Below are positions 1 to 64,000 of a stretch of 64,000 nt of DNA, piece after piece; position 1 is the first letter of the stretch, and every line of letters begins with the position of its first letter. The notes under the pieces were generated by a model. The model ran no database searches. It was not told the DNA's origin and saw nothing but the letters and a program-made list of their open reading frames with translations. The stretch is from contig NZ_CP102250.1 in NCBI RefSeq assembly GCF_025144995.1, forward strand, positions 2,604,001 to 2,668,000, in the 5' to 3' direction. The stretch comes from Alistipes indistinctus YIT 12060. GTDB lineage: Bacteria > Bacteroidota > Bacteroidia > Bacteroidales > Rikenellaceae. Made by a program: the position numbers and the translations under genes.

Positions 1-1
1 C

Positions 2-1105
2 AGCCGCACTTTTATCAAACCGGGCAACGTGATCCCGATGAACTACCACTTTACCACCGCATTGGCGCACATTCTCGAAAACGGCGGTAAGGTGGCCGAA
101 CTGCTTCACGACGAGGCGTTGATCCTCCATTCCGAAAACCCGTTCAAAGGCAATATGGATATCGCGAAGCTCGAAGCCTGCATCCAGGAGAACGGCGTGG
201 AGAACATTCCGTTTATCCGCATGGAGGCCTCGACGAACCTGATCGGCGGGCAGCCTTTCTCGATCAGCAACCTGATGGACGTGCGCCGCGTGGCCGACAA
301 ATACGGTATTATGCTCGTGCTCGACGCCAGTTTGCTGGGTGAAAACGCCTACCTGGTTAAGCAGCGTGAGGAGCAGTGGAAAGAGAATTCGATGGCCGAC
401 ATCATCAAGATGATGACCGGTCTGGCCGATCTGGTCTATTTCTCGGCCCGCAAGCTCAGTTCGTCGCGCGGCGGCGGCATCTGCACGAACCGCAGGGATC
501 TTTACTCCAAGATGGAGGCACTGATTCCGCTTTACGAAGGTTTCCTTACTTACGGCGGTATCTCGGTCCGCGAGATCGAGGCGATGACCGTCGGCCTGCG
601 TGAGACGCTCGACGAAACTATGATCAGCCAGAGCCCCAATTTTATCAAATATCTGGTAGAAACGCTCGATAAACACGGCGTTCCGGTGGTCACCCCTCCG
701 GGTGTGCTCGGTGCGCATGTCGATGCGATGAGCTTCTGTTCGCATATTCCACAGACCGAATATCCTGCGGGTGCCCTCGCGGCTGCATTGTACCTGATTT
801 CGGGTATCCGCGGCATGGAGCGCGGAACGGTGTCGAGCGTGCGCGACGAAAACGGCGACGAAATCCTGGCCGATGTCGAGCTGCTGCGTCTGGCCGTACC
901 GCGTCGCGTTTTCACGCTGTCGCAGATCAAGTATGTCGTCGACCGGGTGGTATGGCTCTATGAGAACCGCGAGATGATCGGCGGCCTGCGTTTCGTGTAC
1001 GAACCGCCCGTGCTGCGTTTCTTTATGGGTGGACTCGAACCGACGAGCGACTGGCCCGAAAAACTGATGCTTAAGTTCCGCAAGGACTTCGGCGACAGCT
1101 TGTAG
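2..1105 (+). CDS. tnaA: Tryptophanase / tyrosine phenol-lyase family protein, 5' end outside the window
   Basis: This is the C-terminal part of a PLP-dependent beta-eliminating lyase, the family that cleaves tryptophan to indole, pyruvate and ammonia (or tyrosine to phenol). The reading frame is already open at base 2 (SRTFIKPGNVIP...), so the gene starts upstream and the first Met at base 29 is internal. Family landmarks are IPMNYHFTT, the DEA and NPFKGNMDI segments, LVLDASLLGENAYL, and SARKLSSSRGGG, whose Lys is the expected PLP Schiff-base residue. Tryptophanase fits gut Bacteroidetes best, but tryptophanase and tyrosine phenol-lyase cannot be firmly separated on this fragment. The gene ends just before a hairpin shared with the convergent thrC. 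Confidence 0.85.
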   Translation, partial: SRTFIKPGNVIPMNYHFTTALAHILENGGKVAELLHDEALILHSENPFKGNMDIAKLEACIQENGVENIPFIRMEASTNLIGGQPFSISNLMDVRRVADKYGIMLVLDASLLGENAYLVKQREEQWKENSMADIIKMMTGLADLVYFSARKLSSSRGGGICTNRRDLYSKMEALIPLYEGFLTYGGISVREIEAMTVGLRETLDETMISQSPNFIKYLVETLDKHGVPVVTPPGVLGAHVDAMSFCSHIPQTEYPAGALAAALYLISGIRGMERGTVSSVRDENGDEILADVELLRLAVPRRVFTLSQIKYVVDRVVWLYENREMIGGLRFVYEPPVLRFFMGGLEPTSDWPEKLMLKFRKDFGDSL

Positions 1106-1170
1106 CTTTTCGCGGCTGCAGTCCGAACGTAGTGAACGTCCGGCGGTCGCACCGGTTTTTATCGAGTAAG

Positions 1171-1201
1171 AAAAGAGCTCCGGATTATCCGGAGCTCTTT
1201 T
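1171..1201. terminator. Bidirectional intrinsic terminator between tnaA and thrC
   Basis: A perfect 14-bp stem (AAAAGAGCTCCGGA / TCCGGAGCTCTTTT) closes on a 3-nt loop. The A-run on one side and T-run on the other let it end transcripts from both convergent genes. Confidence 0.9.
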
Positions 1202-1262
1202 GCATTATTTGGGTTCTCCCGGGACTCTTCGTTGTGCGGGATATCCCTGTCGGTTTTTCCTG

Positions 1263-2549
1263 TCAGAGCGAACGGATGAAATTTTCCACCGAGGAGGTCG
1301 ACGGGCCGATCCGGGTGAAAAGCTTTTCCTTTCCAGGCAGTTCGTGCAGTCCGGACGGTAACGGAAACTCTTTCCCCAGCGCTGTGCGGATGACTTCGCC
1401 GAATTTGGCTCCGTGGGCCGTCGAGAGCCAGAAACCTTCGATTCCGAACTCGCAGGCGGCCTTATATCCCACGGCACTGTGCGGATCGGAAAGGTAGCCG
1501 TAGCGGTCGTACAACTCCCGGATCGTTTCTAGGATCGTTTGGTCGTCGCATGAATATCCCCCGATACGAGCGGTCACGGCGCTGAAGTCGTTGCCGAATA
1601 GGTCGACGATGCGTTCGAAGTTGCTCGGATTGCCGACGTCCATTGCGTTGGCGACCGTGCGTACCGACGGCTGCGGTTCGAAACGGCCGCTCCGGAGATA
1701 TTTCGGGACGGTGTCGTTCGCGTTGGCTGCGGCGATAAAACGTCTCACGGGCAACCCCATCTTTGCAGCGAGCAGTCCTGCGGCGAGGTTTCCGTAATTG
1801 CCGCTCGGAACGACGATTCCGGGACGCTTCCCGCCGGTGGCTTTCACCCATTGCGCCCAACCGTGGAAGTAGTAAAACGACTGGGGAATCCAGCGCAGGA
1901 TATTGATCGAATTGGCCGAGGTCACCCGCTTCTCCCGCCGGAAATCCGCATCCGAGAAAATATCCTTGACGATCCGCTGGCAGTCGTCGAATGTTCCCTT
2001 CACTTTCAGCGGGAAAATGTTGCCTCCCAACGTAGTCATCTGGCTCTCCTGCAGGCCGCTGACCTGTCCGTCCGGATACAGGATGACCACTTTGACCCCT
2101 TCGATGCCGTAGAAGCCGTTCGCTACCGCACTGCCCGTGTCGCCGGATGTCGCGGTCAGGATGATTGTTTCCCCTGCCGTCCGGTTCAGTGCCCGCAGTG
2201 CATGTCCCATAAAACCGGCCCCGATATCTTTGAATGCGAAGGTCGGCCCGTGGAATAGTTCGAGCGTGTATTTGTCCTTTCCCACCTGTTTCAGCGGGAC
2301 GGGAAACCGGCAGGCTCCCGCAGCAATAGCGTCCGTTCGGGTTTCGGGGAGTTCGTCCCCGAAAAAAAGCCTGGTCAGGTAGCGGGACAGTTCGGAGAAC
2401 GAGCACTCCGAAAGTTCGCGTACCTTTTCCAGGTCGGCGTGCGGTATGACGGCCGGCATGAACAGGCCGCCGTCCGGGGCCAGGCCGCGGAAAGCGGCCT
2501 CTTGCAGCGAGAAAAGCGCAGCGTGGTTTCTGGTGCTGTAATATTGCAT
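1263..2549 (-). CDS. thrC: Threonine synthase
   Basis: This PLP enzyme converts O-phosphohomoserine to threonine, the last step of threonine biosynthesis. The 428-residue length is normal. The N-terminal part (YYSTRN...LFSLQEAAFRGLAPDGGLFMP) is typical of bacterial ThrC. GPTFAFKDIG holds the PLP lysine (Lys107), ATSGDTGSA is the phosphate-binding substrate loop, and GNYGNLAAG lies in the cofactor pocket. It sits 30 nt downstream of thrB on the same strand, so the two form an operon behind the threonine-rich leader at 3670-3789. No thrA (aspartokinase/homoserine dehydrogenase) is present beside it. Confidence 0.97.
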   Translation of the reverse strand: MQYYSTRNHAALFSLQEAAFRGLAPDGGLFMPAVIPHADLEKVRELSECSFSELSRYLTRLFFGDELPETRTDAIAAGACRFPVPLKQVGKDKYTLELFHGPTFAFKDIGAGFMGHALRALNRTAGETIILTATSGDTGSAVANGFYGIEGVKVVILYPDGQVSGLQESQMTTLGGNIFPLKVKGTFDDCQRIVKDIFSDADFRREKRVTSANSINILRWIPQSFYYFHGWAQWVKATGGKRPGIVVPSGNYGNLAAGLLAAKMGLPVRRFIAAANANDTVPKYLRSGRFEPQPSVRTVANAMDVGNPSNFERIVDLFGNDFSAVTARIGGYSCDDQTILETIRELYDRYGYLSDPHSAVGYKAACEFGIEGFWLSTAHGAKFGEVIRTALGKEFPLPSGLHELPGKEKLFTRIGPSTSSVENFIRSL

Positions 2550-2579
2550 GTTCGTAATTGTTTTGTCGGTTTTGTACGG

Positions 2580-3515
2580 TTATTCCATCACTCTGGCGCC
2601 TACCGAAGGGATGTGTGAAACATACAGGTCGTTGGCGATCCGCAGGGCGGTGAAATGCTTTTTCATGGCCTTGCCGACCTGCTGTGCCTTTTCTATCGAA
2701 TCGCTCAGGGCGAAGACCGACGGCCCGCTCCCGGAGATGTTCACGCACAGCGCACCCGCGGCCAGACAGGCCGATTTCAGGTCGTCGTAACCGGGGATAA
2801 ATCCCTTGCGGTAGGGTTCGGCGACTACGTCGCGCATGGAGCGGCCGATCAGCGGGAGGTCTCCGGTCATGATGCCGGCCACCAGCCCCCCGACATTTCC
2901 CCATTGGGTCACGGCCTCGCGCATGGGAATTTCCTTGCGAAGGACGTCGCGGGCCGCTTTGGTACTGACGACGATATGCGGATGGATGACCGAGAAGCAG
3001 AATGAATCGGGAACCGGCAGCCTCACCATGTCCAGCGGCTGGTAACCGCGGATCAGCACGATTCCGCCCATGACGGCCGGGGCGGAGTTGTCCGCATGTG
3101 CAGTTCCGCTGATCAGTTTTTCACCTTCCATTGCGAAAGGGACCAGCTCCGGAAGGGGGAAAGGGCGTCCGTACAGTTCGTTCAGGCCGAAAACGGCTGC
3201 TGCGGAACTGGCGGCGCTGGAGCCGATCCCGCTGCCCGGGCGTATTTTTTTCTCGACGACGATTTCCAGGCAGGCCTTTTTGCCGGCGGCAGCCATAAAA
3301 GCCCGTACAGCCGGGGTGATGACGTTTTTTTCGATGTCTTCGGGGAGTTCGGCTGCGCTTGCGTTGCGGATCGTAAGACCGTCCCCTTCGGATATGGCGA
3401 TGCGCAGCACGTCTCCGATGCCATCCAGGGCCATGCCCATGACATCGAACCCGCACCCGAGATTAGCGGACGAAGCCGGGGCGAAAACCCGGATCGTTTT
3501 GTTGATTGGTTTCAT
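2580..3515 (-). CDS. thrB: Homoserine kinase
   Basis: This GHMP-superfamily kinase phosphorylates L-homoserine with ATP and supplies the substrate of ThrC. It has 311 residues, the usual length. The N-terminal motif ASSANLGCGFDVMGMAL, the ATP-binding glycine-rich loop PGSGIGSSAASSAAAV and the C-terminal GSGPSVFAL motif are the three GHMP signatures in order. It is the first structural gene after the threonine leader; about 154 nt of untranslated RNA with several hairpins separate the leader stop codon from this start. Confidence 0.97.
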   Translation of the reverse strand: MKPINKTIRVFAPASSANLGCGFDVMGMALDGIGDVLRIAISEGDGLTIRNASAAELPEDIEKNVITPAVRAFMAAAGKKACLEIVVEKKIRPGSGIGSSAASSAAAVFGLNELYGRPFPLPELVPFAMEGEKLISGTAHADNSAPAVMGGIVLIRGYQPLDMVRLPVPDSFCFSVIHPHIVVSTKAARDVLRKEIPMREAVTQWGNVGGLVAGIMTGDLPLIGRSMRDVVAEPYRKGFIPGYDDLKSACLAAGALCVNISGSGPSVFALSDSIEKAQQVGKAMKKHFTALRIANDLYVSHIPSVGARVME

Positions 3516-3586
3516 TGGTTCGAGAATTTAAGGATATGGTTATTCGGGCGCGAAGGGGAGAGGGGTTCCGCTGGTTTTTGAGATGG

Positions 3587-3690
3587 GGCGGCCGTCGGTG
3601 AAGACGCTTCCGCCGGTCCTGCTCAGAGCAGGACTGTACATACATCATATGTAATTGGAAATAACTACTCTATCGACCCCGGAACGGGGT
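3587..3690 (-). promoter_or_regulatory. Hairpins between the thr leader ORF and thrB (candidate attenuator)
   Basis: On the minus strand three hairpins follow one another: ACCCCG/CGGGGT at 3676-3690, overlapping the last leader codons; GTCCTGCT/AGCAGGAC at 3616-3634; and GGCGG...CCGCC with an inner CGTC/GACG at 3587-3614. The leader segment GTTCCG can also pair with CGGAAC near 3565-3570, so alternative folds are possible. None is followed by a clear U-run, so regulation could act on translation or Rho access instead of intrinsic termination. This is inference from base pairing only. Confidence 0.5.
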
Positions 3691-3789
3691 AGTGGTAGCT
3701 GTAGCGGCGGTCAGGGTAATAGCATAGTAGGCCTTGCGGCCGCAACCACCCTGCAGAGAGAAATATGTATCGAATGCGCTACTGAACAT
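3670..3789 (-). CDS. thrL: Threonine operon leader peptide
   Basis: A 39-codon ORF precedes thrBC. It reads MFSSAFDTYF..., and its C-terminal part runs AITLTAATATTTPFRGR. Six of the ten residues 25-34 are Thr, with an Ile at 24, the composition expected of a peptide whose translation senses charged tRNA-Thr and tRNA-Ile. A stem-loop overlaps the end of the ORF and more hairpins follow before thrB. A well-formed promoter lies immediately upstream, with its -7 element only 8 nt from the ATG, so the transcript would be nearly leaderless. It is analogous to, but not similar in sequence to, E. coli thrL. Function is inferred from codon content and position. Confidence 0.8.
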   Translation of the reverse strand: MFSSAFDTYFSLQGGCGRKAYYAITLTAATATTTPFRGR

Positions 3790-3797
3790 GATAACGA

Positions 3798-3829
3798 CAA
3801 TTTTACAAGAAAAAACCTTACAATCCAAA
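3798..3829 (-). promoter_or_regulatory. Promoter of the thr leader-thrBC operon
   Basis: Read on the minus strand: TTTG (3826-3829), 20 bp, then TAAAATTG (3798-3805), matching the Bacteroidetes -33/-7 consensus with one mismatch. Confidence 0.75.
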
Positions 3830-3850
3830 TAAAATCACGGTTTTTTATGC

Positions 3851-3880
3851 AAAAAAAGCTCCCTCGCGGCGGAGGGAGCT
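3851..3880 (-). terminator. Terminator of rny
   Basis: On the minus strand AGCTCCCTC / GAGGGAGCT forms a 9-bp stem with a 6-nt loop, followed by seven T. It ends the rny transcript before the thr promoter. Confidence 0.9.
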
Positions 3881-3987
3881 TGTGGGGGTAAATAAATGGA
3901 TGACTGCTTTTGCCTGAATATCTTGTAGGTGAAAGCTTGTAAACGTAAGGCTACAACAGTATCCTGGCAGAAGAGTCCTGCAACGTA

Positions 3988-5520
3988 TTATTTCGCGTAG
4001 CTGATCGAGCGGGTTTCGCGGATCACGGTGATTTTCACCTGTCCCGGGTAGGTCATCTCGTCCTGAATCTTTTTGGCGATATCGTGCGAAAGCAGGTCGG
4101 CGTCCTGATCCGAGATCTTCTCGCTGCCGACGATTACGCGCAGCTCGCGTCCCGCCTGGATAGCATAGGTCTTCATCACGCCGGGGTAGCTCATAGCCAT
4201 GTCTTCCATCTCCTTGAGTCGTTTGATGTAGGACTCGACCACTTCGCGGCGTGCTCCCGGGCGGGCGCCCGAAATCGCATCGCACACCTGTACGATCGGT
4301 GCGATCAGGTTGTTCATCTCGACCTCGTCGTGGTGTGCGCCGATGGCGTTGACCACTTCGGGTTTCTCCTTGTATTTCTCGGCCAGCCGCATGCCGATGA
4401 TTGCGTGCGGCAGTTCCGGCTCGTCGTCGGGCACTTTGCCGATGTCGTGCAGGAGACCGGCGCGGCGCGCCAGTTTCACGTTGAGGCCCAGTTCGGCCGC
4501 CATGATGCCGCACAGGTTAGCTGTCTCGCGCGAGTGTTGCAGCAGGTTTTGGCCGTAGGACGAGCGGTATTTCATCTTGCCGATCAGGCGGATCATGTCG
4601 GGGTGCAGCCCGTGTATCCCGAGGTCGATGGTCGTGCGTTTGCCTACCTCGATGATCTCCTCTTCGATCTGTTTTTCTACTTTGGTTACCACCTCTTCGA
4701 TGCGGGCCGGGTGGATACGGCCGTCGGTCACCAGTTGGTGCAGCGCCAGCCGTGCGATCTCGCGCCGCACCGGATCGAAGCCCGAGAGGATGATCGCTTC
4801 GGGGGTGTCGTCGACGATAATCTCGACGCCCGTGGCTGCCTCCAGCGCGCGGATGTTGCGTCCTTCACGGCCGATGATACGGCCCTTGACTTCGTCCGAG
4901 TCGATGTTGAACACCGTTACCGAATTTTCGATCGCCGCTTCGGTGGCGACGCGCTGGATCGTCTGTACGACGATCTTCTTCGCTTCCTTGCCGGCCGTCA
5001 TCTTGGCCTCTTCCATCACTTCGTTCACATAGGCGAGCGCTTCGGTTTTGGCTTCGGCCTTCATATTTTCGATCAGGATATTTTTCGCATCCTCGCTGCT
5101 CAGGCCGCTGATCTGCTCGAGCCGTACGTTCTGCTCCTTGATTTTGCGGTCGATCTCCTCTTTCTTGCGGTCGATCCCCTGCAGTTGGGTTTCGAGTTGG
5201 CCGCGCAGGGTCTCCTGCTCTTTGATCTTCTTGTTCAGCTCTTCCTGCTGTTGGTGCAGGGTGCTTTCGAGTTGCTTGGCGCGCTGTTCGCTCTGCGCTA
5301 TCTTCTGGTTGCGCTCGTTGACGACACGATCGTGTTCGCTTTTGAGCTGGATGAATTTTTCTTTTGCCTGAAGGATACGTTCCTTCTTGATCATCTCACC
5401 TTCGGCTTCCGCCTCCTTCAATATCGCGCTTTTGCGGGCCATGGCCTTCGAGATAATGAAATATGACGATACGCCGGTGATGACGATGAGGGCAATCAAT
5501 ACGATGATAAGTATGCTCAT
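3988..5520 (-). CDS. rny: Ribonuclease Y
   Basis: RNase Y is a membrane-anchored endoribonuclease that starts mRNA decay. The 510-residue protein has the full family layout: one N-terminal transmembrane helix (about residues 3-24), a long charged coiled coil (about 30-180, rich in E, K and Q), a KH RNA-binding domain ([13 protein letters not shown]), and an HD phosphohydrolase domain with the metal-binding LLHDIGK and GAHHDEVE motifs. It is transcribed alone, from a promoter just upstream to a strong terminator. The length and a C-terminus ending SYAK are normal. Confidence 0.97.
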
Positions 5521-5537
5521 GTCCGTTGGTCGTTAAA

Positions 5538-5568
5538 TAAAAGTATATAAGTGGGTTAAGGTTGCAAT
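5538..5568 (-). promoter_or_regulatory. Promoter of rny
   Basis: Minus strand: ATTG (5565-5568), 19 bp, TACTTTTA (5538-5545), one mismatch from consensus in each box and about 18 nt before the rny ATG. It lies directly downstream of the 6S-like RNA. Confidence 0.55.
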
Positions 5569-5571
5569 AAA

Positions 5572-5785
5572 AAATACCCGCACGGGTTTTCCCTTCTTTC
5601 TGTTTGACGAAGCTCCTATCTCGTCATGTGTGGGGCTGCCGTTACTCGCAAACGTCCAACGTCCCCGCGGAGCGGGAAACCTCCCGAAGGAGGGTAAGGC
5701 CTGTTTTTGAATTACTGAGCTTGACCCCAATTTTTAAAGTGTTGAGTTTCGCAAAGCTAAAAAGGAATCCGTGCGGGCTTGTTCC
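5572..5785 (-). ncRNA. ssrS: 6S RNA candidate
   Basis: The 5' and 3' ends of this roughly 210-nt minus-strand segment pair over a long distance. CCCGCACGG pairs with CCGTGCGGG; the helix continues through TTCC-TTTTT / AAAGAAGGGAA and then TTTG-CGAAACTC / GAGCTTCGTCAAA with only small bulges. Inside lie a hairpin with a UUCG-containing loop (CCCTCCTTCGGGAGG) and a GC-rich stem. A U-run follows the 3' arm. This rod with a central bubble is the shape of 6S RNA, which binds RNA polymerase. Its place directly downstream of zapA is the classical ssrS position. The exact ends are approximate. Confidence 0.7.
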
Positions 5786-5809
5786 TGGTCTATGTAAAGA
5801 ACGTAGGTG

Positions 5810-6103
5810 TTACTGTTTGATGTCGTTCAGGTAACTATCAATTTCCCGGCCAATCTCGTCGAGCGCGTCTATTTGGTCGCTCATTGCCCGGTCCATTTCG
5901 AGGTTCACTTTGTTAACCGCCACCTGCATGGCTGCCATCGCGAGGTAATCCTCCGGTTCGGCCACAAAGCTGCCTTTGTAGGCAGAGATCAGTTCGTTGA
6001 TCTCCCGTGCAGCCCGGCGATATTTCTCTTCGTCGTCCTGAGGCACAGTCATCGCGTACTCTTTGCCTGCTATTTTGACCGTTATGCGCCTTGTCCGGGA
6101 CAT
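5810..6103 (-). CDS. zapA: Cell division protein ZapA
   Basis: ZapA binds and bundles FtsZ at the division ring. The 97-residue protein has the short N-terminal globular part (ITVKIAGKEYAMTVP followed by EEKYRRAAREINELI) and a C-terminal helix that forms the coiled-coil dimer, as in the family. It is the second gene of a two-gene operon, 20 nt after a small coiled-coil protein gene, and is followed by the 6S-like RNA. Confidence 0.9.
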   Translation of the reverse strand: MSRTRRITVKIAGKEYAMTVPQDDEEKYRRAAREINELISAYKGSFVAEPEDYLAMAAMQVAVNKVNLEMDRAMSDQIDALDEIGREIDSYLNDIKQ

Positions 6104-6123
6104 CGTGCGTTTATAGTGCTTTT

Positions 6124-6411
6124 TTACCTGTTCATCAGGGCAATGCAGTTGTCTATCTCACGGATGAGACGGTTGACGCGCAGCCTTGCCGCTCGGTTGT
6201 CGGCTTTGGAACCCGCAAAGGCGCGTGCTGTTTCGAGCGTTTGCACCTGTTTTTCCAAAGCGAGGATTTTCTCTTCGGCATTCCGTTTCTGGAGAGCGGT
6301 GCGGTCGCGCTCGGCCACGAGTTTCTTCAGTTCGGCGCGCAGCATCCGGTTATCGGCCAATAATTTGCCGACCTTCTCCTTCAGCGAGGCTATGACTGCT
6401 TTGCTTTCCAC
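6124..6411 (-). CDS. Small coiled-coil protein upstream of zapA
   Basis: A 95-residue protein predicted to be almost entirely alpha-helical coiled coil (SLKEKVGKLLADNRMLRAEL..., LALEKQVQTLE), ending RLIREIDNCIALMNR. The start is a GTG (6409-6411); no in-frame ATG lies between it and the promoter. Its size, heptad pattern and pairing with zapA suggest a role in Z-ring assembly comparable to ZapB, but the sequence does not prove it. Small helical proteins in this position are common in Bacteroidetes and usually lack a name. Confidence 0.75.
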   Translation of the reverse strand: MESKAVIASLKEKVGKLLADNRMLRAELKKLVAERDRTALQKRNAEEKILALEKQVQTLETARAFAGSKADNRAARLRVNRLIREIDNCIALMNR

Positions 6412-6443
6412 GGGCGGATGTTCAAAGTTTAAAATTCCCCATT

Positions 6444-6475
6444 CAAAAGTAACAAATTATTACGAATATTCCAAT
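6444..6475 (-). promoter_or_regulatory. Promoter of the coiled-coil-zapA operon
   Basis: Minus strand: ATTG (6472-6475), 20 bp, TACTTTTG (6444-6451), the latter an exact match to TAnnTTTG. Confidence 0.75.
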
Positions 6476-6604
6476 GCCCCGTGCCGGAGTTCGGTCGGGT
6501 GGTTAGTCGTTTGTTCTGATTATTAGTGATTTGGCGATGCAGTTGGTGCGTAAAAAATTGTCGCCGCTTTTGGCCGCCGGGCCTCCGGGCCAGCGGCAGG
6601 ATTT

Positions 6605-7939
6605 TTACGGTTTCGGGATACCGTAAAGGTCGTAGTCATCCGCTCGGGTGATCCTGACATCGAGGAACTGTCCAGCGGAGAGAGTCCTGTCGCCGGTATT
6701 TTCTCGGACGGATTTCCCTGTTTCGGAGGCTGAGATCAGTATTTCGGTATCGACTTCGGGCGAATCGTACTGCGTGCGGCCGATCCAGTAGTCGCCTTCG
6801 CGGCGGTCGAGGATCACCCGCTCGGTACGGCCTACCCGACGGAGGTTGTTTTCGCGCGAAATTTCGTTTTGCAGCTCCATGATCCGGTCGGCCCGCTGCT
6901 GTTTGACCTCTTCGGGTACGTCGTCCTGCAGTTTGGTCGCCGAATAGGTGCCCTCCTCCTCGCTGTACGGAAAGACGCCGAGCCGCTCGAAACGTATGTC
7001 GCGGACGAATTGCAGCAACTCTTCGAAATCCTGTTCGCTTTCTCCCGGATAACCCGTCAGCAGCGTCGTGCGCAGCGCGATGCCGGGCACCTCGCGGCGC
7101 ATTTTTTCCACCAGCGCATAGGTTTCTGCTTTGTCCAACCCGCGCCGCATGCTTTTGAGCTGGCTGTCGCTGATGTGCTGGAACGGAATATCCAGGTATT
7201 TGCAGATTTTCGGCTCATCGCGCATTGCGCCGATCACGTCATCGGGGAATTGGGCCGGATAGGCATAGTGAAGCCTGAGCCATTCGATTCCGTCGATGTG
7301 GCAAAGCCTGCGCAGCAGGTCGCCGAGCCTGCGTTCACCGTAAAGGTCCAACCCGTAATAGGTCGTGTCCTGTGCGATGACGATCAGCTCTTTTACTCCG
7401 CTGTGGGCCAATCCCTCCGCTTCGGCGACGAGCTGTTCCATCGGCACCGAGACGTGTCGGCCCCGGATCAGCGGGATCGCGCAGTACCCGCACCCCCAGT
7501 TGCAGCCCTCTGATATTTTGAGATAGGCGTAATGGTGCGGTGTGGTCAGGTGGCGTTCTCCGGTCAGTTCGTCGCGGTAGCGTCCTCCGACCGCTTCGAC
7601 GATGTCGGCGAGGTTGTTCACCCCGAAATAACGGTCTACTTCCGGAATTTCCTGCTCCAGTTCCTTCTTGTAGCGTTCGGCCAGGCAGCCCATTACGAAC
7701 AGGTGGTCGATCTCTCCGGTGCTTTTGGCGTTCGCGAAGCCGAGGATCGTATTCACCGACTCCTCTTTGGCGTCGCCGATGAAACCGCATGTGTTGACGA
7801 CGACGATTTTTGCATCGGTCGTGTTCGAGTCGAACTTGATTTCGAAATTATTGCGGCGTAACTGCGCCATCAGGTGCTCCGAGTCGACGATATTTTTCGA
7901 GCAGCCGAGCGTGACTACGTTGATGATCTTTTTTTTCAT
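6605..7939 (-). CDS. rimO: Ribosomal protein S12 methylthiotransferase RimO
   Basis: This radical-SAM enzyme methylthiolates the conserved aspartate of ribosomal protein S12. Cys13, Cys51 and Cys85 of the N-terminal MTTase domain hold one Fe-S cluster, and the CNWGCGYC motif (Cys146, 150, 153) holds the radical-SAM cluster. A C-terminal TRAM domain follows (about residues 380-444). The frame is open further upstream to 7972, but the chosen ATG starts MKKKIINVVTLGCSKN, where family members begin. It lies 36 nt downstream of the DUF4919 gene and may be co-transcribed with it. Confidence 0.95.
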   Translation of the reverse strand: MKKKIINVVTLGCSKNIVDSEHLMAQLRRNNFEIKFDSNTTDAKIVVVNTCGFIGDAKEESVNTILGFANAKSTGEIDHLFVMGCLAERYKKELEQEIPEVDRYFGVNNLADIVEAVGGRYRDELTGERHLTTPHHYAYLKISEGCNWGCGYCAIPLIRGRHVSVPMEQLVAEAEGLAHSGVKELIVIAQDTTYYGLDLYGERRLGDLLRRLCHIDGIEWLRLHYAYPAQFPDDVIGAMRDEPKICKYLDIPFQHISDSQLKSMRRGLDKAETYALVEKMRREVPGIALRTTLLTGYPGESEQDFEELLQFVRDIRFERLGVFPYSEEEGTYSATKLQDDVPEEVKQQRADRIMELQNEISRENNLRRVGRTERVILDRREGDYWIGRTQYDSPEVDTEILISASETGKSVRENTGDRTLSAGQFLDVRITRADDYDLYGIPKP

Positions 7940-7975
7940 ACGAGAGGATCCGAAGGAACTTTGCCTGCACATGTT

Positions 7976-8875
7976 TTATTGTGCGGTGTTATTGTTATTT
8001 GAAAGGTGGCGTTTTTTATTTCTTATCTTAGGTTTCGATTTTTGCCGGGCAGGCGAGTTCGTCTCATAAATCTTAGCCAAACCCCGCATGGGATAAGTAA
8101 TGTCGAACCAAACTTCGGTTAATCCGGTTCTGCGGGCATCGTCTTCCCGCAGGACTATTCTGTCGCAGGGAGTGCCGTCTTCCCTGTGAATTAACTCTTG
8201 GGATTCGATGCCTTGTATTTTGAGTATTGAGTATAAAAAGGCATATTCATCGGATACATTGACTACGATGAAAGGAACTTCTGCACTACCATTACCCAGC
8301 CAGTGCATGGCCGAAAGGCAAGTGAAAAACCGTGCGTAATAGGAGTCGAGCTCTTTGGAGGATTTGGTGCCGAGTTTTTGTGCCAGATTGGCCGCCAATA
8401 TCAGGATATGGGGAGATGCGGGAGCCTGTTCGAGGGTCTTTTCGCATAGGTCGAAAGCGTCCTCTGTTTTGCCTTGTTGGAGTAGTTGGTTGATTTTTAT
8501 TTCGGTAACTGGCATGTGGCCGTAGCTGTCGCGGTATGCATATCCGTAATAGAGGATCATTAGGTTGTTGACATCTTCGTGAAATACCGAGTCCGATTCG
8601 TTGATGACTTTGAACTTGTCTGTGAGGTACTGGAACAGGCTGTCGTTTTGCGCAGCGATTCCCCAGACTCTCATGTCCAACGTACTGTCTTGTGCATATG
8701 GGAATTTGGCTCGTTGTTCCAGCGTATATGCCATTCGCAGGGAGTCGTCGTGGGGCATCGGTGCCGGATCGTCCAAAACTGGGTTTTGTACTGCGGGCTG
8801 ATCCTTGTGCTGAATTGTTTGGGCACAACAGAGCAGTGGGGACAGCCAAACGCAAATCGAAATAATGAATTTCAT
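7976..8875 (-). CDS. DUF4919 family exported protein
   Basis: A 299-residue protein with an N-terminal signal peptide (MKFIISICVWLSPLLCCAQ), so it is secreted or periplasmic. The middle holds a TPR-like segment (LQQGKTEDAFDLCEKTLEQAPASP...) and the end carries the DUF4919 features PFIVVNVSDEYAFL and EVWFDITYPMRGL. The function of the family is unknown. The tail after about residue 270 is basic and low in complexity (PARQKSKPKIRNKKR). Base composition is somewhat lower in GC than in its neighbours. It precedes rimO by 36 nt. Confidence 0.75.
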   Translation of the reverse strand: MKFIISICVWLSPLLCCAQTIQHKDQPAVQNPVLDDPAPMPHDDSLRMAYTLEQRAKFPYAQDSTLDMRVWGIAAQNDSLFQYLTDKFKVINESDSVFHEDVNNLMILYYGYAYRDSYGHMPVTEIKINQLLQQGKTEDAFDLCEKTLEQAPASPHILILAANLAQKLGTKSSKELDSYYARFFTCLSAMHWLGNGSAEVPFIVVNVSDEYAFLYSILKIQGIESQELIHREDGTPCDRIVLREDDARRTGLTEVWFDITYPMRGLAKIYETNSPARQKSKPKIRNKKRHLSNNNNTAQ

Positions 8876-8929
8876 GACTCAGAAATTAGTTGAAAGCTCA
8901 GGTGAAGGCTAGTTTGGGTGCGGACGCAC

Positions 8930-9475
8930 CTATTGCTGCCGGTAGATGGCTTTGCCGCTGCGTTCAGCGTTCCATTTTCCGTCGGCCTGTCCCACCGTGA
9001 GCGTGCCGTCGCTGGCGGCGCTCCATCGGTGGCCGTCGGAAGTTTTCCGGCGGTTCAGCAGGTAGGATTCCCGGCTGCCGGGCAGGAAGAGTTCCGACTG
9101 GAGCGAATCTTTTCCGAAAACCAGGTAGGCGGCCAGCGTGGCGTTCGGATCGGTTGCCGATACCAACCGGGTGCCCGCTTCGAAAATCCGGATGCACTTT
9201 TTCTGCACTTGCGACCATTGGTAACCGGCTGAGCCGATACAGCCGTGTTCGTCGCGGTCGCTGCCGGGCATTTGTTGTGCCGCAGCTGCTGTTTCTGCGG
9301 GAGTGCCTGCGGTAGCCGGGGTATCACCCGTTGAACCGGCGGTATTCGTCGCGGCAATAGGGGTTGAATCGGTATTTTGTGCGGCATTCTTTTGTTGTTG
9401 CGGACCGCATCCCGCCAGCAGCAATCCGAGGCAGAGCGAGGTTGCTATCCAAGGAAGGCGTGTCGTTTTATGCAT
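8930..9475 (-). CDS. Small lipoprotein with a paired-cysteine motif
   Basis: A 181-residue predicted lipoprotein: the signal peptide ends in a lipobox LLAGC with the modified Cys at 23. It is followed by a Thr/Ala/Gln-rich linker (about 25-68) and a globular part that begins DEHGCIGSAGYQWSQV and continues to a second cysteine in KKCIRIFEAG. That spacing (GC...SAGYxW...CIRxFE) recurs in exported Bacteroidetes proteins of unknown role as far as I recall. No catalytic residues are recognisable. The envelope location is well supported; the function is not. Confidence 0.7.
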   Translation of the reverse strand: MHKTTRLPWIATSLCLGLLLAGCGPQQQKNAAQNTDSTPIAATNTAGSTGDTPATAGTPAETAAAAQQMPGSDRDEHGCIGSAGYQWSQVQKKCIRIFEAGTRLVSATDPNATLAAYLVFGKDSLQSELFLPGSRESYLLNRRKTSDGHRWSAASDGTLTVGQADGKWNAERSGKAIYRQQ

Positions 9476-9626
9476 GTCGTGTGGCTTTTTATGTGTTTGA
9501 TAATGTGCTTTTACGGCGTCTGCAATATTTATATCAGTCCCGGCGTTTGCGGTCCGGCGGAAAACCTGTTTCTCGGATTTTGCGACGGGTGCTTCTTGTA
9601 CGGTTACGATGAGCCGGTGGCGGCAG

Positions 9627-10085
9627 TTATAATTTTTCCAACGATCTGCGCACGAGCAGGCGGTGGAACGGACGGACGAAAAAGAAGTATGCTTTTCCCA
9701 GTGCGCGGTTGTATTTGACGATCGTAGTCACCGTAATACGTTGGCTTCCGCCGTTTTTAGGCGCGCATAGCAGCGAAACGGCGAACCAAAGATGCTTGTC
9801 GTTCATCCCGATTACGATTTCCCGGTCCGATCGGCACAGTATGCGGTTTGCGACCTGTTTTTCCAGGCTGCCGGTTTCGAGCCCGAACGGCTTGACCAGT
9901 ATGTTCCGGAGTTTCATCAGCGCTCCGGCCAGTGGGGAAGGGTGGGTGAAAATAGCCTGCATCAGTTCCTCCGGTGTGGTTTCATCCCGGCCGGACACCT
10001 CTTTGCTGTAAGCGTCCGTATAGTTTGCCGGCAGGTATTGTGCCAGCAGCGATTTGTCCGGTACTGCTGAATTTTCGGTAACCAT
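9627..10085 (-). CDS. DUF2867 domain-containing protein
   Basis: A 152-residue protein matching the DUF2867 pattern: a leading LPANYTDAYSKEV, then FTHPSPLAGALMKLRNILVKPFGL, a central beta-rich segment with IVIGMNDKHLWFAVSL, and the ending FFVRPFHRLLVRRSLEKL. The fold is thought to be of the START/SRPBCC type, with no defined ligand. It stands alone on the minus strand between a lipoprotein gene and ftsY, with 150-310 nt of spacer on each side. Confidence 0.7.
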   Translation of the reverse strand: MVTENSAVPDKSLLAQYLPANYTDAYSKEVSGRDETTPEELMQAIFTHPSPLAGALMKLRNILVKPFGLETGSLEKQVANRILCRSDREIVIGMNDKHLWFAVSLLCAPKNGGSQRITVTTIVKYNRALGKAYFFFVRPFHRLLVRRSLEKL

Positions 10086-10396
10086 CTTTTGATCTTTTCC
10101 CCTTTTGTTTGGCCGGCTTTTGTCACCTGGGTTTTGCCTGGCGGCCGTTTGCCGTCTGCATTTTGGCGAACCTGCGAGACCTGTTGTTTGTCATACCCTA
10201 ATTGTTTATCCCGGGCATTATGAGTGTCGCCAGTGTTACGGAACCAGTATTGCAGTTACTGCGGATGCTACGGTTGCCGCGAGAATCAGGAGTATTGCGG
10301 GTGTTGCAGATGCGGTGTGCCTGTGCGCTTATGTGTTTGTGCGCGGTTTACCCGTATGTGGTGTGTTTGTGTTTGCGTGTTCGGGGCCTGTGGGGT
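10086..10396. other. Intergenic spacer with GT-rich degenerate repeat, no gene seen
   Basis: Between ftsY and the DUF2867 gene the plus strand is strongly GT-rich. It holds two diverged copies of a segment of about 21 bp (near 10249 and 10293, both beginning TATTGC). Open frames here have improbable composition and no family resemblance. Confidence 0.5.
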
Positions 10397-11350
10397 CTAT
10401 CCGAAAAGGCTGTCCACGAATTCTTTGCGGTCGAATACCTGCAACTGGTCGATTCCTTCTCCCACGCCGATGTAGCGTACCGGGATTTTGAATTGGTCGC
10501 TGATGCCGATCACCACGCCGCCTTTGGCCGTGCCGTCGAGCTTCGTGATCGCGAGCGAAGTCACTTGTGTCGCCTGCGTGAATTGTTTTGCCTGTTCGAA
10601 AGCATTCTGGCCCGTCGATCCGTCGAGCACCAGCATCACGTCGTGCGGTGCATCGGGAATCACTTTGGCCATGACGTTGCGGATCTTCGTCAATTCGTTC
10701 ATCAGGCCGATCTTGTTGTGCAGACGCCCTGCCGTGTCGATCAGTACCACGTCGGCGTCGTTCGCGACAGCCGAACGGAGCGTGTCGAAGGCTACCGAAG
10801 CGGGATCGGAGCCCATCTCCTGGCGGATCATCGGGACGCCCGCGCGTTCAGCCCAGACGCCGAGTTGGTCGATCGCTGCGGCGCGGAATGTATCGGCCGC
10901 GCCGATGTATACTTTCTTGCCCGCTTTTTTCAGTTGTGCGGCCAACTTACCGATCGTCGTGGTCTTGCCCACGCCGTTGACGCCGACGACCATCACTACG
11001 AACGGCTGCCCGTTCCGCTTCTCGAACGACAGTGCGCCTTCTGCGTCGCGGTTCTCCTCCAGCATCGCGGTAATCTCTTCGCGCAGGATCGCGTTCAGCT
11101 CGGCGGTATTCATGTATTTGTCCGCGGCTACGCGCTGTTCGATGCGTTCGATGATCCGCACGGTCGTATCGACGCCCACGTCCGAGGAGATCAGTATCTC
11201 TTCCAGGTTATCGAGCACCTCCTCGTCGACCTTCGACTTGCCGGCCACGGCACGCGCGAGTTTCGAGAAGACGCCTTCCTTGGTCTTTTCCAGGCCCTTG
11301 TCGAGGTCGGCCTTGTTCTCTTTCTTCGAGAAAATATTGAATAGTCCCAT
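10397..11350 (-). CDS. ftsY: Signal recognition particle receptor FtsY
   Basis: FtsY is the membrane receptor for the signal recognition particle and delivers ribosomes to the translocon. The 317-residue protein has only a short N-terminal region (MGLFNIFSKKEN) before the NG domain. Visible motifs are the P-loop GVNGVGKTTT, DTFRAAAIDQL, the DTAGR box, TKLDGTAKGG and GVGEGIDQL. The long acidic A domain of E. coli FtsY is missing, which is normal outside the gamma-proteobacteria. It lies downstream of the rpmB-rpmG-DUF4295 operon, separated by a terminator. Confidence 0.97.
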   Translation of the reverse strand: MGLFNIFSKKENKADLDKGLEKTKEGVFSKLARAVAGKSKVDEEVLDNLEEILISSDVGVDTTVRIIERIEQRVAADKYMNTAELNAILREEITAMLEENRDAEGALSFEKRNGQPFVVMVVGVNGVGKTTTIGKLAAQLKKAGKKVYIGAADTFRAAAIDQLGVWAERAGVPMIRQEMGSDPASVAFDTLRSAVANDADVVLIDTAGRLHNKIGLMNELTKIRNVMAKVIPDAPHDVMLVLDGSTGQNAFEQAKQFTQATQVTSLAITKLDGTAKGGVVIGISDQFKIPVRYIGVGEGIDQLQVFDRKEFVDSLFG

Positions 11351-11547
11351 CGTGATTTTTATACTTGTTTGAATTTACCGCCGGAAGCAGGTTGCGGGCC
11401 GCCGGGTTGGTTCCGGTCGTAGGTTTCGGTTTCCGCTGTGCACATTCCGGCAGGTCGGTTTACCTGCCCTGGCCTATTTCCAACTCGGGTTCATGTTCTC
11501 GGATTGCCCCCGGTAACGGTTTGCTGCCACAGGGCCCTCAAAAATAC

Positions 11548-11578
11548 AAAAAGCTCCTTAAATATTAAGGAGCTTTTT
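11548..11578 (-). terminator. Terminator of the rpmB-rpmG-DUF4295 operon
   Basis: A 14-bp stem (AAAAAGCTCCTTAA / TTAAGGAGCTTTTT) with a 3-nt loop is followed on the minus strand by GTATTTTTG. Confidence 0.9.
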
Positions 11579-11598
11579 GTATTAAGATGCGGTTTCGC

Positions 11599-11754
11599 CT
11601 ATTTTTTCGCGAAGAAATCCTTAACCTGTTCGTTGGGAACGATCTCGGCCTTGAATGCGTAAGCGCCGGTCTTTTCGGATTTAACCATCTTAATACACTT
11701 GGTAAACGCTTTACCAGTGCCGGTTTTGAGTGTTGCGACTACTTTCTTTGCCAT
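11599..11754 (-). CDS. DUF4295 family small basic protein
   Basis: A 51-codon ORF reading MAKKVVATLKTGTGKAFTKC... and ending QVKDFFAKK. It matches the short lysine-rich DUF4295 family, which in Bacteroidetes lies directly after ribosomal protein L33. The size, positive charge and fixed position beside L28 and L33 suggest a ribosome-associated protein, but no function has been shown. It begins 9 nt downstream of rpmG and ends just before the operon terminator. Confidence 0.9.
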   Translation of the reverse strand: MAKKVVATLKTGTGKAFTKCIKMVKSEKTGAYAFKAEIVPNEQVKDFFAKK

Positions 11755-11763
11755 GATTCAACC

Positions 11764-11946
11764 TTATTTGATTTCGCGGTGAACGGTTACTCGTTTCAGG
11801 ATCGGGTTGTACTTCTTGCGTTCCATCCTGTCGGGGGTGTTCTTTTTGTTCTTGGTGGTGATGTAGCGCGACATGCCCGGCATCCCGCTCTCTTTCTGTT
11901 CGATGCACTCGAGGATCACCTGCACCCTGTTACCTTTTTTTGCCAT
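11764..11946 (-). CDS. rpmG: 50S ribosomal protein L33
   Basis: A 60-residue ribosomal protein of the large subunit, recognised by [17 protein letters not shown] and the ending [15 protein letters not shown], with the [13 protein letters not shown] core. It lacks the zinc-binding CxxC pairs of the C+ paralog, so it is a zinc-independent (C-) L33. It lies between rpmB and the DUF4295 gene with gaps of about 20 and 9 nt, in one operon. Confidence 0.97.
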
Positions 11947-11965
11947 GATGTTTCGGGATTGTTAA

Positions 11966-12199
11966 TTAATACACTTTCCGGGGTGCGGCAGCTTCCCTCA
12001 GGGCTACTGACAGACCTTTTTTGTTAATGGTTTTCATGCCGGCGGCACTGACCTTCAGCGTAATCCATCTGCCTTCCTCTTCGCTCCAGAAGCGTTTGGT
12101 TTTCAGGTTGGGATTGAAACGCCTTTTGGTCTTCTTGTTCGAGTGGGAGACGTTGTTGCCGACCTGCGCCACCTTACCCGTGATTTCACAAATTTTCAT
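11966..12199 (-). CDS. rpmB: 50S ribosomal protein L28
   Basis: A 77-residue large-subunit protein with the family signature [25 protein letters not shown] at its N-terminal half and LRVSA-like [17 protein letters not shown] at the C-terminal half. The N-terminal Cys (MKICEITGK) is single, so the zinc-ribbon form is absent. It is the first gene of the operon. Confidence 0.97.
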
Positions 12200-12240
12200 A
12201 CGACAATGCGTTTTTAATGTAGTTACTCCAAAAGGAGCGA

Positions 12241-12272
12241 CAAATTTAGCGAAAATTATCGTTAATCACAAC
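12241..12272 (-). promoter_or_regulatory. Promoter of the rpmB operon
   Basis: Minus strand: GTTG (12269-12272), 20 bp, TAAATTTG (12241-12248, exact -7 consensus). A small hairpin CTCC-TTTT-GGAG follows in the 5' leader and could be a regulatory site. Confidence 0.7.
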
Positions 12273-12293
12273 TTTTTACCGCTGAAACTGCCT

Positions 12294-13775
12294 CTAACCT
12301 GCAATTTGTTTCTGCCGAAGCGCCTTCAGGTCGTCGGCCGAATCCGAGATCAGCAGCAGCTTGTCGCCTGCCGTCAGGTGGGTGTTGCCGCTGGGGACGA
12401 AGAATCTGCCTTGTCGTTTGACCATGACGACCAGCGTATTGTCAGGCAGGTCGATCTCCATGAGCCGGTCTCCGCCGGTGAGCATCGCGGGGGTGACGTC
12501 CAGTTCGAGCATCGTCGATTTGATCTCGTCGGGCAGTTCGATACCGAACTCTTTTTTCTTCTTTGTGACGACCTTGCCCAGGCCGAGCAGCAGCGCCGAA
12601 TAGTTGACCGTCGTGCCCTGGATCAGCAGCGAAAGGATCGTGATGAAGAAGACGATATTGAAGATCAGGTGCGCATGGTCGATGCCCGCCAGCAGCGGAT
12701 AGGTGGCGAAAATGATCGGCACGGCTCCGCGCAGCCCGACCCACGAAACGTAGATTTTGGCCTTGCCGCTCATCTTGCGGAACGGCAGCAGGCAGAGCCA
12801 GACGCTGAGGGGGCGTGTCAGCAGGATCATCGCACCGCCTACGAGTAGGCCGATCCCGGCTACCGGTAACAGCTCCTTCGGGTTGACGAGCAGTCCCAGC
12901 GCCAGGAACATAATCAGCTGGAACAACCACGCGAAGCCGTCGAAGAAGGTGACTATGCTCTTTTTGTGCAGCATCTTGCGGTTGCCGATCACCAGTCCGG
13001 CCAGGTAGACGGCTAGGTAGCCGTTTCCTTTACACAGGTCGGTGAAGGCAAAGATGAAAAAGACGCAGGCCACCAGCAGGATCGGGTACAGTGCCTCGTT
13101 ATCGATATTCAGCCGGTTGATCACATGCAGCGCGAGCCGTCCGAGCAGGTAACCCGCCACCGCACCTACGGCGAATTGCTGGAGCAGCATCAGCGCCGCC
13201 TGCGAAAAGCTCATATCGCCCGACTGGATGATCTGGATCAGCAGGATCGTCAGCATGTAGGCCATCGGGTCGTTACTCCCGCTCTCGAGTTCGAGCAGCG
13301 GGCGCAGGTTCTCTTTCAGGCGCAGGCCGCGCGAGCGCAGGATCGAAAAGACCGATGCAGAATCGGTCGAGGACATCACCGAGGCCAGCAGCAGCGATTC
13401 GGTGAACGTGAGGCTCGGGACGCCGGTCAGTATGCCCGAGATGCAGTAGATCAGTCCGCCGGTGAGCAGTGCGGTGAGCATGACGCCCAGCGTGGCGAGG
13501 ATGATACCGGGCACCGCGACCGGTTTGATTTCGGAATATTTGGTATCCATGCCGCCCGAAAACAGGATGATGCTGAGGGCGATCATGCCGATGAATTGTG
13601 CGGCCGACGGGCTGTTGAACTGGATCCCGAGGCCGTCGCTGCCGAAAAACATGCCTACCCCGAGGAACAGCAGTAGCATCGGGACGCCGAATTTATATCC
13701 GGCTTTTCCGGCTATAATGCTGATAAAGAGTAGTATAGAACCTACCATTAGGATGTTTCCGGTGTCGAGGGTCAT
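12294..13775 (-). CDS. K+/H+ antiporter, CPA1 type with TrkA-C domain
   Basis: An integral inner-membrane cation/proton antiporter of 493 residues resembling NhaP2/CvrA. About twelve hydrophobic segments cover residues 5-390, including the family stretch SSTDSASVFSILR and the GSNDPMAY motif. A C-terminal cytoplasmic TrkA-C ligand-binding domain follows (about 415-493), ending DDLKALRQKQIAG. The open frame extends further upstream, but residues before MTLDTGNILMVGS are not membrane-like, so the ATG at 13773-13775 is chosen. Ion specificity (K+ or Na+) cannot be read from the sequence. Confidence 0.88.
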   Translation of the reverse strand: MTLDTGNILMVGSILLFISIIAGKAGYKFGVPMLLLFLGVGMFFGSDGLGIQFNSPSAAQFIGMIALSIILFSGGMDTKYSEIKPVAVPGIILATLGVMLTALLTGGLIYCISGILTGVPSLTFTESLLLASVMSSTDSASVFSILRSRGLRLKENLRPLLELESGSNDPMAYMLTILLIQIIQSGDMSFSQAALMLLQQFAVGAVAGYLLGRLALHVINRLNIDNEALYPILLVACVFFIFAFTDLCKGNGYLAVYLAGLVIGNRKMLHKKSIVTFFDGFAWLFQLIMFLALGLLVNPKELLPVAGIGLLVGGAMILLTRPLSVWLCLLPFRKMSGKAKIYVSWVGLRGAVPIIFATYPLLAGIDHAHLIFNIVFFITILSLLIQGTTVNYSALLLGLGKVVTKKKKEFGIELPDEIKSTMLELDVTPAMLTGGDRLMEIDLPDNTLVVMVKRQGRFFVPSGNTHLTAGDKLLLISDSADDLKALRQKQIAG

Positions 13776-13880
13776 ATTTGCGTCGGTTTTCGGATGGATA
13801 TACGGGCGTACGGTCCCGGGAGGTCCCCTTATCGGTACCTGACTGGTGTCTGCACCTGTACTTACGAGGAAATCCCTTTG

Positions 13881-13895
13881 CTTAATTGAATTAAG
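13881..13895. repeat. Perfect 15-bp palindrome upstream of the antiporter gene
   Basis: CTTAATT-G-AATTAAG lies between the -7-like element at 13925-13932 and the antiporter start. It could be an operator or a short hairpin in the 5' leader. Confidence 0.4.
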
Positions 13896-13924
13896 GAAAA
13901 AGCGGGGAGGCGGACCGGTTCCTG

Positions 13925-13932
13925 CAAATATA
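13925..13932 (-). promoter_or_regulatory. Candidate -7 element for the antiporter gene
   Basis: TATATTTG on the minus strand matches the -7 consensus exactly, but no TTTG is found at the right distance. It would give a 5' leader of about 145 nt. Confidence 0.4.
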
Positions 13933-14002
13933 AGCAAAAATCGTGTTTTTTTCGGAACGTGTTATCCGAAAGGACACTATGCGGGATAAAACGGACGAAA
14001 CG

Positions 14003-15271
14003 TCAGATGTTGTCGCTGAGGGGCGGCTCTCCGAAACCCAGCAGTTGCAGCCGCAGCAGGTTGATGCAGTTCGACGAGGAGCGTTCGATGTTCTGGGCGC
14101 GTACCGATCCGAATACCAGGCAGTGGGAGTGTACCCCTTCCGGCGTGGCGACGGCCATCCAGACCGTCCCGACGGGTTTACCGGGCGTGCCGCCCGTGGG
14201 ACCCGCGATGCCGGTCGTGGAGATGCCGTATGTGGCGCCTGTCGCGCGGCGCACCCCTTCCGCCATCTGTTCGGCGACGCTCCGGCTCACGGCGCCGTAT
14301 CGGTTCAGGCTGTCGGGATCGACCCCCAGCAGCGCGGTTTTCACCTCGTTCGAATAGGCCACTACGCCTCCCAGGAAGTAGTCCGAGGCTCCGGGCATCG
14401 CGGTGAAACGGTGTGCGATGTTGCCTCCCGTGCAGGATTCGGCCGTAGCGAGCGTCTCGCCCCGGCTGCGCAGCAGCGATCCGGTCACCGATTCGAGTGT
14501 GTCGTCGCCGTATCCGACCAGGTAGTGCGGAATGAGGCCGGTCAGCCGGTCGAATTGCCGGCCGATCTCGCTGCGGGCCTTCTCCGGATCGGTTTCGTAG
14601 GCCGAAAGCCGCAGCCGGATGCAGAGCGCGCTGGGCAGGTAAGCCAGGCGCAGGTTCGCGGGCAGCGCCGCTTCCCACGGCGCGATCCGCTCGGCGAGGA
14701 TCGATTCGGCCAGTCCGAAGGTGATCGCGGTGCGGTGAACGTTCGCATGCAGCGAGAAGTGCGTTCGCAGGCGCGGCAGTACTTCGTCCGTGACCAGCGC
14801 TTTCATTTCGAACGGTACGCCGGGCATTGACACCAATATTTTCCTGCCGCGCTCGAACCACATTCCCGGGGCCGTACCGTTGCGGTTCGGCAGTACCGTA
14901 CAGCCGTCCGGCACGAGCGCCTGCCCCCGGTTCAGTTCGTTGAATGCGATTCCGCGTACGGCCAGTTGCCGCCGGACCGTTTCATACACCTGTTCATCGC
15001 GGACCAGCCTCATACCGAACAGCTCCGCGAGCGTATGTTTGGTGATGTCGTCCCGGGTAGGGCCGAGTCCCCCGGTGACCAGCACGATGCTTACCCGTGC
15101 GAGCGCTTCGTTCACGGCCCGCGCGATCTGGTCCGCATCGTCCTGTACCGAGGTGATCTGCGTTACTTTGATTCCGTCTTCGCCGAGCGTGCGGCCCAGC
15201 CATGCCGAATTGGTGTCGACGACCTGTCCGATCAGCAGTTCGTCGCCGATGGTGATAATTTCTGCCTGCAT
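14003..15271 (-). CDS. cinA: CinA family protein (NMN amidohydrolase / damage-inducible)
   Basis: A 422-residue two-domain protein. The N-terminal MoCF-type domain (about 1-170) carries AEIITIGDELLIGQVVDTN and the GGLGPTRDD loop. The C-terminal CinA_C domain (about 260-415) carries LATAESCTGG and the GISTTGIAGPTGGT segment of nicotinamide-nucleotide amidase. Such fusions take part in recycling of pyridine nucleotides (PncC activity), and the name comes from competence induction in other bacteria. It lies 117 nt upstream of the antiporter promoter and after the pyrD terminator, so it is probably transcribed alone. Confidence 0.93.
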   Translation of the reverse strand: MQAEIITIGDELLIGQVVDTNSAWLGRTLGEDGIKVTQITSVQDDADQIARAVNEALARVSIVLVTGGLGPTRDDITKHTLAELFGMRLVRDEQVYETVRRQLAVRGIAFNELNRGQALVPDGCTVLPNRNGTAPGMWFERGRKILVSMPGVPFEMKALVTDEVLPRLRTHFSLHANVHRTAITFGLAESILAERIAPWEAALPANLRLAYLPSALCIRLRLSAYETDPEKARSEIGRQFDRLTGLIPHYLVGYGDDTLESVTGSLLRSRGETLATAESCTGGNIAHRFTAMPGASDYFLGGVVAYSNEVKTALLGVDPDSLNRYGAVSRSVAEQMAEGVRRATGATYGISTTGIAGPTGGTPGKPVGTVWMAVATPEGVHSHCLVFGSVRAQNIERSSSNCINLLRLQLLGFGEPPLSDNI

Positions 15272-15353
15272 AGTAGCTTTGAATGAGTCCCTTGTGTGAA
15301 TATATCGTGTTCCCGGTTAAGTTAATGCCGTATGGAACCCGTCGGCCGTTTAT

Positions 15354-15377
15354 CAAAAAACGGCGCCAATGCGCCGT
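15354..15377 (-). terminator. Terminator of pyrD
   Basis: Minus strand: ACGGCGC / GCGCCGT 7-bp stem with a 4-nt loop followed by six T. Confidence 0.88.
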
Positions 15378-15388
15378 CTCTGTAACTT

Positions 15389-16507
15389 TTATAGGGTGTT
15401 GCGTGTGTCGGGGCTTTCGGCCGCTTTGGCTTCGCGTGCCGCGTGTTCCTTGCGGACAGCCTCTTCCTTGAGGCGCTTGCAAATGCGTTTGGCAAAGCCG
15501 GGCCCGTTGTAGATGAAGCCGGTGTAAACTTCGATCAGGCTCGCGCCCGCCTCGAGCATCGCCACGGCATCGTCCTCGGTCATGATTCCGCCCACCCCGA
15601 TGATCGGGAAGCGTCCTTCGGTCTTTTTATGGATGTAACGTACCATTTCGAGCGAACGATCGGTCAGCGGGCCGCCGCTCAGTCCTCCGTTGCCGATCTC
15701 GGCCACGAGGTCCGACGGGGTCAGCAGCCCTTGGCGGCTGGTGGTCGTGTTCGTCGCCACGATACCGTCCAACCCGTTTTCGACCAGCACTTCGATCATT
15801 TCGTCGATCTGTTCGTCGCTCAGGTCGGGCGAAATTTTCAGCAGGATCGGGCGGTAGTGGTTCTGTCCGCGGCGAAAGTCGATCAGCCCTTCGAGCAGTT
15901 TTTTGAGGTGTTCCTTGTTTTGCAGGCACGAGAGGTTCGCTACGTTCGGGCAGCTCACGTTGATGACGAAGTAGTTGACGTATTCGTACAGGCTGCGGAA
16001 CAGGCGCAGGTAGTCGGCCGGGGCTTTTTCGTTCGGGGTCAGCGTGTTTTTGCCGAGGTTCCCGCCCAGCACGACCGGATGCCGCCGGTGGTAGAAGCGG
16101 TTGCGGCGGTGCAGTCGGTGCACGGCGCTCGCCACGCCCTGGTTGTTGAAACCCATGCGGTTGATCAGCGCGTGGTCCATCGGCAGCCGGAACAGCCTCG
16201 GTTTCGGGTTTCCGGGCTGCGCGAGCGGCGTGATCGTGCCGACCTCGACGAACCCGAAGCCCAGCGATGCCATCTCTTCATACACCTCGGCGTCTTTGTC
16301 GAAGCCTGCGGCCAGTCCCACCGGATTCGGGAAACGGATGCCGAACACCTCGCGCACGAGCGACGGGTGTCGTGTCGTGTAGAACATCCGCAGCAGCAGG
16401 CGTCCGCCGGGAATATAGTGCAGGACGCGCATCGCCGCCATAATCAGGTGGTGGATCGTTTCGGGAGGGAGCTGGAACAGCAGCGGGCGGATCAGTTGCT
16501 TATACAT
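15389..16507 (-). CDS. pyrD: Dihydroorotate dehydrogenase, quinone type
   Basis: This FMN enzyme oxidises dihydroorotate to orotate in pyrimidine synthesis. The 372-residue length and the N-terminal helical extension (MYKQLIRPLLFQLPPETIHHL) are those of class 2, membrane-associated, quinone-linked enzymes. FMN and substrate motifs include GLAAGFDKDAE, INRMGFNNQG and GVGGI. The catalytic-base segment reads NVSCPN, with Cys186 where E. coli PyrD has Ser175 (NISSPN). The start is set at the ATG 16505-16507; the open frame continues 36 codons upstream through the promoter. The last 25 residues are charged and not part of the barrel. Confidence 0.95.
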   Translation of the reverse strand: MYKQLIRPLLFQLPPETIHHLIMAAMRVLHYIPGGRLLLRMFYTTRHPSLVREVFGIRFPNPVGLAAGFDKDAEVYEEMASLGFGFVEVGTITPLAQPGNPKPRLFRLPMDHALINRMGFNNQGVASAVHRLHRRNRFYHRRHPVVLGGNLGKNTLTPNEKAPADYLRLFRSLYEYVNYFVINVSCPNVANLSCLQNKEHLKKLLEGLIDFRRGQNHYRPILLKISPDLSDEQIDEMIEVLVENGLDGIVATNTTTSRQGLLTPSDLVAEIGNGGLSGGPLTDRSLEMVRYIHKKTEGRFPIIGVGGIMTEDDAVAMLEAGASLIEVYTGFIYNGPGFAKRICKRLKEEAVRKEHAAREAKAAESPDTRNTL

Positions 16508-16523
16508 GGTCGGATGATGTGAA

Positions 16524-16539
16524 ATCTTTGGCAAAGATA
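16524..16539 (-). promoter_or_regulatory. pyrD -7 element inside a perfect palindrome
   Basis: ATCTTTG-G-CAAAGAT (16524-16538) is a 15-bp palindrome. Its CAAAGATA half, read on the minus strand, is TATCTTTG, an exact -7 box 25 nt upstream of the pyrD start. A repressor site overlapping the promoter is plausible. Confidence 0.55.
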
Positions 16540-16720
16540 TATAAATGTGTGAGAATATCCTATTCGGGCCCCTTTCAGCGCGGTTTTGATTTCGAAAAGT
16601 GTGCCGCAGCCGCAAAATTTGATTATCTTAGCGTTCGGCAAATGGACGGTAGCCGGTTCCCGCCCCGAAAGGGGTGGTCCGGTTCCGGTTTTTTCAAACC
16701 TAAAACGACGACTTTTAACC

Positions 16721-17854
16721 ATGACAGGAAGGGAACGGGCCCTGGGGGCCTTTAACCGCACCGGATACGATCGTATCCCGGTCAAACACGAGGGTACGCC
16801 CGAGGTGAACCAGATGATTATGGACCATTTCGGGCTGACGAATATGGAACAGCTGCTCCGCGTGGTGGGCGACGATTTCCGCTATGTGGAACTGCCTTAC
16901 ACGGGGCCGGAGCTGCGCACTTTTCCCGACGGCAGCATGGAGGGTTACTGGGGCGAGCGTTACAAATACGCGCAGTTCGAAGGGGGTAAGTACCTCGAGC
17001 CCTCTTACCTGCCCTTTGCCGGGATCGACAAGCTCGAAGAGCTCGACCGCTCTCATTTTCCGTCGTCCGACTGGTTCGACTACTCGACCGTCCGCACGCA
17101 GTGCGAACAGATCCGCGATGCGGGCTACGCCGTCTGCTTCGGAACGGCCGGGGATATGGATTTCATCAACAGCATCGCCCGGGCGCGGGGCACCGAGCAG
17201 GTGCTGATAGACCTGATTACCGACAACGAGGTCTACCTCGATATTATGCAGGCCCGCTTCCGTTTTTACTACGAGATGCACGAGCGGGTATTGCAGGCGG
17301 CCGGCGGACTGGTCGATTTCACCCATATCGGCGAGGACCTCGGCACCCAGATCGCGCAGATCATCGATTTCGACACTTTTGACAAGCACTTCGCGCCGAA
17401 GCTGAAGGCCTATTTCTCGATGGTGCACGGTTACGGCGCCCGCACGATGATGCACATGTGCGGTTGCGTGCGCGCGTTCCTGCCGCGGCTGATCGAATTG
17501 GGGCTCGACGTGTACGATGTGGTGCAGCCGACCGTTCCGCAGATGGATATCGAAGTGCTGCAAAAGGATTTCGGCGACAAGATCAATTTCTGCGGCAGCG
17601 TCTGCGTCCAGAGTACGCTCGCGTTCGGCACGGTAGACGATGTGGTGCGCGAAGTGGAACGGCGCAAACGGCTTTTTCCCGAAGGAGGCCTGTTTCTCGG
17701 TCCGTCGCATGCGATCCAGGTGGGTACGCCGCTCGAAAACATCCTTGCGATGTACCGGACGGCGGGCAGCCTCACCGAAGAGGTGGACGACTCGATCCTG
17801 GCGATCAGCGAGGGGCGCGATGCGACCACCATCAACATGTCCAAATTGTTCTGA
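16721..17854 (+). CDS. Uroporphyrinogen decarboxylase-fold zinc methyltransferase
   Basis: A 377-residue protein of the UroD superfamily. It is unlikely to be HemE itself. It carries His245-x-Cys247 (MMHMCGC) and a later Cys pair at 291 and 295 (CGSVC), the H-x-C-xn-C pattern of zinc-dependent corrinoid or cofactor methyltransferases such as MtaA/CmuA. The C-terminal GPSHAIQVGTPLENILAMY segment is also typical of that group. The start MTGRERALGAFNRTG is where relatives begin; the frame is open 45 codons further upstream without resemblance. It stands alone, divergent from pyrD and convergent with pdxB; no corrinoid protein is adjacent, so the substrate is unknown. Confidence 0.8.
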   Translation: MTGRERALGAFNRTGYDRIPVKHEGTPEVNQMIMDHFGLTNMEQLLRVVGDDFRYVELPYTGPELRTFPDGSMEGYWGERYKYAQFEGGKYLEPSYLPFAGIDKLEELDRSHFPSSDWFDYSTVRTQCEQIRDAGYAVCFGTAGDMDFINSIARARGTEQVLIDLITDNEVYLDIMQARFRFYYEMHERVLQAAGGLVDFTHIGEDLGTQIAQIIDFDTFDKHFAPKLKAYFSMVHGYGARTMMHMCGCVRAFLPRLIELGLDVYDVVQPTVPQMDIEVLQKDFGDKINFCGSVCVQSTLAFGTVDDVVREVERRKRLFPEGGLFLGPSHAIQVGTPLENILAMYRTAGSLTEEVDDSILAISEGRDATTINMSKLF

Positions 17855-17908
17855 TCTGTCCTGCCCGGAGGAATGTAAAATTCCTCACCGGTAAATCTGC
17901 TGTAATAG

Positions 17909-17942
17909 AAATCCCCGGCGTTGCGGCGTACGGGGATTTTTG
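17909..17942. terminator. Terminator between the methyltransferase gene and pdxB
   Basis: AAATCCCCG / CGGGGATTT form a 9-bp stem with a 13-nt loop, followed by T's on the plus strand and TTTCTATT on the minus strand, so it probably serves both convergent genes. Confidence 0.8.
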
Positions 17943-18012
17943 TATTGGGAATGACCGGCTGTGTCGGGATGTTGTGATGCCTGCCTGGGGTGGATGCCGA
18001 TCCTGGACCGGA

Positions 18013-19053
18013 TTAAAAATATTCGGTGCGGTAGGGGTAGTTGTTGCGCAGCTCTTCGAACCGTTCGGGGTGTTGTTTCAGGTAGGTCGTTTCAGCTTCG
18101 ATATCGAAATAACGCGGCAGGCTCCGTTGCAAACCGTCCCATGTGACCGACCGGTCCGGTACGGTAGGGGTGACCTGCGGCGGATACCACTCTGTCAGCG
18201 GTAATCCGTAAAGCTCGCTCACCGACCGGACGACGGCGGCCGTTCCGGCGGCCTTGCCCTGCACCGAATAGCCTGCGATGTGCGGTGTGGCGCAAAAAGC
18301 CCTCGCCAACAGTTCTCGGTCGATTCCCGGTTCGTGGTTCCAGGTGTCGATGGCGGCGTACGTAATATGTCCTTTACGCAGCGCGTCGAGCAGCGGGCCG
18401 TCCTGCATCACCGGCCCGCGCGAACAGTTGATGAAAGCCGAACCGGGGCGCATCCGGGCGAAGAACTCCCCGGAGGCCATTCCTGCCGTTTTATCCGGGC
18501 CTTCGGTCGTGAACGGGACGTGCAGCGTAACGATATCGCTCAGGGATAACAGTTCGTCCAGTGTCAGGAAACCTAAACCCGGGGTGAGGCGCATCCTCGG
18601 CGGGTCGCAGCACACGACGCGAAAACCGAGCAACCGTCCGTACTCTTCGACCAGCGAACCCACGTGCCCTACGCCGACTATTCCCAGTGTCCGTTCAGAT
18701 GGCTGCCAGCCCGGTTCCGCTCCGAGGCGGCACAGTACGGCCATGATGTATTGCAGTACCCCGCGCGCATTGCATCCGGCCGCCGTGGTGACGCGGATGC
18801 CGCGACTGCGGCAGTAGTCCGTGTCGATGTGGTCGAAGCCGATAGTGGCGGTGGCGATCAGCCTTATGCGCGAACCTTCGAGCAGGGCGCGGTCGCAGCG
18901 GGTGCGGGTGCGGGTAATCAGCACCTCGGCCCCGCGCACATCGTTGGCCGTGATGGCGCTTCCTTTCAGGTAACGCACTTCGGCGTACGGTTCGAGCACC
19001 CCTTCCAGGAAAGGGATGTCGCGGTCGGCTATGATCAGCGGTTTGGTTTGCAT
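18013..19053 (-). CDS. pdxB: 4-phosphoerythronate dehydrogenase
   Basis: PdxB oxidises 4-phosphoerythronate in the DXP-independent route to pyridoxal phosphate. The 346-residue protein has the D-isomer-specific 2-hydroxyacid dehydrogenase fold: GFDHIDTDYC, the NAD-binding GIVGVGHVGSLVEEYGRLLGF, a catalytic Arg in NCSRGPVM, and the catalytic His in CATPHIAGYSVQGK. The C-terminal PdxB dimerisation region (WYPPQVTP...) separates it from SerA-type enzymes. It is transcribed alone from a promoter embedded in an inverted repeat. Confidence 0.95.
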   Translation of the reverse strand: MQTKPLIIADRDIPFLEGVLEPYAEVRYLKGSAITANDVRGAEVLITRTRTRCDRALLEGSRIRLIATATIGFDHIDTDYCRSRGIRVTTAAGCNARGVLQYIMAVLCRLGAEPGWQPSERTLGIVGVGHVGSLVEEYGRLLGFRVVCCDPPRMRLTPGLGFLTLDELLSLSDIVTLHVPFTTEGPDKTAGMASGEFFARMRPGSAFINCSRGPVMQDGPLLDALRKGHITYAAIDTWNHEPGIDRELLARAFCATPHIAGYSVQGKAAGTAAVVRSVSELYGLPLTEWYPPQVTPTVPDRSVTWDGLQRSLPRYFDIEAETTYLKQHPERFEELRNNYPYRTEYF

Positions 19054-19110
19054 GTTTTGTCGGGTTTTGGCCGGGAGCGGGCGGCGGTTGAGCGGAACGT
19101 CCCGTTACCG

Positions 19111-19129
19111 CAAAGTTAGCAATAACTTT
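19111..19129 (-). promoter_or_regulatory. pdxB -7 element inside an inverted repeat
   Basis: The inverted repeat AAAGTTA-gcaa-TAACTTT (19112-19129) includes CAAAGTTA (19111-19118), which on the minus strand is TAACTTTG, an exact -7 match about 58 nt upstream of pdxB. Confidence 0.5.
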
Positions 19130-19195
19130 CGCACGTTGTTATCCGGCGGCAATTCCGCTTCGTCTCATTGTCTTGTCTCCCAATATCTAAGACCA

Positions 19196-19380
19196 ATAAA
19201 AACCACCGCCGCGGACCGAAAGTCTGCGGCGGTGGCCACCCAACTTAATGTATTGATTATGAAAAACGGACTCCCGGCCTCTGTTCTCCCAACGATACCC
19301 GGAATCTGCCTATATAACGCAACCCCCTCGGGCGATATTGTGACGGAACGGGCTATAAAATCGCCCCGGAGGGCGTTTGG
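19196..19380 (-). ncRNA. Candidate small RNA ending in a strong terminator
   Basis: A 14-bp GC-rich hairpin (19203-19235, loop CGAAA) is followed by TTTTTATTGG on the minus strand, so something is transcribed leftward into it, yet no gene lies on that strand between here and 20 kb. Just upstream in that direction, 19316-19377 folds into a long hairpin (AACGC/GCGTT, CCTC/GAGG, GGGCGAT/ATCGCCC). I could not match it to 4.5S RNA, tmRNA or RNase P RNA. The promoter and 5' end were not found, so the call rests on the terminator and fold. Confidence 0.4.
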
Positions 19381-19485
19381 GACGGTAACCTGTTGAAATC
19401 CACGGCCAGGGGTGCGGAAAAAATCGCATATCGGCAACTTTTCTTATCTTTAACCCGGAATTTGACCCGGGAAGCTTGATCGGGA

Positions 19486-19565
19486 CTTTATCCGCAACCG
19501 GTGGAGAAAGAGTGCCGGGTGTATTGCTGCACCCGTGGCATCTATTGCCGGGAGTTCGGATAAAG
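19486..19565 (+). ncRNA. Structured element in the leader of the agmatinase-family gene
   Basis: CTTTATCCG (19486-19494) pairs perfectly with CGGATAAAG (19557-19565), extended by AAC/GTT and CGG/CCG. It encloses a hairpin TGCC-GGGTG / CACCC-gt-GGCA (19513-19540). Further hairpins follow to 19757, including ACGGAC/GTCCGT and TTTTCC/GGAAAA. A -7-like TATCTTTA at 19445-19452 could start this RNA. The element resembles a riboswitch or other cis-acting leader, but I recognise no known class. Confidence 0.45.
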
Positions 19566-19757
19566 AACGCGGGTATGGCATGGACGGGGAGGTGGAATGC
19601 GGCATTTTGAACTCATTCTGCCGTTCCGGGAGATTTCCCTGCGCGCGATGTACGGACCGGAGTGTCCGTGAGTTTTCCGTGCGGGAAAAGGCGCGCGGCC
19701 ATGTCCTGTAAAACCGATACAAGAAAATAAAAACAGATAACATAACCGAATCGATAT

Positions 19758-20801
19758 ATGGAAAAAAATGTGGCTGCGGATTTCGATCCGAATGCTCCGG
19801 GCATCAACAACGGTTGTTATTTCGGACTGCCTTTCACGCCGGAAGAGGCTCAGCTCGTGCTGCTGCCCGTACCGTGGGAGGTCACGGCGTCGTATGGCGG
19901 CGGGACGGCTTCCGCACCCGATGCGATCCTCGATGCGTCGATGCAGGTAGACCTTTATGATATACACTATCCCGGCGGATGGGAGCGCGGGATCGGCACC
20001 CTCGAGATGGACGATACCCTTCAGCCGCGCAGCGCGCGGCTGCGGCAGGAGGCGCTGCGCGTGATGTCGCACCTGGAGGGCGGCGGCAGTCCCGAGTCCG
20101 AACTGATGCAGCGCCGCCTGCGGCGCATCAACGAAGCGTCGGCGGAGCTGAACGACTATGTTTACGGCGAGGCGAAACGATGGCTCGATGCGGGGAAAAA
20201 AGTGGGGGTCGTGGGCGGAGACCACAGCGTGCCGCTCGGGCTAATCCGGGCGGTGGCCGGGCGGTATCCCGGCGTCGGCATCCTGCATGTCGATGCGCAT
20301 GCCGACCTGCGCGAAGCTTACGAGGGCTTCACTTATTCGCATGCGTCGATCATGTACAATGCGCTGCACGAGGCCCCGGGCGTCGGGGCGTTGGTGCAGG
20401 TGGGCATACGCGATTTTTGCGACGAGGAGCTGGAGGTGGCCCGTGCCGACGAAAGGGTGGTGCAGTTCACCGACTACGAGTTGGCGGCGGCGCAGTTCGA
20501 AGGTGAGACGTGGCGCACGGTATGCGACCGGATCGTTGCAGCGCTGCCGCGGCAGGTTTATGTCAGCTTCGATATCGACGGGCTGAGCCCGGACAACTGT
20601 CCGCATACCGGCACGCCGGTACCGGGCGGTCTGTCGTTCCGCGAGGCGGTTTACCTGCTCGCAGCCGTGGTGGAGTCGGGACGCGAGATCGTCGGCTTCG
20701 ACCTGTGCGAAGTGGGGCCGTCGCGCGACGGCGAATGGGATGCGAACGTCGGGGCACGGGTCTTGTACAAATTGTGTAACCTGACCCTCAAATCCTGCTA
20801 A
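19758..20801 (+). CDS. Agmatinase / arginase family ureohydrolase
   Basis: A binuclear manganese hydrolase that releases urea (or formamide) from a guanidino substrate. The 347-residue protein carries the metal ligands in order: GGDHSVPLG, ILHVDAHADLR and SFDIDGLSPDNCPHTGTPVPGGL. Agmatinase (polyamine synthesis) is the usual annotation for this form in Bacteroidetes, but arginase and formimidoylglutamase share the motifs. It begins a plus-strand run with nhaA 16 nt downstream, and it is preceded by about 300 nt of highly structured sequence. The coding part is strongly GC-rich (many GCG, GGC and CGG codons). Confidence 0.85.
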   Translation: MEKNVAADFDPNAPGINNGCYFGLPFTPEEAQLVLLPVPWEVTASYGGGTASAPDAILDASMQVDLYDIHYPGGWERGIGTLEMDDTLQPRSARLRQEALRVMSHLEGGGSPESELMQRRLRRINEASAELNDYVYGEAKRWLDAGKKVGVVGGDHSVPLGLIRAVAGRYPGVGILHVDAHADLREAYEGFTYSHASIMYNALHEAPGVGALVQVGIRDFCDEELEVARADERVVQFTDYELAAAQFEGETWRTVCDRIVAALPRQVYVSFDIDGLSPDNCPHTGTPVPGGLSFREAVYLLAAVVESGREIVGFDLCEVGPSRDGEWDANVGARVLYKLCNLTLKSC

Positions 20802-20817
20802 TACTTATAGTAAATAT

Positions 20818-22209
20818 ATGGCCCATAACGTAAGTTTTGCCACGCGGCGTAAAATTTTCAACTTCTCGGAACGCTACTATTGGTTTATGCACAGCCCGTG
20901 GGCGGGCGGCGTGATGCTGGTGGTATTCATGGTGCTGGCCCTCGTGCTGGGCAACCTGCCCGCGACCAAAGGGTGGTACTACGGCATCCTGCAGAGTCAT
21001 TTCACGATCGGCTTCGACGGATTCGCCCTGTCGAAGAGCATCGAGCACTGGATCAACGACGGGCTGATGGTGATCTTCTTTTTCTATGTCGGACTGGAGA
21101 TCAAGCGTGAAATTATCGCCGGCGAACTGTCGAGTCCCCGCCAGGCGGCGATGCCCATCGCGGCGGCCGTCGGCGGAATGTTGTTTCCGGCAGCCATTTA
21201 CCTGGTCTTCAATCACGGTAACGACTATGCGTCGGGGTGGGGTATTCCGATGGCCACCGATATCGCATTTGCCATCGGTGTGCTGTCGCTGTTGGGCAAC
21301 CGGGTGCCGTTGTCGCTGAAAGTCTTCCTGACGGCCCTGGCGATCGTCGACGACCTCGGGGCGATTCTGGTGATCGCGCTGTTCTATTCCACCGAGATCG
21401 ATTTTACGTTGCTGATCGCGGCGGGAGCCGTATTCGGGTTGCTGATCCTGCTCAACCGGATGCATGTCTATGCGATGAAATTCTACCTTATTCCGAGTAT
21501 CGTACTCTGGATACTGTTCCTCTATTCGGGCGTGCATGCGACCATCGCCGGCGTGTTGATCGCGCTGACCATTCCGGCCGTTCCGCGCTATTCGAAACCC
21601 TATTTCATCCGCAAAACGCGCCACTTCATCAACGAGTTCCGCCGGCAGGACCGTGCCGGAGTCGAGGTGCTTTGCAATCCGCGGCAGCTCAAAACACTGC
21701 TGACGAAGCGGAAAGTGACTGCCGGGACGATCAGTCCCGCCCAGCGGCTCGAACATTCGCTGCACCATACGGTGGCGTTTTTTATCATGCCGGTTTTCGC
21801 GCTGGCCAACGCCGGGGTCGAGTTCGCCGGAGCCGAAGACCTGCATATCCTGTACAGTTCGCAGGGCCTCGGCATCATTCTCGGGCTCGTGGTCGGAAAA
21901 CCGTTGGGCATCATGCTGATGAGTTATCTGGTCTACCGCCTCGGCCTGGGCAGCCTGCCGCACGGTGTGAGCTGGAAGGCCCTGGCGGGCGTGGCCTGTT
22001 TGGCCGGTATCGGGTTTACGATGTCGATTTTCATCGATAACCTGGCTTACGATAATCCGGTTTACGTCTCCTCGGGCAAGATTGCGATCCTCGCGGCTTC
22101 GACGCTGGCGGCCGTGGTCGGCCTGGTGGGCTTGCAGCTGGCCCTGCGGCGTACCCGTACGGTGGTTCAGGGGCCGGGCAGCGTTTATGCCGCTGAAAAT
22201 AATTCGTAA
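20818..22209 (+). CDS. nhaA: Na+/H+ antiporter NhaA
   Basis: An inner-membrane antiporter that expels Na+ in exchange for protons. The 463-residue protein has about twelve transmembrane segments. The transport aspartates are in place: Asp148 (MATDIAFAIG) and the Asp178-Asp179 pair (ALAIVDDLGAI), equivalent to E. coli D133, D163 and D164. A longer cytoplasmic loop (about 265-305) than in E. coli follows FIRKTRHFINEF. It is 16 nt after the agmatinase-family gene, so the two are probably co-transcribed. Confidence 0.97.
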   Translation: MAHNVSFATRRKIFNFSERYYWFMHSPWAGGVMLVVFMVLALVLGNLPATKGWYYGILQSHFTIGFDGFALSKSIEHWINDGLMVIFFFYVGLEIKREIIAGELSSPRQAAMPIAAAVGGMLFPAAIYLVFNHGNDYASGWGIPMATDIAFAIGVLSLLGNRVPLSLKVFLTALAIVDDLGAILVIALFYSTEIDFTLLIAAGAVFGLLILLNRMHVYAMKFYLIPSIVLWILFLYSGVHATIAGVLIALTIPAVPRYSKPYFIRKTRHFINEFRRQDRAGVEVLCNPRQLKTLLTKRKVTAGTISPAQRLEHSLHHTVAFFIMPVFALANAGVEFAGAEDLHILYSSQGLGIILGLVVGKPLGIMLMSYLVYRLGLGSLPHGVSWKALAGVACLAGIGFTMSIFIDNLAYDNPVYVSSGKIAILAASTLAAVVGLVGLQLALRRTRTVVQGPGSVYAAENNS

Positions 22210-22237
22210 AAAATGTTCGGGATTCGCTTAATTTGCT

Positions 22238-22245
22238 TATGTTTG
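22238..22245 (+). promoter_or_regulatory. -7 element of the FKBP gene
   Basis: TATGTTTG, an exact -7 consensus, with only a weak TTCG at the -33 position. It gives a leader of about 80 nt. Confidence 0.55.
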
Positions 22246-22332
22246 CACTTGTGACGCCGGGCGGTGGGGAATGCGCTGCACGGTTTTTGTTCCGCTCAAT
22301 TCATATTCATTAACAATAATTTGCAGTAAAAG

Positions 22333-23022
22333 ATGAAAAAAATTGCTATTCTGGGTGCGGTTGCAGCTGTTGTGTTCAGCTCCTGCGGCACCGGTGCCGG
22401 AAGCCTCAAGACCGAACAGGATTCGCTGGCTTATGCCGTAGGCCTCGACTTCGGTAATTATGTCAAAGGGGTGGACAGCACGCTGGACGTGAACGTCATT
22501 GCAGCCGGCATTAAGGCCGTTCTTGCCAACGATACCACGACGATGACCCGCGAGGCGGCTTACAACTTCATGCGCGACTACTTCATGGTGCGTAAGCCCA
22601 AAAAGGAAAAAGAGGCCAGCGAGAAGTTCCTGCAGGACGCAGAGAAGAACAACGCCAACGCCAAGAAAACGGCATCGGGCCTGATCTATGAGATCGTGAC
22701 CCCGGGCGACGAAGCCGCCAAACCCAAAGCGATCGACACGGTTCGCGTCGTTTACGAGGGCAAGCTTAAGACCGGCAAGGTATTCGATTCTTCTAAGGAG
22801 CGTAATGATACCGTTAAATTCGCAGTCAATCAGGTGATCCCGGGTTGGACCGAAGGTATCCAGCTCGTAGGCAAGGGCGGTGAGATCAACATGTGGATTC
22901 CGTCGGAACTCGCTTACGGTGAACGCGGTGCCGGTCAGGCCATCGGCCCGAACGAGGCGCTCCAGTTCAACGTCAAGGTGATCGACGTGATCCCCGGCGA
23001 TTCGACCAAAGCTAAGAAATAA
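22333..23022 (+). CDS. FKBP-type peptidyl-prolyl isomerase lipoprotein
   Basis: A 229-residue envelope protein that isomerises prolyl bonds in exported proteins. The N-terminus is a lipoprotein signal (AAVVFSSC, Cys18). An N-terminal dimerisation domain follows (DSLAYAVGLDFGNYVKG..., about 25-100), then the FKBP catalytic domain (about 118-222) with VYEGKLKTGKVFDSS, VIPGWTEGIQL and IPSELAYGERGAG. This is the Mip/FkpA architecture. It has its own promoter and terminator and so is a single-gene unit. Confidence 0.95.
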   Translation: MKKIAILGAVAAVVFSSCGTGAGSLKTEQDSLAYAVGLDFGNYVKGVDSTLDVNVIAAGIKAVLANDTTTMTREAAYNFMRDYFMVRKPKKEKEASEKFLQDAEKNNANAKKTASGLIYEIVTPGDEAAKPKAIDTVRVVYEGKLKTGKVFDSSKERNDTVKFAVNQVIPGWTEGIQLVGKGGEINMWIPSELAYGERGAGQAIGPNEALQFNVKVIDVIPGDSTKAKK

Positions 23023-23089
23023 TTGCGGCTCCAACGACCGGAGCGGAGATGAATTTCCGGGGCGGTCCGCGTGACGCGTAATTCATTCG

Positions 23090-23123
23090 GGCGGGAAGAC
23101 TGTTAAAGTCTTCCCGCCTTGTT
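23090..23123 (+). terminator. Terminator of the FKBP gene
   Basis: GGCGGGAAGACT / AGTCTTCCCGCC forms a 12-bp stem with a 5-nt loop, followed by TTGTTTTATTG. Confidence 0.88.
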
Positions 23124-23255
23124 TTATTGCGTTTTTTTATTTGCAGGCATGGCGGTCAGCGTGGCTGGGCTATGGTATGTCGCGGCACAACACGGCACGC
23201 ACATATCGCATGCGCGGTACTGCATGGCATTGCGATGTGTGGATGCGGGAGTGGT

Positions 23256-23549
23256 TTATTTGACGATAATCGTCGAGATGACCTCGAGTCCGGAAAGTCG
23301 GTTGATCTCTTCCTTGAGGACGGCGCGGCGCATGAAGACTTCGTTGCGTGCCACAGAGGAGCTGATGTAGACGAAAAGCCGGCCGTTTTTGACTTCCATA
23401 CGCGTCGTGTAAGAGGCGATCACGGATCCTACCAACAGCGGCCAGCGGTCGGGTATCTTCGCCTCGGCGATCTTCCGGGCGATTGTCGGCGTGGATTTGA
23501 ACAGTTCGTCCAACGCCTCTCCTATACGTATGGGTTCTTTGCGTCTCAT
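23256..23549 (-). CDS. DUF721 / DciA-like protein
   Basis: A 97-residue protein of the DUF721 family, whose bacterial members include DciA, the replicative-helicase loader of organisms without DnaC. Recognisable parts are the N-terminal IRIGEALDELFK, the PDRWPLLVGSVIASYT core and LFVYISSSVARNEVFMRRAVLKEEI. It lies downstream of recF on the same strand, the usual neighbour in Bacteroidetes, but a 276-nt spacer with a tetranucleotide repeat separates them. The start ATG (23547-23549) is the only good one. Confidence 0.85.
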   Translation of the reverse strand: MRRKEPIRIGEALDELFKSTPTIARKIAEAKIPDRWPLLVGSVIASYTTRMEVKNGRLFVYISSSVARNEVFMRRAVLKEEINRLSGLEVISTIIVK

Positions 23550-23609
23550 GGTCGGTTCGTTTGCTGCAGGGGTATTCCTGCAAGCGCCGGTCGGGGGGAT
23601 GCCGGTTTA

Positions 23610-23642
<33 letters not shown>

Positions 23643-23705
23643 GATCGTGTTAGCCGGCGATGATTTTTTTATCCGAGCCGACGCCCGCTTCCCGGCTGCG
23701 ATTCT

Positions 23706-23736
23706 TAGGGTATTGTAATCAGAAATAGGGTATTGT
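23706..23736. repeat. Two 11-bp direct repeats with 20-bp spacing
   Basis: TAGGGTATTGT occurs at 23706-23716 and 23726-23736, two helical turns apart, between recF and dciA. Such spacing is typical of tandem protein-binding sites. Confidence 0.6.
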
Positions 23737-23825
23737 CTAAATCTTGTAAGGAGGACTCCTAGTGCCCCTGAAAGGTCTGTCGCCCTGTTCAACAAAGTCA
23801 GCCGGTCATTCGGGCCTCCGGTCGA

Positions 23826-24959
23826 TTAAGGCTCCTGTCCCGTTGAGGACAGTTCCGGTTGCGGTGCGGCGACGGTGCCGTCGGCGACACTGAAAAGCGT
23901 ATAGTCGCAGCGGTTGCCGCTCAGGATGCCTTCGAGCCGCACCTTGTTGCAGTCGGTGATGAAAATCTGTCCGAAGCGTTCGTCCGAAACGATGCCGATC
24001 AACTGTTCGACCCGCTGCATGTCGAGCTTGTCGAAGATGTCGTCCAACAGCAGGATGGGACGGTGGCCGCAGTGTGCGGCGACGATGTCGTACTGCGCGA
24101 GTTTCAGCGCGACGAGGAAAGATTTTTGTTGTCCCTGCGAACCGTATTTGCGCAGCGGATAGCCGCCGATACTCATGCGGATGTCGTCACGGTGCACGCC
24201 GCCGGTAGTGAACTGGTTCACGAGGTCTTTCGTCCGCGTGAGGCGCAGCAGTTCGTCCATCGGCGTCTCGTTCAGTTCGGAGCGGTAGGTCAGCTCCACC
24301 TGCTCACGGTCTTCGGAGAGCTTCAGGTAAGCCTGTGCCGCCAACGGGGCCAGCTCTTCGATCAGCTCCCTGCGCCGTTTGTGGAGCGCGGTGCCGAGCG
24401 CGGCGAGCTGCATGTCGAACACTTCGAGTATTTCGTTGAAATTCGCAGAGCCCTGGTTCTTGAGCAATTTGTTGCGTTCGGCCAGGATGTGGTTGTACCG
24501 GATCAGTGCCGAGAGGTAGTCGCGGTCGAGTTGCGAGATGAGGCTGTTGAGGTAGCGCCGCCGCTCCTCGCCCGATTCGTTGATCAGCGCCGTGTCCGAC
24601 GGGGCGATCATGACGATGGGCAGCAGTCCGATGTGGTCCGAGAGTTTTTCGTACTCTTTGCCGCCGCGGCTCAGTTTTTTCGCGTTGCCTCGTTGGTAGG
24701 TGCAGACGATAGTCTCGTTGCGGCCGGTCGGAGTGCTGTAAATGCCGTTGACGACGAACCCTTCGTCGCCGTGGCGCACGCACTGAGAGTCCGAGAGGCC
24801 GAAAGCGCTTTTGCACATCGACAGGTAGTGGATGGCGTCCAGCAGGTTCGTTTTGCCCGTGCCGTTGTCCCCCACGAAACAGTTGATGCGCGGCGAAAAA
24901 TCGAGCTGCGCCTCGCGGATGTTTTTGAAATTGAGCAGGGAAAGTCGGTTCAGGTGCAT
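23826..24959 (-). CDS. recF: DNA replication and repair protein RecF
   Basis: RecF is an SMC-like ATPase that helps load RecA at single-strand gaps. The 377-residue protein has the N-terminal MHLNRLSLLNFKNI, Walker A GDNGTGKTNLLDAI, a central arm region with ERRRYLNSLISQLD, the ABC signature segment YGSQGQQKSFLVALKLA and Walker B ILLLDDIFDKLD. dnaN is not adjacent, unlike in the dnaA-dnaN-recF arrangement. It is divergent from the TPR gene at 25107. Confidence 0.97.
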   Translation of the reverse strand: MHLNRLSLLNFKNIREAQLDFSPRINCFVGDNGTGKTNLLDAIHYLSMCKSAFGLSDSQCVRHGDEGFVVNGIYSTPTGRNETIVCTYQRGNAKKLSRGGKEYEKLSDHIGLLPIVMIAPSDTALINESGEERRRYLNSLISQLDRDYLSALIRYNHILAERNKLLKNQGSANFNEILEVFDMQLAALGTALHKRRRELIEELAPLAAQAYLKLSEDREQVELTYRSELNETPMDELLRLTRTKDLVNQFTTGGVHRDDIRMSIGGYPLRKYGSQGQQKSFLVALKLAQYDIVAAHCGHRPILLLDDIFDKLDMQRVEQLIGIVSDERFGQIFITDCNKVRLEGILSGNRCDYTLFSVADGTVAAPQPELSSTGQEP

Positions 24960-25058
24960 CTTTCAGGAAAAGCTTTCGGGGACGGGGTGCCGCCTGTTTT
25001 TCTTTCACAAAGAAATGAAAATATCTCCGGAAACTGTTTTAAATTGATGAAAAAAGGT

Positions 25059-25066
25059 TACTTTTG
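25059..25066 (+). promoter_or_regulatory. -7 element of the TPR membrane protein gene
   Basis: TACTTTTG, exact -7 consensus, about 40 nt upstream of the ATG. The -33 position shows only TTTT. Confidence 0.55.
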
Positions 25067-25106
25067 CAAAATCCAATCAGTTTCCAAATTTAATTTTCAA
25101 CAGATT

Positions 25107-25802
25107 ATGGCAGACAAGAAGGCACAGGAAAGCCTCGATCCCGAAGTTAAGATCCAGTCGGCGATCGGCAACACCGAGAACTTTATCATGCGCAACGGAC
25201 GCAAACTGCTCATCGCGCTGATCGTGGTCTTTGTGATTGTCGGAGGCTTCTACGGCTATAAATATTTCGTTGCCGGCCCGCGCGCCGAAAAGGCAGCCTC
25301 GATGATGTTCATGGCTGAGCAGCACTTCGTTGCGGACTCGTTCAACCTCGCGCTGAACGGCGACGGCAATTTCGACGGCTTTTTGAAGGTGATCGACAAA
25401 TACGGTTCGACGCCCCAGGGGAACCTCGCCCAGCATTATGCCGGTATCTGCTACCTGCAGTTGGGCCAGTACGAGGAGGCTTTGGCGCACCTGAAGAAAT
25501 ACAGCGCCCCGAAAGGAGTCCCCGGTGCGTTGCTCGAAGCGCAGAACTACGGCCTGCAGGGCGATGCATGCGTACAGCTGCAAAATTACAAAGAGGCCGC
25601 TTCGATGTACCAGAAGGCCATCGGTGCGAGCGACAACGGGCTGACCGCGCCTTATTACCTGAAGAAGATCGGTCTGGTGTACGAGAAGCTGGGCGACAAT
25701 GCTAAGGCGCTCGAGGCCTACAAGACGATCAGCGGGTCGTATGCCGGCAGTATGGAGGCACGCGACATCCAGAAATATATCGGCCGTCTCGAACAGCTTT
25801 AA
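25107..25802 (+). CDS. TPR-repeat inner-membrane protein
   Basis: A 231-residue protein with a short cytoplasmic N-terminus, one transmembrane helix (about residues 35-55, LLIALIVVFVIVGGFYGYKY) and a periplasmic tetratricopeptide region. TPR units are visible around GNLAQHYAGICYLQLGQYEEAL, QLQNYKEAASMYQKAIG and YEKLGDNAKALEAYKTI. The layout is that of YfgM-like proteins, which associate with the Sec translocon or with BamB, but the link is structural only. The frame is open far upstream; the chosen ATG gives MADKKAQESLDPEVK. It is followed by a terminator and ribH. Confidence 0.85.
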   Translation: MADKKAQESLDPEVKIQSAIGNTENFIMRNGRKLLIALIVVFVIVGGFYGYKYFVAGPRAEKAASMMFMAEQHFVADSFNLALNGDGNFDGFLKVIDKYGSTPQGNLAQHYAGICYLQLGQYEEALAHLKKYSAPKGVPGALLEAQNYGLQGDACVQLQNYKEAASMYQKAIGASDNGLTAPYYLKKIGLVYEKLGDNAKALEAYKTISGSYAGSMEARDIQKYIGRLEQL

Positions 25803-25892
25803 CTGCGGGGCGCGCTGCAAGGCAGCCGGGGCGACCGGGACGCGTCTCATCGAGGATGCGAACCGTTGAGAGTGCAGCATAACAGACCAATG

Positions 25893-25923
25893 AAGGTTGC
25901 CTTCCCCGGACGGCAACCTTTTT
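25893..25923 (+). terminator. Terminator or attenuator between the TPR gene and ribH
   Basis: AAGGTTGCC / GGCAACCTT 9-bp stem, 10-nt loop, then TTT. It ends only 24 nt before the ribH ATG. Confidence 0.8.
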
Positions 25924-25947
25924 CAACCTCAAAAGATACAAACGATT

Positions 25948-26511
25948 ATGGCAACCATTCATAAAAACCTTTCGGTGATCGAAGGCGCGCTGCCTTCTGC
26001 ATCCGGCATGAAATTCGGTATCGTGGTATCGGAGTGGAACACGCAGGTCACTGCGGCCCTGCTCGACGGCGCGATGCGGACGCTCGTTGCGGCCGGGTGC
26101 GCCGAATCCGATATTACGGTCAAACGCGTACCGGGTACGGTCGAGCTGACCCTCGGCGCACAGTTCTTTGCCGAATATACCGATGTCGATGCGGTGATCG
26201 CACTGGGTTGCGTTGTCCAGGGGGAGACGCGCCATTTCGATTACGTGTGCCAAAGCGTAACGCAGGGGGTGACGGACGTGATGCTGACGTGGAATATGCC
26301 GGTGGCGTTCGGCGTACTGACGACCGACGATATGCAGCAGGCGCTCGACCGGGCCGGCGGAAAATACGGGAATAAGGGCGACGAAGCGGCAGTAGCTGCG
26401 ATCCGGATGGCGGCCCTGCAGCTCGAAATGGAACAGGAAGATCCTGACCCGGGCCGGGAACGCGAGGGGGAGCGTGATCGTAGCCGTCGCAATCAGAACA
26501 ATGTGAACTGA
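25948..26511 (+). CDS. ribH: 6,7-dimethyl-8-ribityllumazine synthase
   Basis: RibH joins the ribityl-pyrimidine and the four-carbon phosphate to make the riboflavin precursor lumazine. Family motifs are FGIVVSEWNTQVT, VPGTVELTLGAQFF, ALGCVVQGETRHFDYVC and FGVLTTDDMQQA. It has 187 residues, about 30 more than usual; the extra part is a charged C-terminal tail (about 160-187, rich in E, D and R) after the normal core end. The first in-frame ATG after the upstream hairpin is used; 17 further codons upstream lie inside the terminator. No RFN-type FMN riboswitch is recognisable. Confidence 0.95.
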   Translation: MATIHKNLSVIEGALPSASGMKFGIVVSEWNTQVTAALLDGAMRTLVAAGCAESDITVKRVPGTVELTLGAQFFAEYTDVDAVIALGCVVQGETRHFDYVCQSVTQGVTDVMLTWNMPVAFGVLTTDDMQQALDRAGGKYGNKGDEAAVAAIRMAALQLEMEQEDPDPGREREGERDRSRRNQNNVN

Positions 26512-26585
26512 GCGCTGCTGGCTTCGGATGGGCAGGATGTTGCGAGGATAAATTGTACCGGCCTGTTAGGCTTGTAACTTGATAA

Positions 26586-26633
26586 GCACGGGAGGGCCCC
26601 TATCCGTCGGATAGGGGCCCTCCCGTGCTGTTT
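26586..26633 (+). terminator. Terminator of ribH
   Basis: A perfect 20-bp stem (26586-26605 with 26609-26628) and 3-nt loop, followed by TGTTTTT. Confidence 0.93.
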
Positions 26634-26769
26634 TTACGCTTATTCTATTGTTTGTGGACGGGGCGCTGCGTCCATCTTCGCGGTTCCGGACGGGTGTTTT
26701 TGCGTTGTCCGGTATTATGCCGGCAGAGTATGTTTTGCAGAATGTCCGGTTTTTTAACCTGTTTATTGT

Positions 26770-27579
26770 TTATCGGATAGAACCGATCAGCCGGCCGGCC
26801 ATCAGGTTGAAATACCGTTTGCCGGCATAGCCGTCGATGCTGACGAGGCCCTGCACCGAGGCGGTGAACGCTTCGTCGCAGTGCCCGAGCATTGCGCGGG
26901 TGAGGGGCTCTTCGCGCATGGGGACATCCTCTTTGCGGCAGGCCCCGAAGATCAGTCGCCGCATCACGCTGTCCGTCGCGCCGCAGGCCAGCGGAGAGGT
27001 CAGTACCTCGCGGCCGAAAACAACGAACAGCGGTTCATCCCCGACATTGGTCAGTACGCCGTCGAAGTTTTCGACGACGGCCGCTTCGCATCCCGCCCGC
27101 TCGGCGACCGAAAGACCGTAGCCTGCGATTTGTTGAGAAACGGTCGTCGGATATCCCATGTACAGGTATTCGCACGGGAAGATCGAGAGAGTCAACCTTT
27201 TGTGCCAGAGGGTGTAACCGGAGTAGTAAAGCGGGGCGGCGGTGTCCAGCATCCAGCATGGCGAAGGTTCGCCGTCGAGTCCCTGCGGGCAGAGGAGCAG
27301 CCTGAGGCTGTTGCCCAGTCTGGGACAGCGGTTTTCGGAGAGAAGTTCCCCGATGCATGCCTGTAGCGTTTCGGTATCCGGTGCGGGGCACGGCCGGTCG
27401 GGGTAGACGGCGGCGAAAGCCTGGCGCACGATTTCGAGGTGCATTTCCGGATGGAGTGCGCGGTGAGCGGTCGTATGGATGATCTGGTACAGCGCGGGCA
27501 TCGATGTGAGCGCTTCGGGACGGATACCCGCTGTGTCGGGTGTCGTCAGCTCTCCGTTGTAGCAGATGCGGGCAGCCAT
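26770..27579 (-). CDS. Class IV aminotransferase-like protein
   Basis: A 269-residue protein that aligns by eye with the second domain of class IV aminotransferases (branched-chain aminotransferase, aminodeoxychorismate lyase). It shows AAVVENFDGVLTNVGDEPLFVV, then LTSPLACGATDSVMRRLI and the late DEAFTASVQGLVSIDGY. The lysine of LWHKRLT is the only obvious candidate for PLP attachment, and its context is not canonical, so activity is uncertain. The start is the ATG at 27577-27579, 8 nt after the rhomboid gene stop; the frame stays open upstream only as a shadow of that gene. The two genes form an operon. Confidence 0.6.
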   Translation of the reverse strand: MAARICYNGELTTPDTAGIRPEALTSMPALYQIIHTTAHRALHPEMHLEIVRQAFAAVYPDRPCPAPDTETLQACIGELLSENRCPRLGNSLRLLLCPQGLDGEPSPCWMLDTAAPLYYSGYTLWHKRLTLSIFPCEYLYMGYPTTVSQQIAGYGLSVAERAGCEAAVVENFDGVLTNVGDEPLFVVFGREVLTSPLACGATDSVMRRLIFGACRKEDVPMREEPLTRAMLGHCDEAFTASVQGLVSIDGYAGKRYFNLMAGRLIGSIR

Positions 27580-27587
27580 AGCGAGGG

Positions 27588-28202
27588 TTATTTGGTCAGG
27601 TTGTCCCAGAAAACCGAGAAAAACGACGGGTTCATCAGCAGCGGGAAGAGGAAGCCGAACAGCGCACCGAACAGGTGTGCGAAGTGGTTGATCCGGTCGC
27701 CCTGGTGCCGTCCCATGTAGGACGAGTAGCCGATGTAGAGTAGTCCGAAAATGATGCCGGGAATTGGAATGACGCCCAACAGGTAGATTTTGCTCCACGG
27801 GTTGAAGAAGATCGATGCGAAAACGACGGCCGAAACGGCTCCCGATGCGCCGATGGATGCGTAGCGCGGGTTGTTGCGGTAGCGGATCAGGTCGTAAACC
27901 GAAGCGGCGACCATGCCGCCGAAATAGAGCAGCAGGTACCATAGGTCGCCGTTGGAAACCAGCCCGATCTGCTGGTATGCACCGAAAAAACGTTCGATGA
28001 ACTGTCCGAACGACAGCAGTACGAACATGTTCACGGCCAGGTGGACATAATCGCCGTGTACGAAGCCGTGCGTGATCACCCGCCACCACTGGCGGTCGTG
28101 GACGACCCGGTACGGGACGAGCGAGAGTCGGTCGAACAGCGTCCGGTTGCGCAGTGCGGCGATCGAGACGATGACGGTGAGGAAGATGATGATATAGGTC
28201 AT
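27588..28202 (-). CDS. Rhomboid family intramembrane serine protease
   Basis: A 204-residue membrane protease with about six transmembrane helices. The catalytic serine is in IGASGAVSAVVF and the catalytic histidine in INHFAHLFGALFGF. An HGFVHGDYVHLAVNMFVL segment matches the conserved H..H.xxN motif in the second helix. It cleaves other membrane proteins within the bilayer; the substrate is unknown. The start MTYIIIFLTVIVS begins directly with a hydrophobic segment. It is upstream of the aminotransferase-like gene by 8 nt. Confidence 0.92.
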   Translation of the reverse strand: MTYIIIFLTVIVSIAALRNRTLFDRLSLVPYRVVHDRQWWRVITHGFVHGDYVHLAVNMFVLLSFGQFIERFFGAYQQIGLVSNGDLWYLLLYFGGMVAASVYDLIRYRNNPRYASIGASGAVSAVVFASIFFNPWSKIYLLGVIPIPGIIFGLLYIGYSSYMGRHQGDRINHFAHLFGALFGFLFPLLMNPSFFSVFWDNLTK

Positions 28203-28373
28203 GGCGTTGGTTCTGTTTTATGTGCGGCACGGTTCGTTCCGCCCTGGGGTGGCGTCCTGCTGCCGGAACGGGAAATTCGCCTGAAATCTGTTTGCCGGCC
28301 GTTTGTCCGTCGGGTTGGATGTTGCAACTGCCCTTTCGAACAAATCTCGGGCCTGATAGTACGGGGGAGTCGG

Positions 28374-29447
28374 TTAAAGGATCAGGATTTTCAACAGCAA
28401 CTCCTTGAGCAGTTCGCCGTCGTCGGCCTGTCCCGTGTTCATCCCTTTGCTTTTGAGGTCGTATTCGCGCAACAGCCCGAGGATCATGAATACTTTGTTA
28501 TTGGGGTAGGCCGAAGCGGCCTGCGTGTACTCTTTGAGAAAAAAAGCGTTGGGCAGTTTGAGCATCCGTGCGAGCTCCATCTCCGAGGGCATCGGGGTTC
28601 CTTTGCGCCGCGAGAGCCAGCGTTGGTAGTTGACGATGAAGATGCGCTGGAAATGCGTGAACAGCGCGCTGAGCGTCAATAGCAGCGGGTTGTCTTTCGG
28701 GTTGCGCGCGAAGTGGTCGGCGATCTGCATCGCCTTGGCCATGTTCTTTTCGGACAGGGATTTCGTGAGCTCGAAATTGTTGAAATCCTTGCTGATCCCG
28801 ATGTTCGCTTCGATCTGCTCGGCGGTGACGGTCCTGGTACCCTGTGGCAGGTAGGTGAGCAGCTTGCCCAGTTCGTTGGTCATCTTCGCGATGTCCGCAC
28901 CGAGGTGGTCGGTCAGCATCGCGGCGGCCTTCGCGTCGAGCGTGAAACCTTTGCTGCGCGCATATTCGGAAATCCATGCCGGGAGCTCGTAATCGCGCGG
29001 CCGCACGCTCTCGAAGACGATACCTTTGGCCTCGATATGCTTGTAAAGTTGCCAGCGCTTGTCCATGTTTTTCTCCTTGTGGCACAGTACGAGGATCGTC
29101 GTTGCGGCAGGCGCCTGCGTGTAGAGCGAAAGCTTTTCCAGGCCGCGCAGCTGCTGCGCTTCCCGGACGATCACGACCTGGTAGGCGCCCATCATCGGCA
29201 TCTGGCGGCAGAGGTTGATTACGGCGCCTGCTTCGCTCTCCTTGCCGTAGACGACTACCTGCCCGAAAGCCCGTTCGGCTTCGGTGAGGATACTTCCGGC
29301 GAGCAGGCCGGTCAGCGAGTCTATAAAGTAAGGTTCGTCGCCCATCAGCAGGTACACCGGTGCGAACTGCCGCGCCGCAATCTGCTTGCAGAGCGCGGCG
29401 TGCATATCGACGGAGTCGCGGAACGAACGTTTGCCGGATTTGGCCAT
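28374..29447 (-). CDS. holA: DNA polymerase III subunit delta
   Basis: HolA is the clamp-opening subunit of the clamp loader. The 357-residue protein has the typical AAA+-like N-terminus APVYLLMGDEPYFIDSL, a central TTILVLCHKEKNMDKRW, AAAMLTDHLGADIAKMTNELGKLLTYL and the C-terminal NFFELT-like FNNFELTKSLSEKN followed by FLKEYTQAASAYP. The frame is open 45 codons further upstream, but the ATG at 29445-29447 (MAKSGKRSFRDSVD) fits family starts. It has its own -7-like element. Confidence 0.93.
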   Translation of the reverse strand: MAKSGKRSFRDSVDMHAALCKQIAARQFAPVYLLMGDEPYFIDSLTGLLAGSILTEAERAFGQVVVYGKESEAGAVINLCRQMPMMGAYQVVIVREAQQLRGLEKLSLYTQAPAATTILVLCHKEKNMDKRWQLYKHIEAKGIVFESVRPRDYELPAWISEYARSKGFTLDAKAAAMLTDHLGADIAKMTNELGKLLTYLPQGTRTVTAEQIEANIGISKDFNNFELTKSLSEKNMAKAMQIADHFARNPKDNPLLLTLSALFTHFQRIFIVNYQRWLSRRKGTPMPSEMELARMLKLPNAFFLKEYTQAASAYPNNKVFMILGLLREYDLKSKGMNTGQADDGELLKELLLKILIL

Positions 29448-29581
29448 AGCTGTACGTTTTGCGGAAAGGTTGCCGCTTGGCGGCCTGTATCGGCGTGCCG
29501 TCGGCGATTGCCCCGGTCGGGTTATCGGGCCGTTCCGTGCGCTGTACCTTATACCCTGTATAGTCCCGGTAACAGCCCGCA

Positions 29582-29589
29582 CAAAGATA
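29582..29589 (-). promoter_or_regulatory. Candidate -7 element for holA
   Basis: TATCTTTG on the minus strand, exact -7 match, no clear -33 box; the leader would be about 130 nt. Confidence 0.45.
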
Positions 29590-29675
29590 ACAAAATTTAT
29601 GCTGGGCCGTTACCGGGTCTGAAGTTGGCGCGATCGATTTTCCGGGCTTGCTGCCGGCCTGGCCCGTATCGGGTT

Positions 29676-31151
29676 TTACTGGGCTTGGTGCTGCGGGCGC
29701 AGCAGGTCGCCCACGACCTTGACCGGAGAGAAAATGGTGACGGGCACTTCCACGAAAACGGTGTTCCAGTGCGCCATCGAACCGTTCCACAGTCCCGGCA
29801 GCTCCTGGGCGAGCAGTTCGCGGCCGCTTTTCGACTTTTGGCTGATGAAGCCGGTCGACGGATCGACATATTTGCGCAGGTCAAAGTGTTCGCCCCGGTA
29901 ATTTTTCGTGCCGCACACGACATCCACCGGGTTGAAATGCGTTGCGGCGTTCATCAGCTGGCGCTGGCCCGGGGCGATTTGCGACGACTCGGCGATTTGC
30001 AGCGACTGACTCCCGTCGGGTGCGGTCACCCAGAACGGGCCGCCGCCCGGTTCGCCTTCGTTGCGCACCATACCGCAGACCCGGATGGGCCGGTCGAGCA
30101 GCTTATAAAGCAGGTCGGCCCGCTGCAACAGGCTTAACCGTTCGAAATCGCGCGGCAGCCGCTGTCCGAGGCGCTCCTCGGTGAAGCGTGCGATCTCGCC
30201 GATCAGCACTTTGTCGTTGAGTCCGTTGTAGAGGCTGCGCAGGTAGGAGTGGCAGCGTTGCTGCAAGGCGAGCATCACTCCGCCGATTACCTTCTTGTAG
30301 GTGACGGTATCGGTTTTCAGCCTGTCGGGCGCCACGTTGTCGATGTTTTTGATGAAGATGACGTCGGCATCGATCTCGTTGAGGTTTTCGAGCAGCGCGC
30401 CGTGTCCCGCCGGACGGAACAGCAACGAACCGTCTTCCTCGCGGAACGGTTCCCCGCCGGGTGTGGCGGCGATCGTATCGGTGGACGGTTTCTGCTGTGA
30501 GTAGCTGATCTCGTACCGGACGCCGTAGCGCTTTTCGAAGGCAGGGAGCACCTGCCCGACGCGCGCCTTGAAAGCGTTGAGATGTTCGGGCGAAACGGTA
30601 AAATGGACGTTCACCTTCCCGTCGCGGTCGGCGGCGTAGAGCGCCCCTTCGCTGAGGTGTTCCTCGAGCGCGGTGCGGTTCCCGTCGCCGTAGCGGTGAA
30701 ACAGGATGAGCGCTTTGGGCAGGCTGCCGTAACCGAGCCCTTCCCGAGCGACGATTCCGCGGATGATTTTTTCGGGGGCCGTCTCGCCGCCGAGCCTGCT
30801 GCGCAGTTCTTCCGCGAAGGCGAACTTGTCGAGGTTCGCGAGGAGCTCTTCCGTGGCGGGATTCGAAACCCCGCTTTCCAGGTATTCGAACAGCGCTTTG
30901 AACATCCGCGTGGCTGCACCCGAGGCCGGGACGAATTTTACGATGCGCTTGCCCTGTGAGAACTCGTCGTAGCGCTTGGCGTATTCGGCCACCTGCCGTT
31001 CGTCGAGGGTCCGGATGCCGTCGTCCGCAACAGCGGGCCGGTCGATATTCAGGTAGGGAAAGCCGCTGCCGAAGTAGGACATCTGCCGTTCGACCTGTTC
31101 GGGGGTGAGCCCGTGCGCGCTGATCTGCGCCAAATCTTTGTCTGTAAACAT
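29676..31151 (-). CDS. DUF4301 family protein
   Basis: A 491-residue cytoplasmic protein of a family largely restricted to Bacteroidetes. The segment KFVPASGAATRMFKALFEYL resembles the nucleotide-binding loop of sugar nucleotidyltransferases, and GHGALLENLNEIDADVIFIKNIDNV resembles their metal and sugar sites, so a nucleotidyltransferase-like fold is likely. The C-terminal part (GMVRNEGEPGGGPFWV...) is specific to the family. No substrate is known. It stands alone, 229 nt upstream of holA on the same strand and divergent from murB. Confidence 0.85.
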   Translation of the reverse strand: MFTDKDLAQISAHGLTPEQVERQMSYFGSGFPYLNIDRPAVADDGIRTLDERQVAEYAKRYDEFSQGKRIVKFVPASGAATRMFKALFEYLESGVSNPATEELLANLDKFAFAEELRSRLGGETAPEKIIRGIVAREGLGYGSLPKALILFHRYGDGNRTALEEHLSEGALYAADRDGKVNVHFTVSPEHLNAFKARVGQVLPAFEKRYGVRYEISYSQQKPSTDTIAATPGGEPFREEDGSLLFRPAGHGALLENLNEIDADVIFIKNIDNVAPDRLKTDTVTYKKVIGGVMLALQQRCHSYLRSLYNGLNDKVLIGEIARFTEERLGQRLPRDFERLSLLQRADLLYKLLDRPIRVCGMVRNEGEPGGGPFWVTAPDGSQSLQIAESSQIAPGQRQLMNAATHFNPVDVVCGTKNYRGEHFDLRKYVDPSTGFISQKSKSGRELLAQELPGLWNGSMAHWNTVFVEVPVTIFSPVKVVGDLLRPQHQAQ

Positions 31152-31576
31152 ATTTAATATTTTTTGGAGTGCATACGGAATAAAAACAACTAAAGTTAAG
31201 AAAAAATCGCCGGACAGCCAGCGGTTTTTGCCGAAAAGTGAATGTCCACGATGATTTGCGGGGGCCGGACGGTTTGCGGTACAGAATCATGCGCAGCTTC
31301 GGATCAGGGAAGGGCGGGATGTGAAGCTGCCGGGGAAAGAGGACTATTGGGAAAAGAGGACTATTGGGATAGGAAATAAGACGAGGAACGCCGGTGCGGG
31401 CCGGAATGGGAAACAGGATGGATTTGCGGCCGGATCCCGGAGAATGGGCTTTATAATACCAATTGTCATACAAATTGGCTACATTTGTATCACGGTTCGC
31501 GGTACGGTCCGTGCGACGGACACCGTCCGCCGTATTGCGGGACGGGAGACAAGCGGCGTTACAACTCGGATGACGA
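31152..31576. other. Intergenic region between DUF4301 and murB: direct and inverted repeats
   Basis: It holds a 16-bp direct repeat (AAGAGGACTATTGGGA at 31337 and 31354), an inverted repeat CCAATT-8-AATTGG at 31459-31478, and the murB -7 box beside it. No gene is seen. Confidence 0.6.
31480..31487 (+). promoter_or_regulatory. -7 element of murB-tilS
   Basis: TACATTTG, exact match, one base after an inverted repeat (31459-31478) that could serve as an operator. The -33 box is weak. Confidence 0.55.
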
Positions 31577-32590
31577 ATGGAAAACAGCAAAACCAACATA
31601 TCCCTCAGGGCATTGAACAGTTTCGGGGTCGAGGCCTCGGCGGCACGGTATGCCGAATTTTCGGACGCGGAGCAGCTCCGGGCGTTTTTTGTGCGCCAAC
31701 GGGAGACCGGTGAACCGTGGTATGTGCTCAGCGGCGGCAACAATGTGCTTTTTACCCGGGACTATCCCGGTACGATCCTGCACCCTGTAGCGCGGGGTGT
31801 CACACGGCTTTCCGCAGGGGCGGACAAGGTGCTGGTACGTGCCGAAGCCGGTGTGGAGTGGGATGATTTCGTGGCATGGGCCGTCGGGTGCGGTTACGGC
31901 GGAGTGGAGAACCTCTCGCTGATTCCGGGTTATGTGGGCGCCGCGCCGGTGCAGAATATCGGGGCGTACGGCGCCGAGGTGAAGGATGTGATCCGCGAGG
32001 TGGAGCTCTACCGTCCGGATCTCGACCGGGTGGAGGTGCTTGCCGGTGAAGCGTGCGCTTTCGGTTACCGGGACAGCGTGTTCAAGCGTGAATTGCGCGG
32101 CCGTGCGATCATCCTTTCGGTGACTTTCGCACTGGACCTGAATCCCGTGTTCCGGCTCGGTTACGGCGACCTGAATGCGAAGGTCGCGGAGGCTGGCGGC
32201 CCGACGTTGCAGCGCGTGCGCGATGCGGTGGTCGGGATTCGCCGCAGTAAACTTCCCGATCCGCAGGAACTGGGCAACGCCGGCAGCTTTTTCAAAAATC
32301 CCGTGGTGCCGCGCGAGTTTGCGCTGCGTCTGCGCGAACGCTGTCCCGACATGCCTTTTTACGACGTGGATGCGGAGCGTGTGAAGCTCGCAGCGGGTTG
32401 GCTGATCGACCGTGCGGGCTGGAAAGGAAAACGCGAGGGATGTGTCGGGATGCACCAGCGGCAGGCACTGGTCCTGGTCAATTACGGCGGGGCGTCCGGC
32501 AGCGAGGTGCTCGCTCTGGCTCGCCGTGTGCAGCAGGAGGTCCGGGAACGTTTCGGCGTGGATATCGAAATGGAAGTCAATGTATTATAA
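31577..32590 (+). CDS. murB: UDP-N-acetylenolpyruvoylglucosamine reductase
   Basis: MurB reduces UDP-GlcNAc-enolpyruvate to UDP-MurNAc, the second step of peptidoglycan synthesis, using FAD and NADPH. The 337-residue protein is a type I MurB: N-terminal LRALNSFGV, FAD-binding LSGGNNVLF, LSLIPGYVGAAPVQNIGAYG, the YRDSVFKREL segment, the catalytic serine in GNAGSFFKNPVV and the late Glu near the C-terminus. tilS follows 27 nt later, so the two form an operon. Confidence 0.96.
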   Translation: MENSKTNISLRALNSFGVEASAARYAEFSDAEQLRAFFVRQRETGEPWYVLSGGNNVLFTRDYPGTILHPVARGVTRLSAGADKVLVRAEAGVEWDDFVAWAVGCGYGGVENLSLIPGYVGAAPVQNIGAYGAEVKDVIREVELYRPDLDRVEVLAGEACAFGYRDSVFKRELRGRAIILSVTFALDLNPVFRLGYGDLNAKVAEAGGPTLQRVRDAVVGIRRSKLPDPQELGNAGSFFKNPVVPREFALRLRERCPDMPFYDVDAERVKLAAGWLIDRAGWKGKREGCVGMHQRQALVLVNYGGASGSEVLALARRVQQEVRERFGVDIEMEVNVL

Positions 32591-32617
32591 AGGCCGGTTG
32601 TTGTAATAAAGTTCGAT

Positions 32618-33973
32618 ATGGAGACTTTGCTGGGTAAATTCGAAAATTATGTGGCCGAGCATAACATCTGCTCGCACGGGGATCGCATCCTGCTGGCTGT
32701 CAGCGGCGGTGTCGATTCGATGGTGATGTTGTCGCTGTTCGCCCAGTCGGGTTACAGGATCGGCGTAGCGCACTGCAATTTCCAGTTGCGGGGCCCCGAG
32801 GCCGAAGAGGACGAACAGTTGGTGGCGGAGTGTGCCGAAAAGCTCGGTGTACCGCACTACAACATCCGCTTCGATACGCTCCGGGAGATGGAGCGTACCG
32901 GGGAATCGGTGCAGATGGCTGCGCGGAGGTTGCGCTACGACTGGTTCGACAGCCTCTGCGACGAACACGGTTATACGCACATCGCCATTGCCCACCACGG
33001 AGACGATTCGGTGGAGACTTTTTTCATCAACCTGTTGCGCGGCACCGGGCTGCGCGGACTGACCGGAATCAGTGTGACCAACGGGCGGCTGATCCGGCCG
33101 CTGCTCTTCTCCACGCGCAAGGAGATTTTAGACTATGCGCTGCAAAAGAAGATTCCTTTCCGCGAGGATTCGTCGAACGCTTCGACCAAATACCTGCGCA
33201 ACAAAATTCGGCTGGGCATCGTCCCCCGTATCAAGGAAATTTCGCCGCAGTTCACCGAAACGATGACTTCGAATGTCGAACGGCTGACCGCCGCACAGGG
33301 GTTTATCGACCGTGGTATGGCGCTGCTGCGCCAGCAGGTGGTGCTCAGCCGGGGCGATGTCCATACGATCGAGGTAGACCGGATCGATCCGATGCTGCCC
33401 GTCCAGTTCGTCGTGTACGAATTGCTCCGGGGCTTCCATTTCAACCCGGAGGTAATCAACCAGCTCTACCACAGTTTTGAAAACGAAGGACAGAGCACCG
33501 GCAAGCATTTTTATTCGCGCGATTATGCGGCCTATATCGACCGCCGCAGGATTATCGTCATGCCGATCCCTGCGGACGATACGTGCGAACTGGAGGCCGA
33601 CGCGCAGACGCGGCGACTTAGTTGCGGCGGCAATATCATTCGGTTCGAACGCCTCGAGGTCGACGACCTCGATACGTTGCAGCAGCCCGATAACGTGGCC
33701 CTGATCGACGAATCCAAACTGCGGTATCCGCTCCGGGTGCGCCGCTGGCGGGATGGCGACAGTTTCGTGCCGTTCGGGATGTCGGGGCACAAAAAGGTGA
33801 GCGATTTCCTGGTCGACAGCAAGGTGTCGTTACCCGACAAACGGCGGCAGTTCGTCGTCGTATCCGACGGAGAGATCGTTTGGATCGTCGGCCGCAGGGT
33901 GGACGAGCGCTTCCGGGTCGGTTCCGCTACCGAAAATGTTTTGCGGCTCACTGCCGAGATAGATCCGGCGTAG
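32618..33973 (+). CDS. tilS: tRNA(Ile)-lysidine synthetase
   Basis: TilS modifies C34 of the CAU-anticodon tRNA-Ile to lysidine so that it reads AUA. The 451-residue protein has the PP-loop LLAVSGGVDSMVMLSLF, the AHHGDDSVETFFINLLRGTGLRGLTG substrate segment, the FREDSSN motif and the C-terminal TilS_C domain (YPLRVRRWRDGD, SDFLVDSKVSLPDK). It is the second gene after murB. Confidence 0.96.
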   Translation: METLLGKFENYVAEHNICSHGDRILLAVSGGVDSMVMLSLFAQSGYRIGVAHCNFQLRGPEAEEDEQLVAECAEKLGVPHYNIRFDTLREMERTGESVQMAARRLRYDWFDSLCDEHGYTHIAIAHHGDDSVETFFINLLRGTGLRGLTGISVTNGRLIRPLLFSTRKEILDYALQKKIPFREDSSNASTKYLRNKIRLGIVPRIKEISPQFTETMTSNVERLTAAQGFIDRGMALLRQQVVLSRGDVHTIEVDRIDPMLPVQFVVYELLRGFHFNPEVINQLYHSFENEGQSTGKHFYSRDYAAYIDRRRIIVMPIPADDTCELEADAQTRRLSCGGNIIRFERLEVDDLDTLQQPDNVALIDESKLRYPLRVRRWRDGDSFVPFGMSGHKKVSDFLVDSKVSLPDKRRQFVVVSDGEIVWIVGRRVDERFRVGSATENVLRLTAEIDPA

Positions 33974-34551
33974 CGGGGGATGCGCCTGCGGTGGTTCCGT
34001 ATCCGCGAGACGACCGCAGGATTAGCCCCGGACGGTTCATGGATGTGCCGTGTGCGATCCGGGCCGGATTGTTGCCTGCAGGTGTGCGGGAGAAGCTCCG
34101 GCGAGCCGATTGTTGACAATTTGGCGGGGCGGCGGTTTGGCGCTCTGCCGATTTTTTATAAATTTGTACGGTGTTTATCGGTGCTGAATACCTTTGCAGC
34201 TCTTTGCGTCCGGCGAACGGCAGAATTACCGGACCGGTTCCGGAGGCCCGTTGCCGAAAGGAATGCGGAAGTGCGGGGCCGGAGCGTCGCAACCTGTAAC
34301 GGGGAACCGGGAGCCTGAAGTTTGGAACCCGAACGGAATCCGGAATCCGAATCTGAAGCAGCGGAAATATAATAGGCTGTTAAACAGTGTTCTGGCTGCA
34401 ATTGAAGGAGGGTGTTGTGTGCATTCCATAGTTCGTTGCGCCGCTGCCCTTACTTGTACTTCGTATAATTGTAAATTCGGGTGAGGTTTTGCAACCCGTG
34501 GAGGAACGAATTAACTATCCAAATAACTAACTTAAAGCGAAACTAAAGCAG
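33974..34551. other. Intergenic region before transketolase: promoter and long leader
   Basis: A complete promoter lies at 34136-34166, so about 380 nt of transcribed leader precede tkt. It contains a CCGGACCGGTTCCGG fold and repetitive GGAATCCGGAATCCGAATC-like sequence. A second weak -7 (TATAATTG) lies near 34464. No convincing gene is seen. Confidence 0.55.
34136..34166 (+). promoter_or_regulatory. Promoter upstream of transketolase
   Basis: TTTG (34136-34139), 19 bp, TAAATTTG (34159-34166): both boxes match the Bacteroidetes consensus exactly. Confidence 0.75.
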
Positions 34552-36579
34552 ATGAAAGACGTAACGACGTTGGCCGCGGACAATATCCGGATACTGGCGG
34601 CCTCAATGGTAGAGAAATCGAAGTCGGGCCATCCCGGAGGAGCGATGGGCGGTGCCGACTTTATCAACATCCTCTATACCGAGTTCCTGAAATACAATCC
34701 CGACGATCCCACCTATCCGCTGCGCGACCGTTTCTTCCTCGATCCGGGCCACATGTCGCCGATGCTCTATTCGGTGTTGGCGCTGGCCGGCTATTTTACG
34801 CTCGACGAGCTCAAGGATTTCCGCCAGTGGGGCAGCCCGACCCCGGGTCATCCCGAGCGTGACCTGAAACGGGCTATCGAGAATACTTCGGGTCCGCTGG
34901 GACAGGGCCATGCGATGGCTCTCGGTGCGGCGATCGCAGAACGTTTCATGGTTGAGCGTTTCGGCGAATGGATGGCGCACAAGACTTTCGCATTCATCTC
35001 CGACGGCGGCATCCAGGAGGAGGTATCCCAGGGCGTGGGCCGTATCGCCGGCCACCTCGGACTGCACAACTTTATCATGTTCTACGATTCGAACAACATC
35101 CAGCTTTCGACGAAGGTGGACGAGGTGTCGACCGAGGACATCGTGGCCAAATACGAGGCGTGGGGTTGGAACGTGATCAGCATCGACGGCAACGACGGCG
35201 GTGAGATTCGCATGGCGCTGACCCGTGCCGTGAACGAAACCGAGAAACCGACGCTGATCGTCGGCCATACGGTAATGGGCAAGGGCGCACTCGGCAAAGA
35301 GGGCGAGAGCTTCGAGAACAAAGTTTCGACACACGGCCAGCCGCTGACGGCTGCCGGGGCCGACATCGCCAAAACGGTGGCTAACCTGGGCGGCGATCCC
35401 GAAAATCCTTTCGTGATTTTCGACGACGTGAAAAAACTCTATGCCGAGCGGGCTGCCGAATTGCGTAAATGGGTGGCGCTGCGCCGCGAAGAGGAGAAGA
35501 GTTGGGCCGCTGCCAACGGCGAACTGGCCGAAAAACTCGACCAGTTCCTTTCCGGCAAACTGCCTGCGATCGATTACCTCGGCATCAAGTGCGGTGAAAA
35601 CGTCGCTACGCGCGCCGCTTCGGCTGCTGTGCTGGGCGTGCTGGCCGAAAAGGTCGAGAACATGATCGTCGCTTCGGCCGACCTGAGCAACTCGGACAAA
35701 ACCGACGGCTTCCTGAAAAAGACCCGTGCCATTTCCAAGGAGGATATGGGCGGCCGCTTCCTGCAGCCGGGCGTGTGCGAATTTACGATGGCCTGCATCA
35801 TGAACGGTATGGCCCTGCACGGCGGAATCATTCCGGCCTGCGGTACCTTCTTCGTCTTCTCGGACTATATGAAGCCTGCACTGCGCCTTTCGGCGCTGAT
35901 GCGCCTGCCGGTGAAGTTCATCTGGACACACGATTCGTTCCGCGTAGGCGAGGACGGTCCGACGCACCAGCCGGTGGAACACGAGGCTCAGTTGCGCCTG
36001 ATGGAACAACTGCGCAACCACGAGGGCGAACGCTCGGTGGTGGTGCTGCGTCCGGCCGATGCCCGTGAGACGGTAGCCGCATGGAAGATCGCCATGGAGG
36101 AGCAGCGCCCGACGGCGCTGGTGCTGTCGCGTCAGAATATCAAGGACCTGCCGACGCTCGGCGGCAGCCGTGCCGAAGAGGCGATGCAGGTTGTCAAAGG
36201 TGCCTATATCGTGATGGATTGCGAAGGTAAACCCGATGTGATCCTGCTGGCAAGCGGCTCCGAGGTGGCTACGTTGGTGGACGGCGCAGAGAAGCTGAAA
36301 GCCGACGGTGTGAAGGTGCGTGTGGTTTCGGTTCCGTCGGAAGGCCTGTTCCGCGACCAGAGCGCCGAGTACCAGCAGAGCGTACTGCCCGCCGGTGTGC
36401 CCAAATTCGGCCTCACTTCGGGCCTGCCCGTAACGTTGGCCGGGTTGGTCGGCTGCGACGGCGAGGTGTTCGGTCTCGACCACTTCGGTTATTCGGCTCC
36501 CGCCGGTGTGTTGGACGGTAAATTCGGTTTCTCGGGCGAAAATGTCTACAACCGGGTCAAAGCGATGCTGAAAAAGTGA
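34552..36579 (+). CDS. tkt: Transketolase
   Basis: A thiamine-diphosphate enzyme moving two-carbon units between sugar phosphates in the pentose phosphate pathway. The 675-residue single-chain form is complete. N-terminal landmarks are KSGHPGGAMGGADF, the GHMSPMLYS segment, and TPGHPE with GPLGQGHAMALGAA; the TPP motif region is FAFISDGGIQEEVSQG...FYDSNNIQLS. The pyrimidine-binding domain carries ADLSNSDKT, FLQPGVCEF, FVFSDYMKPA and THDSFRVGEDGPTHQPVE. It stands alone with its own terminator. Confidence 0.97.
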   Translation: MKDVTTLAADNIRILAASMVEKSKSGHPGGAMGGADFINILYTEFLKYNPDDPTYPLRDRFFLDPGHMSPMLYSVLALAGYFTLDELKDFRQWGSPTPGHPERDLKRAIENTSGPLGQGHAMALGAAIAERFMVERFGEWMAHKTFAFISDGGIQEEVSQGVGRIAGHLGLHNFIMFYDSNNIQLSTKVDEVSTEDIVAKYEAWGWNVISIDGNDGGEIRMALTRAVNETEKPTLIVGHTVMGKGALGKEGESFENKVSTHGQPLTAAGADIAKTVANLGGDPENPFVIFDDVKKLYAERAAELRKWVALRREEEKSWAAANGELAEKLDQFLSGKLPAIDYLGIKCGENVATRAASAAVLGVLAEKVENMIVASADLSNSDKTDGFLKKTRAISKEDMGGRFLQPGVCEFTMACIMNGMALHGGIIPACGTFFVFSDYMKPALRLSALMRLPVKFIWTHDSFRVGEDGPTHQPVEHEAQLRLMEQLRNHEGERSVVVLRPADARETVAAWKIAMEEQRPTALVLSRQNIKDLPTLGGSRAEEAMQVVKGAYIVMDCEGKPDVILLASGSEVATLVDGAEKLKADGVKVRVVSVPSEGLFRDQSAEYQQSVLPAGVPKFGLTSGLPVTLAGLVGCDGEVFGLDHFGYSAPAGVLDGKFGFSGENVYNRVKAMLKK

Positions 36580-36641
36580 CCGTTGTGGAAGGTGTCTTGT
36601 AAATTTTGCGTGCACCCAACTTAGAATTGCTTATATGATCG

Positions 36642-36677
36642 AAGGGATCCGCCACAAAAAAGGGCGGATCCCTTTTT
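36642..36677 (+). terminator. Terminator of tkt
   Basis: AAGGGATCCGCC / GGCGGATCCCTT 12-bp stem with an A-rich loop, followed by TTTTT. Confidence 0.92.
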
Positions 36678-36863
36678 ATGTACAGATGTTGTCGTTTCGG
36701 ATGCTTGGTAGGCGTTTGTCGCGGTAACCCGTCGCGCTGAAAGGCGCAGAGGGAAGGATGCCGCGGGTGGGGGCGGGTGCATTGGGGTGAAAGAGAAGAA
36801 AGCGGGAAAGGGTCGTAGAACAGAGGAAAAGAGGGGCGGGAGAGGATTGATAGGGGAAGCGGA
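36678..36863. other. Purine-rich spacer between tkt and murF
   Basis: The plus strand is strongly purine-rich (repeated GAGAAGAAAG, GGAAAAGAGGGG tracts). No gene is seen; it lies between two convergent terminators. Confidence 0.5.
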
Positions 36864-36897
36864 AAAATCAAATCCGGACTTCGATCGGAAGTCCGGA
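36864..36897 (-). terminator. Terminator of the manC-murF operon
   Basis: Minus strand: TCCGGACTTC / GAAGTCCGGA 10-bp stem, 5-nt loop, then TTTGATTTTT. Confidence 0.88.
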
Positions 36898-36943
36898 CGG
36901 GATCGGAGGGACCGGGAAACCGGTTGTTTTTGGTGTCGGATCG

Positions 36944-38389
36944 TCAGAGCAGGTCTACGACCTTTTCGAGCTGGATGCCGCGCGAACCCTTGATCAGAAT
37001 GAAACGGTCGCGCAGGGGATGTTCGGCGAGATAGGCACGCAGCGCTTCCGTGTCTGCGAAGGGCCGGTAACCCGGCGTGTTGGCTCCCGCGAGAGCGAAA
37101 CGGTCGCCTACTAGGTAGGCTTCGCTGATCTGTAACCGGTGCATCAGTTCGATCATGCGCGCGTGTTCCGCTGCGGCGTATTCGCCCAGTTCGCGCATGT
37201 CGCCCAGGATGACGGCTTTGGGTTGAGCGGAGACCGTGGCGGCGAAATTTTCCAGCGCGGCCTGCATGCTCGACGGATTTGCATTGTATGCGTCGAGGAT
37301 CAGGGTGTTGTGCGCCGTCACTTGCTTTTGCGAGCGGTTGTTGTCCGGCGTGTAATCGGCGATCGCTGCGGCGGCCCCTTCCGGGGCGACGGCGAAGTAG
37401 GCGGCCATCGCCAGTGCGGCGGCGATGTTGTTCAGGTTGTAGTCGCCGACCAGCTTGCTGTGGATCGTGAGTCCTTCCCAACGGACGCCGATCATTTCAC
37501 CGTCGTCATCGCGTGTCAGGCCGGAAGCGTTGTACGGGATGGCGTATAGGTTCGGGCGCTCGGCGACCATTTCACTCAGGACGGCATCGTCGCTCAGGTA
37601 GAATGCCGTGCCGCTGTTCGCGGCCAGGTAGTCGAGCAGTTCGCCTTTGCCTTTGCGGACGCCTTCCGGTCCGCCGAAACCTTCGAGGTGGGAACGTCCG
37701 ATGTTCGTAATCAACCCGAAATCGGGGCGGGCGATCGCGCAGAGCTTTTCGATCTCGTGCCGGTGGTTCGCTCCCATTTCGACCACGGCGAAATCGGTTT
37801 CTGGCGTCATCGACAGCAGTGTCAGCGGAACCCCGATGTGGTTGTTCAGGTTGCCCTGGGTGACGGTCGTTTCGTATTTCTGCGACAGCGTACGGCCGAC
37901 CAACTCCTTGGTCGTGGTCTTGCCGTTGCTGCCGGTGATCGCGAGAATCATCACGCCCAGTTCGCTCCTGTGGTAGGCGGCCAACTCCTGCAATGCCTCC
38001 AGCGTGTCGGGGACGAGGATGTAACGGCTGTCTCGCCGGGACTCTTCTTCCGTGCACTCTTCGCAGGTGCATCCTGCTTCGTGGGGTGATCCGTGTCCGC
38101 AATCGCACCCGGAACTTTCGTGTTTGTCGCCGCAGTCGCAGGTATGGGCTTCATCGTCGTGGCCGCAAGAGCACGGAGCCTCCTCGACCAGCGGGATTAC
38201 TTTCGGATCGTCTACCACGACGGCAACCGCGCCGCTTTCCAGAGCTGCGGCGGCATACCGGTTTCCGTCGAAATGCTCGCCGTGCAGTGCGAAGAAGATC
38301 GAACCCGGTTCGATCCGGCGGCTGTCGGTCGAAATGTGCGGGTGCAGCAAGAATAGTTCGTATAGTTCGTGCAGCGTGTCGTTTTTCAT
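36944..38389 (-). CDS. murF: UDP-MurNAc-tripeptide-D-Ala-D-Ala ligase MurF with a Cys/His-rich insertion
   Basis: MurF adds D-Ala-D-Ala to the UDP-MurNAc tripeptide, ending the cytoplasmic peptidoglycan precursor steps. The 481-residue protein has the MurF N-terminal domain (STDSRRIEPGSIFFALHG), the ATP loop ITGSNGKTTTKEL (153-160), GVPLTLLSM, EMGANHRHEIEKL and the C-terminal domain (LILDAYNANPSSM, ILGDMRELG). Between the N-terminal domain and the ATPase domain, about residues 70-119, sits an insertion with nine Cys (73, 75, 84, 86, 95, 97, 107, 109, 112) and five His (77, 82, 90, 99, 103), mostly as CxC pairs, which I have not met in MurF. manC ends 1 nt upstream, so the genes are co-transcribed. 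Confidence 0.95.
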   Translation of the reverse strand: MKNDTLHELYELFLLHPHISTDSRRIEPGSIFFALHGEHFDGNRYAAAALESGAVAVVVDDPKVIPLVEEAPCSCGHDDEAHTCDCGDKHESSGCDCGHGSPHEAGCTCEECTEEESRRDSRYILVPDTLEALQELAAYHRSELGVMILAITGSNGKTTTKELVGRTLSQKYETTVTQGNLNNHIGVPLTLLSMTPETDFAVVEMGANHRHEIEKLCAIARPDFGLITNIGRSHLEGFGGPEGVRKGKGELLDYLAANSGTAFYLSDDAVLSEMVAERPNLYAIPYNASGLTRDDDGEMIGVRWEGLTIHSKLVGDYNLNNIAAALAMAAYFAVAPEGAAAAIADYTPDNNRSQKQVTAHNTLILDAYNANPSSMQAALENFAATVSAQPKAVILGDMRELGEYAAAEHARMIELMHRLQISEAYLVGDRFALAGANTPGYRPFADTEALRAYLAEHPLRDRFILIKGSRGIQLEKVVDLL

Positions 38390-38390
38390 G

Positions 38391-39476
38391 TCAGATGAAT
38401 TTGTCTCCGATCTTGTATTTGACGTCGTCGATGAATTTCTTGATGTTCTGCTCGTTGCTCTTCGGACAGATCATCAGCACGTCGTCGGTGTCGACCACGA
38501 TGTACTCCTCGAGCCCTTCGATAACGGTCAGTTTACCCTCTTTGTTCTTGACAATACATCCTTTGGTGTCGTAGAACAGGCACGGAGCGCTCTCCACATT
38601 GCCTTCGGGGTCCTTGGCCGAGTGTTGGTAGAGCGAACCCCAGGTGCCGATATCGGACCATCCGAAGTCGCTGCACCGTACATAAACGTTGCGCGCCTTC
38701 TCCATCACGCCGAAGTCGATCGAAATGCTGCGGCATGCGGGATAGATGTCGTCGATGGCCTGCTGTTCGGCCGGGGTGCCGTATTTGCCTTCTGCCGAAG
38801 CGAATAGTTGTTGCAGTTCGGGCAGGAATTCGTTCAGGTTCTCCATGATCGTGCCGACCTTCCAGATGAAGATGCCTGAATTCCAGAAAAATTCACCGCT
38901 TTCGATGAAGATTTTGGCCATCTCGAGATTCGGTTTTTCGGTGAAGGTCTTGACCTTGCGGATAGCCGGGCGGCCGTCGACCGGTACCGGGTCGATCTGG
39001 ATATAACCGTATCCGGTGTCGGGGCGGCTGGGCTGGATGCCTATGGTCATCATCGCATGTTGCCGTTCGGTGAATTCGGCGCTTTCGGATATTACTTTGC
39101 GGAACTCCTCTTCGTTGAGGATCAGGTGGTCGGCGGGGGTGACGATCATCGTTGCGTCGGGATTGACGCTTCGGAGCCGCCATGCGGCGTAGGCGATGCA
39201 GGGGGCCGTATTGCGCCCGACCGGTTCGCAGAGTACCTGATGCGCTTTCAGCTCGGGCAGGTGTTCGAGTACCAGCGGTTTGTAGATGCTGTTGGTCGCT
39301 ACGAGGAAGTTCTCCGGCGGGATGATCTTGGCGAAGCGTTCGTAAGTATGGCGGATGAAACTTTTGCCGGTACCGAGGATATCGAGGAACTGTTTGGGCT
39401 GCGAGCGGCGGCTGATCGGCCAGAAACGGCTGCCGATGCCTCCCGCCATGATAATGCAGTAGCGGTTTTGATCCAT
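38391..39476 (-). CDS. manC: Mannose-1-phosphate guanylyltransferase
   Basis: This enzyme makes GDP-mannose for glycan and polysaccharide synthesis. The 361-residue single-domain protein has the pyrophosphorylase signature IMAGGIGSRFWPISR with PKQFLDILG, then VTPADHLI, the FTEKPNLEMA motif and FWNSGIFIWK. It lacks the C-terminal phosphomannose isomerase domain of bifunctional forms. It is immediately upstream of murF. The product feeds mannose-containing envelope glycans, while MurF serves peptidoglycan, so the pair is linked by envelope synthesis. Confidence 0.95.
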   Translation of the reverse strand: MDQNRYCIIMAGGIGSRFWPISRRSQPKQFLDILGTGKSFIRHTYERFAKIIPPENFLVATNSIYKPLVLEHLPELKAHQVLCEPVGRNTAPCIAYAAWRLRSVNPDATMIVTPADHLILNEEEFRKVISESAEFTERQHAMMTIGIQPSRPDTGYGYIQIDPVPVDGRPAIRKVKTFTEKPNLEMAKIFIESGEFFWNSGIFIWKVGTIMENLNEFLPELQQLFASAEGKYGTPAEQQAIDDIYPACRSISIDFGVMEKARNVYVRCSDFGWSDIGTWGSLYQHSAKDPEGNVESAPCLFYDTKGCIVKNKEGKLTVIEGLEEYIVVDTDDVLMICPKSNEQNIKKFIDDVKYKIGDKFI

Positions 39477-39505
39477 GTCGCGGGGATAAAAGTGGTTTTA
39501 TTCTA

Positions 39506-39537
39506 CAATGATACCTCTTTTTTTCGGGATACGCAAG
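39506..39537 (-). promoter_or_regulatory. Candidate promoter of manC-murF
   Basis: Minus strand: CTTG (39534-39537), 20 bp, TATCATTG (39506-39513), one mismatch in each box, 30 nt before the manC ATG. Confidence 0.55.
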
Positions 39538-39579
39538 CATTTGGGGCAGGGGCGGAAGAACCATCTGCCCGAATTTTTA

Positions 39580-39587
39580 TAATTTTG
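39580..39587 (+). promoter_or_regulatory. Candidate -7 element of pssA
   Basis: TAATTTTG, exact match, about 100 nt upstream of pssA; the -33 box is unclear. Confidence 0.45.
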
Positions 39588-39690
39588 CCGGGGAACGGCC
39601 CCGGCGTGCACAAACGCCGGAACGGGACGGTCTGCGCGGAAAATCGGGCGCTTGCCGTCCGACCGGTGTGAAACGCTTAAATGATTCGCT

Positions 39691-40383
39691 ATGAAAATCA
39701 AACTGTTTACATTTCCCAATATCCTGACCCTGTGTAATCTGCTCTGCGGAGCCGGGGCGACGGTGGCGGCGCTGCGCTACGGCGACCTGTTCTGGCCGTT
39801 GGTGCTGATCGTGACGGCCGCCGTGTTCGACTTCCTCGACGGCTTTGCCGCACGGCTGCTGAAAAGTTACTCGCCGCTGGGTAAGGAACTCGATTCGCTG
39901 GCCGACTGCATCAGTTTCGGAATGGCACCTGCCGCCGTATTGCTGAACGTGTATTATGCCGCGGGGGGCGAGGGGCTGTGGGGGTATTCCGTGTTCGTGC
40001 TAGCGGCTTTCTCTGCGCTCCGGCTGGCGAAATTCAATATCGACGAAAACCAGACGACGCAGTTCATCGGCCTGCCTTCGCCCGCTTCAGCCCTGCTGGT
40101 CGCCGCTTCGGGATACCTGGTCGGAACGGGACAGTATGCCGTTGGTCCGTGGTTCGCGGTGGGCCTGGCCGCCGTGCTGAGCTACCTGCTGGTGTGCAAC
40201 GTGCCGATGTTCGCGCTTAAATTCAAACATTATGGATTCCGCGGCAACGAGGTGCGCTATATCTTTGCGGTATGCGCCCTGCTGTCGCTGGCAATCTGGC
40301 ATATCGTGGCCATTCCTTTCATCATCGTCGCCTATGTCGCCGTGTCGCTGGCGGTGCGTGCCGCCTGTTTTCGCAAGTCGTAA
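39691..40383 (+). CDS. pssA: CDP-diacylglycerol-serine O-phosphatidyltransferase
   Basis: A membrane enzyme that makes phosphatidylserine, the precursor of phosphatidylethanolamine. The 230-residue protein has about six to eight hydrophobic segments and the complete CDP-alcohol phosphotransferase motif D47xxDG...AR...G64xxxD68xxxD72. The N-terminus FTFPNILTLCNLLCG is typical of type II bacterial PssA. It is divergent from manC and directly upstream of the promoter of the putative porin. Confidence 0.95.
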   Translation: MKIKLFTFPNILTLCNLLCGAGATVAALRYGDLFWPLVLIVTAAVFDFLDGFAARLLKSYSPLGKELDSLADCISFGMAPAAVLLNVYYAAGGEGLWGYSVFVLAAFSALRLAKFNIDENQTTQFIGLPSPASALLVAASGYLVGTGQYAVGPWFAVGLAAVLSYLLVCNVPMFALKFKHYGFRGNEVRYIFAVCALLSLAIWHIVAIPFIIVAYVAVSLAVRAACFRKS

Positions 40384-40391
40384 TAAATTGC

Positions 40392-40399
40392 TACCTTTG
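40392..40399 (+). promoter_or_regulatory. -7 element of the porin-mltF operon
   Basis: TACCTTTG, exact match, just after the pssA stop codon. The -33 position reads TTTTCG. Confidence 0.55.
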
Positions 40400-40427
40400 C
40401 CGTTATTTTAAGGTAAGTTCAGGGCGG

Positions 40428-42572
40428 ATGATCTCTCCGGGAAACAGATACAGGCTTATGCGTGCGGCGTTCGGAACGCTTTTTGCCCTGTGGGGTGTGG
40501 CGGCGCTGGCCCAGCAGCCCGGATTCTCGAACCGCAACAATGCGCTCGGGACGGGCTACAACGAGCAGAACCAGATTCAGTACGGCGCCCCGAGCGGGAC
40601 GATCGACAACAATGCTCCCCAGCAGAAGGCCGACAGTACGAAAAAACCGAAAATCCGCAAACCGCTGGAGTCCTATTTCTTCGACGATTCGACGCGGGCG
40701 CGTTCCATTTTCGTCTGGCATCCGGATTTAAAGTACAACGAGGTGAAACAGTCCACGATAGATACCCTGATCGACGGCTTTCAGACCGATTACCCGTATC
40801 AGCGCTTGCGGGGCGGAATCGGTTCGGCCTATTTGGGCAACCTGGGCGGTGCGTCGATCCCGTTGGATGCTGCGCTGAGGCCCGATTACCGCAACTTCAG
40901 TTTCGCGCAAATCCTCGACGCTTACCTCGTAACCCCCGATCGGGCTAATTTCTACAACACCAAAAAGCCGTTCACCCACCTGTCCTATTTTTTCGGCGGT
41001 CAGAAAAAACGCCTCGAAGAGTCGCTTTGGGCCACCCATGCGCAGCAGATATCGCCCTCTACGGGCATGAACATCGACTACAAGAGCCGCGGTACGCGCG
41101 GGACCTACACGAACCAGGGCGCCCGTGACAAAAACCTTTCGCTGGGCTTTTCGCACACCGGCAAGAAATACTCGATCCATGCGGGCTATATTTACAACAT
41201 GGCCAGCCTCAAGGAGAACGGCGGTATTCTGCGGGACGGGGACATTACCGATACCGTGTTCGACATGCCGGAGGTGATCGACGTCTATTTGACCGATGCC
41301 AAGAACGAGTACAAGAACAATGTCTTCTACCTGACCCAGTCGTACGGTATGCCCCTCAGGCGCCTCAGCGACGAGGATTTTTCGATTGCCGAGCGGTCGT
41401 CGGTTTTCATCGGCCATTCGTTCCTGTACAGCCGTTTCTGGCGCAAGTACACCGATACGAAGAGCGGGATGGCGAAAGGCGAGGACGTGAAGCCCTACTA
41501 CGAGCATTGGTACATTAATCCGACGGCTTCGCGCGACTCGACCTTCGAGAGTCTGCTTTCAAACAAGGTGTTCGTGCAGTTGCAGCCGTGGGACCGCAAC
41601 GGCGTGGTGGGCGTCATCAATGCCGGGATCGGCTACGACGTACACCATTATTACCAGTTCGCGATGCAGGACTACCTGTTCAAAAACAAGGGACATAACG
41701 AAAACAGCACCTACATTTACGGTTCGGTAGAAGGTAAGGTGCGCAAATATTTCAGTTGGCGGGCCGATGCCCAGTACCATCCTTTCGGTTACCGCAGCCA
41801 GGATATGAACATCGGCGGAGATATTTCGCTGAGTATTTTTCCCAAAGGACACCCCGTTACCCTCAGTGGCAGTATCCGTCTCGACAGGCGGACGCCGGGC
41901 TACTGGATGGATAACTATTTCTCTAACCACTTTGCGTGGTCGAACTCTTTTGAAAAAGAGACTGAGACCCGTTTTTCTGTTACTTTCTCCGCTCCGCACA
42001 TCGGGGTGGAGCTGGGCGCGGATCAGAGTATCACGACGAATAAGATCTATTTCGGCGCGGATACGCTTCCCGCCCAGCACAATGGAAGTGTCAGCGTGAC
42101 GGGTCTGTATGCTAAAAAGGATTTCCGCATCGGCGGACTTCACTTAAATCACAGGGTATTGCTCCAGTTTAGCAGTGCTCAGGAGGTTGTGCCTGTGCCT
42201 CTGGCAAGCGTCTATCTCAGTTATTTCTACGAATTCAATGTTGTCAAGGGGGTCTTGCGGCTCCAGATAGGCCTCGACGGCCGTTACAACACGAAGTACG
42301 CCGGGTTCGGTTACAATCCTGCCATCGGGCAGTTCTATAACCGGCGCGAGTACGTTGAGGACAAGGACAAGAATAAGAAATTACTGGAGGTGGGAGGCTA
42401 TCCGTTTATCGACCTTTTCGCTGCGGCGAAATGGAAACGGATGCGGATTTTTGTCAAGATGCAGCACCTTAACGATGACCTGATCGGCGGCCGGAATTAT
42501 TTTTCGGTGGCCCATTATCCGCTGACCAAGCGGTTTCTTAAGGTGGGTTTCTCCTGGAGCTTCTACGACTAG
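40428..42572 (+). CDS. Putative outer-membrane porin (family 10)
   Basis: A 714-residue (from this start) predicted outer-membrane beta-barrel protein matching the Bacteroidetes putative porin family (Porin_10). A signal peptide begins at MRAAFGTLFALWGVAALAQQ; the ATG at 40458 would start right there, while that at 40428 adds ten residues (MISPGNRYRL). A proline/serine-rich linker leads to a long region of alternating aromatic beta strands, ending VGFSWSFYD with the C-terminal aromatic pattern of barrels. Nothing in the sequence shows a substrate. mltF follows 36 nt later in the same operon. Confidence 0.78.
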   Translation: MISPGNRYRLMRAAFGTLFALWGVAALAQQPGFSNRNNALGTGYNEQNQIQYGAPSGTIDNNAPQQKADSTKKPKIRKPLESYFFDDSTRARSIFVWHPDLKYNEVKQSTIDTLIDGFQTDYPYQRLRGGIGSAYLGNLGGASIPLDAALRPDYRNFSFAQILDAYLVTPDRANFYNTKKPFTHLSYFFGGQKKRLEESLWATHAQQISPSTGMNIDYKSRGTRGTYTNQGARDKNLSLGFSHTGKKYSIHAGYIYNMASLKENGGILRDGDITDTVFDMPEVIDVYLTDAKNEYKNNVFYLTQSYGMPLRRLSDEDFSIAERSSVFIGHSFLYSRFWRKYTDTKSGMAKGEDVKPYYEHWYINPTASRDSTFESLLSNKVFVQLQPWDRNGVVGVINAGIGYDVHHYYQFAMQDYLFKNKGHNENSTYIYGSVEGKVRKYFSWRADAQYHPFGYRSQDMNIGGDISLSIFPKGHPVTLSGSIRLDRRTPGYWMDNYFSNHFAWSNSFEKETETRFSVTFSAPHIGVELGADQSITTNKIYFGADTLPAQHNGSVSVTGLYAKKDFRIGGLHLNHRVLLQFSSAQEVVPVPLASVYLSYFYEFNVVKGVLRLQIGLDGRYNTKYAGFGYNPAIGQFYNRREYVEDKDKNKKLLEVGGYPFIDLFAAAKWKRMRIFVKMQHLNDDLIGGRNYFSVAHYPLTKRFLKVGFSWSFYD

Positions 42573-42608
42573 ACTGTGGGCAGGTCAGCAGCCCGCAAAA
42601 TTTAGCGT

Positions 42609-43976
42609 ATGCTGAAAAAAACAAGCATGGCGGCCCTTGGGGTCGTCGCAAGTTCTTTTTTAAGTCTTTTTGTAAGTTGCAACCGTTCCCCGGAAACGAC
42701 CGTGCGCCAGCGAGGCGAACTGGTCGTGGCGATGGATGCCGAGATGCCGGGGTACTTCGTACTGGGTGGCGAAAGTTATGGCTACCAATACGATCTGTTC
42801 AAGGCCTATGCCGATTACCTGGGCGTCAGGCTGCGGATTGTGGACGGAAACCGGCGGGGCGGCCGGATGGCTCCGGAGCAGGATGCGGCGGATATCGTTA
42901 CGACCCTTGCGACCCGTGTCTACGATGACCGGGCCGGTGAAGCCGTACCGATCTACAACTCCTCGTATGTGCTGCTCGGCAGCAGGACGAAAGCTGCCGA
43001 GGCCCGCAAAGCCCAGAATTTCGACCTGATCCCGTTCCTGAAAGGGAACCGGTTGCTGGTCTCTTCGGGATTGCAGGGGACACCGCTGTACGAGTCGCTG
43101 CTCGATTCGCTTTCCGGGTCGAACATCTACGTCTCGTCGCGTAACAGCTTCGATATGATGGAGCTGATCCGCAGCGGAAAGTACGATTTCCTGATCTGCG
43201 AAATGAGTGAGGCGCAGTTGGGTAGCGCGTTGGTCCGGGGGGTCGAGCAGGTGTATACCTTCGACGAACCGCTCGCGATGAGCGCGGTGATCTCCTCGCA
43301 GGAGCAGCGCGAGGATTTCAAGGCGTGGCTGTCGCATTTCCGCGGCAGCGAGGAGTACGCGATGCTCAACGACCTCTATTTCGAGCGCGGCATCGTGGGC
43401 CGGGTGATGGGCCAGGGCCTGACCGCCAAGAATGCGGGCGGCATCTCGTCGTACGACGACCTGTTCCGCGACATGTGCGAGAAGGAGGGCTATGACTGGC
43501 GCCTGATTTCGGCGATCGCTTACAGCGAATCGCGCTTCAATCCTTACGTGGTGTCGCGCAAAGGGGCCAAAGGCCTGATGCAGGTGATGCCCCGCGTAGC
43601 GCGCCAGTTCGGTGTGCAGGGCGATTTGATGGACCCTGAAAACAACGTGCTGCTGGCACTCAAGGTGCTGGGCAAGATCGAGAAATCGCTCGACTTCGCC
43701 CCGGGTACGTCGTCCGCCGACCGGATGAAGATCGTGCTCGCCTGCTACAACGCCGGGCTCGGCCATGTGCTCGATGCGCGGAGCCTCGCCCGCAAGTACG
43801 GGGCGAATCCCGACTCCTGGAGCGATGTCTCGACCTACCTGAGCCTGAAATCCGATCCCGAAGTGGTCAAGGACGATGCCGTGAAATGCGGCAGGTTCAA
43901 CAGCTCGCAGACGCTCGCTTTCGTGAACAAGGTCTTTTCGAAGTACACGACCTATTGCAACAACATCAGCCGGTAA
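42609..43976 (+). CDS. MltF-like membrane-bound lytic transglycosylase
   Basis: A 455-residue lipoprotein (lipobox LFVSC, Cys24) with two domains, the arrangement of MltF. An N-terminal extracellular solute-binding-type domain (about 36-265, RGELVVAMDAEMPGYFVLGG...) precedes a C-terminal SLT lysozyme-like domain (about 285-440). The latter holds the catalytic Glu in ISAIAYSESRFNPYV, plus KGLMQVMPRVA and LACYNAGLGHV. It cleaves peptidoglycan strands with formation of anhydromuramic ends. It is the second gene after the putative porin. Confidence 0.92.
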   Translation: MLKKTSMAALGVVASSFLSLFVSCNRSPETTVRQRGELVVAMDAEMPGYFVLGGESYGYQYDLFKAYADYLGVRLRIVDGNRRGGRMAPEQDAADIVTTLATRVYDDRAGEAVPIYNSSYVLLGSRTKAAEARKAQNFDLIPFLKGNRLLVSSGLQGTPLYESLLDSLSGSNIYVSSRNSFDMMELIRSGKYDFLICEMSEAQLGSALVRGVEQVYTFDEPLAMSAVISSQEQREDFKAWLSHFRGSEEYAMLNDLYFERGIVGRVMGQGLTAKNAGGISSYDDLFRDMCEKEGYDWRLISAIAYSESRFNPYVVSRKGAKGLMQVMPRVARQFGVQGDLMDPENNVLLALKVLGKIEKSLDFAPGTSSADRMKIVLACYNAGLGHVLDARSLARKYGANPDSWSDVSTYLSLKSDPEVVKDDAVKCGRFNSSQTLAFVNKVFSKYTTYCNNISR

Positions 43977-44105
43977 GCTCTCCGGCGGCTGTCCGGTTCG
44001 CGGTGTCCGTTTTCGCCTTTCCCCTTTTGCATCAGGGCTACGATTCCTGTTTTCCGGGGAAACGATGCACGAACCCGTCCCTGATTTTCGGACAAAGCCA
44101 TAAAC

Positions 44106-44136
44106 AAAAGGCTCCTCATTCGAGGAGCCTTTTTTC
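44106..44136. terminator. Bidirectional terminator between mltF and ppdK
   Basis: AAAAGGCTCCTC / GAGGAGCCTTTT 12-bp stem with a 4-nt loop and U-runs on both strands. Confidence 0.92.
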
Positions 44137-44218
44137 GTGCCTGTATGAGAGGGGACCGGGTGCAGGGGATATACGCTTCCGGGTGGAAGCCGCCTGTCCT
44201 TGCACCGGCCGGAGTTCG

Positions 44219-46945
44219 TTACTGCTGCTTCAGCGCGGCGTGCGCAGCGGCCAGGCGTGCGATAGGCACGCGGTACGGTGAGCAGGAGACGTAGTTGAGC
44301 CCGGCATAGTGGCAGAACTCTACCGATGTCGGCTCGCCGCCGTGTTCGCCGCAGATACCGCATTTGAGCTGAGGTTTCACACTGCGGCCTTTGAATACCG
44401 CTTCGCGAACGAGTTGGCCGACACCGTTCACGTCGATGATCTGGAACGGGTCGTACTTGAGAATACCCTTTTCGAGGTAGATCGGCAGGAACTTCGCCAC
44501 GTCGTCGCGCGAATAACCGAAGGTCATCTGCGTAAGGTCGTTGGTGCCGAACGAGAAGAAGTCGGCCACTTCGGCGATCTGGTTCGCGGTGACGGCTGCG
44601 CGCGGAATCTCGATCATCGTACCCACGGCGTAGTCGATAATCATGTTGTGTTCGGCGAACACCTCCTGCGCCACAGCGTCGATCACGGCTTTCTGTGCGC
44701 GCAGCTCGCGGTGCGTACCTACCAGCGGAACCATAATCTCGACGTGTACGTCGATACCTTTTTTCTTGATGTTCAGGGCAGCCTCAATGATGGCGCGGGT
44801 CTGCATCTCGGTGATTTCGGGATAGGTGTTGCCCAGGCGGCAGCCACGGTGACCCAGCATCGGGTTCGACTCGGCCAGTGCGTCCACCTTGTTCTTGATT
44901 ACCTCGTAGGAGACCTTCATTTCCGCTGCCATGTCGCGCATCTCCTTTTCGAAGTGCGGTACGAATTCGTGCAGGGGCGGGTCGAGCAGGCGCACCGTTA
45001 CCGGATGGCCGTTCATCGTTTCGAACAGCCCTTCGAAGTCGCCGCGCTGCATCGGCAGCAACTTGGCCAGCGCTTTGCGGCGTCCCTCCTCGTCGTCTGC
45101 GAGGATCATCTCGCGGACGGCTTTGATGCGGTCGCCCTCGAAGAACATGTGTTCGGTACGGCACAGGCCGATGCCCTGCGCGCCGAAGCGGAATGCGGTT
45201 TTCGCATCGCGCGGCGTGTCGGCGTTCGCACGCACCTTCAGGTGCGCGAACTCGTCGGCCAGTTCCATCAGTTTGGCGAAATCGCCGCTCACTTCCGCGT
45301 CTTTCGTGGCTACCTTGCCTTCGTAGATCACGCCGGTCGAGCCGTTGAGCGAAATCCAGTCACCCTCTTTATAGGTCTTGGTGCCGACGGTGATCGTGCG
45401 GTTCTTGTAGTCGATCACCAGGTCGCCGGCTCCCGATACGCAGCACTTGCCCATGCCGCGGGCTACGACGGCAGCGTGCGAGGTCATACCGCCGCGTGCG
45501 GTCAGGATGCCTTCCGACAGGGTCATGCCCTTGAGGTCTTCGGGTGAGGTTTCGATGCGGACGAGGATCGTCTTTTTGCCTTCGGCAGCCCATTTTTCGG
45601 CGTCGTCGGCGAAGAATACGATCTGGCCCGTGGCAGCGCCCGGAGAGGCGGGGAGTCCTTTGCTGATGATAATGGCCTTTTTCAGTGCGGCACTGTCGAA
45701 TACCGGATGCAGCAGTTCGTCGAGTTTGGCCGGCTCCACGCGAAGTACGGCGGTCTTTGCATCGATCATGCCCTCGGCGAGCATATCCATCGCGATCTTG
45801 ACCATGGCCGCACCGGTACGCTTGCCGCTGCGGGTCTGCAACATCCACAGTTTGCCGCTCTGGATCGTGAATTCGATGTCCTGCATATCCTTGAAGTACT
45901 CTTCGAGGTGTTGCTGGATCTCATTCAGCTCGGTGAATGCGGCGGGCATCACCTCTTCGAGGGACGGATATTTCGTCGCACGTTCGCTTTCCGAAATGCC
46001 TTGCAGTTCGGCCCAGCGGCGCGATCCTTCGATCGTAATCTCCTGGGGGGTACGGATGCCGGCTACCACGTCTTCGCCTTGTGCGTTGACGAGGTACTCG
46101 CCGTTGAAAATGTCCTCGCCCGTTGCGGCGTCACGCGTGAAGGCTACGCCGGTTGCCGAGGTTTCGCCCATGTTGCCGAAAACCATCGACTGTACGTTCA
46201 CGGCGGTGCCCCATTCGGCCGGGATGTTGTTGAGTTTGCGGTAGAGGATCGCGCGCTCGTTCATCCAGCTGCTGAACACGGCGCAGACGGCACCCCAGAG
46301 CTGTTCCCACGGGTCGGTGGGGAAGTCTTTGCCGGTCACTTTCTTCACGGCGGCTTTGAAACGCTTCACGAGTTCCTTGAGGTCGTCGGTCGTCAGGTCG
46401 GTATCGAGCTTGACGCCCTTTTCCTTCTTCACCGCATCGATGATCTCCTCGAACGGATCTTCGTCCTCTTTGCTCTGCGGCTTCATATCCATCACCACGT
46501 CGCCGTACATCTGTACGAAACGGCGGTACGAGTCCCATGCGAACCGGGGATTGTTCATCTTTTTGGCCAGTCCTTCGACCACCTCGTCGTTGAGTCCGAG
46601 GTTCAGGATCGTGTCCATCATGCCCGGCATCGACGCGCGCGCGCCGGAACGGACCGATACCAGCAGCGGGTTGGCGCTGTCACCGAACTTCATATTCATG
46701 ATCTGCTCGACCCCCTTCATGGCGGCTTCCACTTCGGGTTTGATCAGTTTGACGACGCCCTCTTTGCCGAGGGTATAATATTCGGCGCACACTTCGGTCG
46801 TGATCGTGAAACCCGGAGGCACCGGAATGCCGATCAGGTTCATCTCCGCCAGGTTGGCTCCCTTGCCGCCGAGCAGCTCTCTCATCTTTCCGTTGCCTTC
46901 GGCCTGCTTGTTGCCGAAGGTATAGACTCTCTTCGTTTTTGGCAT
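44219..46945 (-). CDS. ppdK: Pyruvate, phosphate dikinase
   Basis: PPDK interconverts pyruvate, ATP and Pi with PEP, AMP and PPi; in gut Bacteroidetes it links the PEP and pyruvate nodes. The 908-residue protein is full length. The N-terminal nucleotide-binding domain has LLGGKGANLAEMNLIGIPVPPG and SVRSGARASMPGMMDTILNLG. The central swivelling domain has the phospho-His in GGMTSHAAVVARGMGK, and the C-terminal PEP domain has the catalytic Cys in KCGICGEHGGEP. It is transcribed alone from a very good promoter. Confidence 0.98.
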   Translation of the reverse strand: MPKTKRVYTFGNKQAEGNGKMRELLGGKGANLAEMNLIGIPVPPGFTITTEVCAEYYTLGKEGVVKLIKPEVEAAMKGVEQIMNMKFGDSANPLLVSVRSGARASMPGMMDTILNLGLNDEVVEGLAKKMNNPRFAWDSYRRFVQMYGDVVMDMKPQSKEDEDPFEEIIDAVKKEKGVKLDTDLTTDDLKELVKRFKAAVKKVTGKDFPTDPWEQLWGAVCAVFSSWMNERAILYRKLNNIPAEWGTAVNVQSMVFGNMGETSATGVAFTRDAATGEDIFNGEYLVNAQGEDVVAGIRTPQEITIEGSRRWAELQGISESERATKYPSLEEVMPAAFTELNEIQQHLEEYFKDMQDIEFTIQSGKLWMLQTRSGKRTGAAMVKIAMDMLAEGMIDAKTAVLRVEPAKLDELLHPVFDSAALKKAIIISKGLPASPGAATGQIVFFADDAEKWAAEGKKTILVRIETSPEDLKGMTLSEGILTARGGMTSHAAVVARGMGKCCVSGAGDLVIDYKNRTITVGTKTYKEGDWISLNGSTGVIYEGKVATKDAEVSGDFAKLMELADEFAHLKVRANADTPRDAKTAFRFGAQGIGLCRTEHMFFEGDRIKAVREMILADDEEGRRKALAKLLPMQRGDFEGLFETMNGHPVTVRLLDPPLHEFVPHFEKEMRDMAAEMKVSYEVIKNKVDALAESNPMLGHRGCRLGNTYPEITEMQTRAIIEAALNIKKKGIDVHVEIMVPLVGTHRELRAQKAVIDAVAQEVFAEHNMIIDYAVGTMIEIPRAAVTANQIAEVADFFSFGTNDLTQMTFGYSRDDVAKFLPIYLEKGILKYDPFQIIDVNGVGQLVREAVFKGRSVKPQLKCGICGEHGGEPTSVEFCHYAGLNYVSCSPYRVPIARLAAAHAALKQQ

Positions 46946-47037
46946 ATGGTTGCGTTTTTTGATTTAAAAGGGCTTTTTAAAATTTTTTAATAAAATGGTG
47001 GCTGTATTGTTAAAATTTACACTTTCTACCGGGGAAG

Positions 47038-47068
47038 CAAAGGTAGCACTTTATTCGGATTTGCCAAA
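47038..47068 (-). promoter_or_regulatory. Promoter of ppdK
   Basis: Minus strand: TTTG (47065-47068), 19 bp, TACCTTTG (47038-47045), both exact. It gives a 5' leader of about 85 nt. Confidence 0.8.
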
Positions 47069-47090
47069 AAATAGACCCGGTAACGTCTTA

Positions 47091-48164
47091 TCATTCTTGT
47101 TTTTCATCGTTTACCGGGATCGTATTCTTCCGTTCGAGTACAATCCAGACCGGCAGGTGGTCGCTGTAGCCGGCCGTGTATGTGTTCCCGTCGAAGGTGC
47201 GCAGCGGATACCCCCGCTTGGATCCCGACATGTTCAGCTGGTATTCCCGCACGAAAATGCCGTAGGTGCCTCCGAAATGCAGTTCAGTATCTGTCCCTGT
47301 TCCGGCCTTCGGAACTTCCCTCAGGTTATGGCTCATCATAATAAAATCGTACAGCAGCCTGCGGTCCCGGTAAACGTACGAACCGTATCCGCGCCGTTCG
47401 CTTTCGGTAAAAGGCGTGAAGAACCTTTCGCCCGTTACGGTGCGTCCGGCCTGGGAACGAGGCGTCGCATTGAAGTCGCCCATCACGATCACTTTGCGTT
47501 CCGGGTTCAGCCGTGCCAGCGAATCGGCCGCCGCGTGCAGCGCATCGGCGGCACGGTTGCGCAAAGCGGCGTCGTTTAGCATCGACGGCATGTGGCACAC
47601 CACAACGCAAACCCGCTCTCCGTATAAGTCGCCGTCTACCACCAAAAATTGACGGCGTACCGCATTTCCGCCAACCTGGTTTACCCGTTGCGGAACGAAA
47701 GCGCTTCCGCGATAGAGCAACGCTACATCGATACCGCGAGGGTCGTCGGTATTGCGGTGGATGTAGTTGTAATCCTGACGCATCGCAAACATCAGGTCGC
47801 GCACTACCGCTTCGTTTTCCACTTCCGCGAGTCCCACGATGTCGGCATTCAGTTCGTCGAGCACTCGGGCGATACGGCCGATTTTGCATGCGTACCGCTG
47901 CGTGTCCCAGTGCCGTGCTCCCTGCGGGGTGTACTCGCCGTCCGAGATCAACGGATTGCGGATCGTGTCGAACAGGTTTTCGGTGTTGTAAAAAGCCACC
48001 TTCACCCGTTCTGGACCTCCGCTCGATGCCGTGGCCGGAATACCGGCACCCGTACAAACCGCCAGTACCGTACTCGCAGCAATGGATGGGAGTCTTTTAC
48101 AAAAGCCCGTTGCATGCCGCCGGACAAGCCGGCGGATCGGTTGGGATGACAGAGGTATCGGCAT
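47091..48164 (-). CDS. Exported endonuclease/exonuclease/phosphatase family protein
   Basis: A 357-residue member of the EEP (DNase I-like) superfamily. The metal and catalytic motifs are present: VAFYNTENLFD, IVGLAEVENEAV, CHMPSM, VIVMGDFNATPRS and the terminal YSDHLPVWI. An N-terminal hydrophobic stretch (about residues 28-48, SIAASTVLAVCTGAGIPATA) suggests export, so a nuclease or phosphodiesterase in the periplasm is likely; the substrate is unknown. The frame extends 43 codons upstream; the ATG at 48162-48164 is preferred because it leads straight into the export signal. Confidence 0.85.
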   Translation of the reverse strand: MPIPLSSQPIRRLVRRHATGFCKRLPSIAASTVLAVCTGAGIPATASSGGPERVKVAFYNTENLFDTIRNPLISDGEYTPQGARHWDTQRYACKIGRIARVLDELNADIVGLAEVENEAVVRDLMFAMRQDYNYIHRNTDDPRGIDVALLYRGSAFVPQRVNQVGGNAVRRQFLVVDGDLYGERVCVVVCHMPSMLNDAALRNRAADALHAAADSLARLNPERKVIVMGDFNATPRSQAGRTVTGERFFTPFTESERRGYGSYVYRDRRLLYDFIMMSHNLREVPKAGTGTDTELHFGGTYGIFVREYQLNMSGSKRGYPLRTFDGNTYTAGYSDHLPVWIVLERKNTIPVNDEKQE

Positions 48165-48570
48165 AGCTTGAAATAAAGATAATAATTTTTTGCTTTCGGT
48201 GTGCGGGGCCGTGTGAAAATTTGGCGGATTTTCCGGGTTACGGGTGACGACCTGTTTCCGTGTGTTTCCGGTACGGGGGAGCGTGATATGCAATACTTAA
48301 AAAGTAATGCCATGGCTTGCACAGTATGTTGTATAAAACAGTGAGTTGTACAAGTCGCATCATATAAAAATACGTTTAATCGACCTTATAATAAATAGGT
48401 GTATCAACCGGGGGGCGATTATGTGTGGTTGTGGATGATCCGGAGTGCTGAAGCGAAGTCGGTTTTTGCCCCTTTTTAGGCGTTTTTAAGGCCTTTGGAA
48501 CGAATCTTTCCTGAGGTGGAAAACCGCTTCGGCGAAAAGATGCCCCGGAATCGCATTTTAAAGGCCGTTT
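48165..48570. other. AT-rich intergenic region upstream of gyrA
   Basis: Lower GC than its surroundings between about 48290 and 48420. It holds one DnaA-box-like TTGTGGATGA but no cluster, and no gene is seen. Confidence 0.5.
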
Positions 48571-48602
48571 TTTGGTAGTTCGCCAAAAAAGCCGTAATTT
48601 AG
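48571..48602 (+). promoter_or_regulatory. Promoter of gyrA
   Basis: TTTG (48571-48574), 20 bp, TAATTTAG (48595-48602, one mismatch), 24 nt before the ATG. Confidence 0.7.
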
Positions 48603-48625
48603 CACAGTTATATGAATGTGAAACC

Positions 48626-51190
48626 ATGGAAGAAACCGGAGAAAAAATTATTAAAATCAATATAGAGGAGGAGATGAAAACCGCCTACATCGACTATTCG
48701 ATGTCGGTGATCGTCGCCCGTGCATTGCCTGACGTGAGGGACGGACTCAAACCCGTGCACCGCAGGATTCTCTATGACATGAGCAACGAGCTGAACCTCT
48801 ACTCGGACAAGCCTTACCGTAAGTCGGCCCGTATCGTCGGCGACGTGCTCGGTAAGTTCCACCCGCACGGCGACTTGTCGGTTTACGATGCGATGGTGCG
48901 TATGGCCCAGGAGTGGAGCCTGCGCTACCGGCTCGTTGACGGACAAGGTAACTTTGGTTCGGTCGACGGCGATTCCCCGGCGGCCATGCGTTATACCGAG
49001 GCCCGCATGATGAAGATCACCGACGAGGTGATGGCCGATATCGACAAGAATACGGTCGATTTCCGTCCCAACTTCGACGAGACGATCCTTGAGCCCACGG
49101 TATTGCCGACCAAGGTGCCGCTGCTGCTGGTCAACGGCACGTCGGGTATCGCGGTAGGTATGGCGACCAATATGCCGCCGCATAACCTTTCGGAAGTGGT
49201 CGACGCCTGCTGCGCTTATATCGACAATCCCGAGATCGAGACATCCGAATTGTTGCGTTACGTCAAGGCGCCGGATTTTCCTACGGGCGGTATTGTCTAC
49301 GGTTATGAGGGCGTGCGCGAGGCGTACGAAACCGGCCGCGGACGCGTGATCATGCGCTCGAAGACCGAGATCGAGCATACCTCGACCGGTCGCGAGTGCA
49401 TTATCGTAACCGAGATCCCTTACATGGTCAACAAGGCCGAGATGATCAAGAAGATCGCCGACCTGATCAACGAGAAAAAGCTGGAGGGTATCGCTTATAT
49501 TAACGACGAGAGCGACCGGAGCGGCATGCGTATCGTCATTATCCTCAAGACCGATGCGGTGGCCAGCGTGGTGCTGAACAACCTCTACAAATATACGCCG
49601 CTGCAGACTTCGTTCCCGGTGAACAATATCGCACTGGTGGACGGGCGTCCGATGCTGCTGACGCTACGCGACATGATCAAATATTTCGTCCGTCACCGCC
49701 ACGACGTGGTGGTGCGCCGTGCGAAGTACGATTTGGAACAGGCCGAGAAGCGGGCGCACATCCTCGAAGGGTTGCTCATCGCGGTGGACAACATTGACGA
49801 GGTGATCCGCATCATCCGGGCGGCGAAAACCCCGGACGAGGCGAAAATCGGTTTGATCGAGCGTTTCTCGCTGAGCGAGGTGCAGGCCGCTGCGATTATC
49901 GACATGCGCCTCCGCGCGCTGACCGGCCTCGAGCGCGACAAGCTCAAAGCCGAATACGACGAACTGTGCAAGTGGATCGAATACCTCAAGGAGGTGCTGG
50001 TGAATACCGAACTGCAGATGAAGATCATCAAGGACGAGATGATCGAGTTGCGGGAGAAATACGGCGACGAACGCCGCACGGAGCTCGTGATGAGCGCCGA
50101 GGAGTTCAATCCGGAAGATTTCTACGCCGATGAGGAGATGGTGATCACCATTTCGCATATGGGTTATATCAAGCGTACTCCGCTGACCGAGTACCGTACG
50201 CAGAACCGCGGCGGGGTCGGCATGAAGGGCAGTGCGACGCGCGACGAGGATTTCATCGAGCATATTTATGTCACGACGATGCACAATACGATGCTCTTCT
50301 TTACCGAGAAGGGCCGTTGTTACTGGCTCAAGGTCTACGCGATACCCGAGGGTTCGCGTTCTTCGAAGGGGCGTGCATTGCAGAACGTGATCCAGATCGA
50401 GCCCGATGATAAGATCCGCGCTTACATCAACGTCCGCCGCCTCGACGACAAGGAGTATGTGGACAACAACTACATCATTATGTGTACGAAGGCGGGTATC
50501 GTTAAAAAGACCCGGCTGGAGGCATATTCCCGTCCGCGCCAGAACGGCGTGAACGCCATTACGATCAAAGACGGCGACGAGTTGATCGAAGCCAAGCTCA
50601 CTACCGGTAACAGCGAAGTGCTCATCGCAGCCAAGGATGGCAAGGCGATCCGTTTCAATGAACAGGCCGTGCGTCCGATCGGGCGTACCGGGGCCGGGGT
50701 GAAGGGCATCACCATCGAGGACGGCGACGAGGTGATCGGTATGGTTTGTGTGGAACCCGATACCAAAGAGGATATACTGGTCGTTTCCGAAAACGGATAC
50801 GGCAAACGTACCGACCTGGACGATTACCGCATTACGAACCGTGGCGGTAAGGGTGTTAAAACGTTGCAGATCACCGAAAAAACGGGTAAACTGATCGCGA
50901 TCAAGTCGGTGACCGATGCCAACGACCTGATGATCATCAACCGTTCAGGCCTGACGATCCGCATTCCGGTAGGCGATATCCGCCTTTCGGGCCGTGCGAC
51001 GCAGGGCGTCAAGGTGATCAACCTGCGCGACGGCGATTCGATCGCATCGGTGATCCCGGTGCCGAAGAGCGATGAAGAGGAGCCTGCCGGAGAAACCGGC
51101 ACAACCGAGGAGCAGGCCGGTACCGGTGAAAGCGTATCTGTAGATAACGCGTCTCAGGACGGAAGCGTCTCCACACAGGATAATGCATAG
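48626..51190 (+). CDS. gyrA: DNA gyrase subunit A
   Basis: GyrA is the DNA-cleaving subunit of gyrase. The 854-residue protein has the winged-helix and tower domains with the active-site Tyr123 ([13 protein letters not shown]), the coiled-coil gate, and a six-bladed C-terminal wrapping domain; its GyrA box reads QNRGGVG. The quinolone-resistance region reads [14 protein letters not shown]. Residue 84 is Leu (TTG at 48875-48877), where susceptible relatives carry Ser (E. coli Ser83), while the Asp87-equivalent (Asp88) is unchanged. The C-terminus ends in an acidic Glu/Ser/Thr-rich tail of about 40 residues. The ATG at 48626 gives [13 protein letters not shown]; the upstream extension of the frame lies in the promoter. 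Confidence 0.97.
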
Positions 51191-51236
51191 GCAACACAAA
51201 CAAGGAAAAATAGGTTACATTAAAAATCTGAAAATT

Positions 51237-52547
51237 ATGAAACGATTATTGGTATTGGTTTCCGTGGCTGTGCTGGGTGCTGCCGGTACGGCTTTCGGAC
51301 AGGCCGGAGTGAACGAGTCGAGCCTTTTGCAGAAGGTGGACAAGGCCGAAGCTGCGACCAAAGATCCGAAAAAGAGTGGCAAGGCTGCGACGTGGATCGC
51401 ATTGGGTGAAGCCAACTATGAAGCGACTACCGCACCGACTTCCAAACTGTTTAAAGGAATGGATGAACCGACGATGAACCTGGTGCTCGGACGTCGGGAT
51501 CTGACGTCCGAAACGGTGAATGATATGGAATTGGGTAAAGCTTCCTACGACTATCTCGACGTGTACCTGAAAGACGGTATCGTGGTATTTTGGAAAGAAA
51601 AGAAGACCATCAACGACGGCGGATTGGAGAAATCCCTTGCCGCTTACCTGAAGGCTTATGACCTGGACAAAGGCAATGCTTCGACGCTGAAGAAAGTGCA
51701 GGAAGGGGTGACGACGCTCTATAACGCTTACAAACAGGTCGGCGACAATAACTACACGCAGCGCTCGATGCCTGCCGCAGCGGCAGCTTTCGGCAAAGCC
51801 TACGATCTGACCAAAGGCGGTATCATCGATGTACAGGATACCACCAGCGGTTTCAATGCCGGTCTGATCTATGCGATCATTGGCGATTACGCAGACGGCG
51901 AAAAGTATCTGTCCGCAGCGCTGGACGACGGATTGTACAAGGGTGGCGATACTTACTATTACCTGAATATTTGTCAGACCGGCGAGGGTAAGAATGCCGA
52001 GGCCAAGGAGACACTGATGGAAGGTATCAAGGCTTTCCCGATGAATACGAAACTGGTCGAAGGCCTGCTGTCGGTTTATGCTGCGACGGGCGAAGATCCC
52101 AACACGATCATCCCGATCGTGGAAGAGGCTATCCAAAAAGACCCGAAAAATCCTGAACTCTATGCCGGCCTGGGCCGTGTGTACGACAAGCTGGGACAGG
52201 CCGACAAATCGATCGAGGCGTTCAACCATGCACTGAGCCTTGCCCCGGAAGATTTCGGTACCAACTTCAACATCGGCCTGATGCTGATCAAGCAGGGCGA
52301 TGCCGCGAACAACATCCTCAAGGACAAACCGTTCACGAGCAAGAAGGCTTTCGACGAAGACTTGGCCAAGGTGAACAACATGTACTCCAAGGCTTTGGCT
52401 CCGCTCGAAAAGGCACATTCGCTGAATCCGAAGGATGTCAGCACGGTCGAATTGCTGAAGAACCTCTATTTCCGCCTGCGCGACGAAAGCCCCGCAAATA
52501 TGGACAATTACAAGAAATACAACGAATTGCTGCAGTCGATGCAGTAA
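51237..52547 (+). CDS. Exported tetratricopeptide-repeat protein
   Basis: A 436-residue protein with an N-terminal signal peptide (MKRLLVLVSVAVLGAAGTAFGQ), so periplasmic or exported. TPR units are clear in the second half: NAEAKETLMEGIKAFPMNTKLV, PNTIIPIVEEAIQKDPKNPEL and LGQADKSIEAFNHALSLAPED. The first half contains diverged repeats. It follows gyrA by 46 nt without a terminator between them, so the two may share a transcript. No enzymatic motif is present; a scaffold role in the envelope is the usual guess. Confidence 0.82.
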   Translation: MKRLLVLVSVAVLGAAGTAFGQAGVNESSLLQKVDKAEAATKDPKKSGKAATWIALGEANYEATTAPTSKLFKGMDEPTMNLVLGRRDLTSETVNDMELGKASYDYLDVYLKDGIVVFWKEKKTINDGGLEKSLAAYLKAYDLDKGNASTLKKVQEGVTTLYNAYKQVGDNNYTQRSMPAAAAAFGKAYDLTKGGIIDVQDTTSGFNAGLIYAIIGDYADGEKYLSAALDDGLYKGGDTYYYLNICQTGEGKNAEAKETLMEGIKAFPMNTKLVEGLLSVYAATGEDPNTIIPIVEEAIQKDPKNPELYAGLGRVYDKLGQADKSIEAFNHALSLAPEDFGTNFNIGLMLIKQGDAANNILKDKPFTSKKAFDEDLAKVNNMYSKALAPLEKAHSLNPKDVSTVELLKNLYFRLRDESPANMDNYKKYNELLQSMQ

Positions 52548-52566
52548 CCGGACGGGATATTTTTTC

Positions 52567-52597
52567 AAAAAGGGCGCTCTTCGGGGCGCTCTTTTTT
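52567..52597 (+). terminator. Terminator after the gyrA-TPR unit
   Basis: A 13-bp stem with two G-U pairs closing on a UUCG tetraloop, followed by T's. Confidence 0.92.
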
Positions 52598-52611
52598 ATT
52601 TTGGACAAAAT

Positions 52612-52643
52612 TTTGCAGGAAAGCGGCTGAAAGATTACTTTTG
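52612..52643 (+). promoter_or_regulatory. Promoter of the suf operon
   Basis: TTTG (52612-52615), 20 bp, TACTTTTG (52636-52643): exact matches to both boxes, about 90 nt before the sufB ATG. Confidence 0.85.
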
Positions 52644-52736
52644 TAAACCATAACTTTGGATGGAAAGCGGGTAGTTGCGGTGGGGCTGAGGTCCGCACCG
52701 GAGTACCGTTACGAAAAGCTAAGCTGGGAAAGTCAC

Positions 52737-54182
52737 ATGGAAGAACAGGATAAGATATTGTCGGAACTGACCGGTTCCGAATACAAATACGGCTTCACGA
52801 CCGACATCGAGACCGAAATGATCCCGAAAGGTTTGGACGAGGAGGTGGTGCGGCTGATCTCGGCCAAAAAGGGAGAACCGGAGTGGATGCTCGAATACCG
52901 TTTGAAAGCTTTCAGGCATTGGAAGACGATGACGATGCCGCGTTGGCCGCACCTCGACCTGCCGGAGATTGATTTCGAGGATATTATCTACTACGCGGCT
53001 CCGAAACCCAAACCGAAACTGAACAGTCTGGACGAGATCGATCCGGAGTTGAAGGCTACTTTCGATAAGCTGGGGGTACCGCTCGAGGAGCAGATGATCA
53101 TGTCCGGCGTGGCGGTCGATGCGGTGATGGATTCCGTATCGGTGAAGACTACTTTCCGGGAGACCCTTTCGGAAAAGGGAATTATCTTTTGTTCGATGTC
53201 CGAGGCGATCCGCGATTACCCGGAGTTGGTCCGCAAGTATCTGGGCAGCGTCGTGTCGAGTACCGATAACTTTTTCGCGTCGCTCAATGCGGCGGTCTTT
53301 TCTGACGGTTCGTTCTGTTATGTGCCTCAGGGGGTTCACTGCCCGATGGAGCTTTCGACCTATTTCCGGATCAATGCGGCCGGGACGGGGCAGTTCGAGC
53401 GGACGCTGATCGTGGCCGACGAAGGGGCCTACGTGAGTTACATGGAGGGCTGCACTGCGCCCCAGCGGGATGAAAACCAGCTGCATGCGGCCGTGGTGGA
53501 GATCGTCGTGATGAAAGATGCCGAAGTGAAATATTCGACCGTGCAGAACTGGTATCCCGGCGATAAGGAGGGGCGCGGCGGTATCTATAACTTCGTGACG
53601 AAGCGCGGCATCTGCAAGGGTGAGAATGCGCGGCTGTCGTGGACGCAGATCGAGACCGGTTCGGCGTTGACGTGGAAATATCCGAGCTGCATCCTGGCCG
53701 GCGACAATTCGGTCGGCGAGTTCTATTCGGTGGCTGTGACGAATAACCGCCAGCAGGCCGACACCGGTACGAAGATGATCCACTTGGGACGCAATACGCG
53801 CAGCCGGATCGTCAGCAAAGGGATCTCGGCGGGCGTGAGCCAGAACAGCTACCGGGGTTTGGTCAAAGTGGCGCAAAAGGCTGAAAATGCACGCAATTAT
53901 TCGCAGTGCGACTCGCTGCTGATCGGCGACCGATGCGGTGCGCACACGTTCCCTTATATCGAGGCGAACAACCGTTCGGCTGTCGTCGAACACGAAGCGA
54001 CCACCTCGAAAATCGGCGAGGACCAACTCTTTTACTGCAACCAGCGCGGTATTTCGACCGAGGATGCCGTCGGGCTGATTGTGAACGGATACGCTAAAGA
54101 GGTGCTCAATAAACTGCCGATGGAGTTCGCGGTCGAGGCGCAGAAATTGCTGTCGATCTCGCTGGAAGGCAGCGTGGGATAA
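52737..54182 (+). CDS. sufB: Fe-S cluster assembly protein SufB
   Basis: SufB is the scaffold of the SufBCD complex, on which Fe-S clusters are built before transfer to apoproteins. The 481-residue protein shows family features [55 protein letters not shown], the [26 protein letters not shown] region and the late [29 protein letters not shown] stretch. The frame is open 27 codons upstream, but the chosen ATG ([16 protein letters not shown]) is where homologs begin. It is the first gene of sufBCDS. Confidence 0.97.
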
Positions 54183-54200
54183 AAATAAAACGGACGAGAT

Positions 54201-54950
54201 ATGTTAGAGGTTAAGAATTTACATGCCAGCGTAGACGGCAAAGAGATATTGAAAGGGATCGACCTGAGCGTCAAGGCCGGCGAGGTACATGCGATCATGG
54301 GGCCGAACGGTTCCGGCAAGAGTACGCTCGCGTCGGTGCTGGCGGGCAACGAGCGTTTCGAGGTGACCGGGGGCGAGGCGTGGTTCGAGGGTGAAAACCT
54401 TTTCGACAAAAGTATCGAAGAGCGTGCCCGCATGGGCCTTTTCCTCGGCTTCCAGTATCCTGTCGAAATTCCAGGCGTGAGCATGGCCAACTTCTTGCGC
54501 TATGCGGTGAACGAAAAACGCAAGTACCGCGGAGAGGAGCCCCTTTCGGCCGCTGAATTCCTGCGCATGATGCGTGAAAAGAGCGCGTTGGTCGAAATCG
54601 ACAGCAAGCTCACGGGACGGGCCGTCAACGAGGGGTTCTCGGGCGGCGAGAAGAAGAAGAACGAAATCTTCCAGATGGCGATGCTTGAGCCGAAGCTGGC
54701 GATTCTCGACGAGACGGACAGCGGACTGGACATCGATGCGCTCAGGATCGTCGCCACCGGCGTGACGAAACTCAAGCGGCCCGACAACGCGACGATCGTC
54801 ATCACGCACTACCAGCGCCTGCTGGACTACATCGTGCCCGATGTGGTGCATGTGCTTTATAACGGCCGCATCATTCATTCGGCAGGCAAGGAGCTTGCCC
54901 TCAAACTCGAGGAGCAGGGTTACGACTGGCTGATCAACCAATACGAGTAA
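54201..54950 (+). CDS. sufC: Fe-S cluster assembly ATPase SufC
   Basis: SufC is the ABC-type ATPase that drives the SufBCD scaffold. The 249-residue protein has Walker A GPNGSGKSTLASVLAG, the Q-loop in FLGFQYPVEIPGVS, the signature FSGGEKKKNEIFQM and Walker B AILDETDSGLDIDALRI. It is 18 nt after sufB and 4 nt before sufD. Confidence 0.97.
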   Translation: MLEVKNLHASVDGKEILKGIDLSVKAGEVHAIMGPNGSGKSTLASVLAGNERFEVTGGEAWFEGENLFDKSIEERARMGLFLGFQYPVEIPGVSMANFLRYAVNEKRKYRGEEPLSAAEFLRMMREKSALVEIDSKLTGRAVNEGFSGGEKKKNEIFQMAMLEPKLAILDETDSGLDIDALRIVATGVTKLKRPDNATIVITHYQRLLDYIVPDVVHVLYNGRIIHSAGKELALKLEEQGYDWLINQYE

Positions 54951-54954
54951 CGGC

Positions 54955-56262
54955 ATGGAACCTTCGATCGAAAAAAAATTGACGGAGCTCTTCCTCTCCA
55001 ACGCCGAACTGCTCGACGAGGGGCAGTCGCCGTTGCTCACGCGCCCGCGCCGGGCGGCACTCGAGGCGCTGAACCTATTGGGGATTCCGCCGAAAGGGCC
55101 GGGGAACGGCGACCGGTATCACTATACCGATTTGCGCGGGGTGTTCGGCGAAGAATGGGAGCACTATTTCACCCCGTCGCATCCCGGCGTCGCGCCCGAT
55201 GACTTGCCGGGGCAGATGCACCGCATGAAATTTCTCAACGGTTTCTGCTGCGATGCGCGGCATTTGACGCGACTGGCGGACGGTGTGGTGTTCGGGTCGC
55301 TGGCCGCCGCTGCGCGCGAATATCCCGGATTGGTCGGAAAATATTACAATACCCTCCCGCACGGCCATGGCAGTGCGGTGGCCGAACTGACGGCGGCTTT
55401 CGTGCAGGACGGAGCGTTCGTCTATGTCCCCAGGGGGATTCGTGTCGAGCTGCCGTTTGCGGTCGAGTGCGGCCTCTACGGTGACGGTGAAGCGGTCGCA
55501 TCGTTCGGGCGGAACCTCTTTATTTTCGAAGAGGGAAGCCAGGCGCGGCTCGTAATCGATTACCGTACGCTCTCCGGCGAGCGGAACCTGGCCTGCCGCA
55601 CGCGTGAAATCTTCGTAGGGAGCGGTGCGCGGGTCGAGATGGTCGAAAGTTGCCGGCTCAACGAACGTTCGTCGCTGATTTCGGCAAGCTATGCGCGCCA
55701 ACAGGGCGATTCCGTGCTGCACGGCGTATCGGTGGGACTGAGTGCCGGCCTGATGCGCAACGAGCAGACCGTCCTGCTGGAAGGGCGCGGTGCCGAAAAC
55801 CACACCAACGGGCTTACGATTGCCGGAGAGCAGGAGCATCTGGATTTTGCTACGGATATCGAACACATCGCATCGGATTGTACCAGCTACCAGCTTTTCA
55901 AAGGACTGGCCGCCGACGGCGGGACGAGTGTTTTCAGCGGGCGAATCTATGTGGCGCAGGATGCGCAGCGCACGCAGGCGTTCCAGCAGAACAACAACCT
56001 GCTGTTGAGCGACGATGCGCACGTATATGCGAAACCCCAGCTCGAGATCTATGCGGACAACGTGAAGTGCAGCCACGGCGCGACGGTGGGACAGTTGGAC
56101 CCCGAAGCGATCTATTACATGCGCCAGCGTGGTATCGGACTCGAAGATGCGCGACGGTTGCAGATGTACGGTTTCGTGCTCGACGTGCTCGGCGAGAGCC
56201 GCGTACAGGAGATGAACGAGTTGTTCGACCGCGAAATCGCTTCGAAGATCGAAGGATTGTAG
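54955..56262 (+). CDS. sufD: Fe-S cluster assembly protein SufD
   Basis: SufD is the SufB paralog that completes the SufBCD complex. The 435-residue protein has the beta-helix core of the family: RGIRVELPFAVECGLYGD, the LSGERNLACRTREIFVG region, VLLEGRGAENHTNGLTIA, TSVFSGRIYVAQDAQRTQAFQQNNNLLLS and the terminal MRQRGIGLEDARRLQMYGFVLD. The start ATG lies 4 nt after the sufC stop codon. Confidence 0.96.
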   Translation: MEPSIEKKLTELFLSNAELLDEGQSPLLTRPRRAALEALNLLGIPPKGPGNGDRYHYTDLRGVFGEEWEHYFTPSHPGVAPDDLPGQMHRMKFLNGFCCDARHLTRLADGVVFGSLAAAAREYPGLVGKYYNTLPHGHGSAVAELTAAFVQDGAFVYVPRGIRVELPFAVECGLYGDGEAVASFGRNLFIFEEGSQARLVIDYRTLSGERNLACRTREIFVGSGARVEMVESCRLNERSSLISASYARQQGDSVLHGVSVGLSAGLMRNEQTVLLEGRGAENHTNGLTIAGEQEHLDFATDIEHIASDCTSYQLFKGLAADGGTSVFSGRIYVAQDAQRTQAFQQNNNLLLSDDAHVYAKPQLEIYADNVKCSHGATVGQLDPEAIYYMRQRGIGLEDARRLQMYGFVLDVLGESRVQEMNELFDREIASKIEGL

Positions 56263-56356
56263 GCGCATAGAATTCGTTGTAGGCGTATGTATCCGGATGC
56301 CGGTTTCATCGCGTACGGATGGGGATTGGAGTGATTCCCGCAAGCAGGTAAAATAG

Positions 56357-57580
56357 ATGGCATACGATATTGCAAAAATAAGGGCCGATTTTCCGCTGCT
56401 GGGCCGCAAGGTATACGGCAGGGAGCTGGCTTATCTGGATAACGGTGCGACGGCGCAGAAACCGCTGCAGGTGATCGAAAAGATCGACTACCTGCACCGT
56501 GAGTTGAATGCCAATGTCCACCGCGGGCTGCACTACCTGAGCGAGGAGTGCACTTCGGAGTACGAGGCGGCACGGGAACAGGTGCGCGCGCTGATCGGTG
56601 CGGCATCCGTGCGCGAGATCGTTTTTACGGCCGGGGCGACCGCCGCGATCAATACCGTGGCGTACAGTTTCGGCGAGAAGTATATCCATGCGGGCGACAA
56701 CGTGATTACCACCGAAATGGAACATCACGCGAACATCGTTCCGTGGCAGTTGATCTGCGAGCGTAAAGGGGCTGAACTGCGAGTCGTACCGTTCGACGAT
56801 GCGGGGCGCCTGATGACCGAAAAACTGCCGGAACTGCTCGACGAACGGACGCGGATCGTCTGCATCACGCAGGCGTCGAACGTGCTGGGGACGCGGCCCG
56901 ACCTGTCGCCGGTGATCGACCTGTCGCACCGGGCCGGGGTGCCGGTGCTGGTGGACGGTTGTCAGGGTATTGTGCACGGCGGGGTCGATGTGCAGGCGCT
57001 CGATTGCGATTTCTATGCCTTTTCGGGACACAAACTTTACGGACCTACCGGAATCGGCGTGTTGTACGGCAAGGAGAAATGGCTGGAACAGATGCCGCCG
57101 TTCATGGGCGGGGGAGACATGGTCGGTACGGTCCGTTTTTCGGGTACTACATACGCCGAACTGCCGCTCAAGTTCGAGGCGGGGACTTCTAACTACATCG
57201 GTGCGATCGGCCTCGGCGAAGCGATCCGTTACCTCGGTACGCTGGATGCCGGGGAAGTGGCGCGCCGCGAACACGAATTGCTGGTTTATGCGACCGAGCG
57301 GCTGCAACGGATCGACGGGTTGCGCATTTACGGCACCCAGCCCGATAAGTGCAGTATCGTTTCGTTTACGGTCGAGGGGACGCATCCTTACGATATCGGG
57401 ATGATTCTCGACAAAACGGGTGTTGCGGTGCGTACCGGGACGCATTGTGCCGAACCCGTGATGACCCATTACGGCATTACGTCGATGGTGCGTGCTTCGT
57501 TTGCGCTGTACAATGAATTTTCGGAGATCGACCGGCTCGAGGCCGGATTGCAACGCGCGGTCGGGATGTTGCGGGCGTGA
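56357..57580 (+). CDS. sufS: Cysteine desulfurase SufS
   Basis: SufS is a PLP enzyme taking sulfur from cysteine and passing it as persulfide to the Fe-S scaffold. The 407-residue protein is a group II desulfurase: ARGLHYLS-like VHRGLHYLSEECTSEYE, EHHANIVPWQ, PLP-Lys in FSGHKLYGPTGIGVLYG, and the catalytic Cys in VAVRTGTHCAEPVM. It lies 94 nt after sufD. No sufE or sufU gene, the usual sulfur acceptor partner, follows in the operon. Confidence 0.96.
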   Translation: MAYDIAKIRADFPLLGRKVYGRELAYLDNGATAQKPLQVIEKIDYLHRELNANVHRGLHYLSEECTSEYEAAREQVRALIGAASVREIVFTAGATAAINTVAYSFGEKYIHAGDNVITTEMEHHANIVPWQLICERKGAELRVVPFDDAGRLMTEKLPELLDERTRIVCITQASNVLGTRPDLSPVIDLSHRAGVPVLVDGCQGIVHGGVDVQALDCDFYAFSGHKLYGPTGIGVLYGKEKWLEQMPPFMGGGDMVGTVRFSGTTYAELPLKFEAGTSNYIGAIGLGEAIRYLGTLDAGEVARREHELLVYATERLQRIDGLRIYGTQPDKCSIVSFTVEGTHPYDIGMILDKTGVAVRTGTHCAEPVMTHYGITSMVRASFALYNEFSEIDRLEAGLQRAVGMLRA

Positions 57581-57767
57581 CGCTTTTTCCGGTAGCTCCC
57601 GATGCAAGCGATCCCGTGGACAGGTAGTTCGGATCCGGTCATCTGAAAAACCGACGCCCCGGCAATTTAAGGATTCGATTTGATGCTTCAACAAAATCGG
57701 AGGGCCGGGTATACGACCGATCATCCGATCATCCGTTTCAGGAACTACATAAACCCGTTATAATATT

Positions 57768-58448
57768 ATGCCCTTTATTGTTCTCGAAGGCCTCGACGGG
57801 GCCGGCAAATCCACCCAGGTCAGAATGTTGCAGGAGCGGCTTTCCGCCCAGGGGTTCGCATATGAATACCTTCATTTCCCGCGTTTCGACGCACCGGTTT
57901 ACGGTGAATTGGTCGCACGTTTCCTGCGCGGCGAACTGGGGGCGCTCGATCAGGTCAACCCTTACCTTGTGGCGCTGATTTATGCGGGCGACCGTGCCGA
58001 AGCCGCCCCGATGATCCGCCGTTGGCTCGAAGCGGGTAAATTCGTGATCGTCGACCGCTATGTCTATTCCAATGTGGGTTACCAGTGTGCGAAGATTGAC
58101 GATCCGGCCGACCGCGAGCGGTTGAGGGAGTGGATTATCGATCTCGAGTATGGGCATAACGGTATCCCGCAGCCGGACCTGTCGCTTTTCCTCGATGTGC
58201 CGTTTTCGTTTACGCAGCGCAAACTGACCGAGCAGCGCGAGGGCGATGACCGCGACTACCTGAAGGGCAAGGCGGACATTCACGAGGCTTCGCTGTCGTT
58301 GCAGGAGCGCGTGCGCCGCGTCTATCTGGAACAGGCGGCGCTCGATCCCTGTTTCTGCGTGATCGAATGCACCGATCCGGATGGGGAGATGCGTGCCCCT
58401 GAAGCGATCTTCGAACGAATTTCGGCCCGGTTGTCTCCTTTGTTCTAA
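57768..58448 (+). CDS. tmk: Thymidylate kinase
   Basis: Tmk phosphorylates dTMP to dTDP for DNA synthesis. The 226-residue protein has the P-loop FIVLEGLDGAGKSTQ, a DR motif in FVIVDRYVYSNVGYQC, DLSLFLDVPFSF and the lid segment REGDDRDYLKGKADIHEA. The lid and spacing differ from the E. coli enzyme and match the longer Bacteroidetes type. It stands 187 nt after sufS and probably has its own promoter, which I could not place with confidence. Confidence 0.93.
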   Translation: MPFIVLEGLDGAGKSTQVRMLQERLSAQGFAYEYLHFPRFDAPVYGELVARFLRGELGALDQVNPYLVALIYAGDRAEAAPMIRRWLEAGKFVIVDRYVYSNVGYQCAKIDDPADRERLREWIIDLEYGHNGIPQPDLSLFLDVPFSFTQRKLTEQREGDDRDYLKGKADIHEASLSLQERVRRVYLEQAALDPCFCVIECTDPDGEMRAPEAIFERISARLSPLF

Positions 58449-58747
58449 TTCCCAGACAGGTCGTCCGGCTCTTTTCTCAACCGGGATTTCCGTGCGGTTC
58501 CCATGCGGCGGCGTTGATCCCGATAGCCCGAATTACGTTACTGTCTTTTCTGTTGCGGTAGTTCTGGGGCGGTGCTGTTTTGCCCCTTGCTGTTTCTCCT
58601 CCCCGTAGTGTGAATTTGCCGTAACGCACCTCCTGTGCATCGTGTCCGGATGGTTCTACCGGACGGGATGGGTGAAGATTCTTTCCGTTTTCGAACGCTT
58701 TTTCGACCGTTTTGTACCGTAAAATGGCGGATAAGCTAAAAATTGGT
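58449..58747. other. Intergenic region between tmk and the DoxX gene
   Basis: About 300 nt with low-complexity T- and G-rich runs and no recognisable gene or terminator. The DoxX promoter box follows at its end. Confidence 0.5.
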
Positions 58748-58755
58748 TATATTTG
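58748..58755 (+). promoter_or_regulatory. -7 element of the DoxX gene
   Basis: TATATTTG, exact match, 31 nt before the ATG; a TTTG occurs upstream but too far for the standard spacing. Confidence 0.5.
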
Positions 58756-58786
58756 TCTCAGTACAACTGTTTGACAACGAACCGGT

Positions 58787-60067
58787 ATGCGAATCAGGAA
58801 CGGATTGGTGGCTTTGTGCAGGATAGCTTTGGCGCTGGTGTTTATCTTTTCCGGCTTCGTCAAGGCGGTCGATCCGTGGGGTACGGCCATCAAGTTGGGC
58901 GAGTATTTCCATGCTTTCGGGATGGATGCGCTTTCCGGGGGCCGCTATGCCTTTTCGATCCTGCTCTCATCTGCTGAAATGCTGTTGGGTTTCTGCCTGC
59001 TTTTCCGGTTCGGTTTCGTCCGCCGGAGATTGCCGGGGCTGATGCTGATCGTGGTGGGTTTCTTCACGCTGCTGACCCTCGTGCTGGCCCTTTGGAACCC
59101 GGTTTCGGACTGCGGCTGTTTCGGCGATGCCGTGAAACTCACGAATTGGCAGACCTTCTATAAAAACCTGATTCTGTTGTTGCTGGCTGTTGTGGTTTGG
59201 TTCGGCAGCTACCGCAAGAAAGAGTGCTGGGATTGGAATCCCGACGTTCCGGAACACGATAGCGGTCACCTGATCGAATGGAGCCTCGGATTGTTGTTCC
59301 TGCTCTTTTCGCTCGGAGTGGGGCTGTATAGTTTGCGTCACCTGCCGTTGATCGACTTCCTGCCGTTCAAAGCCGGGGTAAACCTGGCCGTACAGGGGAA
59401 TAAATCCGGAACCGATTTGGTCACGACGTTGATCTACAAGGATAAAACGACGGGACAAAATCACGAGTTTTCGCTGAGCGATACGACCTGGTACGATTCG
59501 ACGCGCTGGGAGTTCGTCGATACGCGCTTTGTCGAACGTGCCGAACCTTCCGGCGGGGAAACCGATCCTGCGCTGGCCGAATTCTCGATTTTCAATGCGC
59601 AGGGAGACCGTACGGCCGAACTGCTTGCCCGGCCGCAGGAGTGGCTGCTCGTGACGCTGACCGATCCGGCGGAACTGTCCGGGTCATGCCGCGACAAGCT
59701 CGCGGACGCGGCCGATTACGCCCTGGCCCGGGGAGTGCTGATGATCGGCGTTACGCCGATTGCACTTGCCGATTCGGTATTGTCGCTCGGTGTCCGGCAT
59801 ATTCCGCTGTACAATATCGACGGTACGACGCTCAAGTCGCTGATCCGCGCGCACCAGGGGCTCGTCGTGATCAAGGAGGGAACGATCCTTGCCAAATGGA
59901 ACTGCCGGGACATCCCCGATCTGAACGGGGAAAATGCGGAACAGAGCATCCTTTCGCTCGTGGCCGCACATGCCGTGCAGGTGAATATCTCCTGGTTGCT
60001 GGGCGTATGCGGTGTGGTGTTGGTGCTGCTCTACGCGGTCTATTTCATCCACCGCCGGCACGTATAA
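58787..60067 (+). CDS. DoxX-type membrane protein, BT_3928 family
   Basis: A 426-residue membrane protein. The N-terminal half has about four to five transmembrane helices with the DoxX/MauE-like features FIFSGFVKAVDPWGTAIKL and NPVSDCGCFGDAVKLTNWQTFYKN; the Cys pair CGC in the latter is typical. A large soluble domain (about residues 200-395, between the last N-terminal helix and a C-terminal one) follows, containing SGSCRDKLADAADYALARGVLMIGV. The C-terminus has a final transmembrane helix and ends HRRHV. The Bacteroidetes BT_3928-like family has no assigned reaction; similarity to MauE hints at disulfide or quinone chemistry in the envelope. It stands alone. Confidence 0.85.
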   Translation: MRIRNGLVALCRIALALVFIFSGFVKAVDPWGTAIKLGEYFHAFGMDALSGGRYAFSILLSSAEMLLGFCLLFRFGFVRRRLPGLMLIVVGFFTLLTLVLALWNPVSDCGCFGDAVKLTNWQTFYKNLILLLLAVVVWFGSYRKKECWDWNPDVPEHDSGHLIEWSLGLLFLLFSLGVGLYSLRHLPLIDFLPFKAGVNLAVQGNKSGTDLVTTLIYKDKTTGQNHEFSLSDTTWYDSTRWEFVDTRFVERAEPSGGETDPALAEFSIFNAQGDRTAELLARPQEWLLVTLTDPAELSGSCRDKLADAADYALARGVLMIGVTPIALADSVLSLGVRHIPLYNIDGTTLKSLIRAHQGLVVIKEGTILAKWNCRDIPDLNGENAEQSILSLVAAHAVQVNISWLLGVCGVVLVLLYAVYFIHRRHV

Positions 60068-60132
60068 GTGCGGATTTTTGCCGCAGCAGTTGGAAGTCTC
60101 CCTGCCGGAAGCTGGAATCCGGGGAAAACCGT

Positions 60133-60140
60133 TATCTTTG
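60133..60140 (+). promoter_or_regulatory. Candidate -7 element for the MFS leader and remnant
   Basis: TATCTTTG, exact match, about 40 nt upstream of a 16-codon ORF; there is no good -33 box. Confidence 0.5.
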
Positions 60141-60180
60141 CCTCCCGGAGCGCACGAGCGGTCCCTTACAATACCATTTT

Positions 60181-60231
60181 ATGCACCTCTCACCCTCCGA
60201 CATACCTGCTGCTTATATCCTGATGGCTTAG
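60181..60231 (+). CDS. Possible leader peptide upstream of the MFS remnant
   Basis: A 16-codon ORF (MHLSPSDIPAAYILMA) begins about 40 nt after a -7 box and precedes the MefA-like remnant by about 130 nt. Its 3' half lies inside a hairpin, ATACCTGC-ATCCTG / CAGGAT-GCAGGTAT (60202-60253). Short peptides with overlapping stem-loops precede many antibiotic-resistance genes and regulate them by ribosome stalling. The codon content gives no obvious sensor signal, so this is a suggestion based on position and folding. Confidence 0.4.
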   Translation: MHLSPSDIPAAYILMA

Positions 60232-60363
60232 CTGCCTTGCAGGATGCAGGTATATCGGTTCCGCTGCCGGATTCCTCCCGGTACCGGACGTGCCCCGCGT
60301 ATGCGGTCGGCCTTTGGTTATTTCTTTAATATTTTCTACGGTTTTTAATTTAATTCAGTTATT

Positions 60364-60645
60364 ATGAACGACTGGAAAAGGAAGTTCATCATTATATGGA
60401 TGGGACAGCTCTTCTCGATTCTTACGAGTACCGTCGCGCAATTCGCTATCATTCTGTGGGTCAGTGTCGAAGCCGGGCCTGCCGAGGTGCTTTCGCTGCC
60501 TGCCGTGATCGGGTTGACGGCTACGGGACTGGTGGCCGATAGTATCGGGATTCCGGCCATGTTCCTGCTGGGCGGAGTGGCTGCCTCGCTGGTTGCATTG
60601 GTCTCGTTTTTTATGCCGTCGCTGCGGGCCCTGGAGCGTTCCTGA
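60364..60645 (+). pseudogene. MefA-like MFS transporter remnant with large internal deletion
   Basis: The 93-residue ORF joins two distant parts of a MefA-type drug efflux transporter of about 400 residues. Residues 1-45 (NDWKRKFIIIWMGQLFSILTS...) match the MefA N-terminus and first helix. From about residue 46 (LPAVIGLTATGLVADSIGIP...) it matches the last helices, including the VADSIG loop and the terminal PSLRALE. The joint reads VLSLPAVIGL; intact relatives carry similar LSM and LSL words in both regions, so a deletion between short similarities is likely. The frame is preserved. A terminator follows. The product cannot be a working transporter, though a residual small membrane protein may still be made. 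Confidence 0.75.
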
Positions 60646-60666
60646 GCCTCTTTTTGTGCCTGTTTT

Positions 60667-60704
60667 ACGTGCCGGGGAACAACCGTTCCCCGGCACGTTG
60701 TTTT
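60667..60704 (+). terminator. Terminator of the MFS remnant
   Basis: A perfect 14-bp stem (ACGTGCCGGGGAAC / GTTCCCCGGCACGT) with a 4-nt loop, then TGTTTT. Confidence 0.9.
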
Positions 60705-60838
60705 CGAATGGTACAGGAATGCCGTCCGGATACATGATCTTGGGATTGAACGATGATTTTCACCAGGATGTGGCATGATTGTTGGCTTAGCTTCAACACG
60801 ATAAACCCGTCGTGGGGGACTTTAATCCGAATGAATGT

Positions 60839-61879
60839 ATGAAACTGAAAGCTATCATGACCGGTGCACTGGCAGCCGTGCTGCTCGCAGGTTGCGGCTC
60901 GGGCGGAAAGGCTTCCGCTCCGGTCGTCCGTCCGGTCAAGGTGTATCGTGTCGAGCCGCTCGGCGCCGTGGATAAGGATTTTGCCGGGATGTCCACTGCG
61001 GATAGCGTGTCGAACCTCGCATTCCGCGTGTCGGGACAGATTATCAAGGTTTATGTACAGGACGGCCAGACGGTGCGGCAGGGGGCGATTATCGCCGAGA
61101 TCGATCCGCGCGAGTACCGCCTGCAGATGGAGGCCGACAAGGCTACTTTCCTCACCGCCCGGTCGCAGATGGACCGCAACAAGCGGTTGCTCGACCGACA
61201 GGCCATATCGAGGCAGGATTACGAGATCGCCGACGCCGCTTATGTGCGTGCCCGCTCGGCCTACAATAATTCGCAGAGCATTCTTGCGGATACCAAACTG
61301 CGCGCTCCCTTCTCCGGAGCGATTGAAAAGATGTTCGTCGACAATTTCCAGCGCGTGCAGGTCGGGGAACCGGTGGCCCGGTTGGTCGATCCGCTGACCC
61401 GCACCGTCAAATACACGATGCCTGAAACGGCTTTGCAGATGCTCAAGATGCCGGGGCTTTCCTTTACGGTCTGGTTCGACGCTTACCAAAATACCCCGTT
61501 TCCGGCCCGGCTCAAGGAGTATATGAAGAGTTCGACACAAGCGACCGGAATCTCGGTGGCGCTGACGCTCGAACCGTTCGATGAAAAGAGGTACGATATC
61601 GCGCCGGGAATGTCCTGCACGATCAACATGAAGGTCGAATCGCCGCAGCACGATACGGTGACTGCCGTGCCGCTGACCGCCGTGTTCAGCCGGGATAACC
61701 GCGAGTGGGTATGGATCGTGGGAACCGGCCGCCGGGTAAAGGCGCAACCGGTCAAGCTCGGCCAGCTTTTCGGCAGCGATATGGTGATGATCGACGATGG
61801 CCTCAAGGCCGGGGACGAAGTGGTGACGGCCGGGGTGTACCAGATTGTCGAAGGTGAGGAGGTCAAACTTCTTCCGTAA
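60839..61879 (+). CDS. RND efflux periplasmic adaptor subunit
   Basis: A 346-residue membrane fusion protein that connects the RND pump to an outer-membrane channel. It is a lipoprotein (lipobox AAVLLAGC). The order of features is normal: a lipoyl-like half (RVSGQIIKVYVQDGQTVRQGAIIAEID), an alpha-helical hairpin (about 90-140, RNKRLLDRQAISRQDYEIADAAY), the second lipoyl half (DTKLRAPFSGAIEKMF), a beta barrel and a C-terminal membrane-proximal domain (GLKAGDEVVTAGVYQIVEGEEV). The RND permease follows 196 nt downstream. The longer upstream start gives no plausible signal, so the ATG at 60839 is used. Confidence 0.93.
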   Translation: MKLKAIMTGALAAVLLAGCGSGGKASAPVVRPVKVYRVEPLGAVDKDFAGMSTADSVSNLAFRVSGQIIKVYVQDGQTVRQGAIIAEIDPREYRLQMEADKATFLTARSQMDRNKRLLDRQAISRQDYEIADAAYVRARSAYNNSQSILADTKLRAPFSGAIEKMFVDNFQRVQVGEPVARLVDPLTRTVKYTMPETALQMLKMPGLSFTVWFDAYQNTPFPARLKEYMKSSTQATGISVALTLEPFDEKRYDIAPGMSCTINMKVESPQHDTVTAVPLTAVFSRDNREWVWIVGTGRRVKAQPVKLGQLFGSDMVMIDDGLKAGDEVVTAGVYQIVEGEEVKLLP

Positions 61880-62075
61880 TTGAGCAGTCGATCTTTTTGT
61901 GCTCCGGAGACGGCAAAGATTCGGAAACCCGGAGACCCCCAGAAATTACTGACCTCCCCCGGCATGTCGTGAAATCCGGGAAATCACCGGTCGATTTTGA
62001 ATTCTCTGCAGTGCTCGAATGTTTGGAAATGCCTGAATGGTAAAGAAATACTAACCGAATAGAGTCCGTAATACT

Positions 62076-64000
62076 ATGAATCTTCCCAGATATTCCCTCG
62101 ATAACGCTAAGGTGATTTACTTTTTCCTGGCGCTGTTGCTCGTCGGCGGCCTGATTTCGTTCGGCCGGCTCGGCAAGAAAGAGGATTCGCCGTTCGTCAT
62201 CAAAAGCGCTTCGATCGTTACCCGTTACCCGGGAGCGACGCCCGAGGAGGTCGAAAAGCTGGTGACCGAACCGATCGGGCGTGAAATTCAGTCGATGCGT
62301 CGCGTCTATAAGATCACCTCCGAATCGTATTACGGGCTTTCGAAGATCATGATCGAGCTGGATCCGGCCACGCCGGCCGACGAGATGCCGCAGATGTGGG
62401 ACGAGCTGCGCCGCAAGGTGCTCAATATACAGCCCCAGATGCCCCAGGATGCGTCGCCTATCTCCGTGAGCGACGATTTCGGCGATGTGTTCGGGATTTA
62501 TTACGGCCTTTCGGCGGGAGAAGGGTTTACCTATGAGGAGATGCGCGGCTGGGCGCAGCGGATCAAAACGGCGCTCGTGACCGTCAAGGGCGTGCAGAAA
62601 GTGACCCTTTTCGGCGAGCAGAGCGGGGTGGTGAACGTTTATGTGAGCCTTTCGACGCTAAACAATCTTTTTATAACTCCGTCGGAAGTGATTCAGACGC
62701 TTCAGGCGCAGAACACGCTTGTTTCGAGCGGCGAAAAACTCGCGGGCGAAATGCAGATCAAACTGATCGAGACGGGAACTTACAAGAACCTCGACGACAT
62801 CCGCGACCAGATTCTCACCTCGTCGCAGGGAAGGCAGATCCGCCTGGGGGATATTGCCCGTGTCGAACAGGGATATGCCGAACCCCCGTCGACGCTGATG
62901 CTGCTCAACGGCCGGCCCGCCATCGGGATCGGCATTTCGACCGATGCGTCGAAAGACGTGGTCAAAACCGGTAAACTGATCGAAGAGCGCCTCGGTACGT
63001 TGATGCCGCTGATCCCGATCGGGATCGACCTGGTGACGCTCTATCCGGAGAACCGTATCGCGCAGGAGGCCAACAATGCGTTTGTGATCAACCTGCTGGA
63101 GTCGGTGGCGATCGTTATCGCCCTGATTATGCTGATTATGGGTCTCCGTTCGGGAATGCTGATCGGCAGTTCGCTGATCTTCTCGATCGGCGGTACGTTG
63201 CTTATTATGCAGTTCCTCGGCGTGGGCCTGAACCGTACTTCGCTGGCCGGATTCATCATTGCGATGGGGATGCTGGTCGACAATGCGATCGTGGTGACTG
63301 ACAATGCGCGTAACGGCATGCTGCGCGGCGTAGCCCGGCGCAAGGCGCTGATCGACGGCGCGACGGGCCCCCAATGGGGCCTGCTCGGGGCTACCTTCAT
63401 CGCCGTCTGCTCGTTCCTGCCGCTCTACCTGGCGCCGTCGGCGGTGGCCGAGATCGTCAAACCGTTGTTCGTCGTGCTGGCCATTTCGCTGACGTTGAGC
63501 TGGGTATTGGCGCTGACACAGACGCCGCTGTTCGGCGAATTTATCCTCAAACAGGACACGGCGGCCGAACCGCGCGATCCGTATGCCGGCAAGTTTTACC
63601 GCCGGTTCGACCGACTGTTGGAACGGCTGATCGCCCGCCGTTATCTAACGGTCGGAATTGTGGCGGGCCTCTTCGCCGTATCGTTGTTGGTGATGGGGGC
63701 TCTCCCGCAGAACTTCTTTCCGAACCTCGATAAACCTTACTTCAAGGCCGACTGTTTCCTGCCCGACGGTTACAATATTCGTGATACGGAACGTAATATG
63801 GCGGGTATCGAGACCTGGTTGCGCCAGCAGCCTTCGGTCAGGAACGTGTCGGTGACGATGGGCGCTTCGCCGCCCCGCTACTATCTGGCGAGTACGTCGT
63901 TCGGGCCCAAGCCCAATTTTGCCAATATCCTGGTCGAACTGACGACGAAGGATTCCACGGCGGCCGTCGAAGAGCGCTTCAACCGTTATGTGCGGGAGAA
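62076..64000 (+). CDS. RND efflux permease subunit, 3' end outside the window
   Basis: The first 641 residues of an RND-family proton-driven efflux pump; the frame is open to the end of the window. An N-terminal helix (VIYFFLALLLVGGLISFGRLGK) is followed by the first periplasmic part (IVTRYPGATPEEVEKLVTEPIGREIQS), then the helix bundle with AVIL-like VAIVIALIMLIMGLRS and MGMLVDNAIVVTDN. The last corresponds to the AcrB Asp407-Asp408 site but reads Asp402-Asn403. The region PQNFFPNLDKPYFKADCFLPDGYN opens the second half. The substrate cannot be told from sequence. It forms an operon with the adaptor; a TolC-type channel gene would be expected further downstream. Confidence 0.92.
   Translation, partial: MNLPRYSLDNAKVIYFFLALLLVGGLISFGRLGKKEDSPFVIKSASIVTRYPGATPEEVEKLVTEPIGREIQSMRRVYKITSESYYGLSKIMIELDPATPADEMPQMWDELRRKVLNIQPQMPQDASPISVSDDFGDVFGIYYGLSAGEGFTYEEMRGWAQRIKTALVTVKGVQKVTLFGEQSGVVNVYVSLSTLNNLFITPSEVIQTLQAQNTLVSSGEKLAGEMQIKLIETGTYKNLDDIRDQILTSSQGRQIRLGDIARVEQGYAEPPSTLMLLNGRPAIGIGISTDASKDVVKTGKLIEERLGTLMPLIPIGIDLVTLYPENRIAQEANNAFVINLLESVAIVIALIMLIMGLRSGMLIGSSLIFSIGGTLLIMQFLGVGLNRTSLAGFIIAMGMLVDNAIVVTDNARNGMLRGVARRKALIDGATGPQWGLLGATFIAVCSFLPLYLAPSAVAEIVKPLFVVLAISLTLSWVLALTQTPLFGEFILKQDTAAEPRDPYAGKFYRRFDRLLERLIARRYLTVGIVAGLFAVSLLVMGALPQNFFPNLDKPYFKADCFLPDGYNIRDTERNMAGIETWLRQQPSVRNVSVTMGASPPRYYLASTSFGPKPNFANILVELTTKDSTAAVEERFNRYVRE

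Follow-up and report, generated by a model that had tools for sequence, protein, structure and literature searches.

Cysteine-rich segments have been described in or on a few bacterial proteins, and a zinc protein has been linked to a Mur ligase before. MurT (PMC6085368) carries an ordered insertion in its central domain, which holds five cysteines, four of them as two CxxC pairs, and lies at the GatD interface; the insertion is described as largely conserved in Firmicutes, and no zinc was detected in the MurT samples. The bacterial metallothionein SmtA is a protein of 56 aa with a Zn4Cys9His2 core (PMC10119931). In E. coli, SlyD ends in an unstructured tail rich in His, Cys, Asp and Glu, to which up to 7 Ni bind (PMC7055735). 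The COG0523 GTPase MigC inhibits MurD, and in vitro its apo form was about as inhibitory (PMC12208494). Here we describe a MurF from an Alistipes genome with a Cys/His-rich segment in one of its loops, and we ask how it compares with these systems. The window mentioned below is the whole stretch of DNA that was analysed, 64 kb in length.

Results

The gene that encodes the enzyme and the neighbour upstream of it are as follows:

36944..38389, minus strand: murF, UDP-N-acetylmuramoyl-tripeptide--D-alanyl-D-alanine ligase, 481 aa, ATG start (TIGR01143, Pfam, fold)
37913..37933, minus strand: P-loop GSNGKTT of MurF, residues 153-159, intact in the translation
38391..39476, minus strand: nucleotidyl transferase with a ManC-like beta-helix, upstream neighbour (PF00483, PF22640)

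The protein scores 362.4 bits against TIGR01143, whose curated cut-off is 288.6, and a Pfam scan finds the three Mur ligase domains only (PF01225, PF08245 and PF02875). An alignment of 40 other Bacteroidota MurFs has 66 invariant columns, of which 65 are kept in our protein; it departs from them only at P298, with E in place of P. G153 and N155 to T159 of the P-loop are invariant in this alignment. The AlphaFold model (mean pLDDT 90.0, at least 90 at 376 of 481 residues) resembles the MurF of Acinetobacter baumannii, PDB 4qf5, with a Z of 36.4 and an rmsd of 2.7 over 418 aligned residues, and Foldseek gives an E of 1.4e-33 for the same comparison. The first-pass annotation had proposed that the extra segment is encoded in frame and without loss of any MurF motif, and both the conserved columns and the MurF fold agree with this. 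Sequence and predicted fold together point to a complete and otherwise ordinary MurF, and the enzyme is probably active. One base separates the nucleotidyl transferase stop from the murF start and, given this gap and the common strand, the two genes are probably co-transcribed. A MurB-type gene (PF02873) lies about 4.4 kb from murF, at 31577-32587 of the window. Rfam and tRNA scans of the 64-kb window gave no match.

The insertion itself can be divided into four units:

38033..38185, minus strand: Cys/His/acid-rich insertion, residues 69-119, 51 aa (translation, composition)
38141..38173, minus strand: unit 1, residues 73-83, CSCGHDDEAHT (translation; 11-residue period)
38108..38140, minus strand: unit 2, residues 84-94, CDCGDKHESSG (translation; period test)
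38072..38107, minus strand: unit 3, residues 95-106, 12 residues, CDCGHGSPHEAG (translation; period test)
38054..38071, minus strand: unit 4, short, residues 107-112, CTCEEC (translation)

Nine of MurF's ten cysteines are found here (residues 73, 75, 84, 86, 95, 97, 107, 109 and 112), the sole one outside being C217. They make four CxC pairs and one more Cys; two of the pairs stand within CxCxH (CSCGH and CDCGH), and there is one CxxC (residues 109-112). The insertion also holds five histidines (77, 82, 90, 99 and 103), 10 Glu and 5 Asp, its net charge is -12, and it is devoid of any V, L, I, M, F, Y or W. The nine cysteines and five histidines, mostly in CxC and CxCxH units, had been recognised in the first pass, and only the limits then given, 38033-38182, have been extended, to 38033-38185. 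Its position needed a slight correction. The segment had been placed between the N-terminal and ATPase domains, and it does precede PF08245, which starts at residue 151, but it lies inside PF01225 (residues 19-139) and not strictly between the domains. The AlphaFold strands that flank it are 56-59 and 123-125; by sequence and model, the insertion is a loop within the N-terminal domain, preceding that domain's last strand. The N-terminal domain of Mur ligases binds UDP. A look at the AlphaFold model, which had been suggested as a check, shows a confidently predicted MurF in which the central part of the insertion, residues 82-108, has a pLDDT below 50, which predicts disorder; metal binding is something that such a model cannot show.

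Cys, His, Asp and Glu make up 29 of the 51 residues, and because of this share, and because large hydrophobics are lacking, an ordinary hydrophobic core is unlikely. Judged by composition only, metal binding by the insertion is plausible. The earlier impression of a metal-binding loop is to this extent upheld by composition, but it found no counterpart among known metal sites: the insertion matched nothing in PDB sequences, Pfam or NCBIfam, whether pointing to a known metal site or otherwise, and no metallothionein family model was hit in the Pfam and NCBIfam searches, which went up to E 10 with HMMER filters that drop most weak matches. In the open-licence literature that we searched, no description of a Cys-rich insertion in MurF was found. 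Could the cysteines be a redox switch or a disulfide lock, sensing oxygen or oxidants and changing MurF in response? Disulfides are possible between paired cysteines, and Alistipes, to which oxygen would presumably matter, is described as strictly anaerobic (PMC7849707). Nine cysteines together with five histidines and 15 acids, however, exceed what a thiol switch needs, and the large hydrophobics that would hold an oxidised fold are absent, so that we regard this explanation as very unlikely indeed.

The composition is exceptional within the window. For Cys plus His per 50 aa, murF ranks top (14, the next having 10) among 50 window ORFs, a mechanically chosen, uncurated set of 18,049 residues which includes some false ORFs. 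At the window background of 1.6% Cys, at least nine cysteines in one given 50-residue stretch have a binomial P of about 9e-8, or roughly 0.002 when multiplied by the 18,049 residues. Codon usage fits the window's genes: the mean log-likelihood is -0.982 for the insertion vs -0.967 for the rest of murF, and the insertion scores at least as well as 56.8% of in-frame windows. For windows read in one wrong frame the mean is -1.436, and only 3.2% of them reach the value of the insertion. GC3 is 0.63 in the insertion vs 0.77 in the rest of murF, and its G+C resembles that of the surroundings and the host. An error of assembly or sequencing, a thought which the single carrier genome among those compared might encourage, is scarcely credible against a genome assembled as one contig and 99.89% complete, a frame that stays open through the segment, and host-like G+C and codon usage. 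Nor was a donor sequence found elsewhere in the genome; the best other DNA match is one of 21 bases (E 0.425), and copying of the insertion from another place in the genome was rejected on the same result.

To place the insertion among MurF relatives, we compared 216 MurFs, our own included, over the stretch between the conserved FFAL motif and the P-loop; the pattern parsed all 216, and only stretches of 55-140 residues were accepted. The 215 others come from all eight genus mates, from 127 of the 191 additional genomes searched in the family and from 80 other Bacteroidota, and they comprise 210 distinct stretches, one of them common to both collections. The family search covered 200 genomes, 198 of which had a match; G048 and G074 were omitted since their matches begin at a contig end, and the further family genomes that were left out had, among the matches listed, a weaker MurF-like paralogue only, or none. 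The 80 other Bacteroidota MurFs are the best 80 of 103 relatives from named genomes, and 40 of them were used in the alignment and model. Our MurF has a stretch of 121 residues with 9 Cys and four CxC. The stretch measures 72-74 residues with at most one Cys in the genus mates (8/8), 67-101 residues with at most three Cys in the 127 family genomes, and 67-94 residues, again with at most three, in the 80 other Bacteroidota; a CxC occurs in none of the 215. By sequence, the Cys/His insertion is a singleton among the 216 stretches compared. It had been held from the outset that other MurFs do not have such a segment, and a search in Alistipes and Rikenellaceae had been proposed; the 215 other loops all proved to be without a like segment, those of the eight genus mates and of the 127 of 191 further family genomes included, and the contrary case that had been named, a segment normal to MurF in all Bacteroidetes, did not occur. 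In a tree of 31 MurFs from which the insertion was left out, our MurF clusters with those of six genus mates out of eight; the support, 88/89, falls short of what the tool counts as a firm fork, and the end branch of our MurF is 0.41 long. With this placement, the gain of the insertion can be dated no further than to this end branch.

The same loop is enlarged in some other MurFs. One family member, L117 (from G036), has a stretch of 101 residues vs a family median of 70, its extra part being without cysteine, and L087 has one of 94 residues; the extra sequences of both are unrelated to the Cys/His insertion. In the Prevotella-type MurFs L071, L087 and L092 this loop contains extra peptides, e.g. 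NAQCIMHNAQY and NSQLYTLNSKL. These resemble translated repeat DNA, suggesting that the loop is a tolerant insertion site. Another family MurF, L203, has GSSGKTT instead of GSNGKTT in its P-loop.

The insertion alone was also used as a query. At E 0.05 or better it matched 13 of 268 family genomes, our own among them. The 12 other matches (E 0.003-0.046) fall in frames of 26-348 aa, except for that of G191, which has a frame of 447 aa on a different contig from the MurF of G191; as candidates for MurF they are ruled out by their frame lengths, and a rough look at these loci (one strand, or crude two-strand scoring) revealed no comparable Cys array. Among order genomes 3 of 393 matched at E 0.01 and among phylum genomes 5 of 395, each time including our own, the others lying in frames of 32-337 aa. 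The family, order and phylum matches are at chance level, with no convincing relative among them. BLAST of the insertion against phages and plasmids gave no match, a weak test owing to low-complexity masking. In its own genome no second similar peptide is found at E 10. The genome shows no excess of codons for CxCGH, with 12 sites (2 in the insertion) vs 12 for the backward control pattern; of the ten other sites, nine fall in frames of 26-195 aa, and one (L263) looks to be in a protein of the CDGSH type by its motif.

How did the insertion arise? The peptide has a period of 11 residues, with a p of 0.002 for that shift and of 0.048 after correction for 24 shifts, which makes the repeat weak and suggestive only. 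In the DNA, identity at 33 nt is 0.414, whereas 0.470 would be expected of this peptide written in murF synonymous codons. Tandem Repeats Finder detected no repeat in the insertion DNA, and another repeat finder gave two two-copy repeats, one of 17 nt (82%, 66 apart) and one of 18 nt (72%, 33 apart), of a short kind which, by the program's own warning, is often due to chance. A fresh slippage product is disfavoured because the period at the protein level has no matching period in the DNA. This makes a tandem duplication of recent date unlikely and an old one possible. These data bear on the main rival to a metal-binding loop, namely that of a neutral expansion, in which a tolerant loop collects arbitrary peptides and the Cys-rich, acidic one found here has no function. 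The loop does vary in length and content, with 67-101 residues and unrelated sequences in the 215 others, and a second carrier was not found among the 216 MurFs or in the family, order and phylum genomes. A random expansion would not, however, be expected to bring nine cysteines (four CxC and one more) at a Cys background of 1.6%, or to lack large hydrophobics, and a clear recent DNA repeat is absent, save for the two short ones. Since the loop site tolerates unrelated insertions in other bacteria, a neutral origin is plausible, but we consider it the less likely explanation.

Discussion

The Cys/His loop is a genuine sequence feature and a new variation on a known enzyme, surprising in its composition and found in one genome. 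With moderate confidence, from the analysis of this one genome, we interpret it as a lineage-specific, flexible metal-binding loop, similar to a metallothionein or to the SlyD tail and tethered to MurF. The insertion would have expanded a loop that tolerates changes in length, in a MurF that is ordinary in other respects, and its histidines and numerous acids, together with the four CxC pairs, might wrap soft or borderline metal ions. Zinc is perhaps the most likely of these, with copper or nickel possible. It may be that the loop folds only once it is loaded with metal, in the manner of a bacterial metallothionein or of the SlyD tail, and that the house-keeping enzyme MurF would in this way also buffer metal, or that the metal stabilises MurF locally. 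We counted against a metal-binding loop the single carrier, the weak period, the lower GC3, the two short DNA repeats, the lack of a match in Pfam, NCBIfam or PDB sequences, and the lack of a clear metallochaperone partner. A bolder suggestion, which we think decidedly doubtful, is that the loop ties the stability or activity of MurF to the zinc or copper status of the cell, so that cell-wall synthesis would have a metal gauge built into it. Is there a protein in the genome that could deliver the metal? PF02492 (COG0523 and HypB/UreG-type chaperones) has two matches in the own genome, of 25.1 and 24.5 bits with a cut-off of 20.7; their frames, 455 and 415 aa long, probably encode other GTPases. 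As these two low-scoring matches are the only ones, there is no clear G3E-type metallochaperone partner.

The genome also encodes a second MurF-like protein (L018, G000:C1:794302-795330, in an open frame of 821 aa), the Mur part of which keeps a P-loop, GSNGKTVTK, and the second half of which presumably resembles alanine racemase. Similar second MurF-like frames, of 777-816 aa, are present in the eight genus mates. Since the Mur part of L018 keeps its P-loop, the MurF described here may not be the sole one able to act.

Another role for the loop would be that of a docking element, a metal-stabilised arm for the binding of a partner. There are precedents: MurT, of the Mur ligase type, has a Cys-rich insertion of 50 residues, similar to a zinc ribbon, at its interface with GatD (PMC6085368), and in Acinetobacter baumannii MigC binds MurD and inhibits it (PMC12208494). 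The MurT insertion, however, belongs to the central domain and has CxxC pairs, whereas ours belongs to the N-terminal domain and has CxC; zinc was not detected in the MurT samples (PMC6085368), and the MurF insertion is predicted to be disordered and has no known partner. A docking arm thus seems to us very unlikely.

Why might such a loop matter? Should it bind metal, a metallothionein-like segment would have arisen inside a cell-wall enzyme, which is unusual, and a comparison of MurF with and without the loop would test cleanly whether a Mur ligase can respond directly to metal status. Should it be neutral, it illustrates the extent to which a loop of a conserved enzyme can drift harmlessly toward a metal-binding composition.

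In comparison with known systems, the protein is closest to MurF itself (TIGR01143; PDB 4qf5, 4cvk, 1gg4 and 3zl8), with which it shares the whole enzyme, the three domains, the P-loop and 65 of 66 columns; it differs from the MurFs of others, in all 215 of which the loop is shorter and without CxC, by the additional 51 Cys/His-rich residues. With MurT it has in common a Cys-rich insertion of about 50 residues in a Mur-ligase-type protein. The position in the central domain and the two CxxC pairs typical of the MurT insertion are not found in MurF, where the insertion lies in the N-terminal domain, has nine cysteines mostly as CxC, is predicted to be disordered and occurs in one genome. MigC and MurD set a precedent for linking a zinc protein with a Mur ligase, but there a separate GTPase acts on MurD and nothing is built into the ligase. 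Like the tail of SlyD, the insertion is attached to an enzyme, is rich in His, Cys, Asp and Glu and is apparently unstructured, but SlyD is an FKBP-type prolyl isomerase with the segment at its C-terminus, whereas ours is an internal loop of MurF, and the likeness need not mean homology. SmtA, finally, is a free small protein, unlike the MurF insertion, which matches no Pfam or NCBIfam family. The insertion does share one mark of an SmtA-type protein, about nine cysteines, CxC clusters and histidines in about 50 residues, and the two resemble each other in kind only: SmtA has Cys9His2 in 56 aa, and the insertion 9 Cys plus 5 His in 51 aa.
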